From the NCBI GenBank assembly GCA_004195035.1, contig SGBD01000002.1, positions 62,001 to 126,000 of the forward strand: a DNA stretch of 64,000 nucleotides. The letters are read 5' to 3'. The notes below the pieces were generated by a model. It saw only the letters and a program-made list of their open reading frames with translations, did no database searches and had not been told where the DNA came from. Positions 1-64,000 of the stretch are shown here, piece by piece. Source of the DNA: Candidatus Acidulodesulfobacterium ferriphilum. GTDB lineage: Bacteria; SZUA-79; Acidulodesulfobacterales; Acidulodesulfobacteraceae. The translations under genes were made by a program, and so were the position numbers. Position 1 is the stretch's first letter; every line of letters begins with the position of its first letter.

Positions 1-133
1 TTTTTGATTTTAAATATGACCTGAGCCCGGAAATCGTTTGTTTAATTCTTCTTTCCTCGTTGTAAGCGGGAAGAATGACGGAGACGGAGGTTTTGGCAGT
101 TTTATAATCGGTATCTGGGGTATTTTCGGACAT
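1..133 (-). CDS. Partial GT2 family glycosyltransferase (N-terminus only)
   Basis: Reading the minus strand from the ATG at 133 gives 44 open codons that run off the left edge. After a short polar leader the protein reads SVSVILPAYNEERRI, the first beta strand and nucleotide-sugar loop typical of GT-A family 2 glycosyltransferases. An in-frame TAA sits directly before the ATG, so no longer start exists; an AAGGAG lies rather far upstream (149-154 on this strand). The gene is divergent from the deacetylase at 283 and fits the polysaccharide genes to its right. Substrate cannot be inferred from the fragment. Confidence 0.75.
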   Translation of the reverse strand, partial: MSENTPDTDYKTAKTSVSVILPAYNEERRIKQTISGLRSYLKSK

Positions 134-282
134 TTAGATTTAAGTAAACTCCTTGCTTAATTAATCCGCATTTGTTAAATTTATTATTTTTTATACATGA
201 TAAATATATTATAATGTTTTAGCCGAATATACAATTCATTTGTTTAAAAATTTTAAAGAATAATATAAAATAATAATAATAC

Positions 283-1068
283 ATGATACAAAATCCAAAA
301 TTTATAATCCTTTTATACCATAAAATAGGGAAATATCCGCAAAATGCAAAATTCCCAGGTCTTTATGTTGCCGAAGAGGATTTTGACAGGCAGATAAAAT
401 ATTTAAAAAATTCCGGCTATACCTTTTTAACTCTGTCGGAATTAAAAGCCGTATATGATTATTATTTTGGCAATACAGATTTACTTAATAAGCCAAGTTC
501 AACCAAGGGTTTGCAGAATTTAATAAACGGAAAGGGTAAATATGCGGCTATAACCTTCGACGACGGTTCTAAATCGGTTTATTCGAACGGTCTTAAAGTG
601 ATGGCCGCGAACGGCGTAAAGGGTGTGGTTTTTATGGTTTCAGGGCTTATAGGCGGGCTTAACGATTGGGACATAAAAAACGGCGAAAACAGAGATGAAA
701 TGCTGGCTGCAGATGAACTTAAAGAGATGATAAATTACGGCATCGAGATAGGCGCCCATACTAAAACACACCCGCACCTTACCAAAATTTCGCCGGATAA
801 AGCTTTTAATGAAATTGCCGCGTCCAAAAAAGACCTTGAGAATTTATTGGATATTGATATAAATTTTTTTGCTTATCCGTACGGAGATTTTAACGAAGAA
901 GTTGCGGCGCTTGTTAAAAAGGCGGGTTTTTTCGGCGCTTGTATAACAAAAACAGGCATCGTAAAAAAAAGGGCGGATTTTTTTGCATTAAAAAGAATTG
1001 CAATAAGACATAATACCGATTTTTTTAAATTTAAAAGAAAGATATTTAAAGTGAAGCTGCTTTATTAA
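283..1068 (+). CDS. Polysaccharide deacetylase (NodB homology domain)
   Basis: A 261-residue carbohydrate esterase family 4 protein. The three NodB motifs are visible: TFDDG at residues 91-95 (D93/D94, catalytic base and metal ligand), HTKTH at 159-163 (H159 and H163 as metal ligands) and FAYPYGDF near 200. No signal peptide or membrane anchor is seen, so action on a cytoplasmic or lipid-linked sugar intermediate is more likely than on peptidoglycan; this is inference. A TATAAT at 210-215 is a possible -10 box. It is followed after about 20 nt by an LPS-type GT9 gene, which suggests deacetylation of an LPS or exopolysaccharide residue. Confidence 0.85.
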   Translation: MIQNPKFIILLYHKIGKYPQNAKFPGLYVAEEDFDRQIKYLKNSGYTFLTLSELKAVYDYYFGNTDLLNKPSSTKGLQNLINGKGKYAAITFDDGSKSVYSNGLKVMAANGVKGVVFMVSGLIGGLNDWDIKNGENRDEMLAADELKEMINYGIEIGAHTKTHPHLTKISPDKAFNEIAASKKDLENLLDIDINFFAYPYGDFNEEVAALVKKAGFFGACITKTGIVKKRADFFALKRIAIRHNTDFFKFKRKIFKVKLLY

Positions 1069-1088
1069 CGGGACAGGTGTGCCGGCAA

Positions 1089-2168
1089 ATGACAGATAAT
1101 AAAAAAGTAGAGAATATTTTAATTATAAAATTAAGTTCCATAGGTGACTGCCTTCTTGCGACTCCCGCAATAGAATCGATAAGGAAGGGTTATCAGGACA
1201 GCTTTATTACCTGGCTTATAGAGGACAAATCTAAGGACATCGCTTTGCTAAATCCTAATGTGGACGAAGTTATCGTTATAGATAAAAAAAATTTCAAAAT
1301 CCCGGACTATTTATCTTTAATTAAAAGATTGAGAAGCCGCCGTTATGATTTGTCCATCGATTTGCAGGGAGTGGACAGAACATCCGTTTTTGCCTTTTTA
1401 AGCGGGGCTAAAATAAGATATGTGGAAGAATATGCCAATTTAGGTTTTTTGAACAATAAAAAGATAATTAGAAAAGGGAGGCCGCTTGAGCATGCCGTCA
1501 ATTTTTATCAGTTTCTGGCCGAAAACTGTGGCGGAAAAAAAATACAGGATGTAAGCCTTACGCTTATCACGAGCGATGAGGATAAAAAGTTTGCCGATGA
1601 TTTTTTAAAAAAGAATTTTGGAAACTCTGATAATATATTCGTGGGAATAAATCCGACAGGGGCATGGAAAACGAAAAGGTGGCCGATTAAATACTTTATA
1701 GAACTCTCTAAAAGGCTTATCTTTTCCCTTAATGCAAACATCGTGATTTTCGGCGGAAAAGGCGATGAATATTTTGCGCAGGAGATTCTAAAAGAGGTTG
1801 ACAGCGATAAAATCAAAAGTGCTATTTCTAAAACCTCGCTAAAACAGGCAAAGGAGCTTCTTGGGAAAATGGATTATTTTATAACCCCCGATAGCGGTTT
1901 AATGCATATAGCCTCAAGTACCCCCGGCCCCAAAACAATTGCGCTGTTTGGTTCAACCGATCCAAATCTTACAGGTCCAGTTGGAAAGAATAATGTAATT
2001 TTAAGGGATAACCTTTACTGTATCCCTTGTTTTAAAAAGGAGTGCCCCCTTAATAAGATTGAAAACAAAAATTTGCAGGGATGCGTTTTATGCATGAAAA
2101 GAATTACTCCCGATAAGGTTTTTAATGAAATAAGCAAAGATATAAAAGCGCAAAAGCAATACACTTAA
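1089..2168 (+). CDS. GT9 glycosyltransferase, heptosyltransferase-like
   Basis: The N-terminal stretch ILIIKLSSIGDCLLATPAIES is the GT9 (ADP-heptose:LPS heptosyltransferase) donor-domain start, and ALFGSTDPNLTGPVG near the C-terminus is the family's second signature. A Cys cluster (CIPC, C, CVLC) close to the C-terminus is common in this family. The ATG at 1089 was chosen; a GTG at 1077 would add four residues, and neither has a strong ribosome site. It probably adds heptose to the inner LPS core, in agreement with hldA at 6549 and a second GT9 gene at 3355. The exact acceptor is unknown. Confidence 0.85.
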   Translation: MTDNKKVENILIIKLSSIGDCLLATPAIESIRKGYQDSFITWLIEDKSKDIALLNPNVDEVIVIDKKNFKIPDYLSLIKRLRSRRYDLSIDLQGVDRTSVFAFLSGAKIRYVEEYANLGFLNNKKIIRKGRPLEHAVNFYQFLAENCGGKKIQDVSLTLITSDEDKKFADDFLKKNFGNSDNIFVGINPTGAWKTKRWPIKYFIELSKRLIFSLNANIVIFGGKGDEYFAQEILKEVDSDKIKSAISKTSLKQAKELLGKMDYFITPDSGLMHIASSTPGPKTIALFGSTDPNLTGPVGKNNVILRDNLYCIPCFKKECPLNKIENKNLQGCVLCMKRITPDKVFNEISKDIKAQKQYT

Positions 2169-2204
2169 TTATTAACCCAGGCGTAGATAAATTTATTATA
2201 ATTA

Positions 2205-3362
2205 ATGTTTAAAATTATAAGGACGGAAGAAGAATTTAATGCAATCAAAGCCGATTGGGATAGGTTTACCGACAACAATTCGGGCTCCAATGTGTTTTTA
2301 TCCCATGATTGGATAGCTTCGTGGATTAAATATTTTTTAAAGGGGAAAAAGGGCAGGGAGCTTTTCATTATAGCGGAGTATGATGATAACGAAGGTACGA
2401 TAAAATCTATTGCGCCGTTTTATATCGATGTTTTTTTCCTTGTTTTTAAATGTTTAAGGTTTATAAGCGATGACTATTCCGATTATCTGGAAATAGCGGC
2501 CGATAATACAGGTACTATCTTCAATATGCTGGATGAAATTAATTCTTATTTAAATCTGAAGCGCAGGGGATATAAAGAAATAAATAAAAAAGAAAAAAAT
2601 GGGTTTAGAGCAGATATAATATATTTAAAACAGGTTTCCGAGGAACAAAGCGGTAAAATATTAAAATATGGAAAAGATAAACTTCATTTAACGAGTAAGT
2701 CCAGCGGGGATTGCTATTATGCCCTTCTGCCTCATACCGTAGAAAAATATCTTGAGGGGTTTAATTCAAAGCAAAGGTATAATATACTAAAAAGGGTTAA
2801 GACGGCAGAAAAAAAAGGCGTTCAATATATTTCCATAAGTATTAAAAATAGCGATGGCAATAATATTGATTATTATCTTGAGGAATTTTTTAAATTACAC
2901 CAAAAAAGATGGAATAAGAAGGGTAAACGGGGGGTTTTTCATAATAATAAAATAAACACATTTTTTAAGAGCCTCTTTACCGCTTTATACAATAGTGGAA
3001 TTCTTAACCTGTCTTTTTTAAAGTATAATGACAGATTAATAGCCGCTTCCGCCTGTTTCGACATTAAAGATAAAAGGCAGGTTTATTTACCTGGCTTCGA
3101 TCCTGAATATTCTTTTTTACAGCCAGGGATAGTGCTCACATATTATAATATAAGAGAGGCTGTTTCATTAAACTGCAAAGAGTTCGATTTTTTAAAAGGG
3201 TCTGAAGATTATAAAAGGCGCTTTCTTGCGGTAAAAAGGGCAAACTATAAGATTTATATTTATAAAACTAAGATTATTTATCCGATATTTAAATTAAATT
3301 TATTCTTAAAAAACGAGTTTTTTCCAAAAATAAAAAATATTTTTATTTATAAATATGAATAA
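2205..3362 (+). CDS. CelD/BcsL-like GNAT-fold acyltransferase (FemAB-like)
   Basis: A 385-residue protein with the FLSHDWIASWIKYF N-terminal signature of the CelD/BcsL acetyltransferase family and a C-terminal GNAT-like half (YNILKRVKTAEKKG, then FFKLHQKRWNKKG, then IAASACFDIKDKRQVYLPGFDPEYSFLQPG). Such proteins acylate or aminoacylate surface glycans. It lies between two GT9 genes and overlaps the next by 8 nt (start ATG at 3355), so it is very likely in one operon with LPS or polysaccharide assembly. No signal peptide is visible. The acyl donor and acceptor cannot be told from sequence. Confidence 0.75.
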   Translation: MFKIIRTEEEFNAIKADWDRFTDNNSGSNVFLSHDWIASWIKYFLKGKKGRELFIIAEYDDNEGTIKSIAPFYIDVFFLVFKCLRFISDDYSDYLEIAADNTGTIFNMLDEINSYLNLKRRGYKEINKKEKNGFRADIIYLKQVSEEQSGKILKYGKDKLHLTSKSSGDCYYALLPHTVEKYLEGFNSKQRYNILKRVKTAEKKGVQYISISIKNSDGNNIDYYLEEFFKLHQKRWNKKGKRGVFHNNKINTFFKSLFTALYNSGILNLSFLKYNDRLIAASACFDIKDKRQVYLPGFDPEYSFLQPGIVLTYYNIREAVSLNCKEFDFLKGSEDYKRRFLAVKRANYKIYIYKTKIIYPIFKLNLFLKNEFFPKIKNIFIYKYE

Positions 3363-4440
3363 TAAAAAATACAATAATAATAGAAATTTTTTGATATTCG
3401 GTCATAATTACATCGGCGATACATTAATGTTGACCCCGGCTATCAGAGCCTTGAAGTCTAAATTTCCGGAGAGCAAAATTATTGTCGTAGTGTCCAAGAG
3501 CGCGTCCCCTGTTCTAAAAAGAAATCCCGATGTATGGAAAGTGGTCGAGATGGAAAAAGTAAAGGGGATGCGGGGCATATTCGGCGTGTCAAATTTATTT
3601 CTAAAATTAAGAAATATAGAATTAGAAGAATTAGGCAAAGAAAAATTTTATGCCTGCATTAATTTTTTAACATCCTTTAAGTTTGCCGTTATTGGATTTT
3701 TACTTTCAAAAAAACAAATCGGTCAAAATAAAGCATTAAATAATTTTTTTTTTCATGATAAAATTGAATTCGGCGAAAGTTTACATAACATAGATAAGTC
3801 GCTTAAATTTATCGAACCGTTTTATATAAAACAAAAATATCAGGATAGAAATTGTGCTTACGAGGTTTATGAAGAAGATATCAAAAATGCAAGAAATATT
3901 TTAAAAAATTCATTTACGGGTTATGATGAAAATGATAAAGTAGTTTTGTTTTCCCCTGGTTCTACAAGGAAGTCGAAAGAGGCAAACCCTGAAACTTTAT
4001 CTCTTTTTGCGGATTATTTAAATGGAAAAGGGTACCGTATAATTATAACAGGCTCTCAAAGAGATAGGGAACTGTCCCAAAAAATACTAAATAAAATCGC
4101 CAATAAGCATCTTAGCGCCGACATAACAGGTTTAACCGATATTTACATGCTTGGCGGATTAATCAAGCTTTCTTGCCTTGTCGTAAGCGTTGACAACGGG
4201 ACTATGCACTTAGCCTCAGCCATAAAAACCAATCTTATAGCCCTTTTCGGCTCTACCGACCCTGCCGTCTGCGGTCCTGTTTCGGGGAACAGCTATATAA
4301 TAGACAAAAAAGCGGAATGTTATCACTGCTTTTACAAGGATTGTCCAAAGAAAAGTTTTAATAAAAACTATTTTCCGGATTGCATGGGGTTTATAGTATT
4401 AGACGATTTAATAGAAGGGGCAAAAAGGCTGTTAAAATGA
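3355..4440 (+). CDS. GT9 glycosyltransferase, heptosyltransferase-like (second copy)
   Basis: A 361-residue GT9 protein: FLIFGHNYIGDTLMLTPAIRALKSKFP at the N-terminus (the GD.L..TPAI motif), SVDNGTMHLASA and ALFGSTDPAVCGPV in the C-terminal donor-binding domain, and a Cys cluster (CYHCFYKDC) after it. It differs clearly from the copy at 1089, so they are probably successive transferases of the inner core rather than a recent duplication. It overlaps the preceding gene by 8 nt and the following one by 4 nt (ATGA), indicating translational coupling. Confidence 0.85.
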   Translation: MNNKKYNNNRNFLIFGHNYIGDTLMLTPAIRALKSKFPESKIIVVVSKSASPVLKRNPDVWKVVEMEKVKGMRGIFGVSNLFLKLRNIELEELGKEKFYACINFLTSFKFAVIGFLLSKKQIGQNKALNNFFFHDKIEFGESLHNIDKSLKFIEPFYIKQKYQDRNCAYEVYEEDIKNARNILKNSFTGYDENDKVVLFSPGSTRKSKEANPETLSLFADYLNGKGYRIIITGSQRDRELSQKILNKIANKHLSADITGLTDIYMLGGLIKLSCLVVSVDNGTMHLASAIKTNLIALFGSTDPAVCGPVSGNSYIIDKKAECYHCFYKDCPKKSFNKNYFPDCMGFIVLDDLIEGAKRLLK

Positions 4441-5402
4441 AAATTTCGGGATTTACTTTTATCAGAAACGGGGTTTTAATGGAATATCCGTTTATAGAGT
4501 CTATTAAATCGGCTCTTCCATTGTGCGACGAATTTGTGGTTGTCGTCTGCGAAGGTTCGGATAGCACAAAGGATGAGCTGGAAAAGTTAAGAAGTAAAAA
4601 TCCGAAAATCAGGCTTATAGACGAGGGTTGGAATGTTGCAAAAAAAAGCGGGTCTATTTTATCGGAAAAGACCAATATAGCGATAAAAAATATCACGGGA
4701 GATTACGGTTTATATGTCCAGTGCGACGAAGGCTTACACGAAAAGGATTATGAAAAAATAATCGGAGTACTGGAAGACAATTTAAATAATAAGGAGATAA
4801 AGGGGTTTGTATTTGATTATATACATTTCTTCGGCGGTTATTTTTCATATGCAAAGAAGACCGAAAAAAGGTTTTTTTATGATAAAGAGGTCCGCATTAT
4901 AAGAAACGACGGTACGGTATTTTCTTGGGGCGACGCAATGGGGTTTAAAGATATCAACGGTTTAAAAATCAATTTGGAAAATAAAAACGCCGCACCGCTT
5001 AATGCAACGATGTATCATTACGGCAGGGCAAAAAATCCAGTCGGCATGTATAAAAAGGATAAAGAAATGGAAAGGCTTTATAACCATAAAATAATAAATA
5101 TTTTAAAACACTGGGTTTCCAATTATGACCCGCGCGTCGATAAGTATATTTATTCCGATTTTAGCTGGCTTGAAAGAGTTGACAGGAATAATTTGGAATT
5201 TCATCCCGCCCCTTTCAGAGAACTGGCCTTCCTGCAGGACTGGGATGTTGACGATTTTAAAGTATTTATGAAAGAAAAAAAGGGTGTAAAGCAGTTTTTT
5301 CGCATGATAATATATAGAATCGTTAAAGATACGATAAATGAAACTTCTAACGCAATTAAAAAGGTAAAGGCTTTTTTAGGAATAAATAATAAAATAAAGT
5401 AA
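4437..5402 (+). CDS. GT2-like glycosyltransferase
   Basis: The ATG at 4437 overlaps the TGA of the GT9 gene as ATGA, and the protein then begins MKISGFTFIRNG, typical of a cytoplasmic GT2-like family; an upstream ATG at 4380 would lie deep in the GT9 gene and is unlikely. The predicted nucleotide-sugar region reads EFVVVVCEGSDST, and YVQCDEGLHEKDY takes the place of the usual DXD/QxDE acceptor-side motif. The length of 321 residues fits the family. Operon position gives a role in LPS core or surface glycan synthesis; the sugar added is unknown. Confidence 0.75.
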   Translation: MKISGFTFIRNGVLMEYPFIESIKSALPLCDEFVVVVCEGSDSTKDELEKLRSKNPKIRLIDEGWNVAKKSGSILSEKTNIAIKNITGDYGLYVQCDEGLHEKDYEKIIGVLEDNLNNKEIKGFVFDYIHFFGGYFSYAKKTEKRFFYDKEVRIIRNDGTVFSWGDAMGFKDINGLKINLENKNAAPLNATMYHYGRAKNPVGMYKKDKEMERLYNHKIINILKHWVSNYDPRVDKYIYSDFSWLERVDRNNLEFHPAPFRELAFLQDWDVDDFKVFMKEKKGVKQFFRMIIYRIVKDTINETSNAIKKVKAFLGINNKIK

Positions 5403-5436
5403 AGCAGGGAAAATTAGAATAAAAATAAAATAAAAA

Positions 5437-6540
5437 ATGAGAATTCTGGAATTTATAACTCCTTCAAATATAGGAGGCGCGGAAAATTATTTAGTGAACC
5501 TTTCCAAAAAACTTAAAGAAAAAGGGCATGAGGTATATATTTTATCTTCTAATCCTCAAAACAGGAAAAATCCCGATTTATCCGTTGCGGAATTTTTAAG
5601 CAAAAGCGGGTTGCCGTTTAAGCTGATGAACATCAGTTTTAAGTACAGCCCTCTTGCAATTCTTAAGGTTTTATATTTTTCAAAAAAAAATAATATCGAG
5701 ATAATTCATACCCATCTTTCTAAGGCAAATGTGATTGGCGCCGCTGTCTCGAAGATTTTGGGAATCAGGTCCGTGGCAACGGCTCACGGGCTTAATAAAA
5801 AATCTCAGTATAAATATACAGGCAGTATAATATGCGTATCAAACGCCGTTAAAGAAAACCTCTTATCGCAGGGCGTAAACGAAAAAATACTTCATGTGAT
5901 ATATAACGGTATAGACACGGGTAGATTTAATCCAAATGCGGAAGGACTGCATAAAAGAGGATTAGATATAGCCTTTAAAGATAAGGCAGGATTTAATGCA
6001 GGCATTATTGCCAGGTTGTCCTATGAAAAAGGGGTGGATTTATTTTTAGAAGCGGCGCGCCTTACATTAAATAAAATTCCGGATTCAAAATTTTTTATTG
6101 CAGGAAATGGATTTTTAAAAGACGAATTAATAAAAAAAGCTGATAATTTAGGAATCGGTAATTCGGTTTATTTTTTAGGATTTGTGGGGGATAATTTAAT
6201 TTCTTTTATAAATGAACTGGATGTCGTCGTGTTTCCTTCATTAAAAGAAGGGCTGCCGCTTTCTCTTATCGAGTCGATGTCGATGGAAAAGGTCGTAATA
6301 GTTTCGGATGCAGGCGGAATGCCGGAGGTTGTGGAAGACGGGAAAAACGGGTTTATAGTAAAAAAGGGGGATACAGAAGGTATTTATCAAAAATTGGTTT
6401 TTGTGTATAATAACAAAACCATTATGGAAAAAATGGGCAAAGAAGCCAGAAAAACCGTAGAGGAAAAGTTTAATACGGATATTATGGCGGACAAAACCGA
6501 AGATTTATTTAAAACTATTTTACTTGACAAGCTGTCTTAA
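5437..6540 (+). CDS. GT4 family glycosyltransferase
   Basis: A 367-residue GT-B protein. The N-terminus has the acceptor-domain motif PSNIGGAENYLVNLSKKLKEKGHEVYIL, and the C-terminal Glycos_transf_1 domain carries IARLSYEKGVDLFLEAA, SLKEGLPLSLIESMSMEKVV and GGMPEVVEDGKNGF, which include the EX7E-type donor site. It starts 34 nt after the previous gene and ends 8 nt before hldA, so it is in the same cluster. It probably adds hexose or heptose to the LPS core; specificity is not readable. Confidence 0.85.
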   Translation: MRILEFITPSNIGGAENYLVNLSKKLKEKGHEVYILSSNPQNRKNPDLSVAEFLSKSGLPFKLMNISFKYSPLAILKVLYFSKKNNIEIIHTHLSKANVIGAAVSKILGIRSVATAHGLNKKSQYKYTGSIICVSNAVKENLLSQGVNEKILHVIYNGIDTGRFNPNAEGLHKRGLDIAFKDKAGFNAGIIARLSYEKGVDLFLEAARLTLNKIPDSKFFIAGNGFLKDELIKKADNLGIGNSVYFLGFVGDNLISFINELDVVVFPSLKEGLPLSLIESMSMEKVVIVSDAGGMPEVVEDGKNGFIVKKGDTEGIYQKLVFVYNNKTIMEKMGKEARKTVEEKFNTDIMADKTEDLFKTILLDKLS

Positions 6541-6548
6541 TTTGGGTT

Positions 6549-7535
6549 ATGAACGAAAATTTGTTAAACATTGTTAAAAGATTCCATAAAGCAAGGATAC
6601 TTGTTATAGGGGATATTATGGTTGACCATTTTGTTTACGGTACGGTTGACAGAATATCTCCCGAAGCCCCTGTTCCTGTGGTGCAGGTCAAATCCGAAAA
6701 ATTGATGCCCGGGGGAGCCGCCAATGTCGTAAACAATGTGTCCAAATTAGGAGCTAAGGTTTATGTGGCGGGAGTTGTCGGAAATGATTATAACGGCAAT
6801 ATTTTAAAACGGATGGTTGACAAAGAGACGGTAAATTCGGAAGGCATATTGACGCTCGATAATTTTCAAACAATCATAAAGACAAGGGTGATTGCGCACA
6901 ATCAACAAGTGGTCAGATTCGATAAGGAAAATAACGGAAAATTTAGCGATGGCGTTTATAAAACGCTTATTTCCAATATTAAAAAAATAGCGGACGATAT
7001 TGATGCCGTTATAATCTCCGATTACGGCAAGGGATTAATAGAAAAAAAGTTTTTTTCGACGGTTGTGAATTTTTTGAGGGAAAAAGGTAAATTTATATCC
7101 CTTGATCCAAAGGTCGAAAATTTTAAATTTTATAAGAATATCTCGATTTTAACGCCTAATATTAACGAAGCTTTCGGCGGGTCTGGAATTAAAATAAAAG
7201 ATGAAAAAACTCTTATCAAAGCAAGCAAAATGATATTTAAGAAGGTAAAGTCCGATTATTTGCTCATTACAAGGGGGGAATCAGGTATGTCGCTTTTTTA
7301 TCAGGATAATAAATCCGAGCATTTAAAAGCCCGTGCAAAAGATGTCTATGATGTAACCGGCGCCGGAGATACCGTTATTTCTACTCTTACCGTTGCCAAA
7401 AGCGTCGGTGCCGGCATTTTTGAAGCTTGCTACATTGCGAATGCCGCCGCGAGTATTGCCGTTTCGCAGTTGGGGACTTATGCGGTCGGCGTGGAAGAAT
7501 TGATGAAGGTTTTGTCGGAAGTGCCGGGGCGGTAA
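6549..7535 (+). CDS. hldA: D-glycero-beta-D-manno-heptose-7-phosphate kinase
   Basis: A 328-residue PfkB/ribokinase-fold sugar kinase corresponding to domain I of HldE (RfaE1). Markers are GDIMVDHFVYGTVDRISPEAPVPVV at the N-terminus, PGGAANVVNNVSKLGAKV, and the anion hole and catalytic motif DVTGAGD at residues 268-274 (D274 as the base). It phosphorylates heptose-7-phosphate for ADP-heptose synthesis, feeding the two GT9 transferases upstream. The adenylyltransferase domain of bifunctional HldE is absent, so a separate hldC/rfaE2 must be elsewhere. It is the last gene of the polysaccharide cluster. Confidence 0.9.
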   Translation: MNENLLNIVKRFHKARILVIGDIMVDHFVYGTVDRISPEAPVPVVQVKSEKLMPGGAANVVNNVSKLGAKVYVAGVVGNDYNGNILKRMVDKETVNSEGILTLDNFQTIIKTRVIAHNQQVVRFDKENNGKFSDGVYKTLISNIKKIADDIDAVIISDYGKGLIEKKFFSTVVNFLREKGKFISLDPKVENFKFYKNISILTPNINEAFGGSGIKIKDEKTLIKASKMIFKKVKSDYLLITRGESGMSLFYQDNKSEHLKARAKDVYDVTGAGDTVISTLTVAKSVGAGIFEACYIANAAASIAVSQLGTYAVGVEELMKVLSEVPGR

Positions 7536-7602
7536 AGGCGGGGTATGAGCATCCGTGTATTTCTAAACCTTACCAAATCCCGTTCCGGACCTTATATTTC
7601 GG

Positions 7603-7631
7603 TTGAACTATATGCCGGATAATTGTATAAT
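7603..7631 (+). promoter_or_regulatory. Sigma-70 promoter for the remA-gmk-rpoZ-relA block
   Basis: TTGAAC at 7603-7608 and TATAAT at 7626-7631 are separated by exactly 17 nt in the 163-nt gap between hldA and remA. Transcription would start near 7638 and leave a leader of about 60 nt before the remA ATG at 7699. The match is seen in sequence; activity is inferred. Confidence 0.7.
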
Positions 7632-7698
7632 ATAATAATAAATCTACATTTGCCATTATAATTTAGGGAAAAACCGCTTTAATACTAATTAAATACGG

Positions 7699-7944
7699 AT
7701 GCAAAAATTAATCAACATAGGTTTTGGAAATATCGTGATACAAAGCAGGGTTATTGCGGTTGTTTCTCCAAGCTCGTCTCCAATGAAAAGGCTCAGGGAA
7801 ACCGCAAAGGACGGAAATCATTTAATAGATGCGACAGAAGGCAGGAAGACACGATCGGTTATAGTTATGGATTCGGGCCATATTATTCTTTCCGCTTTAA
7901 ATACGGCAACTATTACTTCAAGATTGGAAACAAAGGATAGCTAA
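7699..7944 (+). CDS. remA: RemA/DUF370 family DNA-binding regulator
   Basis: An 81-residue protein that matches the RemA (YlzA, DUF370) family along its full length: [25 protein letters not shown], then [25 protein letters not shown]. In Bacillus RemA activates biofilm matrix and osmolyte genes. Outside Firmicutes the gene usually sits just before gmk and rpoZ, as here, and its targets are not defined. It starts about 60 nt after the predicted transcription start and is 46 nt from the preferred gmk start. Confidence 0.88.
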
Positions 7945-7990
7945 TTTATAAATTATATAAAAATTAACGATAAACTTGTCGAAAGTTTTG

Positions 7991-8650
7991 ATGATAAATA
8001 ATAAGGGCAATAATTTATCAGATATCGATGTATCATTAGACGGCTATCCAAAGGGGTTGATTATTGCCGTTTCGGCGCCGTCAGGCACAGGAAAAACTAC
8101 CCTTTGCAATATGCTCACAAAGGAATTTGCAGATATAAAGCCGAGCATTTCCTTTACTACAAGGCAGAAGAGAACCGGTGAAATAGACGATGTGAGTTAT
8201 CATTTTATTAACGATGAAGAATTCGATAAAATGGTAGCAAATGGCGAATTTATAGAGTGGGCGAATGTCTTCGGTAAAAGGTATGGAACGGCATATAAAT
8301 CCATTTCCTGCAATAATGGCGGTCATTTAAACGATATTCTTTTAGAAATAGACGTTCAAGGTGTTGAGAAACTTATAAAATATTTTAAGGATAGGGAAGA
8401 TTCCGGCAGGCTGGTTACAATATTTATAACGCCGCCCACGCATAATGATTTAATAGATAGATTAAAAAAAAGGGGTGGAATGAGCGGCGAAGAGTTAAAA
8501 AAACGGTATGAGGTCTCTTATATCGAACTTAAAAAAAGCAATATTTACGATTATATAATAACAAATGATGTTTTAGATAAAGCATATTTGAAATTAAAAT
8601 CCATTATAATTGCCGCGAGATGCAGGAATATAAAAAAATATAAAATATAA
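7991..8650 (+). CDS. gmk: Guanylate kinase
   Basis: A guanylate kinase of about 219 residues converting GMP to GDP. The P-loop SAPSGTGKTT lies near residue 28, followed by the GMP-binding stretch PSISFTTRQKRTGEIDDVSYHFI and the LLEIDVQG segment. I chose the ATG at 7991; a TTG at 7976 in the same frame would add five residues. It lies between remA and rpoZ, a common arrangement that joins nucleotide supply, RNA polymerase omega and (p)ppGpp metabolism (gmk is a known (p)ppGpp target in some bacteria). Confidence 0.93.
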   Translation: MINNKGNNLSDIDVSLDGYPKGLIIAVSAPSGTGKTTLCNMLTKEFADIKPSISFTTRQKRTGEIDDVSYHFINDEEFDKMVANGEFIEWANVFGKRYGTAYKSISCNNGGHLNDILLEIDVQGVEKLIKYFKDREDSGRLVTIFITPPTHNDLIDRLKKRGGMSGEELKKRYEVSYIELKKSNIYDYIITNDVLDKAYLKLKSIIIAARCRNIKKYKI

Positions 8651-8700
8651 AAAATTGATTTTACTAATTTTAAAATAAATAATTTAAGGAGATAAATTAA

Positions 8701-8892
8701 ATGGCAAGAGTTACGATTGAAGATTGTTTAGTAAATGTCGAAAATAGGTTTGCGCTTGTTGTAATAGCCGCTAAAAGGGCAAGACAGCTTCTTGAAGGCG
8801 CGCCGCCGAAAGTAGTGAGTAAAAATAAACCTATAGTCGTGGCTTTGCGAGAAATTGCCAATGGCCATGTCAAAGTTAAATCGGCCGATTAA
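8701..8892 (+). CDS. rpoZ: RNA polymerase omega subunit
   Basis: A 63-residue Rpo[34 protein letters not shown] is the conserved omega fold (conserved region with RF.LV..A..RARQL). It is preceded by a well-placed AAGGAG about 9 nt before the ATG. It stabilises beta-prime in the RNA polymerase core and helps form the (p)ppGpp site in proteobacterial enzymes. The relA/spoT gene starts 36 nt later, consistent with a shared stringent-response operon. It is shorter than the E. coli protein (91 residues) but normal for this type of lineage. Confidence 0.93.
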
Positions 8893-8928
8893 TTTACTTT
8901 CGCTTATAGCGCCAAATTATATAATACT

Positions 8929-11196
8929 ATGAATTCATATGACCAACTTGTTATCGTTAATCCCTCCAGCGATTTTAGCTCGCTAAACCTCGTAATAGAA
9001 GCATTTAGAAATAATATCAATAACATTTCGGATGTCAATATAGATGATATACATGATGAAAAGTTTAAGCTTTTTAAAAAGGCTTATAATTTTTCAAAAC
9101 TGGTTCATCAGGGGCAAAAAAGGGAATCTGGAGAACCTTATCTGACGCATCCTATCGAGGTAGCAGCCATTGTGGCAGGCTTAAGGATGGATTGCGCCTC
9201 TATTGTCGCCGCCTTGCTTCACGATACGGTTGAAGATACCCTTGCAACCTTAGACGATATAAAAAATGAATTTGGGGAAGAGGTTGCTTTTATAGTCGAT
9301 GGACTGACAAAGTTAGGAAAGCTATCTTTTCAAAGTTCGGAAGAGCTTGAAGCGGAAAATATCAGAAAAATGATTGTGTCTATGGCCAAAGATATCAGAG
9401 TTATAATAATAAAATTGGCCGACAGGCTGCACAATTTAAGAACCCTTGATTTTTTGACAAAAGAAAAACAGATAAAGATAGCGCAAGAAACCCTCGATAT
9501 TTATGCCCCCCTTGCCAATAGATTAGGTATATTTTTTATAAAAAGCGAGCTTGAGGATTTATCGTTTAAATATTTAAACCCTGAAGCTTATAAGGATTTA
9601 TCCTTTAAAATAAATAAAAAGAAGGCGGAGAGAGAAAACTATATCGAAAGGGTTATCGGCATATTAAAAGAAAACTTAGAAAAACATAACCTAAAGGCTG
9701 AAATTTATGGAAGACCGAAGCATTTTTACAGTATTTATAGAAAGATGATAGAACAGCATGTCAGCTTCGAGGATATATACGATTTATTGGCTTTAAGAAT
9801 CATAGTGAATACCGAAACGGAATGTTATGAAACTCTGGGTTTAGTCCATTCTATCTGGAAACCTGTATCGGGCAGAATTAAAGATTATATTGCAATGCCG
9901 AAAGCAAATTTGTACCGTTCGCTTCACTCAACGGTAATCGGTCCCGAAGGAATGAGGGTCGAGATTCAAATAAGAACGAAACAGATGCATTTTATCGATG
10001 AATTTGGTATTGCGGCGCACTGGAAATATAAAGAGAATATGTCGTTTGAAAAGAGCGATTTAAATCAGTTCAACTGGCTAAGGCAGCTTGTCGAATATCA
10101 GAAAGAGCTCAAAGATCCCCGCGAATTTTTAGACAGCGTAAGGATAGACCTTTTTCAGGAAGAGGTTTATGTTTTTACCCCTAAAGGCAAAGTTATCGCT
10201 TTGCCAAAGGATTCTACCCCGATAGATTTTGCATATTACATTCACACCGAGATTGGCGATAAAGCAATGGGAGCCATAGTTAACGGCGTAATAGTTCCGT
10301 TAAGGCATAAATTATCTAATGGCGACATAGTGGAAATAATCACAAAAGAAGACCACCATCCTTCAAAGGATTGGCTGAAATATGCCAAATCTTCCAAGGC
10401 ATTGTCAAAAATAAGGAGCTATATAAGGCAGACCGAAAGGGATGAAAGCATTATAGCGGGGAAAGAAATTTTAGAAAGGGAATTTAAAAAGATTGGCGAT
10501 AGAAAGATAGATTTTAAAGAAATGGTAAATCTCGCTCTTCAAAAGCTGTCTATTAAGGATGAGGAAGACCTTTATGCAGGCGTAGGCTACGGCAAATATT
10601 TGCCCTCTTATATCTTTTTAACCGCGATACCAGATTTTAAAAAAACAGGCAGCCTGTCTTTAATAACCAAAACAACAGAAAATGTAATAAACAGGATCCT
10701 AAAAAAGATAAAACCGGGGGCAAGGAGCCACATTAGATCAAGAGGCGAGGCGGTTATTTCACCGTTTGGCGGCGATTTGCTATACAAGCTTGCAGGCTGC
10801 TGCCGTCCTATACCTGGAGACGATATTATCGGGTTTATTTCACGAGGAAGAGGCGTTATAGTCCACAAATCCGATTGCAAAAACATTATAGGCGTTGATG
10901 AAAACAGGCTTATTAAGGTCGGCTGGAAAGCCGCTTTAGAATCTTCCGCATCTGGTTTAGGTTTTTTCGAGACTAAAATAAAGATTATTACGGAAGACAA
11001 AAAAGGTATTTTAGCCAATATCGCCACATTAATATCCGAAAAGGGAGCAAATATTTCAAAAGCCCAGGTAAGAACCCTTAAAGACGGAAGGGCGGTTCAC
11101 TTATTCGACATCGAGGTAAAAGACAACGCGCAGGTAGATTTAATTATCAGCGGTATAAAAGGCGTTAAGGGCGTGATAAAAGTCAGCAGGGGGTAA
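8929..11196 (+). CDS. relA/spoT: Bifunctional (p)ppGpp synthetase/hydrolase
   Basis: A 755-residue long RSH protein. Domains in order: HD hydrolase (HDTVEDT, with H98 and D99 intact), synthetase around 240-360 containing GRIKDYIAMPKANLYRSLH (R316-I-K-D319, the RXKD form found in bifunctional enzymes rather than the EXDD form of RelA-only proteins), TGS around 400-465 (VYVFTPKGKVIALPKDSTPIDFAY), a CC region (GCCRPIPGD) and a C-terminal ACT domain (IITEDKKGILANIATLISEKGANISKA). Both activities look intact. It follows rpoZ by 36 nt and ends at a convergent boundary with the rhodanese gene. Confidence 0.93.
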   Translation: MNSYDQLVIVNPSSDFSSLNLVIEAFRNNINNISDVNIDDIHDEKFKLFKKAYNFSKLVHQGQKRESGEPYLTHPIEVAAIVAGLRMDCASIVAALLHDTVEDTLATLDDIKNEFGEEVAFIVDGLTKLGKLSFQSSEELEAENIRKMIVSMAKDIRVIIIKLADRLHNLRTLDFLTKEKQIKIAQETLDIYAPLANRLGIFFIKSELEDLSFKYLNPEAYKDLSFKINKKKAERENYIERVIGILKENLEKHNLKAEIYGRPKHFYSIYRKMIEQHVSFEDIYDLLALRIIVNTETECYETLGLVHSIWKPVSGRIKDYIAMPKANLYRSLHSTVIGPEGMRVEIQIRTKQMHFIDEFGIAAHWKYKENMSFEKSDLNQFNWLRQLVEYQKELKDPREFLDSVRIDLFQEEVYVFTPKGKVIALPKDSTPIDFAYYIHTEIGDKAMGAIVNGVIVPLRHKLSNGDIVEIITKEDHHPSKDWLKYAKSSKALSKIRSYIRQTERDESIIAGKEILEREFKKIGDRKIDFKEMVNLALQKLSIKDEEDLYAGVGYGKYLPSYIFLTAIPDFKKTGSLSLITKTTENVINRILKKIKPGARSHIRSRGEAVISPFGGDLLYKLAGCCRPIPGDDIIGFISRGRGVIVHKSDCKNIIGVDENRLIKVGWKAALESSASGLGFFETKIKIITEDKKGILANIATLISEKGANISKAQVRTLKDGRAVHLFDIEVKDNAQVDLIISGIKGVKGVIKVSRG

Positions 11197-11252
11197 TACT
11201 CTAAAGCTGCCGTAATCCAGTCCTTCGTTATTACAGATTTATAAGCGCGTAG

Positions 11253-11295
11253 ATGCCCTATTCCCCTTATCCGTACAAAAAGAAGAATAGGGCAT
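11253..11295. terminator. Stem-loop between relA/spoT and the convergent rhodanese gene
   Basis: ATGCCCTATTC at 11253-11263 pairs perfectly with GAATAGGGCAT at 11285-11295 around a 21-nt loop. It sits between two convergent genes and so could end transcription from both sides. There is no long T-run, so it may be a weak or protein-assisted terminator, or a transcript-end stabiliser. Confidence 0.5.
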
Positions 11296-11337
11296 TACCA
11301 GCGGGCGTTCCGTGTTTATTTAACTATGTTGACTATA

Positions 11338-11871
11338 TTAATGGACGAGCGGATAATTTTTGACATCTTTCTGATGAACAAGCGTATAGGTGTGTTTATT
11401 CCACGAAGACATGCCGAATCTTAGTATTTTAACATGATAGCCCATTGATAATAATATAGACGCCGCCATAGATTCCCACTGCCCGACATAGCAAATAGAT
11501 ATTATAGTATGATGTTTTGGAAGCATTTTTAAATATCTGGGAGTAAAAACCACCTGCAGGGGAATATTGTGCGCGCCGGGTATATGTCCCATTTTTATAA
11601 ACGCGACGGGTTCCCTGACATCCATAAGAAAATAATGTTTCGGGTTATGCTCGACTATATATTCTCTGTAAAGGGCTGCGGCAAGTATCTGCGGTACCCC
11701 GACCTTGCCCATGGCAGGGTTCATACCTTTTCCCGCAATGTTGATGCCAAGATGGTGCGGATTTAACGCATTATAAGCTTTTTTCGCCATTGCCCGATTA
11801 ATACTTCCTGCATAAGAAACACCCGCGGAAGACAGGATAAAAATAAGACATAAAAAAATAATTTTTCTCAT
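11338..11871 (-). CDS. Exported rhodanese-like domain protein
   Basis: A 177-residue protein with a signal peptide (MRKIIFLCLIFILSSAGVSYA, cleavage near residue 21) and a single rhodanese domain. The domain shows YFLMDVREPVAFIKMGHIPGAHNIP and an active-site loop beginning at C127 (ICYVGQWES), so the nucleophilic cysteine is present although the loop is not the classical CRxGxR. It probably handles sulfane sulfur or thiols in the periplasm. The AGGAGG-type site just upstream (about 11880 on this strand) supports the start. It is divergent from hemB across a 389-nt AT-rich gap. Confidence 0.85.
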   Translation of the reverse strand: MRKIIFLCLIFILSSAGVSYAGSINRAMAKKAYNALNPHHLGINIAGKGMNPAMGKVGVPQILAAALYREYIVEHNPKHYFLMDVREPVAFIKMGHIPGAHNIPLQVVFTPRYLKMLPKHHTIISICYVGQWESMAASILLSMGYHVKILRFGMSSWNKHTYTLVHQKDVKNYPLVH

Positions 11872-11937
11872 AAATACCTCCTACGAATTTAATTGTTATA
11901 ATCAGCTTTTAACAGCCGAAACGCACCCAAATACAAA

Positions 11938-11988
11938 TTATGTTAATATATAAATATATATGTATATAAATATATATTTATGTTAATA
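11938..11988. repeat. Nested AT-rich direct repeats upstream of hemB
   Basis: TTATGTTAATA occurs at 11938-11948 and again at 11978-11988. Between them the 15-mer TATATAAATATATAT occurs twice in tandem (11947-11961 and 11963-11977, 16-nt period). The unit is low in complexity but the 15-nt identity and flanking duplicated box make a designed or duplicated site likely. Possible role: operator for a regulator of hemB or the rhodanese gene. Confidence 0.6.
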
Positions 11989-12165
11989 ACAAATACTATT
12001 ATATAGTATAATAATAGTATAACGGATATCAAAAGTCAAATCCTATTAAGGCCAGTTTAGAAACTATTTTCGATATTCCAATATTAATTGTGTATTTTAA
12101 ATCGGGATTATGGTGTTTCATGATTTAATCTGCATGTTTAATATATCTCTTTTTCATAAGCGTTA

Positions 12166-12174
12166 TGATATAAT
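12166..12174 (+). promoter_or_regulatory. Extended -10 promoter for hemB
   Basis: TGATATAAT at 12166-12174 is a perfect extended -10 element (TGN followed by TATAAT). No good -35 box is found 17 nt upstream, which fits this promoter class. The expected start is near 12181, giving a leader of about 80 nt that ends in GGAGG before the ATG at 12261. Confidence 0.55.
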
Positions 12175-12260
12175 AAAAAAGCGCCGGAAAAATATATTAT
12201 TGGTTTGAATGTTTATTGCTTATTTTTATTTATACAAAATAATGCGGAGGATTATTAAAA

Positions 12261-13253
12261 ATGATTTCAGGTTATCCATTGATAAGACCTCGGAGACTAA
12301 GAACTTCTCCTAATTTATCAAGGTTGGCAAGAGAAGTGTCCCTTGAGCCGTCAAAATTTATTATGCCTTACTTTGTAACCCATGGAAAATCCATAAAAGA
12401 ACCGATAGGGACAATGCCCGACCAGTTTCGTTATTCGGTAGACGAACTTTTAAAAGAACTTAAAAATGTAATCAGTCTTAATATCGGCGGTATCCTTATT
12501 TTCGGTGTTCCTGAACGCAAAGATGAATTCGGCTCTGAAAGCTATTCGGACGACGGCATAGTTCAACAGGCATTAAAGAGCATAAAGGATATTTATCCCG
12601 GTCTAATTGTTATCACGGATGTTTGTTTATGCGACTATACCTCCCATGGGCATTGCGGAATCGTTGATGAAAACGGTTATGTAAAAAACGACGAAACCCT
12701 CGAATATTTGGCAAAGATTAGTGTTTCTTATGCAAAAGCAGGTTCAGATATAATAGCTCCGTCGGATATGATGGACGGAAGGGTAAAAAAGATACGGGAG
12801 GCTTTAGACGACGAAGGGCTTATAAATATCCCTATAATGTCTTATTCTTCAAAATATGCCTCATCCTTTTATGAACCCTTCAGGGATGCGGCAGACTGCT
12901 CTCCAAAATTCGGCAACAGAAAATCTTATCAGATGGATCCTTCTAATGCCGCGGAGGCTATTCTCGAGACGCGGCTAGATTTAGACGAGGGTGCGGATAT
13001 TATTATGGTTAAACCCGCTTTAAGCTATCTCGATGTTATATACAGGATAAAACAGGCATTCCAGAGACCCCTTGCCGCATATAATGTATCGGGCGAATAC
13101 TCCATGATAAAAGCGGCATCCAAACTCGGTTATTTAAAAGAAGACGACGCCGCTCTTGAAATGCTTACTTCTATTAAAAGAGCAGGGGCAGACATTATAA
13201 TAAGTTACTACTCTCTTTATATCGCAAAATTATTAAACGGTCATACCAGATAA
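12261..13253 (+). CDS. hemB: Delta-aminolevulinic acid dehydratase (porphobilinogen synthase)
   Basis: A 330-residue HemB that condenses two ALA molecules to porphobilinogen in tetrapyrrole synthesis. Schiff-base lysines are visible as K198 (SYSSKYASSFYEPFRDA) and K251 (IMVKPALSYLDVI). The metal site is the cysteine-rich zinc type: C122, C124 and C132 in DVCLCDYTSHGHCG, not the aspartate-rich magnesium form. Length and N-terminus (PLIRPRRLRTSPNLSRL) match the family. It stands alone with its own leader; other heme genes are not in the window. Confidence 0.96.
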   Translation: MISGYPLIRPRRLRTSPNLSRLAREVSLEPSKFIMPYFVTHGKSIKEPIGTMPDQFRYSVDELLKELKNVISLNIGGILIFGVPERKDEFGSESYSDDGIVQQALKSIKDIYPGLIVITDVCLCDYTSHGHCGIVDENGYVKNDETLEYLAKISVSYAKAGSDIIAPSDMMDGRVKKIREALDDEGLINIPIMSYSSKYASSFYEPFRDAADCSPKFGNRKSYQMDPSNAAEAILETRLDLDEGADIIMVKPALSYLDVIYRIKQAFQRPLAAYNVSGEYSMIKAASKLGYLKEDDAALEMLTSIKRAGADIIISYYSLYIAKLLNGHTR

Positions 13254-13344
13254 AATTTGGCATCCGTACATTATTATAGCAGATCTATTTTTTTTACCTT
13301 TTATCTTTACCCCCCAAAAAATATTATTATTTTATAAACGCTGT

Positions 13345-13373
13345 TTGATTTTTTTAATTTTATGGTATATAAT
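13345..13373 (+). promoter_or_regulatory. Sigma-70 promoter upstream of the small zinc-ribbon gene
   Basis: TTGATT at 13345-13350 and TATAAT at 13368-13373 are 17 nt apart. The predicted transcript start near 13380 leaves an untranslated leader of about 130 nt before the ATG at 13509, longer than most in this window. The leader is very AT-rich and I see no strong hairpin in it. Confidence 0.55.
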
Positions 13374-13508
13374 TTTATTAAATAGCGTATCTATAAACTA
13401 TAATCTTACATGGTTGATAATTTATTTATCTATATAGAGTTATATTTGCATATATAAATATAACATCGTTATAAAATTTATAAAACTAAAATAAAGGGGG
13501 GATTGACA

Positions 13509-13769
13509 ATGGAAGGAAGTTTCGAAAGAGCAGGCAGGGATGAATTCGTAAGCCGTCTTATTCATGACAACGCCTATAGGGATTTAAAGCATGAGCTTAT
13601 TTTGGATTTGTTGAACGATAAGGTTTTGCGTGAAAAGTTGGTAAAAACGCTTATAAATTATCTTGTTATATGCAACAAATGCGGCGAAATCCAGCTAAAA
13701 GAAAAAACAAAGGTGGCCGAACACGACAATAAGCATTATTGTTTTTCATGCTATTACGGAAAGTCTTAA
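13509..13769 (+). CDS. Small protein with C-terminal zinc-ribbon cysteines
   Basis: An 86-residue protein I do not recognise as a named family. The first 55 residues are charged and probably helical (DNAYRDLKHELILDLLNDKVLREKLVKTL); the C-terminal third has two CxxC pairs (CNKCGEIQ and CFSC) 23 residues apart, a likely zinc ribbon. The start is the ATG at 13509, placed 7 nt after an exceptionally strong AAGGGGGG; a TTG at 13503 overlaps that site and is unlikely. It has its own promoter and long leader, and is followed by an independent promoter, so it is monocistronic. A regulatory role is a guess. Confidence 0.7.
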   Translation: MEGSFERAGRDEFVSRLIHDNAYRDLKHELILDLLNDKVLREKLVKTLINYLVICNKCGEIQLKEKTKVAEHDNKHYCFSCYYGKS

Positions 13770-13858
13770 TACATCGGCCATCCAGCTTTTAATTTTAAAA
13801 TTACGGGAATATGCGGAAGTTCTGCGTTTTTAACCAAATTTAAACCAAATTCGGCCAA

Positions 13859-13887
13859 TTGACAAAAGGCATCCTATTAGCTATAAT
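13859..13887 (+). promoter_or_regulatory. Consensus sigma-70 promoter for the aldehyde dehydrogenase gene
   Basis: TTGACA at 13859-13864 and TATAAT at 13882-13887 with a 17-nt spacer match the sigma-70 consensus at all twelve positions. This is the best such promoter found in the window. It predicts a start near 13894 and a leader of about 65 nt, so the gene downstream may be strongly and constitutively expressed. Confidence 0.8.
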
Positions 13888-13958
13888 AATACCGACACAT
13901 TGACGGATTGTTTTAGATTTTTAAATAAATAAATCCAATAATTAATTATATATTACAT

Positions 13959-15383
13959 ATGGGCCGCGCCAAAAATTACCCCTTATTTATAAATGGAGAG
14001 TGGATAGGAAAACAAGAGACCTACGAAGTGAGAAATCCCTTTAACAATGACATCGTGGGCTTATTAAGCAAGCCGGATAAAACCGATATTGAATCCGCCG
14101 TTTCTTCTGCCGAAAAGGGTTTTTTAAAAATGAAAAATCTTCATGCCTATGAAAGGTATGAAATTTTAGAAAAGACCGGAAAAATTTTAGAAAGAGAATC
14201 AAAAGAAATAGCCCGTTTTATCTCTCTTGAAGTCGGCAAGGCCTTGAAATATTCTTTAATCGAAACGCAAAGGGTGGTTAATTTATTTAAATTTGCCGCC
14301 GAGGAAGCAAAAAGGATACACGGCGAAACCGTTCCGATGGACATTGTTAAGGGGTTTGAGAATAAAATCGCTTTTTATGTGAGAATTCCGATAGGTATTA
14401 TTGCCGCCATCACCCCTTTTAATTTTCCCGTAAACCTTCCCGCGCACAAGATTGCTCCGGCAATAGCCGCGGGCAATAGCATAATTTTTAAACCATCCAT
14501 AAACGGTTCTATCGCCGCTCATTATCTTGTCAGCGCTTTAATCGAAGCAGGTTTGCCAAAAGAGGCCGTAAACCTTTTATATGGCGATAAGGATACGGGG
14601 GAAGCAGTTGTCTCAAATGAAAAGATACGAATGATCAGTTTTACCGGAAGTCCCAAAGCGGCGAAAGAGATAATGTCAAAGGGCGGGCTTAAAAAATATA
14701 CTATGGAACTTGGCAGTAATTCCGCGCTCATTATCGATAAATCGGCAAATATTATTGAAGCGGCAAGAAAGGCAGTAATAGGGTCGTTTTATAATTCCGG
14801 GCAGGTCTGTATTTCACTTCAAAGAATATATGTTCATAAAAATATCGAAAAAGAGTTTATAGAGCATTTTATTAAGGAAACTAAAAAATTAAAAATAGGC
14901 GATCCTGCAGATGAAAATACCGATATAGGCCCGATTATTAATTCCGAGGCAAAACAGAGAATAGTTCAATGGGTTGACGAGGCGGTTAAAGAAGGGGCGA
15001 GGGTTGAACTTGGGGGCGATTTTAACGGAAACATTATGAATCCAACCATATTTTCTAATGTTAACCCTAAAATGAAAATATCCTGCCTCGAAGTATTTGC
15101 TCCAATCGTTTCGGTCGTCAGCTTTAACGAAATTACCGAGGCGGTTCATTTTGTAAATGATTCCATATATGGTCTTCAGGCAGGCGTCTATACAAATGAC
15201 ATTAAAAACGCCCTGTATTGCATTAAACACATAGATGTAGGCGGAATTTTGATAAACGACATTCCGACAACAAGGGCAGATCATCAGCCCTATGGCGGAG
15301 TTAAAGAATCCGGACTCGGCAGGGAAGGCATAAAATATGCACTGGAAGAAATGACAGACCTTAAATTTATCAGCTTTAGTTGA
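13959..15383 (+). CDS. NAD(P)-dependent aldehyde dehydrogenase
   Basis: A 474-residue ALDH-superfamily enzyme that oxidises an aldehyde to its acid. Family landmarks: PFNFPVNLPAHKIAPAIAAGNSIIFKPS (cofactor binding), ELGSNSALIID with the general base E250, NSGQVCIS with the nucleophile C284, and PYGGVKESGLGREG near the C-terminus. The overall pattern resembles the lactaldehyde, glyceraldehyde-3-phosphate (non-phosphorylating) and succinate-semialdehyde group, but the substrate is not determinable. It is driven by a consensus promoter and ends 14 nt from a convergent gene. Confidence 0.9.
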   Translation: MGRAKNYPLFINGEWIGKQETYEVRNPFNNDIVGLLSKPDKTDIESAVSSAEKGFLKMKNLHAYERYEILEKTGKILERESKEIARFISLEVGKALKYSLIETQRVVNLFKFAAEEAKRIHGETVPMDIVKGFENKIAFYVRIPIGIIAAITPFNFPVNLPAHKIAPAIAAGNSIIFKPSINGSIAAHYLVSALIEAGLPKEAVNLLYGDKDTGEAVVSNEKIRMISFTGSPKAAKEIMSKGGLKKYTMELGSNSALIIDKSANIIEAARKAVIGSFYNSGQVCISLQRIYVHKNIEKEFIEHFIKETKKLKIGDPADENTDIGPIINSEAKQRIVQWVDEAVKEGARVELGGDFNGNIMNPTIFSNVNPKMKISCLEVFAPIVSVVSFNEITEAVHFVNDSIYGLQAGVYTNDIKNALYCIKHIDVGGILINDIPTTRADHQPYGGVKESGLGREGIKYALEEMTDLKFISFS

Positions 15384-15397
15384 TTTTAATTTTATTA

Positions 15398-16399
15398 TTA
15401 CGGTGCGTCTTTATTTTCATTTGTATTTAAATCAAAAGCTTTTTTAAAAAATATTTCCGCTTCGTTTGATTTCCCCGAATTTTTTAAGCATCTTGCGTAT
15501 TCGTAAAAATACCTCGGGTTATTCGGATTGTATGCCGTTGCTTTCTTTAAATATTTCAAGGCGCTGTTATAGTAAAGCATTAATTCGTTATAAATTTTTT
15601 CGTTATAAATGGAATTATATATGCTCCTATCCCCGTCAATACTTTCAAAACCCTTTACTTCCGAGAGCTTTTCCTCATTGTTAATATAAAATAAATCTAT
15701 TAATTCATCTAAAATAAACAGTCCTGTCATAAAAAATATTTCATCCTTCGAATAGTATCCTTCGGTTCTTTCTTTCCATAATTTAAGTATTTGAAAGAAT
15801 CTTTCATATAATTCGTTGAACGAATTAATATCAAATCCGCCTGATACATTTTCCTTTTTCTTTCTCCTGAATTCTTCGAAAGGGTCTTCCTCCCCCATTT
15901 GCAAATGTGCATCCCTTAAATAGCTTTCCATTTCCTCGTTATATGCCAAAAACGGAATCTCCCTGCTAAAAATCATTAAGTTATAGAAAAATGTTAATTT
16001 GCCGAATTCTTTATTTTCAAATAAAAATTTACATAAATCATAAAGATATGGGGTAAAATAATCTCTGTCCTTCACTCTGGGAGACATTTTCCACATTTCC
16101 GCATATACGGCTATAAGCTCATCAGTGTATTTTTTGTTATATTTTGCGAGATTTTTAAAAGCCCCGATAAGTATTTCATAATAATTGCATATTATTTTAT
16201 CGAACAATATCCTTTTTCCGTTTTCATCCAATTCCTTATCGTTTTTATTATATTCGCTGTCTATGTCGTACGATTGCCTGAATGCATCGATATACTCTTT
16301 TAATAAATCATATTTTTTTGCTTCATTTGAGGCGGTTTCTATTTCCGCCGGACTTGCGTCTTGCCGGACTTGCGTTTCGTTTTCGTTAGTATTTTTCAT
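15398..16399 (-). CDS. Uncharacterised protein with C-terminal TPR-like repeats
   Basis: A 333-residue soluble protein, acidic and rich in aromatic residues, with no signal peptide or catalytic motif that I recognise. Its last 60 residues (LKKATAYNPNNPRYFYEYARCLKNSGKSNEAEIFFKKAFDLN) form one or two TPR units. The middle is predicted helical. It lies 36 nt downstream of the HNH-like gene on the same strand and converges with the aldehyde dehydrogenase gene. The two minus-strand genes may form a unit; a scaffold function for the TPR part is general family knowledge. Confidence 0.6.
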   Translation of the reverse strand: MKNTNENETQVRQDASPAEIETASNEAKKYDLLKEYIDAFRQSYDIDSEYNKNDKELDENGKRILFDKIICNYYEILIGAFKNLAKYNKKYTDELIAVYAEMWKMSPRVKDRDYFTPYLYDLCKFLFENKEFGKLTFFYNLMIFSREIPFLAYNEEMESYLRDAHLQMGEEDPFEEFRRKKKENVSGGFDINSFNELYERFFQILKLWKERTEGYYSKDEIFFMTGLFILDELIDLFYINNEEKLSEVKGFESIDGDRSIYNSIYNEKIYNELMLYYNSALKYLKKATAYNPNNPRYFYEYARCLKNSGKSNEAEIFFKKAFDLNTNENKDAP

Positions 16400-16435
16400 A
16401 TTTTCATATCTTCCATATAAATTAAATTTTGAATT

Positions 16436-17710
16436 TTATAGGCTTGTTGCCAATTCTTGAATAAAGTTATTTAATGCCGCTTTAACGATATTTTTGTCCT
16501 CCTCGTTATCTATTGCCGCCTTTGCCGAAATTAATCGGAACTCTTCGCCGGTTTTTTGATCCATAAACAGCATCTTAATCTTGTCGGGTTTGTCTATTAA
16601 CATATTAAGCCTTAAAGCGGAGTTAGATTCCACCTCTAACTTTAAACTGTTTAAAAATATTTTATCGCTCAAATTTAATCCTCCTGTCTCGCTTACAATA
16701 TTTTTGGCGTTTTTTTCTTCCATATTTACGGTATTATCTTTTGCGTTTGTGATTTTTGAATTATATAATTCCCTGTACACGGAACTATTTTTATCTAAAA
16801 GAAGTTTATAAGAATCGACAAGTTTATGGGTGCCTTCGCTTAACGCGATGTAATTTTTTACATTCTCTTTTCCCCCGTCCTGAAGTTGTGTAATATGATG
16901 CACTTGAATTTTATCTAAGTTTTTACCTTCTATATTCATATGCAATATATCCCTTGTTTTTACATAATCCTTAATTTTTTGCCAGTTATGAATAGATTCC
17001 ATTTCAATGGCATTTTTCCCGTCGATATCAACCCTGACATTTTTAAACCCGTCGGTTGTCTTTTTGTAATCACGCAATATTCCAAGGGACGGTTTTTGAT
17101 TATCGGGGTTGCCCTTACCTGTTTGCAACCCATTATTAAAATTATATACGGAAGGCATTTCAGTGATAGAGTATTCCACTTTTTTATAATTATCCGGATG
17201 TTTAATTATAATAATTCCGGGAGAAATATTATCAGGATCGATATTTATATTATTTTGTTTTAATGAAAAATAATTTTTTAAAGTTAAATCGGATAATTTA
17301 AATTCATTATTAAAATTATTATCCGCCCCAAAATTGTTTGCCTTTCTCGCAAGATTAATTTCCATAAATTTATCTTTAGACATTATCATGTTTTTAATTG
17401 TGGTATTTCTTCCATATACCGTCATCGATTGGAACGACGCCCCTTGAACTTCTACGAAATTATTTCTAAGAAATATATTGTTATAATTATTTCTGACATT
17501 TTTATCGATAAAGCCATAAGTATTGCACAAAAAATCCTCGTCGTTTTTAATTATAAAACCGGAATTTAAAAGCGATTTGACCTCCCGTCCGCCGTTCTCG
17601 ATATCCTTAAATTTGTTCTTGTTTTCTAAAGAATGGGATAAACCGTCTTTACTTTCGTTTTTGATTTTACCGCCCAGAAATTTATTGTCTTCCCCGATAT
17701 TAAGTTCCAT
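16436..17710 (-). CDS. Large uncharacterised protein with a degenerate HNH-type domain
   Basis: A 424-residue protein. The start is the ATG at 17710, preceded by AAGGAG at 17721-17726; an ATG at 17731 lies upstream of that site and is less likely. Residues around 245-300 read W..IKDYVKTRD, then VHHITQLQDGGKENVKNYIAL, then H295: H271, H272, the GG at 279-280, N283/N286 and H295 match an HNH endonuclease core, but the CxxC zinc cysteines usual after RD are absent. The 240-residue N-terminal and 125-residue C-terminal parts are polar, Asn/Lys-rich and unrecognised. It may be an active nuclease or a binding derivative. No immunity gene or toxin partner is evident. Confidence 0.6.
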   Translation of the reverse strand: MELNIGEDNKFLGGKIKNESKDGLSHSLENKNKFKDIENGGREVKSLLNSGFIIKNDEDFLCNTYGFIDKNVRNNYNNIFLRNNFVEVQGASFQSMTVYGRNTTIKNMIMSKDKFMEINLARKANNFGADNNFNNEFKLSDLTLKNYFSLKQNNINIDPDNISPGIIIIKHPDNYKKVEYSITEMPSVYNFNNGLQTGKGNPDNQKPSLGILRDYKKTTDGFKNVRVDIDGKNAIEMESIHNWQKIKDYVKTRDILHMNIEGKNLDKIQVHHITQLQDGGKENVKNYIALSEGTHKLVDSYKLLLDKNSSVYRELYNSKITNAKDNTVNMEEKNAKNIVSETGGLNLSDKIFLNSLKLEVESNSALRLNMLIDKPDKIKMLFMDQKTGEEFRLISAKAAIDNEEDKNIVKAALNNFIQELATSL

Positions 17711-17808
17711 TACGACATTGCTCCTTATCATTTTTCGAACAATATTACGATAAATATTTACGATAAAATTAATATATCATTATAATGTTTCAATATTATG
17801 ACAGTTTT

Positions 17809-17839
17809 GTTAAATTTGCGTTAAATTTTTGTTAAATTT
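17809..17839. repeat. Three phased GTTAAATTT repeats between the HNH-like gene and cysS
   Basis: GTTAAATTT occurs at 17809-17817, 17820-17828 and 17831-17839, an exact 11-nt period, so all copies face the same side of the DNA helix. The cluster is in the divergent 247-nt region, about 120 nt before cysS and 100 nt before the other gene. This geometry is typical of an operator for cooperative binding; no regulator is known. Confidence 0.6.
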
Positions 17840-17957
17840 ATGTGTAAAAACGATTAAAAAAAATAGGGAAATATGTTAATATATAACATTGCCGTTATCC
17901 TTTAAGGCATAACCGGATTAAGATGAAAATAAATTTAAAGGATAATTTATAAAAAAT

Positions 17958-19457
17958 ATGAATAAAAATAATAAGTTATATATTTACAACACCGCCTCCT
18001 CATCAAAGGAGCTTTTTAAACCTATCGAGGGGAACAGGGTCTTAATGTATGTTTGCGGAATTACCGCTTACGACCTGTCCCATATCGGGCATGCGCGCGC
18101 ATACATTACCTTTGATATAATATACAGATATTTAAAACGGCTTGGTTATGATGTTGTATATGTGAGGAATTTTACCGATATAGACGACAAGATAATCAAA
18201 AGGGCGAATGAAGAGAACGCCACCGTAAGTTCGATTTCCGAAAAATATATAGGTGAATATCATAAAGATATGAATGCGCTTTCCGTTTTGCCGCCCGCAT
18301 ATGAACCAAGGGCTACCGAAACCATTAAAGAAATGATTGATTTAACAAGAGGTCTTATAGATAAAGGTCATGCATACGAGAAAAATGGGGATGTTTTTTT
18401 TAGGGTGAACTCTTACAAAGGATACGGAAAACTTTCGCACAAAAACTTGGGCGAACTTTTGGCCGGCGCAAGAATCCCGTTAAACGAAGAAAAGGAAAAC
18501 CTTCTGGATTTCGCTCTCTGGAAGAGGTCGAAACCGGGCGAGCCGTCCTGGGACAGCCCCTGGGGAAAAGGGAGGCCGGGCTGGCATATAGAATGTTCCG
18601 CTATGAGCATGAAGTTTCTGGGAGAAAGTATAGATATTCACGGGGGAGGGTCAGATTTGATATTTCCGCATCATGAAAACGAGATAGCCCAATCCGAAAG
18701 CTATACGGGAAAGAAGTTTGTGAATTACTGGATTCATAATGGATTTGTTAATATAAATAACGAAAAGATGTCTAAATCGCTTAAAAATTTTATTACGGTC
18801 AGGGATTTGCTTGAAAAATACAATCCCGAGGTTATAAGGCTTTTTTTTATGTTTACCCATTACAGGTCGTTTATAGATTTTTCGTTTGAGGGGCTTGAAA
18901 GCGCAAAACATAGCCTTGCAAGACTTTATCAGGCTATAAATTTATATAAAGGTTTTAAAGATAAGATAGGCAAGGGCGATATTAAAATTAATTATTTAAA
19001 TGAGGAACGAGAAGAGGGTGTGGAAGAGATTAAAGATTTTAGCGGCGATTTTTATGACGCGATGAACGACGATTTCAATACGCCTTCGGCTTTATCGGTG
19101 ATATTTAACCTTGTAAGAAAAATTAATAAAATTATTAACGATTCTTTATCGAACGGCTCTATAAACCATAATGACTTAAACTTTTTAGATAAAGCGCTAT
19201 TATTCATACCCTTGGTTTCGGATATATTTGGAATTTTAAAAGAAAATCCTGAACTTTTCATTGAAACGAACCTTAAAGATACATCAAAAATATCTTTGAC
19301 GGAGGAAGAAATACAGGCTTTTATTGAAAAACGCAATATGCTCAGGAAGAAAAGGGAGTATAAAATGGCGGACGAAATTCGAAATATGCTGCTGAAAAAA
19401 GGGGTATTACTGGAAGATTCCAATTACGGAACCACTTTTAAAATAATAAACGGATAA
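17958..19457 (+). CDS. cysS: Cysteinyl-tRNA synthetase
   Basis: A 499-residue class I synthetase charging tRNA-Cys. The HIGH motif is HIGHARAYITFD after the zinc-ligand-containing MYVCGITAYD; further zinc ligands are in HIECSAMSM and FPHHENEIAQSE; the KMSKS loop is K270-MSKS-274 followed by LKNF. The C-terminal helical domain ends with REYKMADEIRNMLLKKGVLLED, as usual for the family. The gene begins after a roughly 240-nt divergent region with phased repeats. The downstream hairpin at 19465 separates it from the Trm112 gene. Confidence 0.96.
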   Translation: MNKNNKLYIYNTASSSKELFKPIEGNRVLMYVCGITAYDLSHIGHARAYITFDIIYRYLKRLGYDVVYVRNFTDIDDKIIKRANEENATVSSISEKYIGEYHKDMNALSVLPPAYEPRATETIKEMIDLTRGLIDKGHAYEKNGDVFFRVNSYKGYGKLSHKNLGELLAGARIPLNEEKENLLDFALWKRSKPGEPSWDSPWGKGRPGWHIECSAMSMKFLGESIDIHGGGSDLIFPHHENEIAQSESYTGKKFVNYWIHNGFVNINNEKMSKSLKNFITVRDLLEKYNPEVIRLFFMFTHYRSFIDFSFEGLESAKHSLARLYQAINLYKGFKDKIGKGDIKINYLNEEREEGVEEIKDFSGDFYDAMNDDFNTPSALSVIFNLVRKINKIINDSLSNGSINHNDLNFLDKALLFIPLVSDIFGILKENPELFIETNLKDTSKISLTEEEIQAFIEKRNMLRKKREYKMADEIRNMLLKKGVLLEDSNYGTTFKIING

Positions 19458-19464
19458 AAAGAAA

Positions 19465-19502
19465 ATCACTCCCCATTTACTATATAATGTCGGGGGAGTG
19501 AT
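19465..19502 (+). terminator. Hairpin between cysS and the Trm112-like gene
   Basis: ATCACTCCCC at 19465-19474 pairs with GGGGAGTGAT at 19493-19502, a 10-bp perfect stem with an 18-nt loop. No T-run follows; the 3' arm is only 15 nt from the next ATG (19518). It may be a processing or attenuating structure rather than a simple terminator. Confidence 0.45.
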
Positions 19503-19517
19503 GGGGGCGGGGTATAT

Positions 19518-19712
19518 ATGAATATTAAAGAAATGGCGGATGAATTTCTTGTTTGCCCAAAATGCCATGGACATCTTGAGTTCATGTCGGTACGGGAGGA
19601 TGACAAGAATGAAAAAAAGATATTGGCTTGCAATGCCTGCGGCGTATATTATCCAATCGAGGATGACATCCCGATACTTCTCATAGAAGAAGCCAAAAAA
19701 ATCAATAAATAA
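19518..19712 (+). CDS. Trm112/YcaR family zinc-binding protein
   Basis: A 64-residue Trm112-like protein (UPF0434). Two CxxC pairs (CPKCHGHL and CNACGVYYP) bracket the beta-rich core, and IEDDIPILLIEEA is the conserved C-terminal signature. In E. coli the homologue ycaR lies among LPS genes (lpxK, kdsB); here it is 18 nt before a KDO-transferase-like gene, a comparable setting. Its molecular role in bacteria is not established; Trm112 activates methyltransferases in eukaryotes. Confidence 0.85.
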   Translation: MNIKEMADEFLVCPKCHGHLEFMSVREDDKNEKKILACNACGVYYPIEDDIPILLIEEAKKINK

Positions 19713-19730
19713 CCGCTGATTAATTCATAA

Positions 19731-21044
19731 ATGGATAATTTTGCAAAAATCAAACAAACTCTGGCGCTTGACGAAGCCCTTTTTTTAAAAATAAAAGAAA
19801 ATATTTTTAGCGGCGGCAATGCAAACGGCGATAATTTTAGGCCTAAAAAGTTCTGGCTTTTTGCCGAATCGCTTGGCGAATTCAGACTGGCTTTATACAT
19901 TATAAGCATTATTAATAATATATTAGAAAAAAATAACGATAAAAATAAACCGCTATTTTTTATTAGTTTTAAGACAAATTCCACTTATGCCCTTGCTAAA
20001 AAAATATTAAATCCGCCCGCGGATTTTAACAATATAATATATTTTTTTCATCCGGCCGGTATTTTTAAAAAATTGCCGAACCTTTATGTATCGGCAATTA
20101 AGCCGGATTATTTTATATCTATCGAACACCCCGTATCTAATAAGTTAATCAGGGAACTTTTAAATGTTAACGCTAAGATATGTTTCCTCGATATAAATCC
20201 GCTCTTTTTTAAAAAAATCGGGACCCTGTCCGTAAAACATCCGCAAACTATTTTCATAACGGTATCCGGCGAGGATAATAAAATTTTTTTAGAAAAAATT
20301 TTATCTCCGGATTCTTTAAATAACCAATTTCTAATAACCGTTTTACCTGATTCTTTAAAATTTAATTTAGATTTGGATAATAACGGAAATAATACGGAAG
20401 TTAGGCGCGATAACAATAAAGACTTAGTCGTATCTTTCGTATCCATTCATAAAAATGAATCAAAGTTTATCCTTGAAATGGTTAAAGATATCACGCTTGA
20501 CAAGGACTTAAATCAAAACCGTAATTTAAAATTTATCTTTGCTCCAAGAAATATAAAAATATCATCGAAATTATTTAAAATTGCTTCAAATTTAAATCTT
20601 AGACCTGCATACCTTAAAAATATTAACGATAAAGACATACGGGCGGGATTTCTGAAAAATAATAGTTTTCAATCGCTTATCGTTAACGATTACGGCAGCC
20701 TTGACGGCATATATCCGTTATCGGATATCGTCTATGTCGGGAAAAGCCTGTACGAAAGCGAAAGAGGGGGGCATAATATATTAGAGCCGGCTTCATTCGG
20801 AAAGGCTGTAATAACGGGCAGTTATGCGTATAATTTTCGTGATATTATTGCCTGCATGCTAAAAAATAACGCTATATCGGTTATCACGGAGCGGGATTTT
20901 AAAAATACTTTATATAAACTTATAAATGATGATATATACAGGCGGAATACCGGTTTAAACGCTTTAAACTATTATCTCGAAAAAAGGGATAAATCAAAAG
21001 AAGCTTTAATTAACTATTTATCCACTAATTTTATAAAACCTTAA
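19731..21044 (+). CDS. waaA: KDO transferase (WaaA)-like glycosyltransferase, diverged
   Basis: A 437-residue GT-B protein resembling 3-deoxy-D-manno-octulosonic acid transferase. The N-terminal half has FAESLGEFRLALYII in place of the usual SVGE catalytic segment, and the C-terminal half has VNDYGSLDGIYPLSDIVYVGKSLYESERGGHNILEPASFGKAVITG, which parallels the WaaA GGHN.LEPA donor site. It is more diverged and Asn/Lys-rich than typical WaaA and has no evident N-terminal anchor, so function as the lipid A KDO transferase is probable but not certain. It lies directly after the Trm112 gene. Confidence 0.75.
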   Translation: MDNFAKIKQTLALDEALFLKIKENIFSGGNANGDNFRPKKFWLFAESLGEFRLALYIISIINNILEKNNDKNKPLFFISFKTNSTYALAKKILNPPADFNNIIYFFHPAGIFKKLPNLYVSAIKPDYFISIEHPVSNKLIRELLNVNAKICFLDINPLFFKKIGTLSVKHPQTIFITVSGEDNKIFLEKILSPDSLNNQFLITVLPDSLKFNLDLDNNGNNTEVRRDNNKDLVVSFVSIHKNESKFILEMVKDITLDKDLNQNRNLKFIFAPRNIKISSKLFKIASNLNLRPAYLKNINDKDIRAGFLKNNSFQSLIVNDYGSLDGIYPLSDIVYVGKSLYESERGGHNILEPASFGKAVITGSYAYNFRDIIACMLKNNAISVITERDFKNTLYKLINDDIYRRNTGLNALNYYLEKRDKSKEALINYLSTNFIKP

Positions 21045-21099
21045 ATCCCTGTAAAAATAAAAAACTTTTACTTATAACAATAATATCTATAACAATAAT

Positions 21100-22323
21100 A
21101 TGAACCTGCCTATACCTATATTAGTTTTAATGTCTAAATCGGCTTTGCTCTTCTTAATATTTTTCTTTTTATTTTTGTACATAAGGGTAAAACTTTTTAA
21201 ATTAAAAATTAATTTTTTAAATTTTGAACCGTCTAAAAGACACAAAAACCTTGTTGAATTAAACGGAATAATACATTTTCATACGGTTTATTCGGACGGC
21301 TCGGGAAAAATCGAGTATATCATTAAAATTGCAAAAAGGCTTAAAGCCGATTTTTTAATTTCATCCGACCATAATACCTTAAAGCCAAAATATGACGGCT
21401 TAGAAGGTTATTACGGCAGACTTCTTTATTTTGCCGCCGAAGAAATAAATACCGGGTTCGGACATCTTTTGGCGATCGGCATAAATAATGAGATTAAAAG
21501 GGGCGATTACTTCGATGTGCTGTCCAATATTAAAAAACAAAACGGCGTCTCTATAATTTGCCACCCGCACAACTGGTGGACTCCATGGAAAAATTTTAAA
21601 GTGAAAGGTTATGACGGGATTGAAATCATAAACCTTGATTCACAGTGGAGAGGGATGAACCCTTTGTACATATTTCTTGTTTTTTTAACATACAGGATAA
21701 ATCCGTTTTATGCCATGCATTTTTTATCGCATAAACCGAAAAAAACCATAAAATTTTGGGATAGCGTTCAAAAACATAAGGATTTAAAAACAGGCATAGC
21801 CTCGACGGATGCGCATTCCAATGTTAAAATAACAAAGAATTTTAAGATTAAAATGCCTAAATACGAGGAGTTGTTCACCGTTGCAAGGACTCACATTTTG
21901 CTTGATAAAAGGCCATCGGGAAATCAAGATAACGATAAAAAACTTATAGCAGGGGCAATAAAAAACGGAAAATGTTATTTTTCATACGATATGTTTGGGC
22001 ACCCGCAAGGTTTTTATTTCGAGATATTTTACGATGATAAGTTTTATGTTAGCGGCGATACATTAAATATGGACAAAAAAGATAAAAATGCTATAATATA
22101 TTCCGGTATTAAGATTAATCCTAAAAAAAATAGATTTGCAATAAACCTGTTTCATAACGGTGCGAGGATATTTTCTTCCAAAAATAAAGATTTGGCGTAC
22201 AAAATAGAACCGGTTTCGCGTTCATCGTTTTTTAGGGTTGAGATAGATGTATATTTCGGATGGAAGAAAATAACATATCTTTATTCCAATAATATCGAAG
22301 TTTATCGGACTATTCCAAATTAA
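21100..22323 (+). CDS. Membrane-anchored PHP-domain phosphoesterase
   Basis: A 407-residue protein with one N-terminal membrane segment (SALLFLIFFFLFLYIRVKLF, about residues 12-31) followed by a PHP domain. Metal-binding motifs in order: IHFHTVYSDG (HxH), LISSDHN, ICHPHNWW and STDAHSN. PHP domains hydrolyse phosphoesters using two or three metals. The C-terminal 120 residues look like a beta-rich extra domain. It is 55 nt downstream of the KDO-transferase-like gene and may process a membrane or envelope substrate; the substrate is unknown. Confidence 0.82.
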   Translation: MNLPIPILVLMSKSALLFLIFFFLFLYIRVKLFKLKINFLNFEPSKRHKNLVELNGIIHFHTVYSDGSGKIEYIIKIAKRLKADFLISSDHNTLKPKYDGLEGYYGRLLYFAAEEINTGFGHLLAIGINNEIKRGDYFDVLSNIKKQNGVSIICHPHNWWTPWKNFKVKGYDGIEIINLDSQWRGMNPLYIFLVFLTYRINPFYAMHFLSHKPKKTIKFWDSVQKHKDLKTGIASTDAHSNVKITKNFKIKMPKYEELFTVARTHILLDKRPSGNQDNDKKLIAGAIKNGKCYFSYDMFGHPQGFYFEIFYDDKFYVSGDTLNMDKKDKNAIIYSGIKINPKKNRFAINLFHNGARIFSSKNKDLAYKIEPVSRSSFFRVEIDVYFGWKKITYLYSNNIEVYRTIPN

Positions 22324-22361
22324 ATTTACCGGGTAAATATAACAAATTAAATATAATAAAA

Positions 22362-23711
22362 ATGATTGACATAGAGAAATTAGACAAAGAATTTGTCTGG
22401 CATCCCTTTACTCAGATGCTAAACTGGGAAAATGAGCAAAACATTGTTATAGAAAGAGGTGAAGGGGTTTATCTTTACGATATTCGCGGCAACAGGTACA
22501 TAGACGGCGTATCGTCTCTCTGGGTAAATATCTTTGGACACAATAACAGGGAATTAAACGAAGCTATCAAGGAACAGGTTGACAAAATATCCCACAGCAC
22601 GCTTTTGGGGCTTGCAAATGTTCCATCCGCTATCCTTGCTCAAAAACTTATAGAAATTTCCCCAAAAAATCTCAAAAAGGTTTTCTATTCCGATTCCGGT
22701 TCAACATCCGTTGAAATAGCCTTAAAGGTTGCCTTTCAATATTTCAAGCAAAAGGGCGCAAAGTTCAAAAATAAGAAAAAAATAATAGCGGCAACCTCTG
22801 CTTATCACGGAGATACTCTTGGGAGCGTTTCCGTCGGGGGGATAGAACTGTTTCATTCTATTTATAAGCCGCTCCTTTTTGACACTATAAGAATTACATA
22901 TCCTTATTGCTACAGGTGTCCGTTTAATCTTAAATATCCTGACTGCGAACTTCACTGCGCTAAGGAAGCCGAAAAGGTTATCGGCTTTCATGCGGACGAG
23001 GCATGCGCGCTAATTATCGAACCTATGATACAGGGAGCTTCGGGTATGATAACTATGCCGGTCGGATATATGAAAAAAATAGAAAAGGCATGCAAGGATA
23101 ATGATGTTCTTTTAATATTGGACGAGGTCGCAACGGGGTTTGGCAGGACCGGCAAAATGTTTGCCGCCTTTCATGAGGATATTCATCCAGATATAATGTG
23201 TATTGCCAAAGGAATTACAGGGGGGTATCTCCCGATGGCGGCAACGCTTTTTACCAAGGAAATTTATGAAGGATTTCTGGGGAATTATGAAGACAATAAG
23301 ACTTTTTTCCATGGACATACTTATACGGGGAACCAGCTTGCCGCAAGCGCAGCCGTCAAATCCGCCGAGCTTTTTGAAAAATATGACCTGCTCAATAAAA
23401 TTAAGCCGTTAATATCGCATTTTAACGAAACCCTTAAGGACTTTAAGCTGCTTAACATCGTGGGGGATATAAGAAACATAGGTCTTATGGCGGGCATAGA
23501 ATTGGTCAAAGACGGAAACACAAAGGAAACTTTCGCACAAAAAGAAAGAATAGGGCATAAAGTTGTTCTTAAGGCGAGGGACATGGGTGTTATCATAAGG
23601 CCGCTCGGCGATGTTATCGTCATAATGCCGCCCCTTATCATTGACAGGCAAACCCTTGACACGCTCTTATCGGTAGTTTACGATTCTATCAAGTCCGTAA
23701 ACATAAATTAG
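22362..23711 (+). CDS. bioA: Adenosylmethionine-8-amino-7-oxononanoate aminotransferase
   Basis: A 449-residue class III aminotransferase for the DAPA step of biotin synthesis. HPFTQMLNWE at the N-terminus is the BioA-specific signature (W/HPFT), YSDSGSTSVEIALK and SAYHGDTLGSVSVGG form the PLP pocket, ILDEVATGFGRTGKMF follows, and the Schiff-base lysine is K283 in CIAKGITGGYLPMAATL. A Cys-rich loop (CYRCPFN, CELHC) is seen in many BioA proteins. No other bio gene is nearby. dedA follows after 9 nt, so they are probably cotranscribed. Confidence 0.92.
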   Translation: MIDIEKLDKEFVWHPFTQMLNWENEQNIVIERGEGVYLYDIRGNRYIDGVSSLWVNIFGHNNRELNEAIKEQVDKISHSTLLGLANVPSAILAQKLIEISPKNLKKVFYSDSGSTSVEIALKVAFQYFKQKGAKFKNKKKIIAATSAYHGDTLGSVSVGGIELFHSIYKPLLFDTIRITYPYCYRCPFNLKYPDCELHCAKEAEKVIGFHADEACALIIEPMIQGASGMITMPVGYMKKIEKACKDNDVLLILDEVATGFGRTGKMFAAFHEDIHPDIMCIAKGITGGYLPMAATLFTKEIYEGFLGNYEDNKTFFHGHTYTGNQLAASAAVKSAELFEKYDLLNKIKPLISHFNETLKDFKLLNIVGDIRNIGLMAGIELVKDGNTKETFAQKERIGHKVVLKARDMGVIIRPLGDVIVIMPPLIIDRQTLDTLLSVVYDSIKSVNIN

Positions 23712-23720
23712 CGGGGAAGC

Positions 23721-24350
23721 ATGACTTTGAATCTTAAAGACTTAAATAAAAGCTATATTGGAATTTTTATACATTGGGCGCTTTCTTTAGGGTATCCGGG
23801 CATTATTTTTTTAATGATTCTGGAGTCTTGCGCCCTTCCCGTTTCATCCGAGGTTGTTTTAGGGTTTTCCGGTTTTTTATCGGGAGAGGGTAAGATGAAC
23901 TTTTATCTTGTGGTTTTGAGCGCAACCGTTGGAACATTTATCGGCTCATCCCTGCTCTATTATATCGGAAAAAAGGGTGGAAGACCGTTAATCGAAAAAT
24001 ACGGGCGGTATTTCCTTATTAATAAAAATGATATGGATAAGGCAACCGCATGGTTTAAAAAATATGGAGGTTTTGCAGTATTTGTAGGCGTTTGCCTGCC
24101 TGTCATAAAAACCTATATAGGTTTCCCGCCGGGCGCTTCCCTTATGAATTATAAAAAATTTAGCCTTTACATCGTATCAGGTTCCCTTGTTTATAATACG
24201 GGTATAACATATTTAGGTTTGATAGTGGGAGAAAATATAAATGTTATACTTCCATATTTTAGCCGGTTTAGTATCTTCATAATATTGATTGTTGCAATAT
24301 TTATAACAATATACCTTTACAGGCATATCAAATCGGCGCTCAAAAATTAA
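23721..24350 (+). CDS. DedA/SNARE-associated family membrane protein
   Basis: A 209-residue polytopic protein of the DedA superfamily (undecaprenyl phosphate or lipid scramblase-related). ESCALPVSSEVVLGFSGFLSG is the N-terminal re-entrant motif and GTFIGSSLLYYIGKKGGRPLIEKYG the central one. In the usual F.GR.IP..R...AG motif this protein reads VFVGVCLPVIKTYIGFPPGA, so the two arginines are replaced by Val and Lys. Four or more hydrophobic spans are present. It is 9 nt after bioA and 21 nt before the VirD4-like gene. Confidence 0.85.
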   Translation: MTLNLKDLNKSYIGIFIHWALSLGYPGIIFLMILESCALPVSSEVVLGFSGFLSGEGKMNFYLVVLSATVGTFIGSSLLYYIGKKGGRPLIEKYGRYFLINKNDMDKATAWFKKYGGFAVFVGVCLPVIKTYIGFPPGASLMNYKKFSLYIVSGSLVYNTGITYLGLIVGENINVILPYFSRFSIFIILIVAIFITIYLYRHIKSALKN

Positions 24351-24371
24351 CCGTTACGGGACACTGCGGGT

Positions 24372-26189
24372 ATGGATATGTTTTTCAATAAGAATAAAAA
24401 CCCTCATCCTGCCGCAACCGCCCGCTTTGCCGCTTACGGAGAAATCGTTTCCAATTTTGCCTATATGCCTTTTAGTTTTAAAAAACGAAAGGGAATGCTA
24501 AACAGTGAAGCCTCTAATAATGCAAATCTTGTAAATTCAAATATCTTATTGCAGGCGGTATCCTTAATTTTATCCATAATTCTTACTATCTTATTGAATA
24601 AAAATACAATTATTAACCCTGTCCTTATTTTTACGGAATATATTTGTATATGGATAATATTATCCCTATTTTTAATTATTTCTAAAAATAAAATTAATAA
24701 GATAAATATAAGTCAAAAAATTGACGCAAAAAATTTACCCAATAATTTTAAAAATAGCTTATGCAATATATCTTGCCAAACTGAGATTTATAAAAAAAAT
24801 AAGCCATTTGACCTGGGTATTTTAAGCGGAAATAAAAAATTTCCGAATCTGCTGATCGGGCTTGATAGGAAAAAAAGGTTTGAACATACGCTCATTGTTT
24901 CTCCCACCGGCGGCGGAAAGACATCCCGCTATATAATTCCTAATATTATAAATGACGCAAAATATGCCAATTTAAGCATATTTACGATAGACATCGACAG
25001 CCCTTACCTTTATGAATCCGTTAAAAAAGAATGGACGGAATCGGGGAAAAAGATTATACATTTTGACCCTTACTTTCCCGGAAGACAGAGCGGCGCCCTT
25101 CCAAAAATCCATTTTAATCCCTTAATAGACAAGCAAAAAAAACATCTTTCAAACGATAAATTATATAATTTGTCTTCCTTGCTTTTTTATCCCGACAGAG
25201 CGGAACTAAACGGCGGTGATGTTCACGCCCACAGGTATTATTCGAAAAGGTCGTCTGATATATTTTACGGATGTCTTTTATACCTTAAATACAAATATGA
25301 GGTTAAATATTTTAATCTTATCACCGCTAAGAGTTTCTTTGAAAAGGGCATTAAGTTCGTCGAAGGAGAAATAATAAAATTTAATGGGGAAAATAATAAA
25401 AAGGTAAAAGAGTTATTCAATAACTTCTTGGAACTTCCGCCTTTCGAAAGAGCAAAAATTATCACGGATATACTAAACACCCTTGACTTTTTGAATGACG
25501 AAAATGTTACGGCTTATTTTAAAAGTAATGCCGGTATTGATAAGGATAAAACAGGAAGCGAGGATTTTTTTATAGATGATTTTTTCGAAAATGATACTCT
25601 CTTTATAACCTCCGTACCGAAGGAAAGGATAAATTCTGGGGGAGCAAAGCTTATGTCGTTTATAACCAATATTTTTATAAACGGGGTATATGAGGATAGA
25701 AGAAAAAGATTGAGAGCGGATATTAACGAAATTAGCGGCAGCGAAAACAAGGGTGAATTCCGCGACATATTTATGTATTTAGATGAGTTTCCTGCATTAT
25801 CTTTAAATAACTTCGATGTCGAACTTGCAAACTTAAGAAAAACAAACACAGGCGTATGTTTAACCGCACAGGATATCGCCTTTATAAAAAGCAAGTACAG
25901 GGATACTTCTTTAATTACGGCGAATATAGGAACCCATATCATAATGGGTCATGCAAGCCATGAAACTTGCGAATATTATTCGGGCATGTCGGGGGAAAAA
26001 TATGTATTTCACAAAGAATTAATAAAAAGGGATATTAAATCTTTATGGTATGACGCCCTTCACGAAACACCTGTTGCATCGGGTTTGTATCCGCTAATAT
26101 CGGCGGACGAAATAAAAAATATGGACGGGGATAGCGTTTTAATCTATACAAAATACCTTAATCCTTTCATATTAAATTCCCCTCCTTAA
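24372..26189 (+). CDS. Orphan VirD4/TraG-like coupling-protein ATPase
   Basis: A 605-residue protein with two N-terminal membrane segments (about residues 57-77 and 85-106) and a type IV coupling protein motor. Walker A is S177-PTGGGKT-184, Walker B is MYLDEFPAL (D471, E472), and the downstream motif (NTGVCLTAQDIAFIKSKY, then TNIGTHIIMGH) matches the TraG/VirD4 sensor region. Such proteins pump DNA or protein effectors through type IV secretion channels. No relaxase or VirB genes are present in the window, and the gene is 21 nt after a DedA gene, unusual for a conjugation gene. It ends inside a strong hairpin. Confidence 0.8.
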   Translation: MDMFFNKNKNPHPAATARFAAYGEIVSNFAYMPFSFKKRKGMLNSEASNNANLVNSNILLQAVSLILSIILTILLNKNTIINPVLIFTEYICIWIILSLFLIISKNKINKINISQKIDAKNLPNNFKNSLCNISCQTEIYKKNKPFDLGILSGNKKFPNLLIGLDRKKRFEHTLIVSPTGGGKTSRYIIPNIINDAKYANLSIFTIDIDSPYLYESVKKEWTESGKKIIHFDPYFPGRQSGALPKIHFNPLIDKQKKHLSNDKLYNLSSLLFYPDRAELNGGDVHAHRYYSKRSSDIFYGCLLYLKYKYEVKYFNLITAKSFFEKGIKFVEGEIIKFNGENNKKVKELFNNFLELPPFERAKIITDILNTLDFLNDENVTAYFKSNAGIDKDKTGSEDFFIDDFFENDTLFITSVPKERINSGGAKLMSFITNIFINGVYEDRRKRLRADINEISGSENKGEFRDIFMYLDEFPALSLNNFDVELANLRKTNTGVCLTAQDIAFIKSKYRDTSLITANIGTHIIMGHASHETCEYYSGMSGEKYVFHKELIKRDIKSLWYDALHETPVASGLYPLISADEIKNMDGDSVLIYTKYLNPFILNSPP

Positions 26190-26199
26190 AAAGGAGGGG
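26179..26199 (+). terminator. Terminator hairpin overlapping the VirD4-like stop codon
   Basis: CCCCTCCTT at 26179-26187 pairs perfectly with AAGGAGGGG at 26191-26199 around a 3-nt loop, with the stop codon inside the stem-loop. A T-rich tract follows near 26208-26214. It is likely to end transcription of the bioA-dedA-virD4-like unit. Confidence 0.65.
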
Positions 26200-26200
26200 A

Positions 26201-26256
26201 GCCCGTATATTTTTCTGTGCTTTTAAAAGCGGCGCTTTTTGCAGGAAAATATGGGC
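26201..26256. terminator. Large bidirectional hairpin between convergent genes
   Basis: The arm 26201-26217 pairs imperfectly (2-nt bulge) with 26242-26256, and the palindrome GCTTTTAAAAGC at 26219-26230 folds within the loop. T-rich on one strand and A-rich on the other, it lies between the plus-strand VirD4-like gene and the minus-strand TPR gene and could terminate both. Confidence 0.5.
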
Positions 26257-26266
26257 GGGGCGGTTT

Positions 26267-28153
26267 TTATTTTTGCAGGTTGATAGCGCTAATCATTGAA
26301 GCGGCAAGATTTTTATAGATTCCGGAGACTGCATTACGGTTAAGTTTTTCATAATATTTTAACGCCTGCGTCCTGTTGTTTAAATATTTAAGGTAGATAA
26401 AGGCTATTTGAGACAGCTCGTATTGGAAGTGCCTTCCGGATTTGTCAAGGGCGTATCCCTTTTTAAAATCTAAAAGCGATGCCGCATAGTTATGAAATTT
26501 ATAATTTATAAGACCAAGATAATAGTATGTGCCGTATAAAATATTTTCATAGCTCCTTTTTTTCGTGTATCCATTCTTGACAGCATCGTTAAAATATATC
26601 GATGCATTTTTCATATTGTTTTGATTATATTCATAGACGGCCAAAAGATAAAGATTTTTTATTTTTTCTAATCCATAGAATATGTCTATGTTTTCTTTTA
26701 AAAGATTTATAAGCCTGCTTTTATAATTTAGTTTTTTATACAATTCTATTTTTAAGTTAATTATGCCTGTTTTCGTGGCATTTTCTTTGACGCTTTTAAA
26801 AGGAATGCCGTTTAAAAGGAGCAGCGATTCTTTGTATTTTCCGGCTTCGTAATAAACGAAAGCCAAAAATAATTTCGAATTTATATTTTTACTCAAATCG
26901 TAATATTTTTTTGCATAAACCGCGGCGTCCTTTTTGTTGTTTTCTTTAAGTTTAATTTTGGCAAGATATAAATAAATTTTGGGATTTATAAATTTATTTG
27001 GAATTAAAAATTCCATTTTTTCCATTATTTTAAATGAATTTTTAAAATCATTATGTTTATACATATTTTTTATGATTTTAAATAATAAATCCGATGCCGA
27101 TTTTTCATATATAGCCATATCTTTTTCGGGCAGCAGGTAGCTAAACAATATTCTTTTTAAGTATTCAAGACTTGTTTCGTATTTTTTATTTTTTTTATAA
27201 AATTCTGCTAAAAATTTCAAAGCGGATAATTTAATTTCGGGATAATCCGTTTCCAGCGACTCATTTTTTATGTATTTAAGTCCCGCCGGATTATTTTGCT
27301 TTATTAAAGATATTCCGTAATATAGCGCCGAAGCGTGATAATAGTAATCCGAACAATATTTAGAGGAATTTGCGAAAAGATTTTGCGCAGCCATGTATTT
27401 TTTTTCTTTTAAAAAGATAAGCCCTTCAAAATAATATTTATAACACAAATCCTTTTCTTTCGGATAAAATAAATTTTTATTATTTAAAATTATTAATGCA
27501 TCGGATAAATTATTTCTATATTTTATAAGATAATTCAAATAGACCGACTTGAAATAATTTCCGCGTTTCTTTAAATATTCTATTTTTTTTAAAATAGTCT
27601 TGACATCGTCTTCGTTGAATAATTTATTTGCTTCTTTTACTTTTCGATAAGCCGCATAAGAAAGGGTTAAATAAATAAGAGACCTGTCATTTAACCCCGC
27701 TCCCTTTTCCGTTTTTTTTAGTAAAAAATCGAAATCTCTTATAGAGCGCCTGTAATTTTTAAGATTAAAATCGCATCTTGCCATATAAAATATGACATCA
27801 TAAATTTTTTTATAATCCGGGTTTTTATATATAATTCTTTGAAAATAGGGCTTTGCCATAAAGAAGTCCCTGTATTTATAAAGTATTTTGCCGTATAAGT
27901 AATATACATCGGATGAAAATGTTTTTCGGAGCGGTTCGTTGTCCAATATAAATTTAACCCCGTTCAATGCGCTTCCTAAGTCGCCCACGTTATAATATTC
28001 CACGGCTTTACGATACAACATAAGGGCTTTTTTATTTTCGACCGGCGCCGTTTTTCCATAAGCTTTATTTAGAAAAAAAGAGTGCGTTGCCAATAAAACT
28101 ATTAAAGCGATAAAAATAGGCCGATTTTTTTTATTTCTTTCTATTTTTTTCAT
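26267..28153 (-). CDS. Exported TPR-repeat protein
   Basis: A 628-residue protein with a signal-like N-terminus (IFIALIVLLATHSFFLNKAYG after a basic stretch) and TPR or Sel1-like repeats over most of its length, for example YYNVGDLGSALNGVKFILDN, YRDFFMAKPYFQRIIYKNPDY and YHNYAASLLDFKKGYALDKSG. It overlaps the end of the FlrA-like regulator gene by 23 nt on the same strand, so the pair is cotranscribed. It may be a periplasmic scaffold for flagellar or envelope assembly; that is inference from position. No named family recognised. Confidence 0.75.
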   Translation of the reverse strand: MKKIERNKKNRPIFIALIVLLATHSFFLNKAYGKTAPVENKKALMLYRKAVEYYNVGDLGSALNGVKFILDNEPLRKTFSSDVYYLYGKILYKYRDFFMAKPYFQRIIYKNPDYKKIYDVIFYMARCDFNLKNYRRSIRDFDFLLKKTEKGAGLNDRSLIYLTLSYAAYRKVKEANKLFNEDDVKTILKKIEYLKKRGNYFKSVYLNYLIKYRNNLSDALIILNNKNLFYPKEKDLCYKYYFEGLIFLKEKKYMAAQNLFANSSKYCSDYYYHASALYYGISLIKQNNPAGLKYIKNESLETDYPEIKLSALKFLAEFYKKNKKYETSLEYLKRILFSYLLPEKDMAIYEKSASDLLFKIIKNMYKHNDFKNSFKIMEKMEFLIPNKFINPKIYLYLAKIKLKENNKKDAAVYAKKYYDLSKNINSKLFLAFVYYEAGKYKESLLLLNGIPFKSVKENATKTGIINLKIELYKKLNYKSRLINLLKENIDIFYGLEKIKNLYLLAVYEYNQNNMKNASIYFNDAVKNGYTKKRSYENILYGTYYYLGLINYKFHNYAASLLDFKKGYALDKSGRHFQYELSQIAFIYLKYLNNRTQALKYYEKLNRNAVSGIYKNLAASMISAINLQK

Positions 28154-29639
28154 ATCTTTTTAATTTTTCTATAAGGGTGGTCCTGTTTAAGCCAAGCATT
28201 CTTGCGGCTTTTTCTTTTACCCCTCCGGATGTTTCCATAGCCTTTCGTATAATCTCGAACTCGATTTCTTCGATTTTATCCTTAAGATTGAACTTACAAT
28301 CTTCGGAGCTCATTTGCATGTCTTTGATATTCGGCACAGTTAAATTGTTAATCGCATCTTTTTTTTCTATTTTATTATTTTCCGTATTTGCGCCGCTTTT
28401 AAAATATTTTTCGGGTATATCTTTGTTCGTGATTAAACCGCTTTCGTTTAATACTACAAGCATCTCGATAAGATTTTCTATTTCCCTGATATTTCCGTAC
28501 CAGTCGTAATTCAGAAGGGTTGCAAGCGCATCTTCCGACATACCGTAAATCTGATTATTTTGATATGCGCTGAATTTTTTTAAAAAATAATAGATTAATA
28601 TAATAATGTCCGTTTTTCTCTCTCTTAAGGGAGCTAAATGAATCGGGATAACATTAATTCTGTAATAAAAATCCTCCCTGAACAGATTTTTTACAATCAA
28701 ATCCTCAAGATTTTTATTTGTCGCAGAGATAATTCTTGCATCTATTTTTTTTGCCTTTATAGCGCCGATAGGTTCTATTTCGCGTTCCTGGATTACCCTT
28801 AAAAGCTTTACCTGGAGCGAAAGACTCATATCGCCGATTTCGTCTAAAAATATGGTAGATTTATCGGCAAGCTCGAATCTTCCGGGTTTATCGTTAAAAG
28901 CCCCCGTAAAAGCCCCCTTTTTATATCCGAAAAGTTCGCTTTCGAGAAGCCCTTCGGGGAAAGCTCCGCAATTTATGGAAACCATCGGCTTTTGATTTCT
29001 GTTAGATTTGCCGTGTATTAACCTTGCTATAAGCTCCTTTCCCGTTCCTGATTCCCCCGTTATTAACACATTGCTGTCGGATTGCGATATTTTATAGGCT
29101 TTTTCAACGGTTGTCCTGATATGATTTGAAATCCCGTATATATTAATCCCGCGAGAGCCCCCGGTATCAATATCCGTGTCGTCAAATCTTTGACATAAAT
29201 CTGCCAAAAGGGAGGATTCTTTATCGATAAAAGCGTTATAATGTTTTTTCTTAAAAATTTTTGAATCTATAAATTTTTCATAATTAAGATATTTAATATT
29301 TTCAGGGTGAATTATATGGTCGATGTCATGTTTTATAAAAAAGATTAAATCATCCGTATTTAAATTGTAAATGCTCTCGATATATACAAAAAGCTTTACA
29401 TTTCTTTTGGGGGATATTTTTGATATTTTAGATATAAAAGTTTTATTATTTTCTATAATAATGTAAGTATTATTGCCTACATTGGCGGGAAGTTCTTCGA
29501 TGTTTTTCAGTACGCTTATCTTGTCTTCGCCTATAGTTTTTTTTAGTCCATTCTTCAAGAGGCTAATCGTCGCCTTTGATTTGATTATGATATAAACTAA
29601 TGATTTAAAGTTTTTTTCGGTTTGACTAAAGTTACTCAT
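28131..29639 (-). CDS. flrA: Sigma-54 enhancer-binding protein, FlrA/FleQ-like
   Basis: A 502-residue bacterial enhancer-binding protein. The N-terminal 130 residues have a receiver-like length but no phosphorylatable Asp signature, as in FleQ/FlrA. The AAA+ domain has GESGTGKELIARLIHG (Walker A), GAFTGA at residues 242-247 (sigma-54 contact loop intact), and FLDEIGDM. The C-terminal Fis-type helix reads AARMLGLNRTTLIEKLKRYEK, the FleQ-like form. It is therefore the likely master activator of the sigma-54 flagellar promoters in this window. It is divergent from the YacP-like gene with start codons only 21 nt apart. Confidence 0.8.
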   Translation of the reverse strand: MSNFSQTEKNFKSLVYIIIKSKATISLLKNGLKKTIGEDKISVLKNIEELPANVGNNTYIIIENNKTFISKISKISPKRNVKLFVYIESIYNLNTDDLIFFIKHDIDHIIHPENIKYLNYEKFIDSKIFKKKHYNAFIDKESSLLADLCQRFDDTDIDTGGSRGINIYGISNHIRTTVEKAYKISQSDSNVLITGESGTGKELIARLIHGKSNRNQKPMVSINCGAFPEGLLESELFGYKKGAFTGAFNDKPGRFELADKSTIFLDEIGDMSLSLQVKLLRVIQEREIEPIGAIKAKKIDARIISATNKNLEDLIVKNLFREDFYYRINVIPIHLAPLRERKTDIIILIYYFLKKFSAYQNNQIYGMSEDALATLLNYDWYGNIREIENLIEMLVVLNESGLITNKDIPEKYFKSGANTENNKIEKKDAINNLTVPNIKDMQMSSEDCKFNLKDKIEEIEFEIIRKAMETSGGVKEKAARMLGLNRTTLIEKLKRYEKNRKK

Positions 29640-29660
29640 ATTATTTATAATCTATATATT

Positions 29661-30194
29661 ATGATAACAATTATAATAGACGGATATAACTTCATTTTCA
29701 ACTCATATTTTAAAATCAATGTTAAATCCGAGAAACTCCAAAAACTTAGAGATGATACCGTCAATTTTTTATCAAAATATTATAATGTAAAAAGAAATAA
29801 AGTGATAGTGGTTTTTGACGGGTACAATACGCTTGAATTGTCGGAATCGAGGTATATTCTTCAAAATATCGAAATAATATATTCCAAAAAGGACGAAAAG
29901 GCGGACGATGTTATTGTAAGACTTGCAAAAGGGTGTGAAAATTCTATTGTCGTCACGAATGACAATGAAATCAGAAGGAGCGTCGAGGGCGTGAACTGTT
30001 CATGTATGAGCCCTGAAGAATTTAAAATGCTTGCAGGGAATATTATTAACGGCGGTTATAGCGATATTGCACCGCACCGTGCAGGGGAAGAAGGGGACGG
30101 GGACGGGGATGCATCAAACCGTAAGAAAAAGGGGAATCCGCACAGGCTTTCAAAGAAGGAAAGGCTTAAGATTAAAAAAATTAAGAAAATTTGA
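29661..30194 (+). CDS. YacP-like NYN-domain RNase
   Basis: A 177-residue NYN (PIN-like) protein. TIIIDGYNFIFNSYF, KVIVVFDGYNT and SIVVTNDNEIRR carry the conserved acidic residues of YacP/Rae1-type ribonucleases. The ATG at 29661 was selected because it starts the domain; an upstream ATG at 29622 lies within the divergent regulator gene. The C-terminal tail is Lys-rich (KKGNPHRLSKKERLKIKKIKKI) and probably binds RNA. It ends 9 nt before the convergent fliH. Confidence 0.82.
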   Translation: MITIIIDGYNFIFNSYFKINVKSEKLQKLRDDTVNFLSKYYNVKRNKVIVVFDGYNTLELSESRYILQNIEIIYSKKDEKADDVIVRLAKGCENSIVVTNDNEIRRSVEGVNCSCMSPEEFKMLAGNIINGGYSDIAPHRAGEEGDGDGDASNRKKKGNPHRLSKKERLKIKKIKKI

Positions 30195-30203
30195 ATATTT
30201 TCC

Positions 30204-30953
30204 TTAGTTGGGCGTTATTTTCGTAAAGGCTTTTTTTATTTGTGCTATCTGCGAAGCCAATCTTGCGTCTATTTCACCAAAATCGGTTTTTATTATAACA
30301 TCCCCAGGCAGGATGTTTGGGTCGGGCAAAAATTCGATATTAGTTTCTTTTGTTATAGAATCTTTTATTAAGTCAGGGTTTTTATTTATTGTATTATAAT
30401 CGGCGGCGTTTAAATAAATCTTAAAATTTACCGTTGCCGATGTGTTATTTATTGCATCGGCAATTATACTCCTCAACGCATCATAATTTGTAGAAACAAT
30501 TTGTTTTGTAATGATTTGAGCAATATCGAAGGTTAATTCTATTACATCTGCTTTTACATCCTCGTACAGTACATTTTTAAACTGTTCGATGGAATTTGCA
30601 GCTTTCCGAATGTTTTTGATGCTATCTTCCAACAATCTTAACGCCTCGTTCCTGCCCTCGTTAAAACCCCCTTCGTAGCCGCTTTTTCTGGCGCTGTCGA
30701 AGACGGCTTTCTCCCTGCCCTGATACTCTTTCCCCAATTTCTTTTTATAATTTTCTATATAGCTTAATATATATTTTTGAAGTGAAACAGGGACAGGTTC
30801 CAAAGCCGCCATTAATTCATTATTATCGTCTTTAACTTCGTTTTGCAGGACATTGACTAATAGTGTTTTATTCCCGTCATATACGGTCTTGCCCTCTATG
30901 TTAACACCGTCGCCTTTTAGAATTTCAGCCATTATTTTAATTGCTTTAAACAA
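30204..30953 (-). CDS. fliH: Flagellar export regulator FliH
   Basis: A 249-residue FliH-family protein. The central half is charged and coiled-coil-like (EYQGREKAVFDSARKSGYEGGFNEGRNEALRLLEDS, with the G/E-rich pattern typical of FliH), and the C-terminal half has VKADVIELTFDIAQIITKQIV and LPGDVIIKTDFGEIDARL, the FliH/YscL core. It would bind and restrain the FliI ATPase and link it to the C-ring. It overlaps fliG by 8 nt; fliI, usually next, is missing here. Confidence 0.88.
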   Translation of the reverse strand: MFKAIKIMAEILKGDGVNIEGKTVYDGNKTLLVNVLQNEVKDDNNELMAALEPVPVSLQKYILSYIENYKKKLGKEYQGREKAVFDSARKSGYEGGFNEGRNEALRLLEDSIKNIRKAANSIEQFKNVLYEDVKADVIELTFDIAQIITKQIVSTNYDALRSIIADAINNTSATVNFKIYLNAADYNTINKNPDLIKDSITKETNIEFLPDPNILPGDVIIKTDFGEIDARLASQIAQIKKAFTKITPN

Positions 30954-31947
30954 GTTTTTCGCTTTCGCTTTTTACGGCTAAGCTGATTTTGCCTTCATCC
31001 TCAAGCCTTCTTGCAATCTTTAAAATTTCGTGCTGCACCTTTTCTACCTCGGAAAGTTTTTTGGGTCCCAATGCCTCTAAATCATCCGCTATCATTTCCT
31101 GCGCTCTTTTTGATACATTGGCAAGAATCTTATTTTTGAGCTCGTCGGAAGCTGTTTTCAATGCCATAACAATCTGGTCGTGTGATATCTCTCTAAGCAT
31201 TAACTGCATAGATTTATCGTCAACCATTGCAAGATCGTCAAATGTAAACATAAGCTCCCTTATCTTTTCCGCCTCTTCTTTATCCATCGTTTCGATATCG
31301 TTTAGTATAGGTTCTTCGATGGATTTGTCCATATTGTTTAAAATATCGGCCACTATTCTCACTCCGCCCACTAACCTGCTCTGGGTTTGCCCTGTCGATT
31401 TTAACTGTTCCTGAAGAACCTCGTCGAGGTCTTTGATTATACCCGGCGGAACTCTTTCTAATTTGGACAGCCTGAAGACTACCTGCGACCTTATCGACGA
31501 CGGCAGGAGACCTATTACCGTCGCCGCCTGTATAGGTTCTAAATGCCCCAGTATTAAGGCAATAGTTTGGGGATGTTCATTTTTTACGAAATCTGCGATA
31601 ACATGAGGATCAAGCCATTTTAATGTTTGAAGCCCTTCTTCCTCTATAGGGCCGTGCAGATTATCTAATATTTTTTTTGCTTTATCGGGATCAAGAGATT
31701 TGGCTATAAGGTTTTTAACAAAATCATCCCCTTTAACGACTATGCCGACTTTTGAAAAATTGGAATTAAAATCTTTCAGCACCGATTCGGAGTCGTCTTT
31801 TTCGATTATCGGAAGCTGGTCCATATATTTCGTAATTTTCTGTATTTCCATTAATTCAAGCCTTTTTATAATTTCGGAAGCCGCATCTTCGCCCACCGAA
31901 ACTAGAAATATCGCCGCCTTTTCCGGACCTGAAAATTTTCTCGCCAT
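30946..31947 (-). CDS. fliG: Flagellar motor switch protein FliG
   Basis: A 333-residue FliG, the rotor protein contacting the stator. KFSGPEKAAIFLVSVGEDAASEIIKRL begins the N-domain, EHPQTIALILGHLEPIQAATVIGLLP is the EHPQ middle motif, and the C-domain torque helix reads MFTFDDLAMVDDKSMQLMLREI. It starts 2 nt after fliF and overlaps fliH by 8 nt. FliM-contact surfaces in the middle domain appear conserved. Confidence 0.96.
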   Translation of the reverse strand: MARKFSGPEKAAIFLVSVGEDAASEIIKRLELMEIQKITKYMDQLPIIEKDDSESVLKDFNSNFSKVGIVVKGDDFVKNLIAKSLDPDKAKKILDNLHGPIEEEGLQTLKWLDPHVIADFVKNEHPQTIALILGHLEPIQAATVIGLLPSSIRSQVVFRLSKLERVPPGIIKDLDEVLQEQLKSTGQTQSRLVGGVRIVADILNNMDKSIEEPILNDIETMDKEEAEKIRELMFTFDDLAMVDDKSMQLMLREISHDQIVMALKTASDELKNKILANVSKRAQEMIADDLEALGPKKLSEVEKVQHEILKIARRLEDEGKISLAVKSESEKLV

Positions 31948-31949
31948 TT

Positions 31950-33551
31950 TTATACTTCTCTACCCGTTTCTTTTAATAAATTTTTTACATAATTTGTTGC
32001 GGCATCGGGGTCGGTTCTAACGATGTTTGTTGCGACATCCTTTATATTATGCTCTGGTTTCGGAACAGACTCCTGTTTTATCTGCGTTAAGGCTTCAAGC
32101 CTTTCTTCCTCCGCGGTTTTCCCCCTCTGTTTTGATTCATAAGCGGTAATATATTTTATTATCGGTCTTAAAACAAAAAATATTAAAAGGGCAATGCCCA
32201 GCAAAATAGCGGCGTATTTTAGTATTTCCCCCAAATTGGATTTGATAATAGCCGTAAGTGTTTTTTTAGGCGGCGGAGTTATGGCATAGTGAATTTTTTT
32301 GAAAGGAATATTCGCCACCACAACCTTGTCGTTGGAGGCTTTTGAGTATCCGACCGCTGTTTCTACGATGCTTTTAAATAAACTCATTTCGGCGGACGAT
32401 CTGGGTATATATTGTAGAGATATTTTGCCCTGCGGCGATTTTATTTCCTTATATGTTCCGTTTATGAGAACGGAAGCGTAAATTCTTTTTATTGTTCCTG
32501 CCGGATACGAAATTTTTTCGATTTTTTTAGAAACATCATAGTTGGTAGTATCTTTTCTTACAGTATGAACACTTGGTTTGGCAAGAGGAATTGGGGTTTT
32601 GCCGGGCGGAAGATTAGACTTTGCTCCCGGAATGCCGTATGGTCTTACGGCGCCCGTAGAAGAAGATCTATAAGTCTGCTGTGAAACAATCGCCGTAGTA
32701 TTAGGGTCGTAAGTTAATTTTGATTCCGTTTTTTTCGAAAAATCAGCTTTTACATAGACTTTAGAGTTGACATTACCCTCCCCGACCACGGGTATCAGCA
32801 TCGAATTTATCTTATGTTCGAGGTTTTTTTCGATTTTATGAACATAGGTTAATTGATTGACGGTGTATTCAAATGTTTCTTTTGTCGGGACGGATAAAAC
32901 CTGCCCGTCCGTATCAACTATCGTTACATTTTTAGGCTTTAGCCCCTCGACGGCGCTTGCTACCAAGTGTATAATGCCGTTTACCTGCATTTTGTTTAAA
33001 TGCATTCCCGGTCTTAATTTTACGATGACCGATGCTTTTGCGGGAACCCTTCTGCTTACGAATATAGACTGCCGCGGCAAGACAATCAGGACTCTGGAAT
33101 ATTTAACCTGACTGAGTTCATTTATCGTTCTTTCAAGCTCGCCCTGAAGCGCTCTTTGATAATCTACATGCTGGATAAAGTCCGTCATTCCTATTTGAAC
33201 CTTATCGAATATGGAAAATCCGACCCCTTCCTGATGGGGGAGGCCTATAGATGCCAGCTTTAAACGGGTTTCGTAAACCTTATTTTCGGGAATTAATATT
33301 GTTTTTCCCTGATTCGAAAGCTTATACGGAATAGAGTAAGAATGCAGCTTGTCAATTATTGCAGAGGCGCTTGACGAATTTAAATTAGAATAAAGAACGC
33401 TGTATTTAGGGGTTGCGGCATAGATAGCCGTAAAATAAACGGCTCCTGCGACGGCTAAAATCAAAAGAGAGAACACAATCTTTCTTTCTATTGACAGTTC
33501 CGTGTAAAACTTTGCTAATTGGGAACCGAAATCTTTAAAAGATGTCGCCAT
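31950..33551 (-). CDS. fliF: Flagellar MS-ring protein FliF
   Basis: A 533-residue FliF. Two membrane segments flank the periplasmic ring-building domains: about residues 28-48 (FSLLILAVAGAVYFTAIYA) and about 438-460 (AAILLGIALLIFFVLRPII). In between are the YscJ-like domain (SVLYSNLNSSSASAIIDKLHS, LARPGG-like ERTINELSQVKYSRVLIV) and the long FliF-specific domain. The C-terminus (NIVRTDPDAATNYVKNLLKE) provides the FliG-binding helices. Normal length for the family. Confidence 0.95.
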   Translation of the reverse strand: MATSFKDFGSQLAKFYTELSIERKIVFSLLILAVAGAVYFTAIYAATPKYSVLYSNLNSSSASAIIDKLHSYSIPYKLSNQGKTILIPENKVYETRLKLASIGLPHQEGVGFSIFDKVQIGMTDFIQHVDYQRALQGELERTINELSQVKYSRVLIVLPRQSIFVSRRVPAKASVIVKLRPGMHLNKMQVNGIIHLVASAVEGLKPKNVTIVDTDGQVLSVPTKETFEYTVNQLTYVHKIEKNLEHKINSMLIPVVGEGNVNSKVYVKADFSKKTESKLTYDPNTTAIVSQQTYRSSSTGAVRPYGIPGAKSNLPPGKTPIPLAKPSVHTVRKDTTNYDVSKKIEKISYPAGTIKRIYASVLINGTYKEIKSPQGKISLQYIPRSSAEMSLFKSIVETAVGYSKASNDKVVVANIPFKKIHYAITPPPKKTLTAIIKSNLGEILKYAAILLGIALLIFFVLRPIIKYITAYESKQRGKTAEEERLEALTQIKQESVPKPEHNIKDVATNIVRTDPDAATNYVKNLLKETGREV

Positions 33552-33620
33552 AGTTTATAAAATTTTTAATTGGAATCGAAAGAGTTCAGCCTGCTATTCT
33601 TTGACGAATGCAGAATCCTG

Positions 33621-33953
33621 TTAAACTTGCATATTTATAATTTGATTATATGCCGTTATAATTTTATTTCTGACCTGCATCATTAACTCGAAAGAATTAT
33701 TAGCTTTTTCCATATCTATCATTGCCTGATGAATATTCGAGGATTGCCCCGTTGCAATAGCCGATGCTTGATTATTGGCGCCCTCCTGAAGATTATTTAC
33801 TTTATCGATGTAATTTAAAAGAGTATTTGCAAAAGAACCGCCGCCACTTGAGCCTGCGGCCTGGTTTGCGCCGCCGGCAATATTATTTGGGTTAAGTTCT
33901 TTAATAGAGCCTGGATTTAAATTATTTGCATTATTTATTATAATCGCTGACAT
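33621..33953 (-). CDS. fliE: Flagellar hook-basal body protein FliE
   Basis: A 110-residue FliE linking the MS ring and rod. The C-terminal half has the family signature NIHQAMIDMEKANNSFELMMQVRNKIITAYNQIINMQV. AAGGAG about 7 nt before the ATG fixes the start. It precedes fliF by 69 nt. Confidence 0.93.
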   Translation of the reverse strand: MSAIIINNANNLNPGSIKELNPNNIAGGANQAAGSSGGGSFANTLLNYIDKVNNLQEGANNQASAIATGQSSNIHQAMIDMEKANNSFELMMQVRNKIITAYNQIINMQV

Positions 33954-34030
33954 AAAATCACTCCTTAAATTTTAAAAATAACTATTTTATTATTACTTAG
34001 TAGTATATCACAAATTTTTCCGATATAGCG

Positions 34031-34429
34031 TCAAATTTTTAACGATGCCTGGGACATGGCTTTTGACTCGGCTATAACCTGCGCATCAGCTTGATACGCC
34101 TTCGTCGCCGATATCATATCCACAAGCTCCCTTATAGATGAAATATTCGGGATTTTTACATATCCAGCCTTGTTTGCCAGCGGACTGCCCGGGTCATATT
34201 TTTCCGAAAACGGATTTTTTGCATTTTCAATCCTTTCAACCTCGACGCCAAAGTAGTTTTTAAATTTAACTGTTTTAAACAGCGGTTCTTTTTTGACATA
34301 AGGCAGACCGTTTCCCGCGTTATCCGTATTGATGTTTGCAAGGTTGGAAGCAATAACATTCATTCTAATTCTTTCGGCGTTAAGCCCCTGGGCGGCGATA
34401 CTTAAAGAATCGTTAAAACTCATAATCAC
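34031..34429 (-). CDS. flgC: Flagellar proximal rod protein FlgC
   Basis: A 132-residue FlgC. FNDSLSIAAQGLNAERIRMNVIASNLANINT is the conserved N-terminal rod motif with the NLAN signature, and the C-terminal SIRELVDMISATKAYQADAQVIAESKAM is the axial-protein helix. It builds the proximal rod with FlgB and is exported by the type III apparatus. A repeat-bearing 83-nt gap (34430-34512) separates it from flgB. Confidence 0.95.
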   Translation of the reverse strand: MIMSFNDSLSIAAQGLNAERIRMNVIASNLANINTDNAGNGLPYVKKEPLFKTVKFKNYFGVEVERIENAKNPFSEKYDPGSPLANKAGYVKIPNISSIRELVDMISATKAYQADAQVIAESKAMSQASLKI

Positions 34430-34469
34430 ACCTGATTTATTTTATATTGTTAATTTTGTTAACGGGGTC

Positions 34470-34516
34470 AGGGGATAGGTTTCAAATCTGTCCCCTATTC
34501 CGATTCTGTCCCCTAT
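34470..34516. repeat. GGGGACAGAT-type repeats between flgC and flgB
   Basis: TCTGTCCCCTAT occurs at 34487-34498 and 34505-34516. AGGGGATAGG at 34470-34479 is an imperfect reverse complement of the first copy, so a hairpin is possible. The same motif, in inverted form, stands before flgE at 38813-38835. This looks like a genome-wide repeat family rather than a gene-specific operator. Confidence 0.6.
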
Positions 34517-34938
34517 GGATTAGCCTGCGTTATAGCATAATTTAACATGGTGAATTTTTTTGTCAGGAGACCTGCCACCGCTTCAAATCTGATAGCATTG
34601 GATGCCATATCCGTCATTTCTTTGCTTAAATCGACGGTATTGCCGTCCAACGGGGGAATGGATTCATCCGTTTGATTATGAACAAAAGACTTTATAAATC
34701 CGGAACCGTTAGGCGCGGCATCATATATGTCTCCGTTTGATAAATCTTTTACGGAATTTGTTTTCATGGGCAAAAGCGACTCTGACGGCACCAAGCTCCT
34801 CATAACATCTTCAAAATTTAAGGTTTTAGCCCTGTATCCCGGCGTATTGGCATTAGCGATATTGGAAGCTATTATGTTTTGCCTCCCGTCAAGCACATTT
34901 AAACTTTCACCAAGTATATCGTAAATTTTACTAAACAT
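34513..34938 (-). CDS. flgB: Flagellar proximal rod protein FlgB
   Basis: A 141-residue FlgB. FDILGESLNVLDGRQNIIASNIANANTPGYRAK at the N-terminus carries the rod signature NIANANTPGY, and NTVDLSKEMTDMASNAIRFEAVAGLLTKKFTML is the C-terminal axial helix. First gene of the flgBC-fliEFGH operon; a -24/-12 promoter sits about 95 nt upstream (35031-35046), overlapping the end of the kinase gene. Confidence 0.95.
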   Translation of the reverse strand: MFSKIYDILGESLNVLDGRQNIIASNIANANTPGYRAKTLNFEDVMRSLVPSESLLPMKTNSVKDLSNGDIYDAAPNGSGFIKSFVHNQTDESIPPLDGNTVDLSKEMTDMASNAIRFEAVAGLLTKKFTMLNYAITQANP

Positions 34939-35030
34939 AATTTATTATTTCCTCATAAAAATATAATTTTGGTAAACGCAGGCGAAGACATGGTACGAAT
35001 CTATTAATTAAATCTATTAATTAGATTTTA

Positions 35031-35046
35031 TGCAATATTTATGCCA
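35031..35046 (-). promoter_or_regulatory. Sigma-54 promoter for flgBC-fliEFGH
   Basis: On the minus strand the sequence is TGGCATAAATATTGCA: GG and GC are 10 nt apart, matching the -24/-12 consensus in all key bases. It covers the last codons of the histidine kinase gene (stop at 35039). The start would fall near 35020, leaving an untranslated leader of about 80 nt before flgB. Confidence 0.85.
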
Positions 35047-36217
35047 AAGCCGGCAAAAAAACGCTAATTTTGGCTCCGTCCATTTCAGGGGAATTTTCCG
35101 CGTTTATATAGCCTCCGTGAATTATGACATTGTTTAAAGCGATTGGTAATCCCAGTCCTGTTCCTCCGCTTTTTTTAGTCGAAAAAAATGGGTTAAAAAT
35201 GTTTTGGATTATATCTTTTGAAAATCCAGTCCCGTTGTCTTCAAAGTCGATACAAACATAATTGCCTTCCCCGTCTTTGGCATTTTCTTCGACAAAACGC
35301 GATATTATTCTTATTAGCCCGCCATTTTCCGGAACTGCATGGGCGGCGTTTATTAAGATATTCAAAAACGCCTGACCTAATAAATTTTCGTCAGCCTCAA
35401 CGATTAAATCATCGTCTATCCCGTTAATTATTTTAATATTTTTTTGTTTTATCAGATATGAAGCGAAGATAAGGGATTTATTAATAATTTCCCGCAAGTT
35501 ATATCTTGAAATGGATGGGTTTAATGCTTTAGAAAATTCCAGTATATTTGTTATCGTAGCGTTCATATTTTTGACGGCGGATACGATATTAGAAACAATC
35601 TCTTTGTGTCCTTCATCATTAAGCTCTTTTTGCAAAATGGAAGCGAACAAGTCGATAGAACCAAGCGGGTTCCGTATTTCATGAGCAATTTTTGCGGACA
35701 TTTCGCCTAATTCCGCCAATCTTTTAAATTTCTTTATCTCCTCTATATTTTGGAATATAAAAATTCTTCCTGAGTATTTTTTATTATTCCCGTGGACGGC
35801 CTTTGTGTATAAAAATATATGGATATATTTGCCTTCGCCTGTTTTCATTATTTTTTCTATCGGATTATACAGGGGCTTTATAAAATCAACGGTTTTGGAA
35901 TTGCTAAAAAACATTTTTATAAAATCTTCTATATCTTTATTTAAATAACTTACTAAATTGTATTCTGGCATAAGTTCGGTTAAAAATTTGTTAATAAATT
36001 TAATTCCGTTTTTTTCATCCGTAATAATTATTCCAAGCGGCAGACTTTCAAGGACGGTATTAAGGTTTTCTTTCAAATCCTTAATTTCTTCTTCCAGATT
36101 TTTATAATTTTCCGAAAGTTTTTGCGAGGCTATCTCGAAGGATTTAAATGCTTCCTTTAACTCATCTTTATCAAGAAATGACCTTGCGTTATCATTAATA
36201 TCGATATTTTCTTCCAT
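35039..36217 (-). CDS. flrB: PAS-sensor histidine kinase, FlrB/FleS-like
   Basis: A 392-residue cytoplasmic kinase (ATG at 36217; a GTG at 36235 adds six residues, neither with a clear ribosome site). Order: coiled coil, PAS domain (residues about 45-160), HisKA dimerisation with the phosphorylated H179 in AHEIRNPLGS, and HATPase_c with N box (NILINAAHAVP), G1 (DFEDNGTGF) and F/G2 (FFSTKKSGGTGLGLP). No membrane segments, as in FlrB. It would phosphorylate the divergent FlrC-like regulator at 36327. The flgB promoter lies in its 3' end. Confidence 0.85.
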   Translation of the reverse strand: MEENIDINDNARSFLDKDELKEAFKSFEIASQKLSENYKNLEEEIKDLKENLNTVLESLPLGIIITDEKNGIKFINKFLTELMPEYNLVSYLNKDIEDFIKMFFSNSKTVDFIKPLYNPIEKIMKTGEGKYIHIFLYTKAVHGNNKKYSGRIFIFQNIEEIKKFKRLAELGEMSAKIAHEIRNPLGSIDLFASILQKELNDEGHKEIVSNIVSAVKNMNATITNILEFSKALNPSISRYNLREIINKSLIFASYLIKQKNIKIINGIDDDLIVEADENLLGQAFLNILINAAHAVPENGGLIRIISRFVEENAKDGEGNYVCIDFEDNGTGFSKDIIQNIFNPFFSTKKSGGTGLGLPIALNNVIIHGGYINAENSPEMDGAKISVFLPALA

Positions 36218-36254
36218 AACATAAAATTTTATCACAAAAATAAAAAATGCTATA

Positions 36255-36270
36255 ATGAAATTTATTTCAT
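36255..36270. promoter_or_regulatory. Palindrome ATGAAAT-TT-ATTTCAT over a candidate -10 box
   Basis: ATGAAAT and ATTTCAT form a 7-bp inverted repeat around TT, beginning just inside TATAAT (36251-36256), a possible -10 box for the response regulator. It lies in the only 109-nt region between the divergent kinase and regulator genes, where a repressor or autoregulator would act. Binding is inferred. Confidence 0.5.
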
Positions 36271-36274
36271 TAAT

Positions 36275-36302
36275 CCGGCATTAGAAATTTATTTACTGCC
36301 GG
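36275..36302. promoter_or_regulatory. Inverted repeat CCGGCA...TGCCGG in the flrB-flrC intergenic region
   Basis: CCGGCA at 36275-36280 and TGCCGG at 36297-36302 form a 6-bp inverted repeat separated by 16 nt, in an otherwise AT-only stretch immediately before the response-regulator ribosome site. It could be a leader hairpin or an operator half-site pair. Confidence 0.45.
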
Positions 36303-36326
36303 AATAATATATAAGGATATAAAGGT

Positions 36327-37751
36327 ATGGCGCAGGATAAAATATTAATAGTGGATGACGACCGACATATGCGCTCGGCGCTAAACTTAAGCTTAAAAAA
36401 GATAGGCAAAGACGGTGAAATATTTTCATCCGCCGAAGATGCTTTAAAATTCATTGACATGACAGGCAAGGATAACCTTGAAAACCCGTTTTTTCTTATA
36501 GTAAGCGATTTAAATCTCCCAAATATGGACGGTGTGGCTTTTTTGGAGGAAATAAAAAAAAGAGAAAATTACAAAAATATCCCGTTCGTTATTATTACGG
36601 CATACGGGACAATAGAGAGCGCGGTTCTGGCCATGAAGCTGGGCGCAACTGATTATCTTTTAAAGCCCTTTAATATAACGGATTTTGAAAGGGTAATAAA
36701 AAATGCGGAAAAAATTTCCCATATTTTAACTAAAGAAATTAAAAATATAGAAACATTATCTTATAACGGGGACAAACACGCTTTTATTTATAAAACAGGC
36801 AAAATGAAGCAAATAAACTCCTTTATAGATATAATCGCTCCCTCGGATGCGACGGTTTTAATAACAGGGGAATCCGGAACCGGCAAGGAGGTTGTCGCAA
36901 GACGCGTGCACGAACTCAGTAAAAGGAAGGGTAAGTTTATCGGGGTTAATTGTTCCGCTATAGTGCCGACCCTTTTGGAGAGCGAACTTTTTGGCCATGA
37001 AAAAGGCGCTTTTACGGGGGCCGCGGCAAGAAAGCCCGGAAAATTAGAGCTTGCAAATAATGGAACTATACTGCTTGACGAGATAGCCGATATGGATAAA
37101 AATCTTCAATCAAAAATTTTGCGAACCCTTCAGGAAAAGACTGTCGATAGGGTAGGGGGAGACGAGCCTGTCAAAGTGGATGTCAGGGTTATAGCCGCTA
37201 CAAACAGGGATATAGAAAAAATGGTTTTGGAAGGCGCTTTTAGGGAAGACCTTTTTTATAGGATTAATGTTATCCCCATACACCTGCCGCCTTTAAGGGA
37301 AAGAAAAGAGGACATTCCGCCGCTTGCAAAATATTTTATGGAAAAATATTCCAAAAAATACTATCGAAACTGCATTAAAATATCGGAGGATGCTTTAAAT
37401 TATTTAGTGTCCTTAAACTATCAGGGAAACATCAGGGAACTTGAAAACATGATAGAAAGGGCGGTAATTCTTGCCCAGAAAGACGAAATCATAGATATTG
37501 CCCATTTCGGAAGTTTCGGTTCATCCGGTTATAACGGCCCGGCCGCCATTCCGAAGGCCTGGAGCAAAGCGGTAATCAGGGAAAACGAATCCGGCATTAC
37601 AAGTTTAAGTATTAAAGAAATGGAAGAGAAACTCATTATTGCCGCTATTAAAGAAACAAACGGGAACAGGACAAAAGCTGCCGAAAAGCTGGGAATAACC
37701 GCAAGAACCTTAAGAAACAAACTCAAAGAACTCAACCTAAGCGATGTTTAA
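36327..37751 (+). CDS. flrC: Sigma-54 response regulator, FlrC/FleR-like
   Basis: A 474-residue NtrC-type activator. The receiver domain (residues 1-125) has VDDD at the start, phosphorylatable D61 in VSDLNLPNMDG and K113-region LLKPFN. The AAA+ domain carries GESGTGKEVVARRVHE and GAFTGA at 227-232, with LLDEIADMD. The Fis-like C-terminus reads GNRTKAAEKLGITARTLRNKLKEL, the FlrC/FleR type. With the divergent kinase it probably activates the sigma-54 promoters of hook, basal body and export genes. flgD begins 130 nt later with its own -24/-12 site. Confidence 0.9.
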   Translation: MAQDKILIVDDDRHMRSALNLSLKKIGKDGEIFSSAEDALKFIDMTGKDNLENPFFLIVSDLNLPNMDGVAFLEEIKKRENYKNIPFVIITAYGTIESAVLAMKLGATDYLLKPFNITDFERVIKNAEKISHILTKEIKNIETLSYNGDKHAFIYKTGKMKQINSFIDIIAPSDATVLITGESGTGKEVVARRVHELSKRKGKFIGVNCSAIVPTLLESELFGHEKGAFTGAAARKPGKLELANNGTILLDEIADMDKNLQSKILRTLQEKTVDRVGGDEPVKVDVRVIAATNRDIEKMVLEGAFREDLFYRINVIPIHLPPLRERKEDIPPLAKYFMEKYSKKYYRNCIKISEDALNYLVSLNYQGNIRELENMIERAVILAQKDEIIDIAHFGSFGSSGYNGPAAIPKAWSKAVIRENESGITSLSIKEMEEKLIIAAIKETNGNRTKAAEKLGITARTLRNKLKELNLSDV

Positions 37752-37756
37752 TGGTT

Positions 37757-37772
37757 TGGCATAATATTTGCT
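37757..37772 (+). promoter_or_regulatory. Sigma-54 promoter for flgD operon
   Basis: TGGCATAATATTTGCT has the invariant GG and GC 10 nt apart and matches the consensus TGGCAY-N5-TTGCW. It lies 5 nt after the flrC stop codon; the start would be near 37785 with a leader of about 95 nt to flgD. It would drive flgD-flgE-fliK-fliJ-motE. Confidence 0.87.
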
Positions 37773-37881
37773 TTTACATAAAGTAATATTAAATTAATTT
37801 TATTTTATGGGAAAAATTTTCCCTTTTTGAAAATATTTTAATTTAAATGAATAAATATTAATAAATTATAGGAGAGAAAAA

Positions 37882-38565
37882 ATGTCGGTAAATTCACTTT
37901 TTCCTGCAACGACATCTACTGCTGCTGCCAATACTGCTGCTGCGGCTAATTCTGCAAACTCAAATAGCCTCATAAGCGAAAATACCTTTATGAAATTAAT
38001 GGTTCAGGAACTCCAAAACCAAAATCCGTTAGACCCGATGTCCAATACCAATTTTATTTCCGAGCTTGCCCAGTTTAACTCCATGAACCAGCTTACCTCT
38101 ATGAATTCTACTCTTCAAAGCCTTGTATCCTCGCAAAATCAAGCAGTGCTTAGCAATGCCGCAAACTTGATAGGACGAACGGTTCAGGCAAACGGCAACT
38201 CATTTGGATTCACGAGCGGCAGCAGCGCATCCTTAAAATATTCCTTGCCGCAAAATGCTAATTCCACGTCGATAGATGTTTATGACAGCTCTGGAAATCT
38301 TGTTTATAACACAAATTTGGGTCCGCAAAATTCAGGCTCTCAGTCGTTTAACTGGGACGGGCTTGAAAACGGCGGTTCCGCGGCTCCTACGGGGAACTAT
38401 TCATTTTCGGTTAACGCAACGGACGCATCGGGTAATCCGATAACCGCAACCACTTATTCGAACGCCGCGGTTATGGGACTAACCACATCTAGTAGCGGCG
38501 CTGTAGAGCTTGAACTGAGCAACGGTTCGACCGTTCCGCTTTCGAGCGTTACGAATGTTAGCTAA
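37882..38565 (+). CDS. flgD: Flagellar hook capping protein FlgD
   Basis: A 227-residue hook scaffold. The N-terminal motif NTFMKLMVQELQNQNPLDPMSNTNFISELAQFNSMNQL is the family signature, followed by a fibronectin-like beta domain (VYDSSGNLVYNTNLGPQNSGSQSFNWDGLENGG). The Ala/Asn-rich first 30 residues are the export region. GGAG about 9 nt before the ATG. The 298-nt gap to flgE is filled with repeats. Confidence 0.94.
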   Translation: MSVNSLFPATTSTAAANTAAAANSANSNSLISENTFMKLMVQELQNQNPLDPMSNTNFISELAQFNSMNQLTSMNSTLQSLVSSQNQAVLSNAANLIGRTVQANGNSFGFTSGSSASLKYSLPQNANSTSIDVYDSSGNLVYNTNLGPQNSGSQSFNWDGLENGGSAAPTGNYSFSVNATDASGNPITATTYSNAAVMGLTTSSSGAVELELSNGSTVPLSSVTNVS

Positions 38566-38570
38566 TATAT

Positions 38571-38700
38571 GTCATTTCCGCGCAAGCGGTTGGCTGTCAT
38601 TCCTGCGTAGGCAGGTCGGCTGTCCCAACCCGCTTCAGCGGGAAAGTTCCAAAGGAACTTCACGAGTGCCGTAAGGCATGAGAGCGAAGCGGTAATCCAG
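38571..38700. repeat. Mosaic of small palindromes between flgD and flgE
   Basis: Five consecutive short hairpins are stacked here: CCGC-GCAA-GCGG (38578-38589), CCTGC-GTAG-GCAGG (38602-38615), CCCGC-TTCA-GCGGG (38629-38642), AAGTTCC-AAA-GGAACTT (38644-38660) and TGCC-GTAA-GGCA (38667-38678), ending in GTAATCCAG. GTCATT at the left end and CCAG at the right end are the usual borders of a palindromic (REP-like) repeat unit. No coding frame. Confidence 0.7.
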
Positions 38701-38769
38701 ACTTAATAAAACAACTAATTATGCCGATTTATATAAAAGTATTTAAGTATTAACAAATAAACTGAAAAA

Positions 38770-38797
38770 CTGGATTCCCGCTTTCGCGGGAATGACG
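38770..38797. repeat. Palindromic repeat unit (REP-like) upstream of flgE
   Basis: Arms ATTCCCGC (38774-38781) and GCGGGAAT (38786-38793) around TTTC, bordered by CTGG and GACG. It is 27 of 28 bases identical to the unit inside fliO at 46495-46522, and its ends are inverted relative to the mosaic at 38571-38700. Confidence 0.85.
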
Positions 38798-38812
38798 GTT
38801 AAAATCGAAAGC

Positions 38813-38835
38813 GGGGCAGATTTTAATCTGTCCCC
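38813..38835. repeat. Inverted GGGGCAGATT/AATCTGTCCCC repeat before flgE
   Basis: GGGGCAGATT at 38813-38822 pairs with AATCTGTCCCC at 38825-38835 (2-nt loop, one-base bulge). Same motif as the repeats at 34470-34516. It lies 28 nt before the flgE ATG and could fold in the flgE leader near the ribosome site GGAGGAG. Confidence 0.65.
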
Positions 38836-38863
38836 TGAAAGAGACAATACGGAGGAGTGAAAA

Positions 38864-40639
38864 ATGGGAGCAAATGCGCTTTTTACCGCAGTATCAGGCT
38901 TAAACGCCAATCAAACGTACCTTGGGGTCATAGGAAACAATATTGCAAATTCTAACACAATCGGTTTTAAAAGCTCCGATCCGATTTTTCAAAATCTTGT
39001 GAGCCAGACATTAAGCGGCGTCTCAAGCTCTCAGGAAGGCCTTGGAACCTCGGTTTATTCTATTCAACAGCAGTTTGGGCAGGGAGCATTGGAGACTACT
39101 TCGAATCCTTTGAATATGGCGGTTGACGGAAGCGGCTTTTTTATAGTGCAGTCGCCTAACGGCTCGACCTATTATACGAGAAACGGGCAATTCAGCGAAA
39201 ATGCGCAGGGGCAGATAGTAGATTCGACCGGTCAAAATATCGTTCAGGGATATCCTTTAAATGCCCAGGGGATTTCTACATCCGGCACCCCCCAGCCTAT
39301 AAGCCTTACAACATCGGCAATTCCGCCGCTTGCCACGACAACGGCAACGCTGACTGCAAACCTTGATTCTAATATATCGCCGCAGACTACTCCTACGACA
39401 ACGACTGGAACATTTATGGGCGGGTATCTTACATCGAGCGCTTCCGCCGGTTCATCAACCGTTAATGTCGATATGACTTATAAAGGCGCCACGGGAAGTG
39501 CACCGACCTCTTTGCTTATTGGTAACGGCGACGGAACCACTAATCTATACACGGTTACTTCTTATGTCAGCGGAGGCGTAACATATACCCCTGCGACTTT
39601 ACCGTCGGGTTCGGCCGTTACATCCGTAACTTTATCTTCTCCGCTGACCTCTTCCGTTCTTCAAAATACCGCGATTTCGCAAAATACTTTAGGATTAACC
39701 AGCACAAGCGGCGTTTTGCAGGGTTCTGATATGCAGATAAATACAAACGGTAACAGTACTTCAAGCGACCCCTATCAATTTCTTAATACTGTTGCAAGCG
39801 TTAATTCTAACAGTACGGTAAATTTATCGAACGCAATGCCGGTTCCGTCCGGCGGCTCATTTACGGCAGGCGGAGGCGTTATAGCCGGTCCTGCATCGGA
39901 CTATTATTCTACGACGATTAATGTTTACGATTCTCTTGGAAATTCACTGCCGATGACCGTTACCTTTGCTCCGACTTCTTCATCTGCAGGCAATTGGAAT
40001 GTTTATTACACAATTAACGGAACCGCCGCTCAAAGATCATCTTTTTCCACTATAACTCCTACTTCAGCTCCAAACTATGATGTGCAATTTAATTCAAACG
40101 GACAGATTGTTTCAGGGACAACACAAACGCTAACCGATGTCCCCGCTTATGTAAATCCGGCTCCGGCGACGCTTCAGGACGGCGCCTCCGAACCGTTAAA
40201 TGTCGCTTTAAACTTAAATAATCTGACCCAGTATGCCGCAACTTCTGCTACGACGGCATTCACCCAGAACGGCTATTCTACGGGAACCCTTACCAGTTTT
40301 ACCGTTGACCAGAACGGAAGGATTTCGGGGCTTTTTTCGAACGGACAGACAAAATACTTATATCAGGTTGCCTTAGCAAACTTTATTGCGCCTACAGGAC
40401 TTGTTTCGGAAGGAAACAGCCTTTACGCGCAGAGCTTTCAGTCTGGACAGCCTGCCGTGGGCGTGGCAAACTCCGGAAATTTCGGCTACATTACGGATTC
40501 GGCACTGGAACAGTCCAATGTCAATATTTCATCCGAATTTACCAATATGATAATTGCTCAGAACGCTTATGTCGCCAATTCAAAGGTTTTGACGACCGAA
40601 AATGCGGTATTGACGGCTCTTGAAACGGCTATTCCATAA
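38864..40639 (+). CDS. flgE: Flagellar hook protein FlgE
   Basis: A 591-residue hook subunit, longer than the about 400 residues of enteric FlgE. MGANALFTAVSGLNANQTYLGVIGNNIANSNTIGFKSSDPIF is the N-terminal axial signature and LEQSNVNISSEFTNMIIAQNAYVANSKVLTTENAVLTAL the C-terminal one. The enlarged middle, rich in Ser, Thr, Asn and Gly, is the variable surface domain. A strong GGAGGAG precedes the ATG. fliK follows after 56 nt. Confidence 0.95.
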   Translation: MGANALFTAVSGLNANQTYLGVIGNNIANSNTIGFKSSDPIFQNLVSQTLSGVSSSQEGLGTSVYSIQQQFGQGALETTSNPLNMAVDGSGFFIVQSPNGSTYYTRNGQFSENAQGQIVDSTGQNIVQGYPLNAQGISTSGTPQPISLTTSAIPPLATTTATLTANLDSNISPQTTPTTTTGTFMGGYLTSSASAGSSTVNVDMTYKGATGSAPTSLLIGNGDGTTNLYTVTSYVSGGVTYTPATLPSGSAVTSVTLSSPLTSSVLQNTAISQNTLGLTSTSGVLQGSDMQINTNGNSTSSDPYQFLNTVASVNSNSTVNLSNAMPVPSGGSFTAGGGVIAGPASDYYSTTINVYDSLGNSLPMTVTFAPTSSSAGNWNVYYTINGTAAQRSSFSTITPTSAPNYDVQFNSNGQIVSGTTQTLTDVPAYVNPAPATLQDGASEPLNVALNLNNLTQYAATSATTAFTQNGYSTGTLTSFTVDQNGRISGLFSNGQTKYLYQVALANFIAPTGLVSEGNSLYAQSFQSGQPAVGVANSGNFGYITDSALEQSNVNISSEFTNMIIAQNAYVANSKVLTTENAVLTALETAIP

Positions 40640-40695
40640 TTTATTTACTTAAGTTAAGTTAAATATCCGGAAATATCAGGGTTCATACAAACATT

Positions 40696-42330
40696 ATGAT
40701 GATGTCAAATAATTTTTCGCCGGAGTTTTCCGGCGAAAAAATCAATATGAGTAATAATTTTGCGCCGGCGAAACAGGGGGCTAAACCTGCCGCTCCGGAT
40801 AATACTTTTTCCGTGAACGGGAATGCCATGCCTGAATCTTTGCGGCAAAATTCCCGCCACGTCCATACTGCCGCCGGAAACTTTAAAAATATATTGAACA
40901 GGGCATCGGATAAAGGATATTTATCGGGGGAGGGCGAGCCGGTTAAAAATAAACACGGCGATAAAAATAATAAACATCATAATTTTGGCTTTGCTTTATA
41001 TGCAGAGCCGCCTTTAAATACGGATAAAAAACAAAACCCGGTTATTTTATCGTCTGACGGCAACGGTAAAGATTCAGGCGGGGGTATTAAAGGCAATGAA
41101 GCCTCTAACGGGAATGGGAGTATAAATATTTTATCCGGCAATAAAAAATCGGCTCAAAATCCCGGTAGTAAGGATAATTTTTCCGGCGGAAATAATACCT
41201 TAAGCGAAAGCGGGACTGCGGGCGCTAATAAAAATGATATTAATCCTGCTATTATTACCGATTCCGCAGATTCCAAAATTTCTCCAAATTCAGCCGAAGA
41301 TAAAAATGGGAATAAAAATGATAATAAAAAAATTGACGGTAACGCTGATACTGCCAATATTGCAGGTACGCAAACAAACCTGAACCGGAAATCAAATTTA
41401 TCTTTATCAAAACAGGCTTCGGACAATTCAATCAATCCTGATGTAAATATAACCGATAACACGGATAACATACCTGGTAAAAGGGCGGCCAATAGTCTTC
41501 GGAATAATAAAGAGTTAAATAACTCAAATAGAATAGTAGAGGACAAAAAAAATATAAATTCCGAAGCGGCGGCGGGAAACGGGGACATTAAAAACAGGCT
41601 TAATACAGGTTTAATGTCGAATATAAAACACGGACTCACAAATATAACTAATTTTACCGTTCAAAATTATGAAGCAAAATTGGATTTAGCCCGTTCAAAT
41701 CTTAAAAACGATAATAACTTGACTATAAATAAAAGCATTGATTTTTTGAATAATGCCGGTCTATCAAATTCAAATTCAGGAAATTTGAACGGAAACAATG
41801 CGGGGACTACTAATTCCGGCAGCGGACAGATAAATGTAAACGGTCTTAATAATATAGAAAGCAGTGAATCGTCAGGTAAAATTGCCATAAACTCCGTTAT
41901 GTTTATGGTTAAAAGAAATATTCAATCGGCTACGATAACGCTAAAACCGCCTTCGCTGGGAAATGTCAGGATTGACATCGTGTTGAAAAATCTTCAGTCT
42001 AATCTTATAGACGCCGGCGGCGGCAAGGCTATTACGATTAATATGCTTGCCCAAAATGATGCCGCAAAGAATATGCTCCAATCATCGTCGTCAAATCTTC
42101 AAAATGCGCTAAAAGGGCAGGGTTTTTCTTCGATTAATTTAAATATTAATCTGGATTCCGGCAAGAATAATCAAAACGGCGGGAATAATGAGGAAATCAA
42201 TAAAAATCAGCTTTCCAAAAATTATTCTAGCGGTTCCGTTAACGGCGGTAAAGCCGTCTCCGGCGGTTCCTTTTCAGGTTTTAATATGACGCGTTATAAT
42301 CCTGACGCGATAATAGACTATTTTATTTAG
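40696..42330 (+). CDS. fliK: Flagellar hook-length control protein FliK
   Basis: A 544-residue FliK. The first 390 residues are low in complexity (Asn, Asp, Lys, Gly, Ser rich) and presumably unfolded ruler-like sequence. The C-terminal Flg_hook domain starts near 395 with VMFMVKRNIQSATITLKPPSLGNVRIDIVL, the family's LKP..LG.V motif, and ends in NLQNALKGQGFSSINLNIN. Three possible ATGs occur in a row at the start; no strong ribosome site is visible. It lies between flgE and fliJ, as expected for a hook-length regulator. Confidence 0.9.
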   Translation: MMMSNNFSPEFSGEKINMSNNFAPAKQGAKPAAPDNTFSVNGNAMPESLRQNSRHVHTAAGNFKNILNRASDKGYLSGEGEPVKNKHGDKNNKHHNFGFALYAEPPLNTDKKQNPVILSSDGNGKDSGGGIKGNEASNGNGSINILSGNKKSAQNPGSKDNFSGGNNTLSESGTAGANKNDINPAIITDSADSKISPNSAEDKNGNKNDNKKIDGNADTANIAGTQTNLNRKSNLSLSKQASDNSINPDVNITDNTDNIPGKRAANSLRNNKELNNSNRIVEDKKNINSEAAAGNGDIKNRLNTGLMSNIKHGLTNITNFTVQNYEAKLDLARSNLKNDNNLTINKSIDFLNNAGLSNSNSGNLNGNNAGTTNSGSGQINVNGLNNIESSESSGKIAINSVMFMVKRNIQSATITLKPPSLGNVRIDIVLKNLQSNLIDAGGGKAITINMLAQNDAAKNMLQSSSSNLQNALKGQGFSSINLNINLDSGKNNQNGGNNEEINKNQLSKNYSSGSVNGGKAVSGGSFSGFNMTRYNPDAIIDYFI

Positions 42331-42341
42331 GTATTTTATAT

Positions 42342-42776
42342 ATGACGGCGTTCAAATTTCAAAATATATTGAATCACAGAAAGTTAATACTCGATGGGTA
42401 TTATATCGAATTATCGAAGGTTCAGGATGAATTGGTTAAGATAAATTTAAGAATAAACAGCGTCCAAAATTCTATTAATTCATTCAAGGAAACCTTTCAG
42501 GATAAGGCATTAAATATTTCGAACATTAATGATTATAACTTATTGGATACCCAATACAGGACTCTTTTGGCAAAATTAGACGACTTATTAAAAATAAAAG
42601 ATTCCATACTGGTGGATTTAGAGAATAAAAAGGCCCAAACAATAAGCGCCAGAGTGGAGTGTGAAAAAATAGATAAACTCAGGGAAAAATATCTTGCGAT
42701 AGGTAAAATAGAGGAATTAAAACATGATGAAGCTATTGCAAACGATTTTGCTTCAAATCGTTACAATCAAAGGTAA
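42342..42776 (+). CDS. fliJ: Flagellar export chaperone FliJ
   Basis: A 144-residue, almost wholly coiled-coil protein starting MTAFKFQNILNHRKLILDGYYIELSKVQDELVKI, the FliJ family pattern (FRL..VL..R). It links FliI ATPase to FlhA. It is 11 nt after fliK rather than next to fliI, which is absent from the window. Confidence 0.82.
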   Translation: MTAFKFQNILNHRKLILDGYYIELSKVQDELVKINLRINSVQNSINSFKETFQDKALNISNINDYNLLDTQYRTLLAKLDDLLKIKDSILVDLENKKAQTISARVECEKIDKLREKYLAIGKIEELKHDEAIANDFASNRYNQR

Positions 42777-42816
42777 ACCTTGAAACCTTGAAAATAATAT
42801 TATAAATTTTGTTATT

Positions 42817-43197
42817 ATGATGAAAATTTTACCCTCCCTGATAATCTTTATCACATTATCCATATTGCCTGTTAATGTTTTTGCTTCAGGGGTAAACGCT
42901 AAAAAAGATGAAATTAAAACTCTTGAAAAACAGATAAAATTGGAACTGAAAGAGTTAAAAAATATAGAATCCAAAATCCATCGCATCAAAGCCGGACAAA
43001 AGGCAAAAATCAAAAATCTCGTAACTTTGTATTCCTCTATGAGTCCGAAAAGCGCCGCAAGTATTATTCCGCACATCGATAAGAATGTTGCCGTGTATAT
43101 TCTTTCCAATATGGCCCCCAGAACCGCCTCCGCGATTATTTCGAGGATGCCTACCGCAGATGCGGTATTTTTTACAAATAGCATAGCGGGAAAATAA
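42817..43197 (+). CDS. motE: MotE-like stator chaperone (MgtE-N domain)
   Basis: A 126-residue protein with a signal peptide (MKILPSLIIFITLSILPVNVFA), a coiled coil (LEKQIKLELKELKNIESKIHRIKAGQKAKIKNLV) and a C-terminal MgtE-N/FliG-like domain (YSSMSPKSAASIIPHIDKNVAVYILSNMAPRTASAIISRM). This is the MotE type that folds as a periplasmic chaperone for the MotC stator component. motAB and motC are elsewhere. Confidence 0.82.
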   Translation: MMKILPSLIIFITLSILPVNVFASGVNAKKDEIKTLEKQIKLELKELKNIESKIHRIKAGQKAKIKNLVTLYSSMSPKSAASIIPHIDKNVAVYILSNMAPRTASAIISRMPTADAVFFTNSIAGK

Positions 43198-43294
43198 AAA
43201 TAAATTTTCGCTGTCAAATTAATGACAATGTAAAAGACCTTCCATATTTATATATCTTACCGATATTATTATAAAATTATCATAAAGTAATAGA

Positions 43295-43310
43295 TGGCAT
43301 AGACATTGCA
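43295..43310 (+). promoter_or_regulatory. Sigma-54 promoter for the fliL operon
   Basis: TGGCATAGACATTGCA is a match to TGGCAY-N5-TTGCA with GG and GC 10 nt apart. It stands in the 212-nt gap between motE and fliL; the start would be near 43322 and the leader about 90 nt. It would drive the long unit fliL-M-N-O-P-Q-R-flhB-A-F-G-fliA and onwards. Confidence 0.88.
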
Positions 43311-43409
43311 TTATTACGGATAAAATTGTACTATTGAATTTATATCACGGTTCATGAATATAAAATTTATAAATTTCATTAAATAAAATTTATAAGGCAG
43401 GGCGTAAAA

Positions 43410-43973
43410 ATGGCGGAAAAATCAAACAAAGTACAACCAAATAACAATAACGGCAATAAAGAAGTCGGAGATGTAAACGAGGATGACATTTCGGCGGTTT
43501 CGCAGATCGAATCCGCTAAGAAAAAGGTCGGAATAAAAAAACTTCTTTTTATCTTAATACCTGCGATACTCGTTCTTGGGGGCGGGGGGTTCGCGGCTTA
43601 TCATTTTTTATTTGCCAAAAACAATAGCAATAAAAATGCGGCACAGCTGACCGCCCAGTCTTCAACCGCCCCAGGACCGATGATTGAACTTAAGCCGTTT
43701 TTAACCAATCTTGCCGATAAGAATCGAACCTCTTATATCAAGGTTTCTATGTCGATAGAACTGAAGCAGGGTGGAAACGCAGGTCTTTTTAAGCAGCTTA
43801 CCCCAAAAATTAGAAACAGCATAATTATGATTTTAAGCTCCAAAACAACAGCGGAAATTAACACGCCTGAAGGTATAGTTTCCTTAAGGCACCAAATAGC
43901 GAGAAGCCTTAACAGGATTCTTGGAGACGGAACGGTTACCGGCGTTTATTTTAATAACTATTTGGTTCAATAA
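43410..43973 (+). CDS. fliL: Flagellar basal body-associated protein FliL
   Basis: A 187-residue single-pass membrane protein: cytoplasmic N-terminus of about 40 polar residues, membrane segment LLFILIPAILVLGGGGFAAYHFLF (about 45-68), and a periplasmic domain with IELKPFLTNLADKNRTSYIKVSMSIEL and LRHQIARSLNRILGDGTVTGVYFNNYLVQ, the FliL core. FliL supports stator-rotor function. First gene after the sigma-54 promoter. Confidence 0.92.
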   Translation: MAEKSNKVQPNNNNGNKEVGDVNEDDISAVSQIESAKKKVGIKKLLFILIPAILVLGGGGFAAYHFLFAKNNSNKNAAQLTAQSSTAPGPMIELKPFLTNLADKNRTSYIKVSMSIELKQGGNAGLFKQLTPKIRNSIIMILSSKTTAEINTPEGIVSLRHQIARSLNRILGDGTVTGVYFNNYLVQ

Positions 43974-44006
43974 AATTATTAACTTTATTAACCCGGCGGA
44001 TAAAAA

Positions 44007-45002
44007 ATGCCCGAAATTTTATCTCAAGAAGAAGTAAACGCCCTGCTGAGAGGAATATCTTCCGGTTCCATAGAAACCGAAAAACTGGAAGAGACCTCCG
44101 GCGTAAGGGCGTATGATTTGACATCTCAGGACAGGATTGTCAGGGGCAGAATGCCCACCCTCGAGATAATAAACGAAAGATTTGCGCGGCTATTAAGAAA
44201 CGATTTAACTTCTGCATTGCGAAAGGTTGCGGAAGTAACCGCCACATCGGTCGATATGCAGAAGTTCGGCGAATTTTTAAAGAATATTCCTCTTCCCACA
44301 AGTTTGACAATATTTAAGATGCCGCCGCTTCGCGGCTACGGAATTTTTGTTCTGGATGCAAGATTGGTTTATAACCTTATAGATATATTCTTTGGGGGAA
44401 CCACCGATTTACATGTTAAAATAGAGGGAAGGGATTTTTCCCCGATCGAATCCAAAATAATTAAAAAAATTATCGATATGGCTTTTAGCGCTATGAAACA
44501 GGCGTGGTCGCCCGTTTATGCCGTTGATATCGAGTTTCAAAGAAGCGAAATAAATCCTCAATTTGCTACTATAGTAACGCCTACGGAAGTCGTTATAATC
44601 AGCAGATTTGAGGTTGACATAGAAGGAGCAATATCAAAATTTATGATATGTATCCCTTATTCTATGGTAGAGCCTATTAAAGAAAAGTTGTACAGCGGCT
44701 TTCAAAGCGAACAGCTGGAAGTTGATATGAGATGGATTGAGAGGTTTAAAGAAAGGCTTAGGGAATCGGAGCTGGATATAAAAGTCGATTTAGGAAAAGC
44801 AGAAATAATGGCAAGGGATTTTTTAAAGGTGAAACAGGGGGATGTAATAGTGCTCGATAAAGAAATAGATGAGCCGTTAGTCGTCAAATTTGAAAATGTT
44901 CCAAAATTTATAGCCTATCCAGGGAAGGTTAACAATCAAATTGCCGTAAAATTAATATCCGATATACCGATTGGAAAAGAGGGTTATTATGAACGAAATT
45001 GA
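44007..45002 (+). CDS. fliM: Flagellar motor switch protein FliM
   Basis: A 331-residue FliM. The CheY-phosphate-binding N-terminal peptide is ILSQEEVNALLRGISSG; the middle CheC-like domain has RMPTLEIINERFARLLRNDLTSALRK and IEFQRSEINPQFATIVTPTEVV; the C-terminal SpoA domain ends LVVKFENVPKFIAYPGKVNNQIAVKL. It overlaps fliN by 14 nt. Confidence 0.96.
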   Translation: MPEILSQEEVNALLRGISSGSIETEKLEETSGVRAYDLTSQDRIVRGRMPTLEIINERFARLLRNDLTSALRKVAEVTATSVDMQKFGEFLKNIPLPTSLTIFKMPPLRGYGIFVLDARLVYNLIDIFFGGTTDLHVKIEGRDFSPIESKIIKKIIDMAFSAMKQAWSPVYAVDIEFQRSEINPQFATIVTPTEVVIISRFEVDIEGAISKFMICIPYSMVEPIKEKLYSGFQSEQLEVDMRWIERFKERLRESELDIKVDLGKAEIMARDFLKVKQGDVIVLDKEIDEPLVVKFENVPKFIAYPGKVNNQIAVKLISDIPIGKEGYYERN

Positions 45003-45609
45003 AAATCAGCGCAGCTCAATTGAAAATCAGCAGGACCCGGCCGAAAAAGACGAAAAAATTGCTAAGCCAGATGTACGGGAAGAACCGCCGAAAGATATTC
45101 AGCCAGGACAAGAACAAACCGCTCAAGAGGATGATAATGTCAGCTGGGAAGATGCGTTTAAGGAAGAGGCCATGACTAATCAAAAATCGGGCGAAAATTC
45201 TCCAGCCGTAAATACGGCGGAGGCAGGCAGGGAAAATTTAAATTCAGATGTTAAGGATGTCCATGAAGCCACTAAAAATGTGAATATCAGAAAGCCCGTC
45301 AAAAAAGTAGAGTTTTCCTCATTCGATGAAACCGATAAGACCGCAGAGTCGCCCAAAAATTTGGATTTTATTCTCGATATTCCGCTTACCATATCGGTTG
45401 AGCTCGGCAGAACAAAAATGGTTATAAACGATATGCTTCAATTGGGGCAGGGTTCCGTAATAGAGCTTGCCAAATTGGCGGGGGAGCCGCTCGATGTTTA
45501 TGTCAACGGCAAATTAATGGCGCGCGGAGAAGTTGTTCTGGTAAACGATAAATTCGGCGTCAGACTTACGGATATTATCAGCCCAGCGGAGAGAATTAAA
45601 ACATTATGA
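44989..45609 (+). CDS. fliN: Flagellar motor switch protein FliN with extended N-terminus
   Basis: A 206-residue FliN; the ATG at 44989 is preferred to a TTG at 44971 because it follows GAGGG (GGGTT) closely. The C-terminal SpoA domain (residues about 128-205: FILDIPLTISVELGRTKMVINDMLQLGQGSVIELAKLAGEPLDVYVNGKLMARGEVVLVNDKFGVRL) is standard. The 125-residue N-terminal extension is acidic and Gln/Glu-rich, with a DNVSWEDAFKEEAM stretch, and is much longer than in E. coli (about 50). It overlaps fliM by 14 nt and fliO by 4 nt. Confidence 0.94.
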   Translation: MNEIENQRSSIENQQDPAEKDEKIAKPDVREEPPKDIQPGQEQTAQEDDNVSWEDAFKEEAMTNQKSGENSPAVNTAEAGRENLNSDVKDVHEATKNVNIRKPVKKVEFSSFDETDKTAESPKNLDFILDIPLTISVELGRTKMVINDMLQLGQGSVIELAKLAGEPLDVYVNGKLMARGEVVLVNDKFGVRLTDIISPAERIKTL

Positions 45610-46811
45610 GTAAAACATTATTTATTGCGATAATCGTTTTTGCCGCTCTTGCAGGGGTTTCTTATGCCGCGAATAATAATAGCAATAAGAATCTATATTT
45701 AAAAAATATTTCGGTTTCGAAGAGTGCGGGCAGCTATTTCATCTGGTTTAAATTTAACGGCAAATCAGGTAATTTTATTCCAAAATATGTATTAAATAAT
45801 TATAGCCTTGAACTAACATTTCAAAATACATATCCTGCCATTGGTTCAAAATTCATTAAATTTAAAAATAGGTTATTCAGGGGAATAGAGCTTATACCTT
45901 TAAAAAATTTAAGTTTAAATGCGATAATCTACTTTAATAAAGGTATCCCGATAGACAAAAAAGATATTAAAGGGTCTTCTTATGAAGACTATTTTGTGAT
46001 TAAAATTTCCCATAAATTTGCAAGCAGTTTGTTTAAAAATATCGGAAAAAAACCTGTTTCACCGGCTTCGCTTATAAAGCCTCCCGCCGTTAATATAAAT
46101 AATATAAATAATGCCCCAAAGAATATGCCTTTTTCTTTAAATGCGGGTTCCAAAAATAGCGGCAATTTAAATGTGGGTTTCGAGGTAATAAAAACGGTCG
46201 TATATTTGGCATTAGTCCTCGGGTTAATTTATGCCATATACTTCTTGTTGCTTAAATTTAAAGGACGTGTAGCGATAAAGAAAAATGTAAATAATTTAAA
46301 AATAGTATCTTCTTTAAATTTGGGAAACAAAAAATCTGTTTTTCTTATAGAGGTCGGCAGCGAGCTTTTCTTAGTCGGTGTATCCCCGTCTAATATTCAG
46401 GTTATAGGACACATTAAAGATTTAAATTCGGATTCTATTTCTAATGAGATTATCCAAACGGATATTAAAGACAATAAAACAGGGGCGCCTTTTATGGATT
46501 CCCGCCTTCGCGGGAATGACGGGGGCAATATAGATGATAATATTAAAACCTCATTCCGTACAGATGGATTCTCAAATAAATCTTCCGACAACTTTGCGAA
46601 GGTTTTAAAAAATCAGGTTGATTCTAAAGAGAGTTTAAATTTAAATCCGAATATCAAATTCGATGCCGATAAATTAGACGGGCAGGGTAATTATAAAATT
46701 AAAAATATATCGGAAGCCAGATTTAAAAATAAAGCCGACAATGTATTTTTCGATATAGAGGAAAAATTAAAAGGGTTGATAGAAAACAATGGCAATATTA
46801 AAAAATTTTAA
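45606..46811 (+). CDS. fliO: Flagellar export apparatus protein FliO, with in-frame repeat insertion
   Basis: A 401-residue FliO-family protein: signal-like N-terminus (FIAIIVFAALAGVSYA), a periplasmic AMIN-like region, membrane segment VVYLALVLGLIYAIYFLLLKF (about 198-218) and the FliO cytoplasmic domain (NLKIVSSLNLGNKKSVFLIEVGSELFLVGVS). Residues 297-306 read MDSRLRGNDG, which is the translation of a palindromic repeat (46495-46522). The rest of the C-terminal tail is polar and variable, so the insertion is probably tolerated. It overlaps fliP by 23 nt. Confidence 0.88.
   Translation: MSKTLFIAIIVFAALAGVSYAANNNSNKNLYLKNISVSKSAGSYFIWFKFNGKSGNFIPKYVLNNYSLELTFQNTYPAIGSKFIKFKNRLFRGIELIPLKNLSLNAIIYFNKGIPIDKKDIKGSSYEDYFVIKISHKFASSLFKNIGKKPVSPASLIKPPAVNINNINNAPKNMPFSLNAGSKNSGNLNVGFEVIKTVVYLALVLGLIYAIYFLLLKFKGRVAIKKNVNNLKIVSSLNLGNKKSVFLIEVGSELFLVGVSPSNIQVIGHIKDLNSDSISNEIIQTDIKDNKTGAPFMDSRLRGNDGGNIDDNIKTSFRTDGFSNKSSDNFAKVLKNQVDSKESLNLNPNIKFDADKLDGQGNYKIKNISEARFKNKADNVFFDIEEKLKGLIENNGNIKKF
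46495..46522. repeat. Palindromic repeat unit inside fliO
   Basis: Arms ATTCCCGC (46498-46505) and GCGGGAAT (46510-46517) around CTTC, with TGG before and GACGG after. It differs from the unit at 38770-38797 by one base in the loop. The unit keeps the reading frame open and encodes MDSRLRGNDG, a known translation of this kind of repeat. Confidence 0.9.
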
Positions 46812-47496
46812 AAATACGAGTCTGCTTGCCCTTCCCGCGATAACTATGACGGGACATCCGCATCATTCGGAAGTTTCGATGCTTATCCAGATACTGCTCA
46901 TTTTTACCGTTATATCCATCGCGCCGTCTATTTTAATAATGATGACATCTTTTATCAGGATAGTCGTGGTTTTGTCTTTTCTAAGAACATCGCTGGGACT
47001 TACGACTGAGCCGCCCAATCAAGTAATTATAGGCTTAAGCCTTTTTCTTACATTTTTCATAATGGCGCCCGTGATCAATAAGATATATAAGAATGCTTAT
47101 ATTCCATATACAAAAAAGGCGATAGGGATTAACAGGGCGTACAAAACGGGATTAAAACCGCTTCGAGGTTTTATGTTAAAACAGACTCGGATGAAAGATC
47201 TGGAACTTTTTGTCAAAATGGCTAAAATAAAACATATAAGCTCCCCGAAGGATGTCCCGACCTATGTTCTTATTCCCGCATTCATCACCAGCGAGCTGAC
47301 GACGGCATTCGAGATAAGTTTTCTTATCTATTTGCCCTTTTTAATAATAGATTTGGTGGTTTCAAGCCTTTTAATGTCCATGGGAATGCTCATGCTGCCG
47401 CCTACTATGATTTCGCTGCCGTTTAAACTTATGCTTTTTGTGCTGGTTAACGGCTGGTATTTAGTTATCGGTTCATTGGTTCAAAGTTTCAGGTGA
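46789..47496 (+). CDS. fliP: Flagellar export protein FliP
   Basis: A 235-residue export-gate membrane protein. IQILLIFTVISIAPSILIMMTSFIRIVVVLSFLRTSLGLTTEPPNQVIIGLSLFLTFFIMAPVI is the FliP signature, and ELTTAFEISFLIYLPFLIIDLVVSSLLMSMGMLMLPPTMISLPFKLMLFVLVNGW the C-terminal one. With FliQ and FliR it forms the export pore. The ATG lies inside the end of fliO (23-nt overlap). Confidence 0.96.
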   Translation: MAILKNFKNTSLLALPAITMTGHPHHSEVSMLIQILLIFTVISIAPSILIMMTSFIRIVVVLSFLRTSLGLTTEPPNQVIIGLSLFLTFFIMAPVINKIYKNAYIPYTKKAIGINRAYKTGLKPLRGFMLKQTRMKDLELFVKMAKIKHISSPKDVPTYVLIPAFITSELTTAFEISFLIYLPFLIIDLVVSSLLMSMGMLMLPPTMISLPFKLMLFVLVNGWYLVIGSLVQSFR

Positions 47497-47522
47497 ACGG
47501 GATTATCTTATGAGAGATAAAA

Positions 47523-47801
47523 ATGTCCGTAGCATTTGTTAATTTTATAATACAAAAGGTAATAATAACCGTTCTTTACTTAAGCGCGCCTCCGCTTATC
47601 GCCAGCCTTGCGATCGGCATTACGATAAGCGTTTTTCAGGCAGTAACGCAGCTTCAGGACCAGACGCTTACCTTTGTTCCTAAAATTATTGTCGTTATAA
47701 TAGTTTTATTGATTTTTGGTCCATGGATGCTCAGCATATTAGTTGATTTTACCAGGGTGATTTTTATACATTTTCCTCAATATATCCGCGGAGGCAGTTA
47801 A
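47523..47801 (+). CDS. fliQ: Flagellar export protein FliQ
   Basis: A 92-residue FliQ with two membrane hairpins. The core is PPLIASLAIGITISVFQAVTQLQDQTLTFVPKIIVVIIVLLIFGPWML. It joins FliP and FliR in the export gate and lies between them with short spacers (26 and 6 nt). Confidence 0.95.
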   Translation: MSVAFVNFIIQKVIITVLYLSAPPLIASLAIGITISVFQAVTQLQDQTLTFVPKIIVVIIVLLIFGPWMLSILVDFTRVIFIHFPQYIRGGS

Positions 47802-47807
47802 TTTAAA

Positions 47808-48593
47808 ATGATAATTATCCATACGCACCTTCTCATAGAATTTATATTGATTTTTTTTAGGGTCATTGCAATGATCGTTATTATGCCGTTTGTGGGCAGT
47901 TCAGCCGTTCCCAACTGGGCAAAGATCGGAATGGCGTTTTTTATTTCCTTAATTATTTATCCTTTGATTGTTAAAACCCAGATAATCCCCAGCATATCTT
48001 TTCCGGCGCTGGTTTTATTTATTCTTTCCCAGACATTGATAGGGCTTATTTTTGGATTTTTAGTCCTTATAATCTTTACAGGGGTTGAGTTAGCGGGTCA
48101 GTTTATGGGTCTTCAGATAGGTTTTGGCATGATAAGCCTTTTAAACCCGTTAATTTCAAATCAACAGGTTTCTCTTATCGCAAATATGCAAAATTTTATT
48201 GCGCTGATGATTTTCATAGAAACATCGGCTTTTTTCTTTGTTATTGAAGGGTTGTATAAAAGTTTCGAAACTATACCTTTAACCTTTATACAATTTTCCC
48301 CATCTATTTTCAAATACTTAGTTTTAAAAGGGGGCGATATTTTTACAATCGGTCTTGATTTAAGTATCCCTATCGTAATAGTGGCTATTTTATTAAATAT
48401 AATTATTGCCTTAATGGGAAGATTAGCCCCGCAATTTAATATTTTTGCGGTAGGTTTTCCTCTGCTGATATTTGTCGGACTTTATATTTTATACATCGCC
48501 GAGCCTTATTTTACGGATTACATAATTAAATCTTTCATACACCTCAGATTTGAATATTATCGTTTAATAAATTCTTTGGCTTTATTAAGCTGA
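47808..48593 (+). CDS. fliR: Flagellar export protein FliR
   Basis: A 261-residue polytopic protein with FliR landmarks VMPFVGSSAVPNWAKIGMAFFISLIIYP, SQTLIGLIFGFLVLIIFTGVELAGQFMGLQIGFGM and LLNIIIALMGRLAPQFNIFAVGFPL. About six membrane segments. It completes the FliPQR pore and precedes flhB by 35 nt. Confidence 0.95.
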   Translation: MIIIHTHLLIEFILIFFRVIAMIVIMPFVGSSAVPNWAKIGMAFFISLIIYPLIVKTQIIPSISFPALVLFILSQTLIGLIFGFLVLIIFTGVELAGQFMGLQIGFGMISLLNPLISNQQVSLIANMQNFIALMIFIETSAFFFVIEGLYKSFETIPLTFIQFSPSIFKYLVLKGGDIFTIGLDLSIPIVIVAILLNIIIALMGRLAPQFNIFAVGFPLLIFVGLYILYIAEPYFTDYIIKSFIHLRFEYYRLINSLALLS

Positions 48594-48628
48594 TTAAAAA
48601 TTAATTTAGAAACGGATTAAATTAAATT

Positions 48629-49714
48629 ATGGCAGAAGACCAGTTCGACAAAACAGAACCCGCGACCCCCAAGCGAATACAGGATGCCAGAAGCAAAGGG
48701 CAGGTGATGAAATCGAGGGAGGTAAATACCGCCTTTGTGCTTATAACTATTTTAATCTATTTATACTTTAACATTTCGTCAATCGGCAATATTATAACTT
48801 CCGAGATAGTTTATTTTTTATCCAACTCCTTTTATATAAATTTGAATTATGCGGGGATGCTAAAAATTTTATACCAACTCATTTATATCGTAATATTTGC
48901 CATCCTTCCGTTTATTTTAATCGTCTTTTTTGCATCTATCGTTTCCAATCTGTCCCAGGTCGGGCTGCTATTCACCTTAGAGCCGTTAATTCCGGATTTT
49001 GCAAGAATAGACCCTATATCCGGATTCAAGAGATTTTTCTCATATCAATCCGTCAACGAATTGTTTAAATCTGTTTTCAAATTTTTTGTTTTAGCCGTAG
49101 TAGCCTATTTTACATGTATTCCTTACATCAAAAAAATTTTTATTTTGCAATACACCGCGCCGTCTTACGACCTGCTTTTTACGGTTAAGCTTTTATATAA
49201 ACTCTTTTTTAATATTATATTCGTAATGATTATATTAAGCATTATAGATTTTTTCATACAGAGGCATCAATACAACAAAGGTTTAATGATGTCCAAGCAG
49301 GAGGTTAAGGATGAGGCAAAACAATATGAGGGGAATCAACAGATAAAGGGAAAAATTAGAAAAATGCAAAGAGAGATAGCGAGGAGGAAGATATTAAAGG
49401 AGGTTAAAAAAGCCCATGTCGTTATTACTAATCCGACGCACTTTGCGGTGGCCATTAAATATGACAACAAAAAATATAACGCCCCCATCGTTGTTGCAAA
49501 AGGGGCGGATAACTTAGCTTTTCTGATAAAAAAGATCGCGTCGGAAAACGATGTGCCTTTAGTCGAGAATAAATTTATAGCAAGAATGCTCTACGATATG
49601 TGCGAACCGGGGCAATTAATCCCCGAAAGTTTATATAAGGCCGTGGCAGAAATACTTGCGCATTTATATCTTACAAATAAAAAATTTAAAGAGATATGGG
49701 GTTTGATTAAATAA
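48629..49714 (+). CDS. flhB: Flagellar export switch protein FlhB
   Basis: A 361-residue FlhB. Four membrane segments are followed by a cytoplasmic domain with the autocleavage site N268-PTH-271 (VVITNPTHFAVAIKYD), needed for switching export from hook to filament substrates. KTEPATPKRIQDARSKGQVMKSREV is the N-terminal signature. The stop and the flhA start share a base (TAATG). Confidence 0.96.
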   Translation: MAEDQFDKTEPATPKRIQDARSKGQVMKSREVNTAFVLITILIYLYFNISSIGNIITSEIVYFLSNSFYINLNYAGMLKILYQLIYIVIFAILPFILIVFFASIVSNLSQVGLLFTLEPLIPDFARIDPISGFKRFFSYQSVNELFKSVFKFFVLAVVAYFTCIPYIKKIFILQYTAPSYDLLFTVKLLYKLFFNIIFVMIILSIIDFFIQRHQYNKGLMMSKQEVKDEAKQYEGNQQIKGKIRKMQREIARRKILKEVKKAHVVITNPTHFAVAIKYDNKKYNAPIVVAKGADNLAFLIKKIASENDVPLVENKFIARMLYDMCEPGQLIPESLYKAVAEILAHLYLTNKKFKEIWGLIK

Positions 49715-51816
49715 TGGCTGAACGGTCGGAAACAGGGACTTTTTCGAATAATTTTATTTTAAAAAACTCGGATATACTACTCGCCTTGCTTTTTGTGATG
49801 GTTATCGTTCTTATGGTTATTCCGATAACCACATGGATGCTCGATATATTTTTAACTTTTTCCATATCCTTTTCTATAATAATTTTATTAACTTCTATTT
49901 ATGTCTTAAGGCCGCTCGAGTTTTCGGTATTCCCCACAATCCTTTTGGTTGCGACTTTATTCAGGCTGTCGCTCGAAATAGCCGCCACCAGATTGATACT
50001 TTTGTATGGATATAAAGGCGCCGATGCCGCCGGAATAGTTATAGAATCTTTTGGAAAATTTGTCGTGGGCGGAAATTATGCAGTGGGAATAGTGATATTT
50101 ATTATCTTTATCGTAATCAATTTTATTGTTGTAACCAAAGGCGCAACCAGAGTAGCGGAGGTTTCGGCCAGATTTACATTAGATGCCTTGCCCGGCAAGC
50201 AGATGTCCATCGATGCCGAACTTAATTCGGGTTTTATAACCGAGGAAGAGGCAAGAAAAAAACGAACGGATTTGACGAAAGAGGTAGATTTTTACGGGTC
50301 TATGGACGGCGCAAGCAAGTTCGTCAGGGGAGATGTTATCGCCGCCATAATCATTATCGTCATAAACATCATAGGGGGTCTTTTAATCGGCATCTTCCAG
50401 CATCATCTATCCCTTTTTAAAGCCGCCTCTTATTATACTCTTCTTACCGTCGGCGAAGGGCTTGTTGTCCAAATTCCCGCTTTAATAGTTTCGACATCGA
50501 GCGGTATTATAATTACCAGAGCTACGAGGGAAAGCAATCTTTCGAAAGACTTTTCGTATCAATTTTTGTCTAATCCGAGGGCTTTATATACCGCAAGCGG
50601 CGTTCTTTTCTTTTTCGGCGTTATTCCGGGGCTTCCGCACTGGCCTTTTATTCTTTTTGCTGCCCTTGCCGCTTTAATAGCATATTTAATATCTAAAGAA
50701 ATGGGGAAAAAGAAGACCGAGTTAAGCAAAAAGGAGTTAGAAGATAGAAAGAGCATTCCCGAATCGCAAATTATAGAGAGCGTTCTGCAAGTCGATATTC
50801 TCGAACTCGAGGTCGGTTACGGCCTCATATCTTATGTCGATGCTTCAAGAAACGGAGAACTTTTGGAAAGAATTAAAGGCATTAGAAAACAGTTGGCGGG
50901 GGATTTAGGAATTATAGTTCCACCTATTCACATTAAAGACAATCTCAATTTAAAGCCGAACGAGTATCTGTTTCTGATTAAGGGCGCCCCCGTAGCAAAA
51001 TACGAAGTAATGCCTAATAAACTTCTCGCTATGAATCCTGGGAATGTAACAGAGAATATTCAGGGTATTGTTACAAATGAACCGGCGTTCAACCTTCCAG
51101 CGCTGTGGATAGATGAAAGCCTTAAGCAAAAGGCGCAGATGGCGGGCTGGACGGTTGTCGAAATACCCGCGATTATAGCAACTCATATAGTAGAGATAAT
51201 AAAGGCAAATGCGCCGGAACTTCTCACGAGGCAGGATGTTCAGAAACTTTTGGATATGCTTTCCTCTAAATATCCGAAGATAGTCGATGACCTTATCCCG
51301 AATACCCTTTCCTTAAGCACCGTTCAAACCGTTCTTGAAAATTTGCTTTCGGAGGGCGTCCCTATCAAAGATATGCTTACAATCGTGGAGACGCTTCATA
51401 ATTACGGTCAAAATATCAAAGACCCTGCCGCATTAACCGAATATGCCAGAGCCGCATTAAAAAGAACCATAACCAAAATGGCTATGGGAGCAGATAATAC
51501 TCTCAGGCCTTTAATACTGGGAAAGAATTTCGAATCGCTTATGATTAATGAATACAATAAAACAAAAGAGAAAGGAGGATACGCAGGGATCGACCAATCT
51601 TACTATAATAAAATAATTTCGGCCGTCAAAGAAGGGGTAAAAAAATCTGCCGAAACCGGCTTATCTCCCGTCGTATTAACCTCTCCCCAGATAAGATTAT
51701 TTTTAAAAAATATTTTAAACGAAATAGTTCCGGGGATAACGGTTATTTCATCCAATGAACTGTCGCCGAATTCCAAAATTAAACCACTGGGAAGTATAGA
51801 AATTTATGCAGATTAA
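49714..51816 (+). CDS. flhA: Flagellar export protein FlhA
   Basis: A 700-residue FlhA. The N-terminal half has eight predicted membrane segments including VFPTILLVATLFRLSLEIAATRLIL and the FHIPEP-like ARFTLDALPGKQMSIDAELNSGFITEEEARKKR; the C-terminal cytoplasmic half includes PALWIDESLKQKAQMAGWTVV and YARAALKRTITKMAMG. It provides the export gate ring and chaperone docking. It overlaps flhF by 11 nt. Confidence 0.97.
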   Translation: MAERSETGTFSNNFILKNSDILLALLFVMVIVLMVIPITTWMLDIFLTFSISFSIIILLTSIYVLRPLEFSVFPTILLVATLFRLSLEIAATRLILLYGYKGADAAGIVIESFGKFVVGGNYAVGIVIFIIFIVINFIVVTKGATRVAEVSARFTLDALPGKQMSIDAELNSGFITEEEARKKRTDLTKEVDFYGSMDGASKFVRGDVIAAIIIIVINIIGGLLIGIFQHHLSLFKAASYYTLLTVGEGLVVQIPALIVSTSSGIIITRATRESNLSKDFSYQFLSNPRALYTASGVLFFFGVIPGLPHWPFILFAALAALIAYLISKEMGKKKTELSKKELEDRKSIPESQIIESVLQVDILELEVGYGLISYVDASRNGELLERIKGIRKQLAGDLGIIVPPIHIKDNLNLKPNEYLFLIKGAPVAKYEVMPNKLLAMNPGNVTENIQGIVTNEPAFNLPALWIDESLKQKAQMAGWTVVEIPAIIATHIVEIIKANAPELLTRQDVQKLLDMLSSKYPKIVDDLIPNTLSLSTVQTVLENLLSEGVPIKDMLTIVETLHNYGQNIKDPAALTEYARAALKRTITKMAMGADNTLRPLILGKNFESLMINEYNKTKEKGGYAGIDQSYYNKIISAVKEGVKKSAETGLSPVVLTSPQIRLFLKNILNEIVPGITVISSNELSPNSKIKPLGSIEIYAD

Positions 51817-52993
51817 ACGATATGAAGTTTTAGATATGCAGGACGCGATAGAACTTATAAAAAGAGACCTCGGGGAAGATGCCGTTATTATTTCCACAAG
51901 GCAGGTTAGCAGTTCAAACGACCTGGGTTTTTTCGGAAAACCGTTTTTGGAAGTCGTAGCTGCGGCAGATTATAAAGATGAAGATCTAATACCTTCGAGG
52001 CAGAATAATAATTTTAATCAAAACCTTCTGAGCCCGTTATACGACGATATAAAATTTTTAAAAGACAACTTCGAAAGCATCGTGGAGGATAAGGTTTTAT
52101 ACATTTTAAATACAAAGTTTGAAGAGATTAAACAAAATATGGATGAAATTAAATTTAATTTAAATTTATTAAAAGACGAAAAGACAAAAGTCAGGGAAAA
52201 AGAAAACGATTTACTTATGTACCTCGATAATCTTTCTTTCGATAGAAAAATATCAGCCAAATTAATAGAAATATTTTTTAAAGATATTAAATTGACAAAC
52301 TTCAAGTCCGAAGAAAAAATTAACTATTTTAAAAAGTTTTTCAAAAAAATAATCGAGAAAAAGATAGAAAAGAAAAAGTTAACGCCTTTTATGGACAACA
52401 AAATAGTTATCGCCCTTGTCGGAAACAGCGGGGTGGGAAAAACCGCCACAGCCGCAAAGCTATGCGCTAAATTCCTGTTTGAAAAAAATATGCATTTATC
52501 CGTATGTTCGCTTGATTCATTAAAAATGGGCGGATATGAAACATTAAAAAATTATGCCAAAAAACTTAAAATAGATTTTGCGGCAATAAAAGATCCGGAA
52601 GACCTGAAAACATTTATTTCAGATTCTCCGTCCGATATTATAATAATCGATACATTTGCGGTTAACCACAACAGCGTTTTTCAGCTAAATAATCTGGTAA
52701 AATTTTTGGGTGCGTTCGATGGGAAAATTAAAGTGGAGCTTCTTTTGCCTGCTCAGCTTAAAAATGCGGACGCTATCAGGACTTACGAATCGTTCAGGAA
52801 TAAAGCCGGAGCGAATGGGGTTATTATCACAAAGACGGATGAATCTCATTGTCTCGGCAACCTTGCGGAAATATTTTTACTTACCGATTCAACGGTTGAT
52901 TTTATTACGAAGGGAGGGAATGTTCCCGAGGATATCGAAGAGGCAACCGTCCAAAATATTTATTCTTTATTTTTCCCTTTACCTCAATATTAA
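51806..52993 (+). CDS. flhF: FlhF, SRP-type GTPase with altered G3 motif
   Basis: A 395-residue FlhF that positions the flagellum. The N-terminal signature MQIKRYEVLDMQDAIELIKRDLGEDAVIIST is intact, followed by a coiled region and the NG domain. G1 is VGNSGVGKTATAAK (G206 to K212) and G4 is TKTDE (T342-D345), but G3, usually DTAGR, reads D282-TFAVN, and the G2 region CSLDSLKMGGYETL is also unlike the usual DTFRIGA.EQL. GTP hydrolysis may be slow or lost. It lies between flhA and flhG. Confidence 0.9.
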   Translation: MQIKRYEVLDMQDAIELIKRDLGEDAVIISTRQVSSSNDLGFFGKPFLEVVAAADYKDEDLIPSRQNNNFNQNLLSPLYDDIKFLKDNFESIVEDKVLYILNTKFEEIKQNMDEIKFNLNLLKDEKTKVREKENDLLMYLDNLSFDRKISAKLIEIFFKDIKLTNFKSEEKINYFKKFFKKIIEKKIEKKKLTPFMDNKIVIALVGNSGVGKTATAAKLCAKFLFEKNMHLSVCSLDSLKMGGYETLKNYAKKLKIDFAAIKDPEDLKTFISDSPSDIIIIDTFAVNHNSVFQLNNLVKFLGAFDGKIKVELLLPAQLKNADAIRTYESFRNKAGANGVIITKTDESHCLGNLAEIFLLTDSTVDFITKGGNVPEDIEEATVQNIYSLFFPLPQY

Positions 52994-53022
52994 AATTAAA
53001 AAAATTAAATAAAAAAAATATT

Positions 53023-53871
53023 ATGAAAAAGCAGGGGAATCAAAATAATTATACAAAAATTATTTCTATAACAAGCGGAAAGGGCGGGGTCGGTAAAACT
53101 AACATAGTTTGCAATCTTGCATACTGTTTTGCCTCTATGGGCAAAAAGGTAATGATAATGGATGCCGACCTGAGCCTCGGAAATGTTTCAGTAATTCTCG
53201 GTATTATTCCAAAATATAACATTTCTCAGGTAATTTACGGCGATAAACAGCTTAAGGATATCATAATCTCCGATTCTAACGGCGTTCTGGTTCTTCCTGC
53301 TTCATCGGGCATACCAGAGTTGTCCAATCTCTCAGAGCCGCAAAAAATTGCTTTAATGTCAAGGTTCGATGAATTTGCCGGAGATATGGAGGGTTCGGGA
53401 GAGCCTATAGACATTCTTTTAATAGATACCGGAGCGGGAATTTCGTCGAATGTTTTATATTTTAATCTTGCCGCAAGCGAAATATATGTTGTCGTGACCC
53501 CGGAACCTACATCGATAACTGATGCTTATGCGCTGATTAAGGTTTTAAGTTTGAAATACGGAGAAAAATATTTTCGGATTATAGTCAATAACGTTAAAAG
53601 CGAAAGGGAAGCTAAGGAGGTTTATAAACACTTAAGCCTTGTTTCCGATAAATTTCTTAATGTAACCTTAAATTATTTAGGACATGTTTTGAATGACGAG
53701 AATATTCCAAGGTCGGTTATTATGCAGAAACCGGCGTTAAGCCTTTTTCCAGATTCTAAATCGTCCGAATGTATTAAAAAATTGGCTTATAATATACTTT
53801 CTCAAAAAGATAATAAAATATCCAACGGCAATATCCAATTTTTTCTGAATAAACTTTTAAGGGCATTTTAA
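53023..53871 (+). CDS. flhG: FlhG (FleN), MinD/ParA-type ATPase
   Basis: A 282-residue ATPase controlling flagellar number together with FlhF. The deviant Walker A is SGKGGVGKTNIVCNLA, then IMDADLSLGNVSVILGI and ILLIDTGAGISSNVL. The C-terminus (IQFFLNKLLRAF) is an amphipathic helix of the MinD membrane-targeting type. The usual N-terminal DQAxxLR helix is missing: the ATPase core begins about 12 residues after the start, and no in-frame upstream start exists. It is followed 10 nt later by fliA. Confidence 0.92.
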   Translation: MKKQGNQNNYTKIISITSGKGGVGKTNIVCNLAYCFASMGKKVMIMDADLSLGNVSVILGIIPKYNISQVIYGDKQLKDIIISDSNGVLVLPASSGIPELSNLSEPQKIALMSRFDEFAGDMEGSGEPIDILLIDTGAGISSNVLYFNLAASEIYVVVTPEPTSITDAYALIKVLSLKYGEKYFRIIVNNVKSEREAKEVYKHLSLVSDKFLNVTLNYLGHVLNDENIPRSVIMQKPALSLFPDSKSSECIKKLAYNILSQKDNKISNGNIQFFLNKLLRAF

Positions 53872-53881
53872 TCTTTGTCAA

Positions 53882-54592
53882 ATGGAAAAAATAAATTTTA
53901 AATCAAAAAGGCTGATCGAAGAAAATTTTAACCTCGTAAACACGGTTGCAAACTTTATGATGATAAGATTTAACGGAATCATAAACAGAGATGACCTTGT
54001 GGAATTTGGCATAGGGGGACTGATAGATGCCGCTATTAAGTTCGATCCGTCAAAAAATGATAACTTTAGGGTATATGCGATAACGAGGATAAAAGGTTCC
54101 ATTTTAGACGGCATAAGAAAACTTGACTATATGCCGAGAAATGTCCGCGAGCTAGCGGGGAGGATAGAAAAGACATACTCCAAATTGGAACAAAAATTAG
54201 GAGAAATGCCCTCAGATGAAGAGGTGGCTCAGGAACTCGGTGTTAATTCGGAAGAATTTAGCGAAATGCTATATAAGATAAGAGGAGCATCATTTCTATC
54301 AGATAAAGATTTTATCGGTTTTGACAAAGGACGCGCCGAATCTATAGAAACAATGGAGAGCAAGGAACCGCAGGTTATAGACAACCTTTTGATAAATGAA
54401 AGAAAAAATATTTTAAAGACATACATCGATATGCTTAGCGAGGTTGAAAAAAATGTACTGATGATGTATTATTATGACGAATTAACCTTAAAAGAAATCG
54501 GAAGACTGCTGGATCTAACCGAATCCAGAATTTGCCAGATCCATTCTAAGGCAATAATAAAATTGAGATCAAAATTAAAATCATATGAATAA
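53882..54592 (+). CDS. fliA: RNA polymerase sigma-28 factor FliA
   Basis: A 236-residue sigma-70-family factor for late flagellar and chemotaxis genes. Region 2 (LVNTVANFMMIRFNGIINRDDLVEFGIGGLIDAAIKFDPSKNDNFRVYAITRIKGSILDGIRKLDYMPR) and region 4 (LLINERKNILKTYIDMLSEVEKNVLMMYYYDELTLKEIGRLLDLTESRICQIHSKAI) match FliA. Its ATG follows flhG by 10 nt and its stop overlaps the HEAT gene start by 8 nt. Being in a sigma-54 operon places it in the middle of the gene hierarchy. Confidence 0.95.
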   Translation: MEKINFKSKRLIEENFNLVNTVANFMMIRFNGIINRDDLVEFGIGGLIDAAIKFDPSKNDNFRVYAITRIKGSILDGIRKLDYMPRNVRELAGRIEKTYSKLEQKLGEMPSDEEVAQELGVNSEEFSEMLYKIRGASFLSDKDFIGFDKGRAESIETMESKEPQVIDNLLINERKNILKTYIDMLSEVEKNVLMMYYYDELTLKEIGRLLDLTESRICQIHSKAIIKLRSKLKSYE

Positions 54593-56597
54593 ACAAGATA
54601 AACAAAGGGATCTGCTTTTTGCGGATAATGTCGATGTCGTTAGAAATGCAATAGATAACATAGCAAAATACGGAACCATAAAAGATAAAAAACTCATAGT
54701 CGATTTATTGGGATCGAGCAGCCCGGGCATTGTTGAATTTGCCGAAAATACCATTATTAAACTGCAGGAAAAGGGGCTTATAAAAAAGCTGTTCGAAATT
54801 TCTGCCTCAAGCGGCAGCGGCATTAAAATCAGGTCTAATTCATTTGATGTTATAAAGCAAATTGCCATGAAGAACGGAAATTTTTTAACCGAATATTTTA
54901 ATAAAAGCAAAGGTAAATATAACAGGATAATTTCAGAGCTGATAAGATACGGCAATTTTATCCCTAACGATTATCCAAAAAGGATTTTGGTCAAGCTTTC
55001 AAAAGATAAAGACGAAATAACAAGGGCTAACGCGGTTGAATCGATAGGAATATTAAAACTTAAGCTTGACGGCGTACTGATAAAGGCGCTGGATGATACA
55101 TTCTTTGTTTCGTCATCGGCTATTTTTTCCATAGGGGAAATAAGATTAAAAAGAGCGTTTCCAAGATTGAAAGAGTTATTTTTAAAATCCCGCGACAGGG
55201 TTGTCAGAAATATAATAGTCGATTCTTTGGCGAAAATAGGCGGAAACGAAATATTAGATTTTTTGTTAAATCTTCTCGGTAAAAATAATAGATATACGAT
55301 AGATAAGATTTATATACTTAAAAGTTTATATAAAATATATACGGCGGATAATCGCAAAAAAAGCGGGACAAAAGAGTCGCTGCTCCAAAAAATATCCAAT
55401 TTAAATCTTAGAATTTCTATATCGTCTATAGAAGAGTATGAGGAAAAAGAGGCAATAGATTCTATCCTTTGTTATTTTTCTTTGTTGAATCATAAAAAGT
55501 CGGAAAAAATGTTTAAATTTTTATTTGAATATTATGTTAAAACCGAGAATATCGATGAATTAGAATATCTGTACATAAAAAATATTCTTAAAAAGATCGC
55601 AAGACCCAAGTACATAATGAATTACATAAAATCGTTAAAACCGTCGTCCGATTTTAATAAATATGATTTACTGATAAATGTTTTATCCGAGATTTCACCA
55701 AGGGATATAATAAATCTTTTAGATTTTTTTAAGGATAAAAAATTATTTTTAGAGGCAAAAATATCTTCTTTAATTTACGCGTGTTCGGTATTCTCGGATA
55801 AAAATTTTAGTTACAAAACCGCTTTTTACGATATTATTCTTTATTATTTAAGCGATGGAAACGGTAATGTTAGAAAATCCGCAATTAATTTATCGAGATG
55901 CTCGAAAAGCGGCATTTACATAGATAAACTTTTTACTTTTCTTCTTAAGGAAAATCTCCCTGATGTAACCTCTGCGTTTATAAATACCATATCTAATCTT
56001 TTAAGCTTTAAGCGGAATAAAAAATATTTTTATTTTTTTGCGGATAATCTGTCGTTAAAAAACGATAAAATAATAGAATATTCGTTAAAAATACTTGAAG
56101 AGGCGAAATTATCGCTAACCGATAATGATATTTCGGATTTATATTCTAAATTTGCTAATTTTAAATATGTTAAATCCATACCGTTAAAAAGACTGCTGGC
56201 GCGCGTTTTAAGAAAATACGACCTGGCAAAATATAAAGAAGCTATGTCTTTTTTACTTGACGAAAGCGATGAAGAGATTAAATTTAATTATCTGAATTCT
56301 CTTTTTATATCAGGGGTTAAGGACCTGAAACTATATTTGGATGTTCTTAGCTCCGCCGGAAATTTTTCGGATGAATTTAAATATAAAATAGTGGAATTAA
56401 TCGAAAAATTAGGCGACCCGAAGAGCTTTGACTTTCTTGTTTTTATGCTTAATAAAGAAAAGAGTAAAATGGTAAAAATCGCCATACTGAGCGCCATTCA
56501 TATTATCGATAAGGAAAAGGCGGCAAATATAATAAAAAAATATAATTCATCTAAAGATAAAGACTTAAGAAGCTATTCTTTAGAATTAATACAGTAA
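54585..56597 (+). CDS. HEAT-repeat protein of the flagellar operon
   Basis: A 670-residue soluble protein built from about 15 helical HEAT-like repeats, e.g. VRNAIDNIAKYGTIKDKKLIVDLLGSSSPGIVEFAENTIIKLQ and SIGEIRLKRAFPRLKELFLKSRDRVVRNIIVDSLAKIGG. No enzyme motif is recognised. The start overlaps fliA by 8 nt and cheR follows 37 nt after the stop, so it is cotranscribed with the sigma factor and chemotaxis genes. A scaffold for flagellum placement or signalling proteins is a reasonable guess; there is no direct evidence. Confidence 0.8.
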   Translation: MNKQDKQRDLLFADNVDVVRNAIDNIAKYGTIKDKKLIVDLLGSSSPGIVEFAENTIIKLQEKGLIKKLFEISASSGSGIKIRSNSFDVIKQIAMKNGNFLTEYFNKSKGKYNRIISELIRYGNFIPNDYPKRILVKLSKDKDEITRANAVESIGILKLKLDGVLIKALDDTFFVSSSAIFSIGEIRLKRAFPRLKELFLKSRDRVVRNIIVDSLAKIGGNEILDFLLNLLGKNNRYTIDKIYILKSLYKIYTADNRKKSGTKESLLQKISNLNLRISISSIEEYEEKEAIDSILCYFSLLNHKKSEKMFKFLFEYYVKTENIDELEYLYIKNILKKIARPKYIMNYIKSLKPSSDFNKYDLLINVLSEISPRDIINLLDFFKDKKLFLEAKISSLIYACSVFSDKNFSYKTAFYDIILYYLSDGNGNVRKSAINLSRCSKSGIYIDKLFTFLLKENLPDVTSAFINTISNLLSFKRNKKYFYFFADNLSLKNDKIIEYSLKILEEAKLSLTDNDISDLYSKFANFKYVKSIPLKRLLARVLRKYDLAKYKEAMSFLLDESDEEIKFNYLNSLFISGVKDLKLYLDVLSSAGNFSDEFKYKIVELIEKLGDPKSFDFLVFMLNKEKSKMVKIAILSAIHIIDKEKAANIIKKYNSSKDKDLRSYSLELIQ

Positions 56598-56634
56598 ATA
56601 ATTAATACGGTAAAAATTTTTAAAATAAAACCGA

Positions 56635-57477
56635 ATGGAATATCCAAACATTAATTTATCTGATGAAATATTCTATAAATTAAAGAACTTAATATATGAT
56701 ATCTCAGGTATTTATTTTAATGAGCAAAAAAAATATCTCCTTGAAACGAGGTTATCCAGAAGGCTTTCTATTTTAGATCTACCCAATTTTGAAGACTATT
56801 ATAATTATTTAAGATATTCGCCAAAAAGAAAACCGGAAATAAAGGAGCTTTTAAATAGCGTAACGACGAATGAAACCAGTTTTTTCAGGGACTTGCCTCA
56901 GCTCGAGGTTTTTATCGATATTTTAAAACAGGTTGTTTCGGAACCGAGCATTAATCCAAACAAAAAGATTAGAATATGGAGCGCTGGATGCTCCACCGGT
57001 GAAGAACCATATACTATTGCCATTATGATAAAAGAGAATTTCCCTTTTTCCAATGTAAAGTTTGATATAATCGGCTCCGATATCAGCGAAAAGGTTTTGG
57101 ATTCGGCAAACAGGGGGGTATATCATAGTTATACTTTGCGCAACGCGAGCGAAACCATTATCGCTAAATATTTTAATAAAATAGACGACGATTCCTTTGC
57201 TCTAAAGGACGAAATTAAAAATATGACCGGTTTTCACAATGTCAATCTTGTAGATGCGAAAGAAGTAAAAAACTTAGACATTTTTGATATCGTTCTTTGC
57301 AGAAATGTTATAATATACTTCGATAACGAGTCAAAGAAAATGGCCATTACAAACATATACGAAAGTTTAAAAATAGGCGGGTATCTTTTTTTGGGACATT
57401 CGGAATCTTTACATTTTATATCTACATCGTTCAAATTGGTCGGTTTCGGAAAAACACCCCTATACAGGAAAGAATAA
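56635..57477 (+). CDS. cheR: Chemotaxis protein methyltransferase CheR
   Basis: A 280-residue CheR that methylates receptor glutamates. N-terminal helical domain (IYDISGIYFNEQKKYLLETRLSRRL), then the SAM-binding domain with SVTTNETSFFRD, IWSAGCSTGEEPYTIAIMI, DIIGSDISEKVLDSANRGVY and DIVLCRNVIIYFDNES. The stop is immediately followed by the response regulator start at 57478. Receptors (MCPs) are not in the window. Confidence 0.94.
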   Translation: MEYPNINLSDEIFYKLKNLIYDISGIYFNEQKKYLLETRLSRRLSILDLPNFEDYYNYLRYSPKRKPEIKELLNSVTTNETSFFRDLPQLEVFIDILKQVVSEPSINPNKKIRIWSAGCSTGEEPYTIAIMIKENFPFSNVKFDIIGSDISEKVLDSANRGVYHSYTLRNASETIIAKYFNKIDDDSFALKDEIKNMTGFHNVNLVDAKEVKNLDIFDIVLCRNVIIYFDNESKKMAITNIYESLKIGGYLFLGHSESLHFISTSFKLVGFGKTPLYRKE

Positions 57478-57852
57478 ATGAAAACGCTATATACGGTATT
57501 AATTGTCGAGGACTCGTTAGTTGTAGTTAAGTTTTTATCGATTGCCTTTAAAAACGCGGGTTTTAAGGTGAAAACGGCTTCCGACGGTTATGAGGCTCTG
57601 GAAAAAGCCATTAAAGACGATATAAACCTGATTGTAACGGATTTAAATATGCCCGAGATGGATGGGATTACTCTGTTAAGCAGTCTTAAGGATAATTTAT
57701 CGACCAAAAATATACCCGTTATTCTTATGTCCTCAAATATGCCAAGCGAAAACGAAATATCTAAAAGTTATGCTTTTTTGCAAAAGCCGTTTAATGATGA
57801 AAAAATAATAAGCATTGCAAAAAAAGCAATAAAAGAGGTTTACGGCGGCTAA
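57478..57852 (+). CDS. Single-domain response regulator (CheY-like)
   Basis: A 124-residue receiver domain: VEDSLVVVKFL at the start, phosphoacceptor D55 in IVTDLNMPEMDG and LQKPFND (conserved Lys) near the end. Its start is directly adjacent to the cheR stop. It has no output domain and is distinct from the CheY at 57899, so the cluster has two receivers; one could act as a phosphate sink or sense another kinase. Confidence 0.88.
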   Translation: MKTLYTVLIVEDSLVVVKFLSIAFKNAGFKVKTASDGYEALEKAIKDDINLIVTDLNMPEMDGITLLSSLKDNLSTKNIPVILMSSNMPSENEISKSYAFLQKPFNDEKIISIAKKAIKEVYGG

Positions 57853-57898
57853 CCCGTTATTAATGTTGTAATAATTTATAATTTAAAAGGTGCTGAAT

Positions 57899-58282
57899 AT
57901 GGCTTTGGATCTGTCGATGAAAATTCTTGTGGTAGATGATTTTTCCACGATGCGAAGGATTATTAAGAATATTTTAAAACAGATAGGTTTTGCGAATGTG
58001 GACGAAGCCGAAAATGGGCAGGTCGCCCTTTCAAAAATTGCGGACGGAAATTACGATTTTGTCATTTCGGATTGGAATATGCCGGAAATGAACGGAATAG
58101 AATTATTAAAGAGCGTCAGGGCAAATGAAACAACAAAAGATTTACCGTTTTTAATGGTTACTGCCGAGGCAAAAAAAGAAAATGTGGTCGAAGCCGTTAA
58201 AGCAGGGGTTAACAATTATATCGTAAAGCCTTTTACGGCGGAAACCCTTCAGGAAAAGATTTCAAAAATATTCCCAGATTAG
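57899..58282 (+). CDS. cheY: Chemotaxis response regulator CheY
   Basis: A 127-residue CheY with [21 protein letters not shown]58 in [27 protein letters not shown] and VKPFTAETL. The ATG at 57899 follows AAAAGGTG (GGTG site); a GTG at 57890 adds three residues and is less likely. CheY-phosphate binds FliM. It lies directly before cheA. Confidence 0.95.
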
Positions 58283-58310
58283 CCTGAACATATTGTGGAG
58301 GAAATCGTTA

Positions 58311-60329
58311 ATGATAGATGACTCGATGAAAGAAATAGTCAATGATTTTGTTCAAGAGGCGCTGGAGCTCCTTGAAAGCCTTAATGAAAACTTTGTCGAG
58401 CTTGAGAAAGACCCCGGGAATAAAGACCTGTTAAATACTATTTTCAGAGCGGCGCATACAATCAAGGGTTCTGCCGGTTTTTTGGGTTTTCAAAGCATTG
58501 TCGAGCTGGCGCATAGCGCGGAAAATATTTTAAATAAGCTCAGACAGGGCGAAATTTTCCTTACCTCAGGCATGATGGATTGTTTACTCGAGGCTATGGA
58601 CATATTGAAGGCTATGATAATATCCGTATCCAAAACCGGAATTGAAGGGCTTACGCCTGTGGATAACGCGGAACTTATCAAAAGGCTTGATGACATGGCA
58701 GAGGGAATAATTGGACTACGGGAAGAAGAGTCAAAACAGCCGGAGGCTAAAGGGACGCAAGCCGTCCGGCAGAACTTGCCTCATAGCGCGGCTGAAAACG
58801 GTAAAGTCTTAGCGGAGAAAGAAGAGGCGGCCGGAGAAATTATCAATGAAGAAAAGCATAAAGAAAATCGCGCTAAAACGGATAAAAGAAAGGTAAGAAA
58901 CCTTGGAGATATCCTTCTGGAAGACAACCTTATTTCCAAAGAGGAACTGGAGCAGATTTATAAAGAGAAAGAGGAAGAGATAAAGCAACCCGAAACCGGA
59001 ACCTTCGAGCAAAAACAGGAGCGGAACAGGCAGGCTGTGCCGATACAGGAAGTCCCTAAACCTCCGCAGACGGAGGCGGCATTACCCGGTCCAAAACCAT
59101 CGCCCGCCCGGACACCCGAGATCAAAGAGACTACAATAAGGGTTGATATCGACAGGCTTGATAATGTTATGAATCTCGTAGGCGAACTTGTTCTTGCAAG
59201 AAACAGGTTATTTAATATCTCCTCTAAATTAGAGATGAAATATGCAGGCGACGATCTTTCTTCCGCGCTGGCGCAGGTTGTATCCAATTTAAATCTTGTT
59301 ACCACCGACCTTCAGCTGGCGGTGATGAAGACAAGGATGCAGCCGGTTAAAAAGGTGTTTAGCAAATTCCCCAGAATGGTTAGAGACCTTTCAAGAGAAC
59401 TCGGCAAAGAGATTGAACTTCAAATATCGGGTGAAGAAACGGAGTTAGATAAATCGGTTATCGAAGAGATAGGAGATCCCCTTGTCCATTTAATAAGAAA
59501 TAGCGTTGACCACGGGGTAGAAACAAAAGAGATGAGAAAACGTCTGGGCAAACCTGAAATCGGAACTATTAAATTAAGCGCCGAACACGAGGGAAATTAC
59601 ATCGTTATAAGCGTTTCGGACGATGGAAAGGGAATGGATCCCGACATCTTAAAAAAGAAGGCCGTGGAAAAAGGGGTGATAGATGAAAAAACGGCTTTTG
59701 GTCTTTCCGATAAGGATGCTTTAAGTTTGATTTTTACGCCGGGATTTAGCACCAAAGAGAAAGCGACCGAAATTTCGGGAAGAGGGGTCGGAATGGATGT
59801 CGTTAAAACAAATATACAGAAAATAAACGGCATTATAGATATAGAATCCCAAATCGGGCATGGTTCGAAGATAGTATTAAAACTTCCGCTGACCGTTGCC
59901 ATAATTCAAACCCTTATTGTCGGGGCGGGAGAAGATATTTTTGCCATTCCTCTTAATTCCGTCGTCGAAACCTTAAGAATATCGGAGTCGTCTATCCAAA
60001 CAATCGATAAACATGAGGTTATAAATTTAAGAAAATCGGTTTTATCCCTGCTAAGATTAGGAGAAGAATTTGGTATAAAAGAATCAAACATCGTTGACCT
60101 TGATATCTCTTTAAAAAAAGAGATTTATGTAGTCGTCGTTGCACTGGCCGAAAAAAAGATTGGTATAGCGGTTGATAATCTGTACGGACAGGAAGAGGTT
60201 GTGATTAAGTCTTTGGGAGATTATCAATTAGGATATAAAGGCATATCAGGCGCAACAATCACCGGCGACGGAAAGGTTGTCCTCATTATAGATATAGCCT
60301 CTATGATAGAATCTGCCGCAATAAGATAA
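58311..60329 (+). CDS. cheA: Chemotaxis histidine kinase CheA
   Basis: A 672-residue CheA starting at 58311, where GGAGG (58296) precedes the ATG. P1: H49 in FRAAHTIKGSAGFLGF. P3-P4: RVDIDRLDNVMNLVGELVLARN, LVHLIRNSVDHGVETKEMRKRLGK (N box), SVSDDGKGMDPD and FSTKEKATEISGRGVGMDVVK. P5: the CheW-like regulatory domain at the C-terminus. In place of a typical P2 domain it carries a charged linker containing LGDILLEDNLISKEELEQI (around 197-215), a GEIL-type segment. Confidence 0.95.
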   Translation: MIDDSMKEIVNDFVQEALELLESLNENFVELEKDPGNKDLLNTIFRAAHTIKGSAGFLGFQSIVELAHSAENILNKLRQGEIFLTSGMMDCLLEAMDILKAMIISVSKTGIEGLTPVDNAELIKRLDDMAEGIIGLREEESKQPEAKGTQAVRQNLPHSAAENGKVLAEKEEAAGEIINEEKHKENRAKTDKRKVRNLGDILLEDNLISKEELEQIYKEKEEEIKQPETGTFEQKQERNRQAVPIQEVPKPPQTEAALPGPKPSPARTPEIKETTIRVDIDRLDNVMNLVGELVLARNRLFNISSKLEMKYAGDDLSSALAQVVSNLNLVTTDLQLAVMKTRMQPVKKVFSKFPRMVRDLSRELGKEIELQISGEETELDKSVIEEIGDPLVHLIRNSVDHGVETKEMRKRLGKPEIGTIKLSAEHEGNYIVISVSDDGKGMDPDILKKKAVEKGVIDEKTAFGLSDKDALSLIFTPGFSTKEKATEISGRGVGMDVVKTNIQKINGIIDIESQIGHGSKIVLKLPLTVAIIQTLIVGAGEDIFAIPLNSVVETLRISESSIQTIDKHEVINLRKSVLSLLRLGEEFGIKESNIVDLDISLKKEIYVVVVALAEKKIGIAVDNLYGQEEVVIKSLGDYQLGYKGISGATITGDGKVVLIIDIASMIESAAIR

Positions 60330-60352
60330 ATTTTACAAGGAGTATTTGATTT

Positions 60353-61408
60353 ATGGGAGAGCCTGTGAGGGTTTTAATTGTCGATGATTCCGCCTTTATG
60401 AGGAGGGCGATAGGTTCCCTTTTAGAAGGAGAAAACGATATCAAAGTTGCGGGATTTGCAAAGGATGGAGAGGATGCCGTCAGGCAGATTCAAGATTTCA
60501 AACCCGATATCGTAACGATGGACATAGAAATGCCTAAGATGGATGGGCTGACGGCGCTTAAAATTATTATGGAAAAATTTCCGCTGCCCGTAATAATGGT
60601 TAGTTCGCTTACGGAGGAAGGGGCAAAGGCTACTTTAGACGCCCTTGATTTAGGGGCGGTCGATTATATTCCCAAAAATCTTTCGAATGTATCATTGAAT
60701 ATATTAAAAATAAAAGACGACCTGCTTTCTAAAATAAGGGCTGTTACGGCAAAAAGATATGTTTTTCACCCGCCCTCCGAAAATATTGCAATTTCTTCAA
60801 CAAAATTACTTACAAATGGTTCATGGAATAAAAGAATCAATATTGTCGCAATAGGTTCGTCAACAGGCGGTCCAAAAGCGCTTCAAGATGTTATACCTAA
60901 AATTCCGGGTAATTTTCCGGTTCCTATAATTTTAGTTCAACATATGCCTAAAGCTTTTACGGGGCCTTTTGCCGAAAGATTGTCGCAGATATCTCATATC
61001 AAGGTTATAGAGGCTTCCGGAAGCGAGATTATTAAGCCGGGAACGGCTTATTTGTCACCCGGCGATAAACACCTTACCGTTAAAAAAACAGGAGGGGGCA
61101 AAACATTAATATCTCTTTCAAACGAACCGGCTGATTTGATAAATAAACCGTCGGTCAGCGTTATGATGGAATCGGTGGCGAATGAATATCCAGGAAGCGC
61201 ATTGGGCGTCATATTGACGGGCATGGGTTCGGACGGGCTGTCGGGTATGAAAAGTATTAAGAAGTCAGGCGGAAAAACTATCGCTCAGGATGAAGCTACC
61301 TGCGTCGTATATGGCATGCCAAAAGCCGTTGTTGACGCGGGACTTGCCGATGTCGTTCTTCCTATATACAAGATAGGCGATGAAATTATCAAGGAAACTT
61401 TATATTGA
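60353..61408 (+). CDS. cheB: Chemotaxis methylesterase/response regulator CheB
   Basis: A 351-residue CheB. The receiver has phosphoacceptor D57 (VTMDIEMPKMDGLTALK); the methylesterase domain includes IGSSTGGPKALQDVIPKIP (active Ser), LVQHMPKAFTGPFAERL (His) and TGMGSDGLSGMKSIKKSGGKTIAQDEATCVVYGMPKAVVDAG (Asp). An AAGGAG site lies about 10 nt before the ATG. It removes CheR-added methyl groups. Confidence 0.96.
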   Translation: MGEPVRVLIVDDSAFMRRAIGSLLEGENDIKVAGFAKDGEDAVRQIQDFKPDIVTMDIEMPKMDGLTALKIIMEKFPLPVIMVSSLTEEGAKATLDALDLGAVDYIPKNLSNVSLNILKIKDDLLSKIRAVTAKRYVFHPPSENIAISSTKLLTNGSWNKRINIVAIGSSTGGPKALQDVIPKIPGNFPVPIILVQHMPKAFTGPFAERLSQISHIKVIEASGSEIIKPGTAYLSPGDKHLTVKKTGGGKTLISLSNEPADLINKPSVSVMMESVANEYPGSALGVILTGMGSDGLSGMKSIKKSGGKTIAQDEATCVVYGMPKAVVDAGLADVVLPIYKIGDEIIKETLY

Positions 61409-61447
61409 TATTAATCAAATTTAATTTTCATGTTTGGAGGAAAATTT

Positions 61448-61972
61448 ATGGAAGCCGTTAAGGAATCAAATAATCAAATTAATAGAACAGGTAAAGCAGA
61501 AAGCGATCCGAGGTTAGAGGAAATAGTTCAACTCGTTACATTTCGTCTCGGGAATGAAGAGTTCGCCCTCGATATTTTAAAGGTTCAGGAGATAAATAGA
61601 ATTGTCGAAATAACTAAGGTTCCAAAGGCCCCTGATTTTGTCGAAGGCGTTATTAATTTGCGGGGCAGGGTTATTCCGATAGTCGATATCAGGAAAAAAT
61701 TTCATTTGAAGACAAAAGAAGTTACAAAAGAGACAAGAATTATTGTGGTAAATATAATGAATAAAACCATAGGCCTTATTGTCGATTCCGTTTCAGAAGT
61801 TTTAAGGATCGATTCAAGCACTATTCAGCCCCCGCCGCCATTAATTGCAGGTCTCGATTCCGATTACATCGAAGGGGTGGGCAAATTAGACGACAGGCTT
61901 ATAATATTGTTAGATATCGATAAGATATTTACAACCGGGGAGCACAGGCTTATCGATGGCATGACGAGATAA
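61448..61972 (+). CDS. cheW: Chemotaxis coupling protein CheW
   Basis: A 174-residue CheW; start at the ATG 61448, preceded by GGAGG at about 61436 (an upstream ATG at 61430 overlaps that site). The core LVTFRLGNEEFALDILKVQEINRIVEITKVPKAPDFVEGVINLRGRVIPIVDIRKKFHL is the standard coupling fold. It joins CheA to receptors. The ParA-like gene starts 4 nt downstream. Confidence 0.95.
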   Translation: MEAVKESNNQINRTGKAESDPRLEEIVQLVTFRLGNEEFALDILKVQEINRIVEITKVPKAPDFVEGVINLRGRVIPIVDIRKKFHLKTKEVTKETRIIVVNIMNKTIGLIVDSVSEVLRIDSSTIQPPPPLIAGLDSDYIEGVGKLDDRLIILLDIDKIFTTGEHRLIDGMTR

Positions 61973-61975
61973 TTT

Positions 61976-62785
61976 ATGAAGACCCCGTATATTTTTGCAA
62001 CCGCAAATCAAAAAGGGGGCGTAGGAAAAACAACAACGGCGATTACGCTGGGGAGTTCCTTATCGCTTTTCGGACACAGGGTGCTTTTGATAGATCTTGA
62101 CCCTCAGGCAAGCCTTACCAATCATTTAGCGGTTGAGCCGGAGAAACTTGAATATTCCGTCAGTAATGTTATAATTTCCGAATCTTTTCACCCAGACGAG
62201 GTGATTATAAACAAATACAGATTAAAAACAGGCGGATGCATCGATCTGATACCGTCAAATATAAACCTTGCAAGGATTGAAGCGGAGCTTTCGGTTTCAA
62301 AGGGCGGGGGGTTAAGACTTAAGGAAAGATTAAAGTTTTTACCGAATAATTACGATTACATAATAATAGATTCATCGCCTGCGTTAAGCGTTCTTCTTAT
62401 CAGCGCTATCGCGGCAAGCGATGAGGTTATTATTCCAGTTATGTCCGATTTTTTATCGGCAAGGGGCGTTGAATTATTACTCTCAACCATCGGCAAGATC
62501 GAAACGGCGATAAATATTAAATGTAATTATAAGCTTTTAATCACCATGTTTGATAGAAGGACAAATTCGTCATGGAAATCTTTGGACTATTTTAAAAATA
62601 AGTATCAAAGCTGCCATTTTAATAGTATAATAAATATAGATACAAGATTCAGGGATGCAAGCTTAATAAGAAAGCCTTTAACATATCTCGATGTTAATGC
62701 GAGGGGAACCTTAGATTATATTAATGTTGCGAAAGAGATAATAAACCGCCTTCATAACGGGATTAAGGGGGTAAACGATGAATGA
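61976..62785 (+). CDS. parC: ParA-family ATPase, ParC-like (chemotaxis array positioning)
   Basis: A 269-residue ParA/Soj-type ATPase: ANQKGGVGKTTTAITLGSSLS (deviant Walker A), LLIDLDPQASLTNHL and IIIDSSPALSVLLISAIAASDEVIIPV. Unlike FlhG it is a plain ParA type. It sits between cheW and a CheW-like protein, the gene order of parC-parP in Vibrio chemotaxis clusters, where ParC places receptor arrays at the pole. Function by analogy with Vibrio is inference. It overlaps the next gene by 8 nt. Confidence 0.85.
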   Translation: MKTPYIFATANQKGGVGKTTTAITLGSSLSLFGHRVLLIDLDPQASLTNHLAVEPEKLEYSVSNVIISESFHPDEVIINKYRLKTGGCIDLIPSNINLARIEAELSVSKGGGLRLKERLKFLPNNYDYIIIDSSPALSVLLISAIAASDEVIIPVMSDFLSARGVELLLSTIGKIETAINIKCNYKLLITMFDRRTNSSWKSLDYFKNKYQSCHFNSIINIDTRFRDASLIRKPLTYLDVNARGTLDYINVAKEIINRLHNGIKGVNDE

Positions 62786-63488
62786 GAGCGCAGAATTATA
62801 CGATATGAATGGTTTTAAATTCAAAGATTCGGATCTGGTGTCTTCATGGATAGGCAGTCTTTTAGATGAAGTTGAAAATCAGCAAAGCTCAAAAAATTCG
62901 GACTATCTAAAAGAACCCGCCCGAATTATTGCTTATCCTGTTGAAAGAATATTAACCCCTCGAAACGAAGCGGCAGTTGTTTTAGATCAGGGAGATTTTT
63001 ATTTAGAAGAGGTCAAAAAGCCGGAAATTTCTCCAAGTGTAAAAATAAATCCCGAAAAAGAGATGCCTTATTTTACCTTTACTTCGGGCAATTCTCTTTA
63101 CGGCATACCCGCCTTTCATATAAACGAAATAATAAAATACAAAGAACCCGTAAATATCCCTTCAAAAAAGATTGGACTGCTGGGACTGATTCCTTACAGG
63201 GCAAAGATAATACCCGTTTATAATTTTTCTTCATTAGTCCTACTTTCGGCGGATGTGAAAACTATTTGCAAATATATCGTCATTTGCGTCTATGAAGGCA
63301 AATTATTCGGCCTATGCATAGAAGATATTAAGAATATAATTAAGGTTAAAAATAAAAATCTTATTTCATCCGCCACATTTAGGTTTTGGGGTTCCAATAA
63401 AATATGTTCCGATGTTTTTGAAGGTGAAAGCGGAAAATTTTATTCGTCGGTTGACATAAAAAGCATTTATAATTATTTAAAATCATGA
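62778..63488 (+). CDS. parP: CheW-like protein with N-terminal extension, ParP-like
   Basis: A 236-residue protein. Residues about 105-230 form a CheW-like domain (PYFTFTSGNSLYGIPAFHINEIIKYKEPVNIP, GLIPYRAKIIPVYNFSSLV, IVICVYEGKLFGLCIEDIKNIIKV). The first 100 residues are polar and unlike CheW. Vibrio ParP has an N-terminal part that binds ParC and a CheW-like part that binds CheA and receptors; this architecture and position fit. It overlaps the ParA gene by 8 nt and the next gene by 4 nt. Confidence 0.78.
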   Translation: MNESAELYDMNGFKFKDSDLVSSWIGSLLDEVENQQSSKNSDYLKEPARIIAYPVERILTPRNEAAVVLDQGDFYLEEVKKPEISPSVKINPEKEMPYFTFTSGNSLYGIPAFHINEIIKYKEPVNIPSKKIGLLGLIPYRAKIIPVYNFSSLVLLSADVKTICKYIVICVYEGKLFGLCIEDIKNIIKVKNKNLISSATFRFWGSNKICSDVFEGESGKFYSSVDIKSIYNYLKS

Positions 63489-63775
63489 TAGATTTAGTCG
63501 AAATTCAACAAATTATTTCAAACATGCCTTCGGTTGAAAAAATTACCTCCACGCCTCAGGTTCTGGCGGTTAATTCAAGCAACATTATCCAAAAAGAGAT
63601 GGAAAATGTGAATATGGAAAAACTGAGCACGGTTGTTGAATTAAGCGAGGTTCTGGAGCCTATTAACGATAAAAATAAAAATTCGAAAGAGGAAAAGAAG
63701 TTTTCATCCGAATCTGAAGAAGAAGAAAAAGAAACCGATAAAAAGAATACACCCCATATTAACATAATTGCATGA
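63485..63775 (+). CDS. Small charged protein downstream of the ParP-like gene
   Basis: A 96-residue protein overlapping the ParP-like gene by 4 nt (ATGA). The first half (DLVEIQQIISNMPSVEKITSTPQVLAV) is hydrophobic and helical; the second half is a run of Lys and Glu (EEKKFSSESEEEEKETDKK). No family name is recognised, though small proteins of this shape are often seen at this place in flagellar/chemotaxis clusters. It may be a flagellar or array accessory factor; that is a guess. Confidence 0.6.
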   Translation: MIDLVEIQQIISNMPSVEKITSTPQVLAVNSSNIIQKEMENVNMEKLSTVVELSEVLEPINDKNKNSKEEKKFSSESEEEEKETDKKNTPHINIIA

Positions 63776-63782
63776 GTATGCA

Positions 63783-64000
63783 ATGACCTTCGATGCCGCC
63801 GTTTTTTTTAATAATATTCAATTTCAAGCATTACAGGGTGATATAACCTCTCTTGACAAAAATTTAGCTTCGTTTTTAGAACTTACAAATTCCGGAAAAA
63901 TTTTAGATGTAAAATTAATAGACACCCTTAATAATTTAACAGGCATATTCAGTTTTAACGGTAAACTGTTTAATGCCCAGATTCCGGAAGATTTATATAA
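63783..64000 (+). CDS. Partial uncharacterised protein at the right edge
   Basis: From the ATG at 63783 there are 72 open codons that run off the window (MTFDAAVFFNNIQFQALQGDI, with a later GKILDVKLIDTLNN and GKLFNAQIPEDL). It begins 7 nt after the preceding stop, in the same operon. The stretch resembles the N-terminal parts of some FliK-like or flagellar-associated proteins only loosely; no function is assigned. Confidence 0.5.
   Translation, partial: MTFDAAVFFNNIQFQALQGDITSLDKNLASFLELTNSGKILDVKLIDTLNNLTGIFSFNGKLFNAQIPEDLY

Follow-up and report, generated by a model that had tools for sequence, protein, structure and literature searches.

The flhF-flhG locus and its gene neighbourhood

The window, that is, the whole stretch of 64,000 nucleotides analyzed here, stems from a 1.87 Mb genome that is 97% complete and belongs to a family (SZUA-79 / Ca. 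Acidulodesulfobacterales) whose records include isolate SZUA-79 and Candidatus Acididesulfobacter diazotrophicus. The order Ca. Acidulodesulfobacterales was described from acid mine drainage (PMC6776010). The region under study is a flagellar and chemotaxis gene cluster in which flhA, flhF, flhG and fliA follow one another in this order and are succeeded by chemotaxis genes, placing flhF where it would be expected:

49714..51816, + strand: flhA open reading frame (FHIPEP match at G000:C2:111801-113771), overlapping the start of flhF in an operon context
51806..52993, + strand: flhF variant, open reading frame of 395 aa
53023..53871, + strand: flhG, open reading frame of 282 aa encoding a MinD-like ATPase without the DQAxxLR activator helix
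53882..54592, + strand: fliA sigma factor gene, downstream of flhG (TIGR02479, 210 bits, above cut-off)

A 670-aa HEAT-repeat protein is encoded between fliA and cheR (54585-56597), and the chemotaxis cluster ends with a ParA-like ATPase gene overlapping one whose product bears a CheW domain at its C-terminus (61976-63488). We take this pair to resemble ParC/ParP of Vibrio, which positions chemotaxis arrays at the cell pole.

FlhF retains its fold and GTP-binding motifs and has altered catalytic positions

The predicted product of flhF contains an SRP54-type GTPase domain (PF00448, 84 bits versus a cut-off of 22.7). With TIGR03499 it obtained 158.7 bits, just below the curated equivalog cut-off of 174.15, over a match spanning 1-284 of 286, and the FlhFs of the family score under this cut-off as well; the cut-off concerns the score and not the structure, and the protein is kept as an FlhF by its fold and gene order. 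Its predicted structure has a mean pLDDT of 77, with values of 80-92 for most of the G domain, and the closest structures in a fold search were those of FlhF (8r9r and 2px3). No further FlhF with normal motifs is encoded in the same genome, where the SRP GTPases found are Ffh, FtsY and the single FlhF of the window. Motifs were assigned with B. subtilis FlhF (2px0, identical in sequence to 3syn) as reference:

51806..51973, + strand: FlhF N-terminal B/FID domain, residues 1-56, the family's most conserved part
52418..52444, + strand: G1, VGNSGVGKT, residues 205-213, with the P-loop Lys/Thr kept and Pro replaced by Asn207
52514..52549, + strand: G2, DSLKMGGYETLK, residues 237-248, from the alignment to 2px0
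52649..52672, + strand: G3, DTFAVNHN, residues 282-289, in place of DTAGR
52829..52846, + strand: G4, TKTDES, residues 342-347, intact, in the context ITKTDES

A sequence-only reading of this DNA had described G1 and G4 as kept, G3 as DTFAVN and the G2 area as altered, and each of these observations was reproduced. In G2, DTYRIAAVEQLK of B. subtilis aligns with DSLKMGGYETLK of the window FlhF, in which the arginine finger is replaced by K240 and the conserved Gln located nine residues past the G2 Asp by T246, whereas in G3 DTAGR has become DTFAV, with the Gly replaced by A285 and the Arg by V286. The P-loop Lys/Thr, the G2 and G3 Asp, G4 and the G5 Gly are kept in the window FlhF, and the family as a whole retains these residues, with G4 in the form Lys-x-Asp-Glu; on the strength of these motifs, the window FlhF would be expected to bind GTP.

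The altered positions are shared by the family. K240, T/A246 and V286 are each found in 23 of 23 family FlhFs, none of which thus carries the DTxR arginine-finger motif, and G285 is lost in 16 of the 23 sequences, Ala being the residue in most members. The corresponding residues in non-family FlhFs (n=133) are R240 (124/133), Q246 (123/133), G285 (130/133) and R286 (90/133). The G2 Thr that coordinates Mg has given way to Ser, Ile, Phe, Tyr or Val, a change that weakens the case for GTP binding. G3 follows the pattern D[TS]F[AG]VNHN in 21/21 genomes, with the D, F, V, N, H and N invariant, and where DxxG would be canonical, most members, the one of the window included, have DTFA and one genus has DSFG. 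The arginine finger of SRP GTPases resides in the G2 DTxR motif, whose Thr touches the gamma-phosphate and Mg; Mg and the attacking water are coordinated by the G3 DxxG motif (PMC10910532). The change is confined to FlhF, since Ffh and FtsY of the same genome keep DTAGRL and FtsY also keeps DTFR...EQL. A catalytic role for the Gln at position 246, which we presume to be the equivalent of the catalytic Gln144 of Ffh, is suggested by its conservation among FlhFs and by this parallel.

FlhG retains its ATPase core and lacks the activator helix

The window FlhG presents the deviant Walker A motif KGGVGKT, the DTGAG motif and a C-terminal amphipathic segment, as befits a MinD-like ATPase, and among relatives of solved structure the best is Pseudomonas FleN. 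In the standard system, the DQAxxLR helix of FlhG uses its Gln to stimulate FlhF (PMC12826062). Approximately 10 residues precede the first beta-strand of the window FlhG, and the DQAxxLR helix is absent from 23/23 family FlhGs. A mis-set start codon or a helix encoded elsewhere could be ruled out, because the in-frame sequence upstream of flhG encodes no DQAxxLR and a search of the whole genome for sequence coding for it gave 0 matches on either strand. The lack of this helix, already asserted from the sequence alone, thus withstood closer inspection.

Both changes are fixed in the family and both genes are under selection

The family sample comprised 30 searched genomes, mostly MAGs, and a complete FlhF was found in exactly those 21 that encode a complete or nearly complete FlhA. 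In all 21 genomes with complete genes the FlhF and FlhG changes are both fixed, and the family forms one clade on a tree of 118 FlhF/FlhG pairs. Chance is excluded by this conservation in 21/21 genomes, and in the comparison with relatives that the sequence-only reading had proposed the two losses coincide, none of the close relatives having an intact G3 and helix. For nine close family pairs, dN/dS was about 0.03-0.14 in FlhF and 0.03-0.06 in FlhG, values that are rough given their derivation with NG86, and the FlhF open reading frame spans 395-401 aa in flagellated members. Across the 21 genomes, 68% of positions are invariant in the FlhF N-terminal domain versus 37% in the G domain. The ratio of N-terminal to G-domain change is 0.29 in family pairs as opposed to 0.96 in 60 other pairs, bearing in mind that the family pairs are non-independent and that a few other pairs are equally low. 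The flagellar genes fliC, fliD and flgE have been reported among the most expressed of Ca. Acidulodesulfobacterales (PMC6776010).

One family genome (G006) harbors, on a 6.7-kb contig (L193:3087-4297), a 129-aa FlhF that consists of the N-terminal domain only, its NG domain having been lost, directly followed by a well-conserved FlhG (74% identical) and by FliA. Neither FlhA nor flagellin was found in G006, and the three genes are either relics or include an FlhG with a non-flagellar role; for the same reason, this FlhF was rejected as a demonstration that flagella can do without the GTPase domain. Two further MAGs (G016 and G024; loci L044 and L045) each contain two FlhF copies from different family subclades and are probably mixed genomes.

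Helix and Gln losses outside the family

Adjacent FlhF/FlhG pairs were also taken from a domain-wide sample, in which the non-family pairs comprise 17 helix-less and 92 helix-bearing cases under a strict or a loose rule; L112 and L115, which have long N-terminal extensions, are helix-bearing by the loose rule and doubtful. Q246 is lost in 1/92 helix-bearing versus 7/17 helix-less pairs (Fisher p = 5e-6 before correcting for relatedness), and G285 in 0/92 versus 2/17. At least one loss among R240, Q246 and G285 accompanies the absence of the helix in L136, L163, L186, L188, L189 and L180/L183, which belong to distant genomes and are candidates for separate cases of the same dismantling, while FlhF is intact at these sites in the helix-less L158, L169/L174, L172/L179 and L140. 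This asymmetry, with intact as well as altered FlhFs in helix-less lineages but hardly any Gln loss in helix-bearing pairs, suggests that helix loss came first. On the tree of 118 pairs the helix has been lost about ten times, and of the five Gln losses four map to branches without the helix (p of about 0.01 in a simple branch-length model that uses parsimony states on a tree whose deep forks are weakly supported). Strictly independent pairs (treekit) are few and not significant, and none runs in the opposite direction for Gln. A general link between helix loss and FlhF Gln loss hence appears likely, if not proven. The replacement of R by K at position 240 alone also occurs in helix-bearing lineages (L029, L161, L162, L176, L178), and K240 might therefore still function.

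The FlhF/FlhG pair has been called consistently adjacent in the literature; some two dozen of the FlhF loci sampled, a part of them near contig ends, lack an FlhG in the 900 bases that follow downstream (L103, L104, L111, L132, L137, L143-L145, L148, L164 and L168 among them).

Comparison with known systems

The locus shares with B. subtilis (2px0/2px3, 3syn) and S. putrefaciens (8r9r) the order flhF-flhG in a flagellar cluster, an FlhF with an SRP-type NG fold, an N-terminal domain, G1, G4 and G5, and a MinD-like FlhG with a C-terminal amphipathic segment. It differs from both in that the family FlhF lacks the arginine finger, the conserved Gln and DTAGR, and the family FlhG lacks the DQAxxLR helix. 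The helix is likewise missing from FlhG/FleN of Pseudomonas (PMC12713375), but P. aeruginosa FlhF, unlike that of the family, keeps its catalytic Arg, R251, and an R251G variant loses activity (as cited in PMC6092412). In Vibrio alginolyticus, FlhF R334A shows no GTPase activity, even when FlhG is present, and supports a normal polar flagellum; G380A, which retains flagella, is polar to a greater degree (PMC6092412). R334A corresponds to K240 of the window FlhF, judged by distance from the P-loop with an offset of one residue due to an insertion, and G380A corresponds to A285; these are, however, single laboratory mutations, whereas the state of the family is natural and fixed together with FlhG helix loss. 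A G3 mutant of C. jejuni FlhF, by contrast, is impaired in flagella (PMC6282759), and this disagreement implies that the dispensability of GTPase activity depends on the species. Septin pseudoGTPases, whose GTPase is reported to have degenerated in evolution while an assembly role remains (PMC10731463), provide a parallel of concept only, from an unrelated eukaryotic family. Helix-less FleN in Pseudomonas (PMC12713375) and GTPase-dead FlhF mutants (PMC6092412) are hence already known; the papers searched, a collection with few subscription journals, yielded no natural lineage in which both losses are fixed.

A probably dismantled GTPase switch

We interpret the locus as encoding a genuine FlhF/FlhG pair with a dismantled GTPase switch, and assign this reading a probability of roughly 0.6. 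FlhF would bind GTP and hydrolyze it very slowly or not at all, FlhG would no longer be able to stimulate it, and FlhF would act as a long-lived, GTP-bound anchor holding FliG/FliF through its N-terminal domain. FlhG, in turn, would operate separately as a MinD-like membrane ATPase limiting flagellar number or gene expression. The sequence losses, their fixation in the family, the selection on the two genes and the association seen elsewhere are observed; the biochemical behavior, the anchoring and the separate tasks of the two proteins are what we infer. In Shewanella, the N-terminal domain of FlhF binds FliG (PMC12826062), and FlhG-stimulated hydrolysis has been proposed to free FliG for completion of the C-ring (PMC12826062; PMC11236974). 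The joint loss on both sides of stimulated hydrolysis that the sequence-only reading suggested is upheld as a likely interpretation, the losses being fixed in all family members and present in nearly no other pairs sampled; its further suggestion of a different mode of flagellar placement finds no support.

An FlhF that still hydrolyzes GTP with a rebuilt site, using Lys240 as finger and with V286-N287-H288-N289 or another protein replacing the Gln/Arg and the helix, seems unlikely. Invariance of the new G3 motif across 21/21 genomes, which loss of function alone does not require, and the occurrence of K240 in helix-bearing FlhFs would favor it, but the three catalytic positions and the helix have been lost together, the G3 Gly is Ala in most members, and the Vibrio R334A protein is devoid of GTPase activity (PMC6092412).

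That another system places the flagellum, FlhF being vestigial, is more improbable still. The models used found no FimV/HubP-like or FipA-like protein, an absence that says little, as these proteins were described in gammaproteobacteria and may be too divergent for the models; the ParA and CheW-domain pair at 61976-63488 could act at the pole, and the G domain of FlhF evolves fast relative to its N-terminal segment. Against this stand the low dN/dS, the high conservation of the N-terminal domain, the kept GTP-binding motifs, the presence of FlhF with every complete FlhA, and the normal polar flagellum of the GTPase-dead Vibrio R334A mutant (PMC6092412). Plain decay, in which relaxed constraint erodes the GTPase domain and the losses are functionally meaningless, would fit the disappearance of the whole NG domain in G006, but the genome in question lacks FlhA and flagellin, which makes that FlhF a remnant in a non-flagellated organism, and the full-length reading frames of flagellated members, the strong purifying selection and the newly invariant G3 residues make it very improbable.

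In the dismantled-switch reading, an anchor without hydrolytic release means that the release of FliG for C-ring completion needs another explanation. More tentatively, and with the odds somewhat against it, the switch, regarded as conserved in bacteria, may have been abandoned as a unit several times, helix loss probably coming first and freeing the catalytic residues of FlhF, with the present deep-branching family having arrived at a permanently GTP-locked anchor and a new interface motif in G3.

The requirement for FlhF GTPase activity is unsettled, as mutants in different species disagree. The lineage offers a natural case of separation of function, in which both halves of the switch would be lost while both genes and an expressed flagellum are kept, and the family may thereby predict for which functions of FlhF it is enough to bind GTP and serve as an anchor. 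The FlhG helix together with the FlhF Gln would provide a simple sequence test for where the switch operates.
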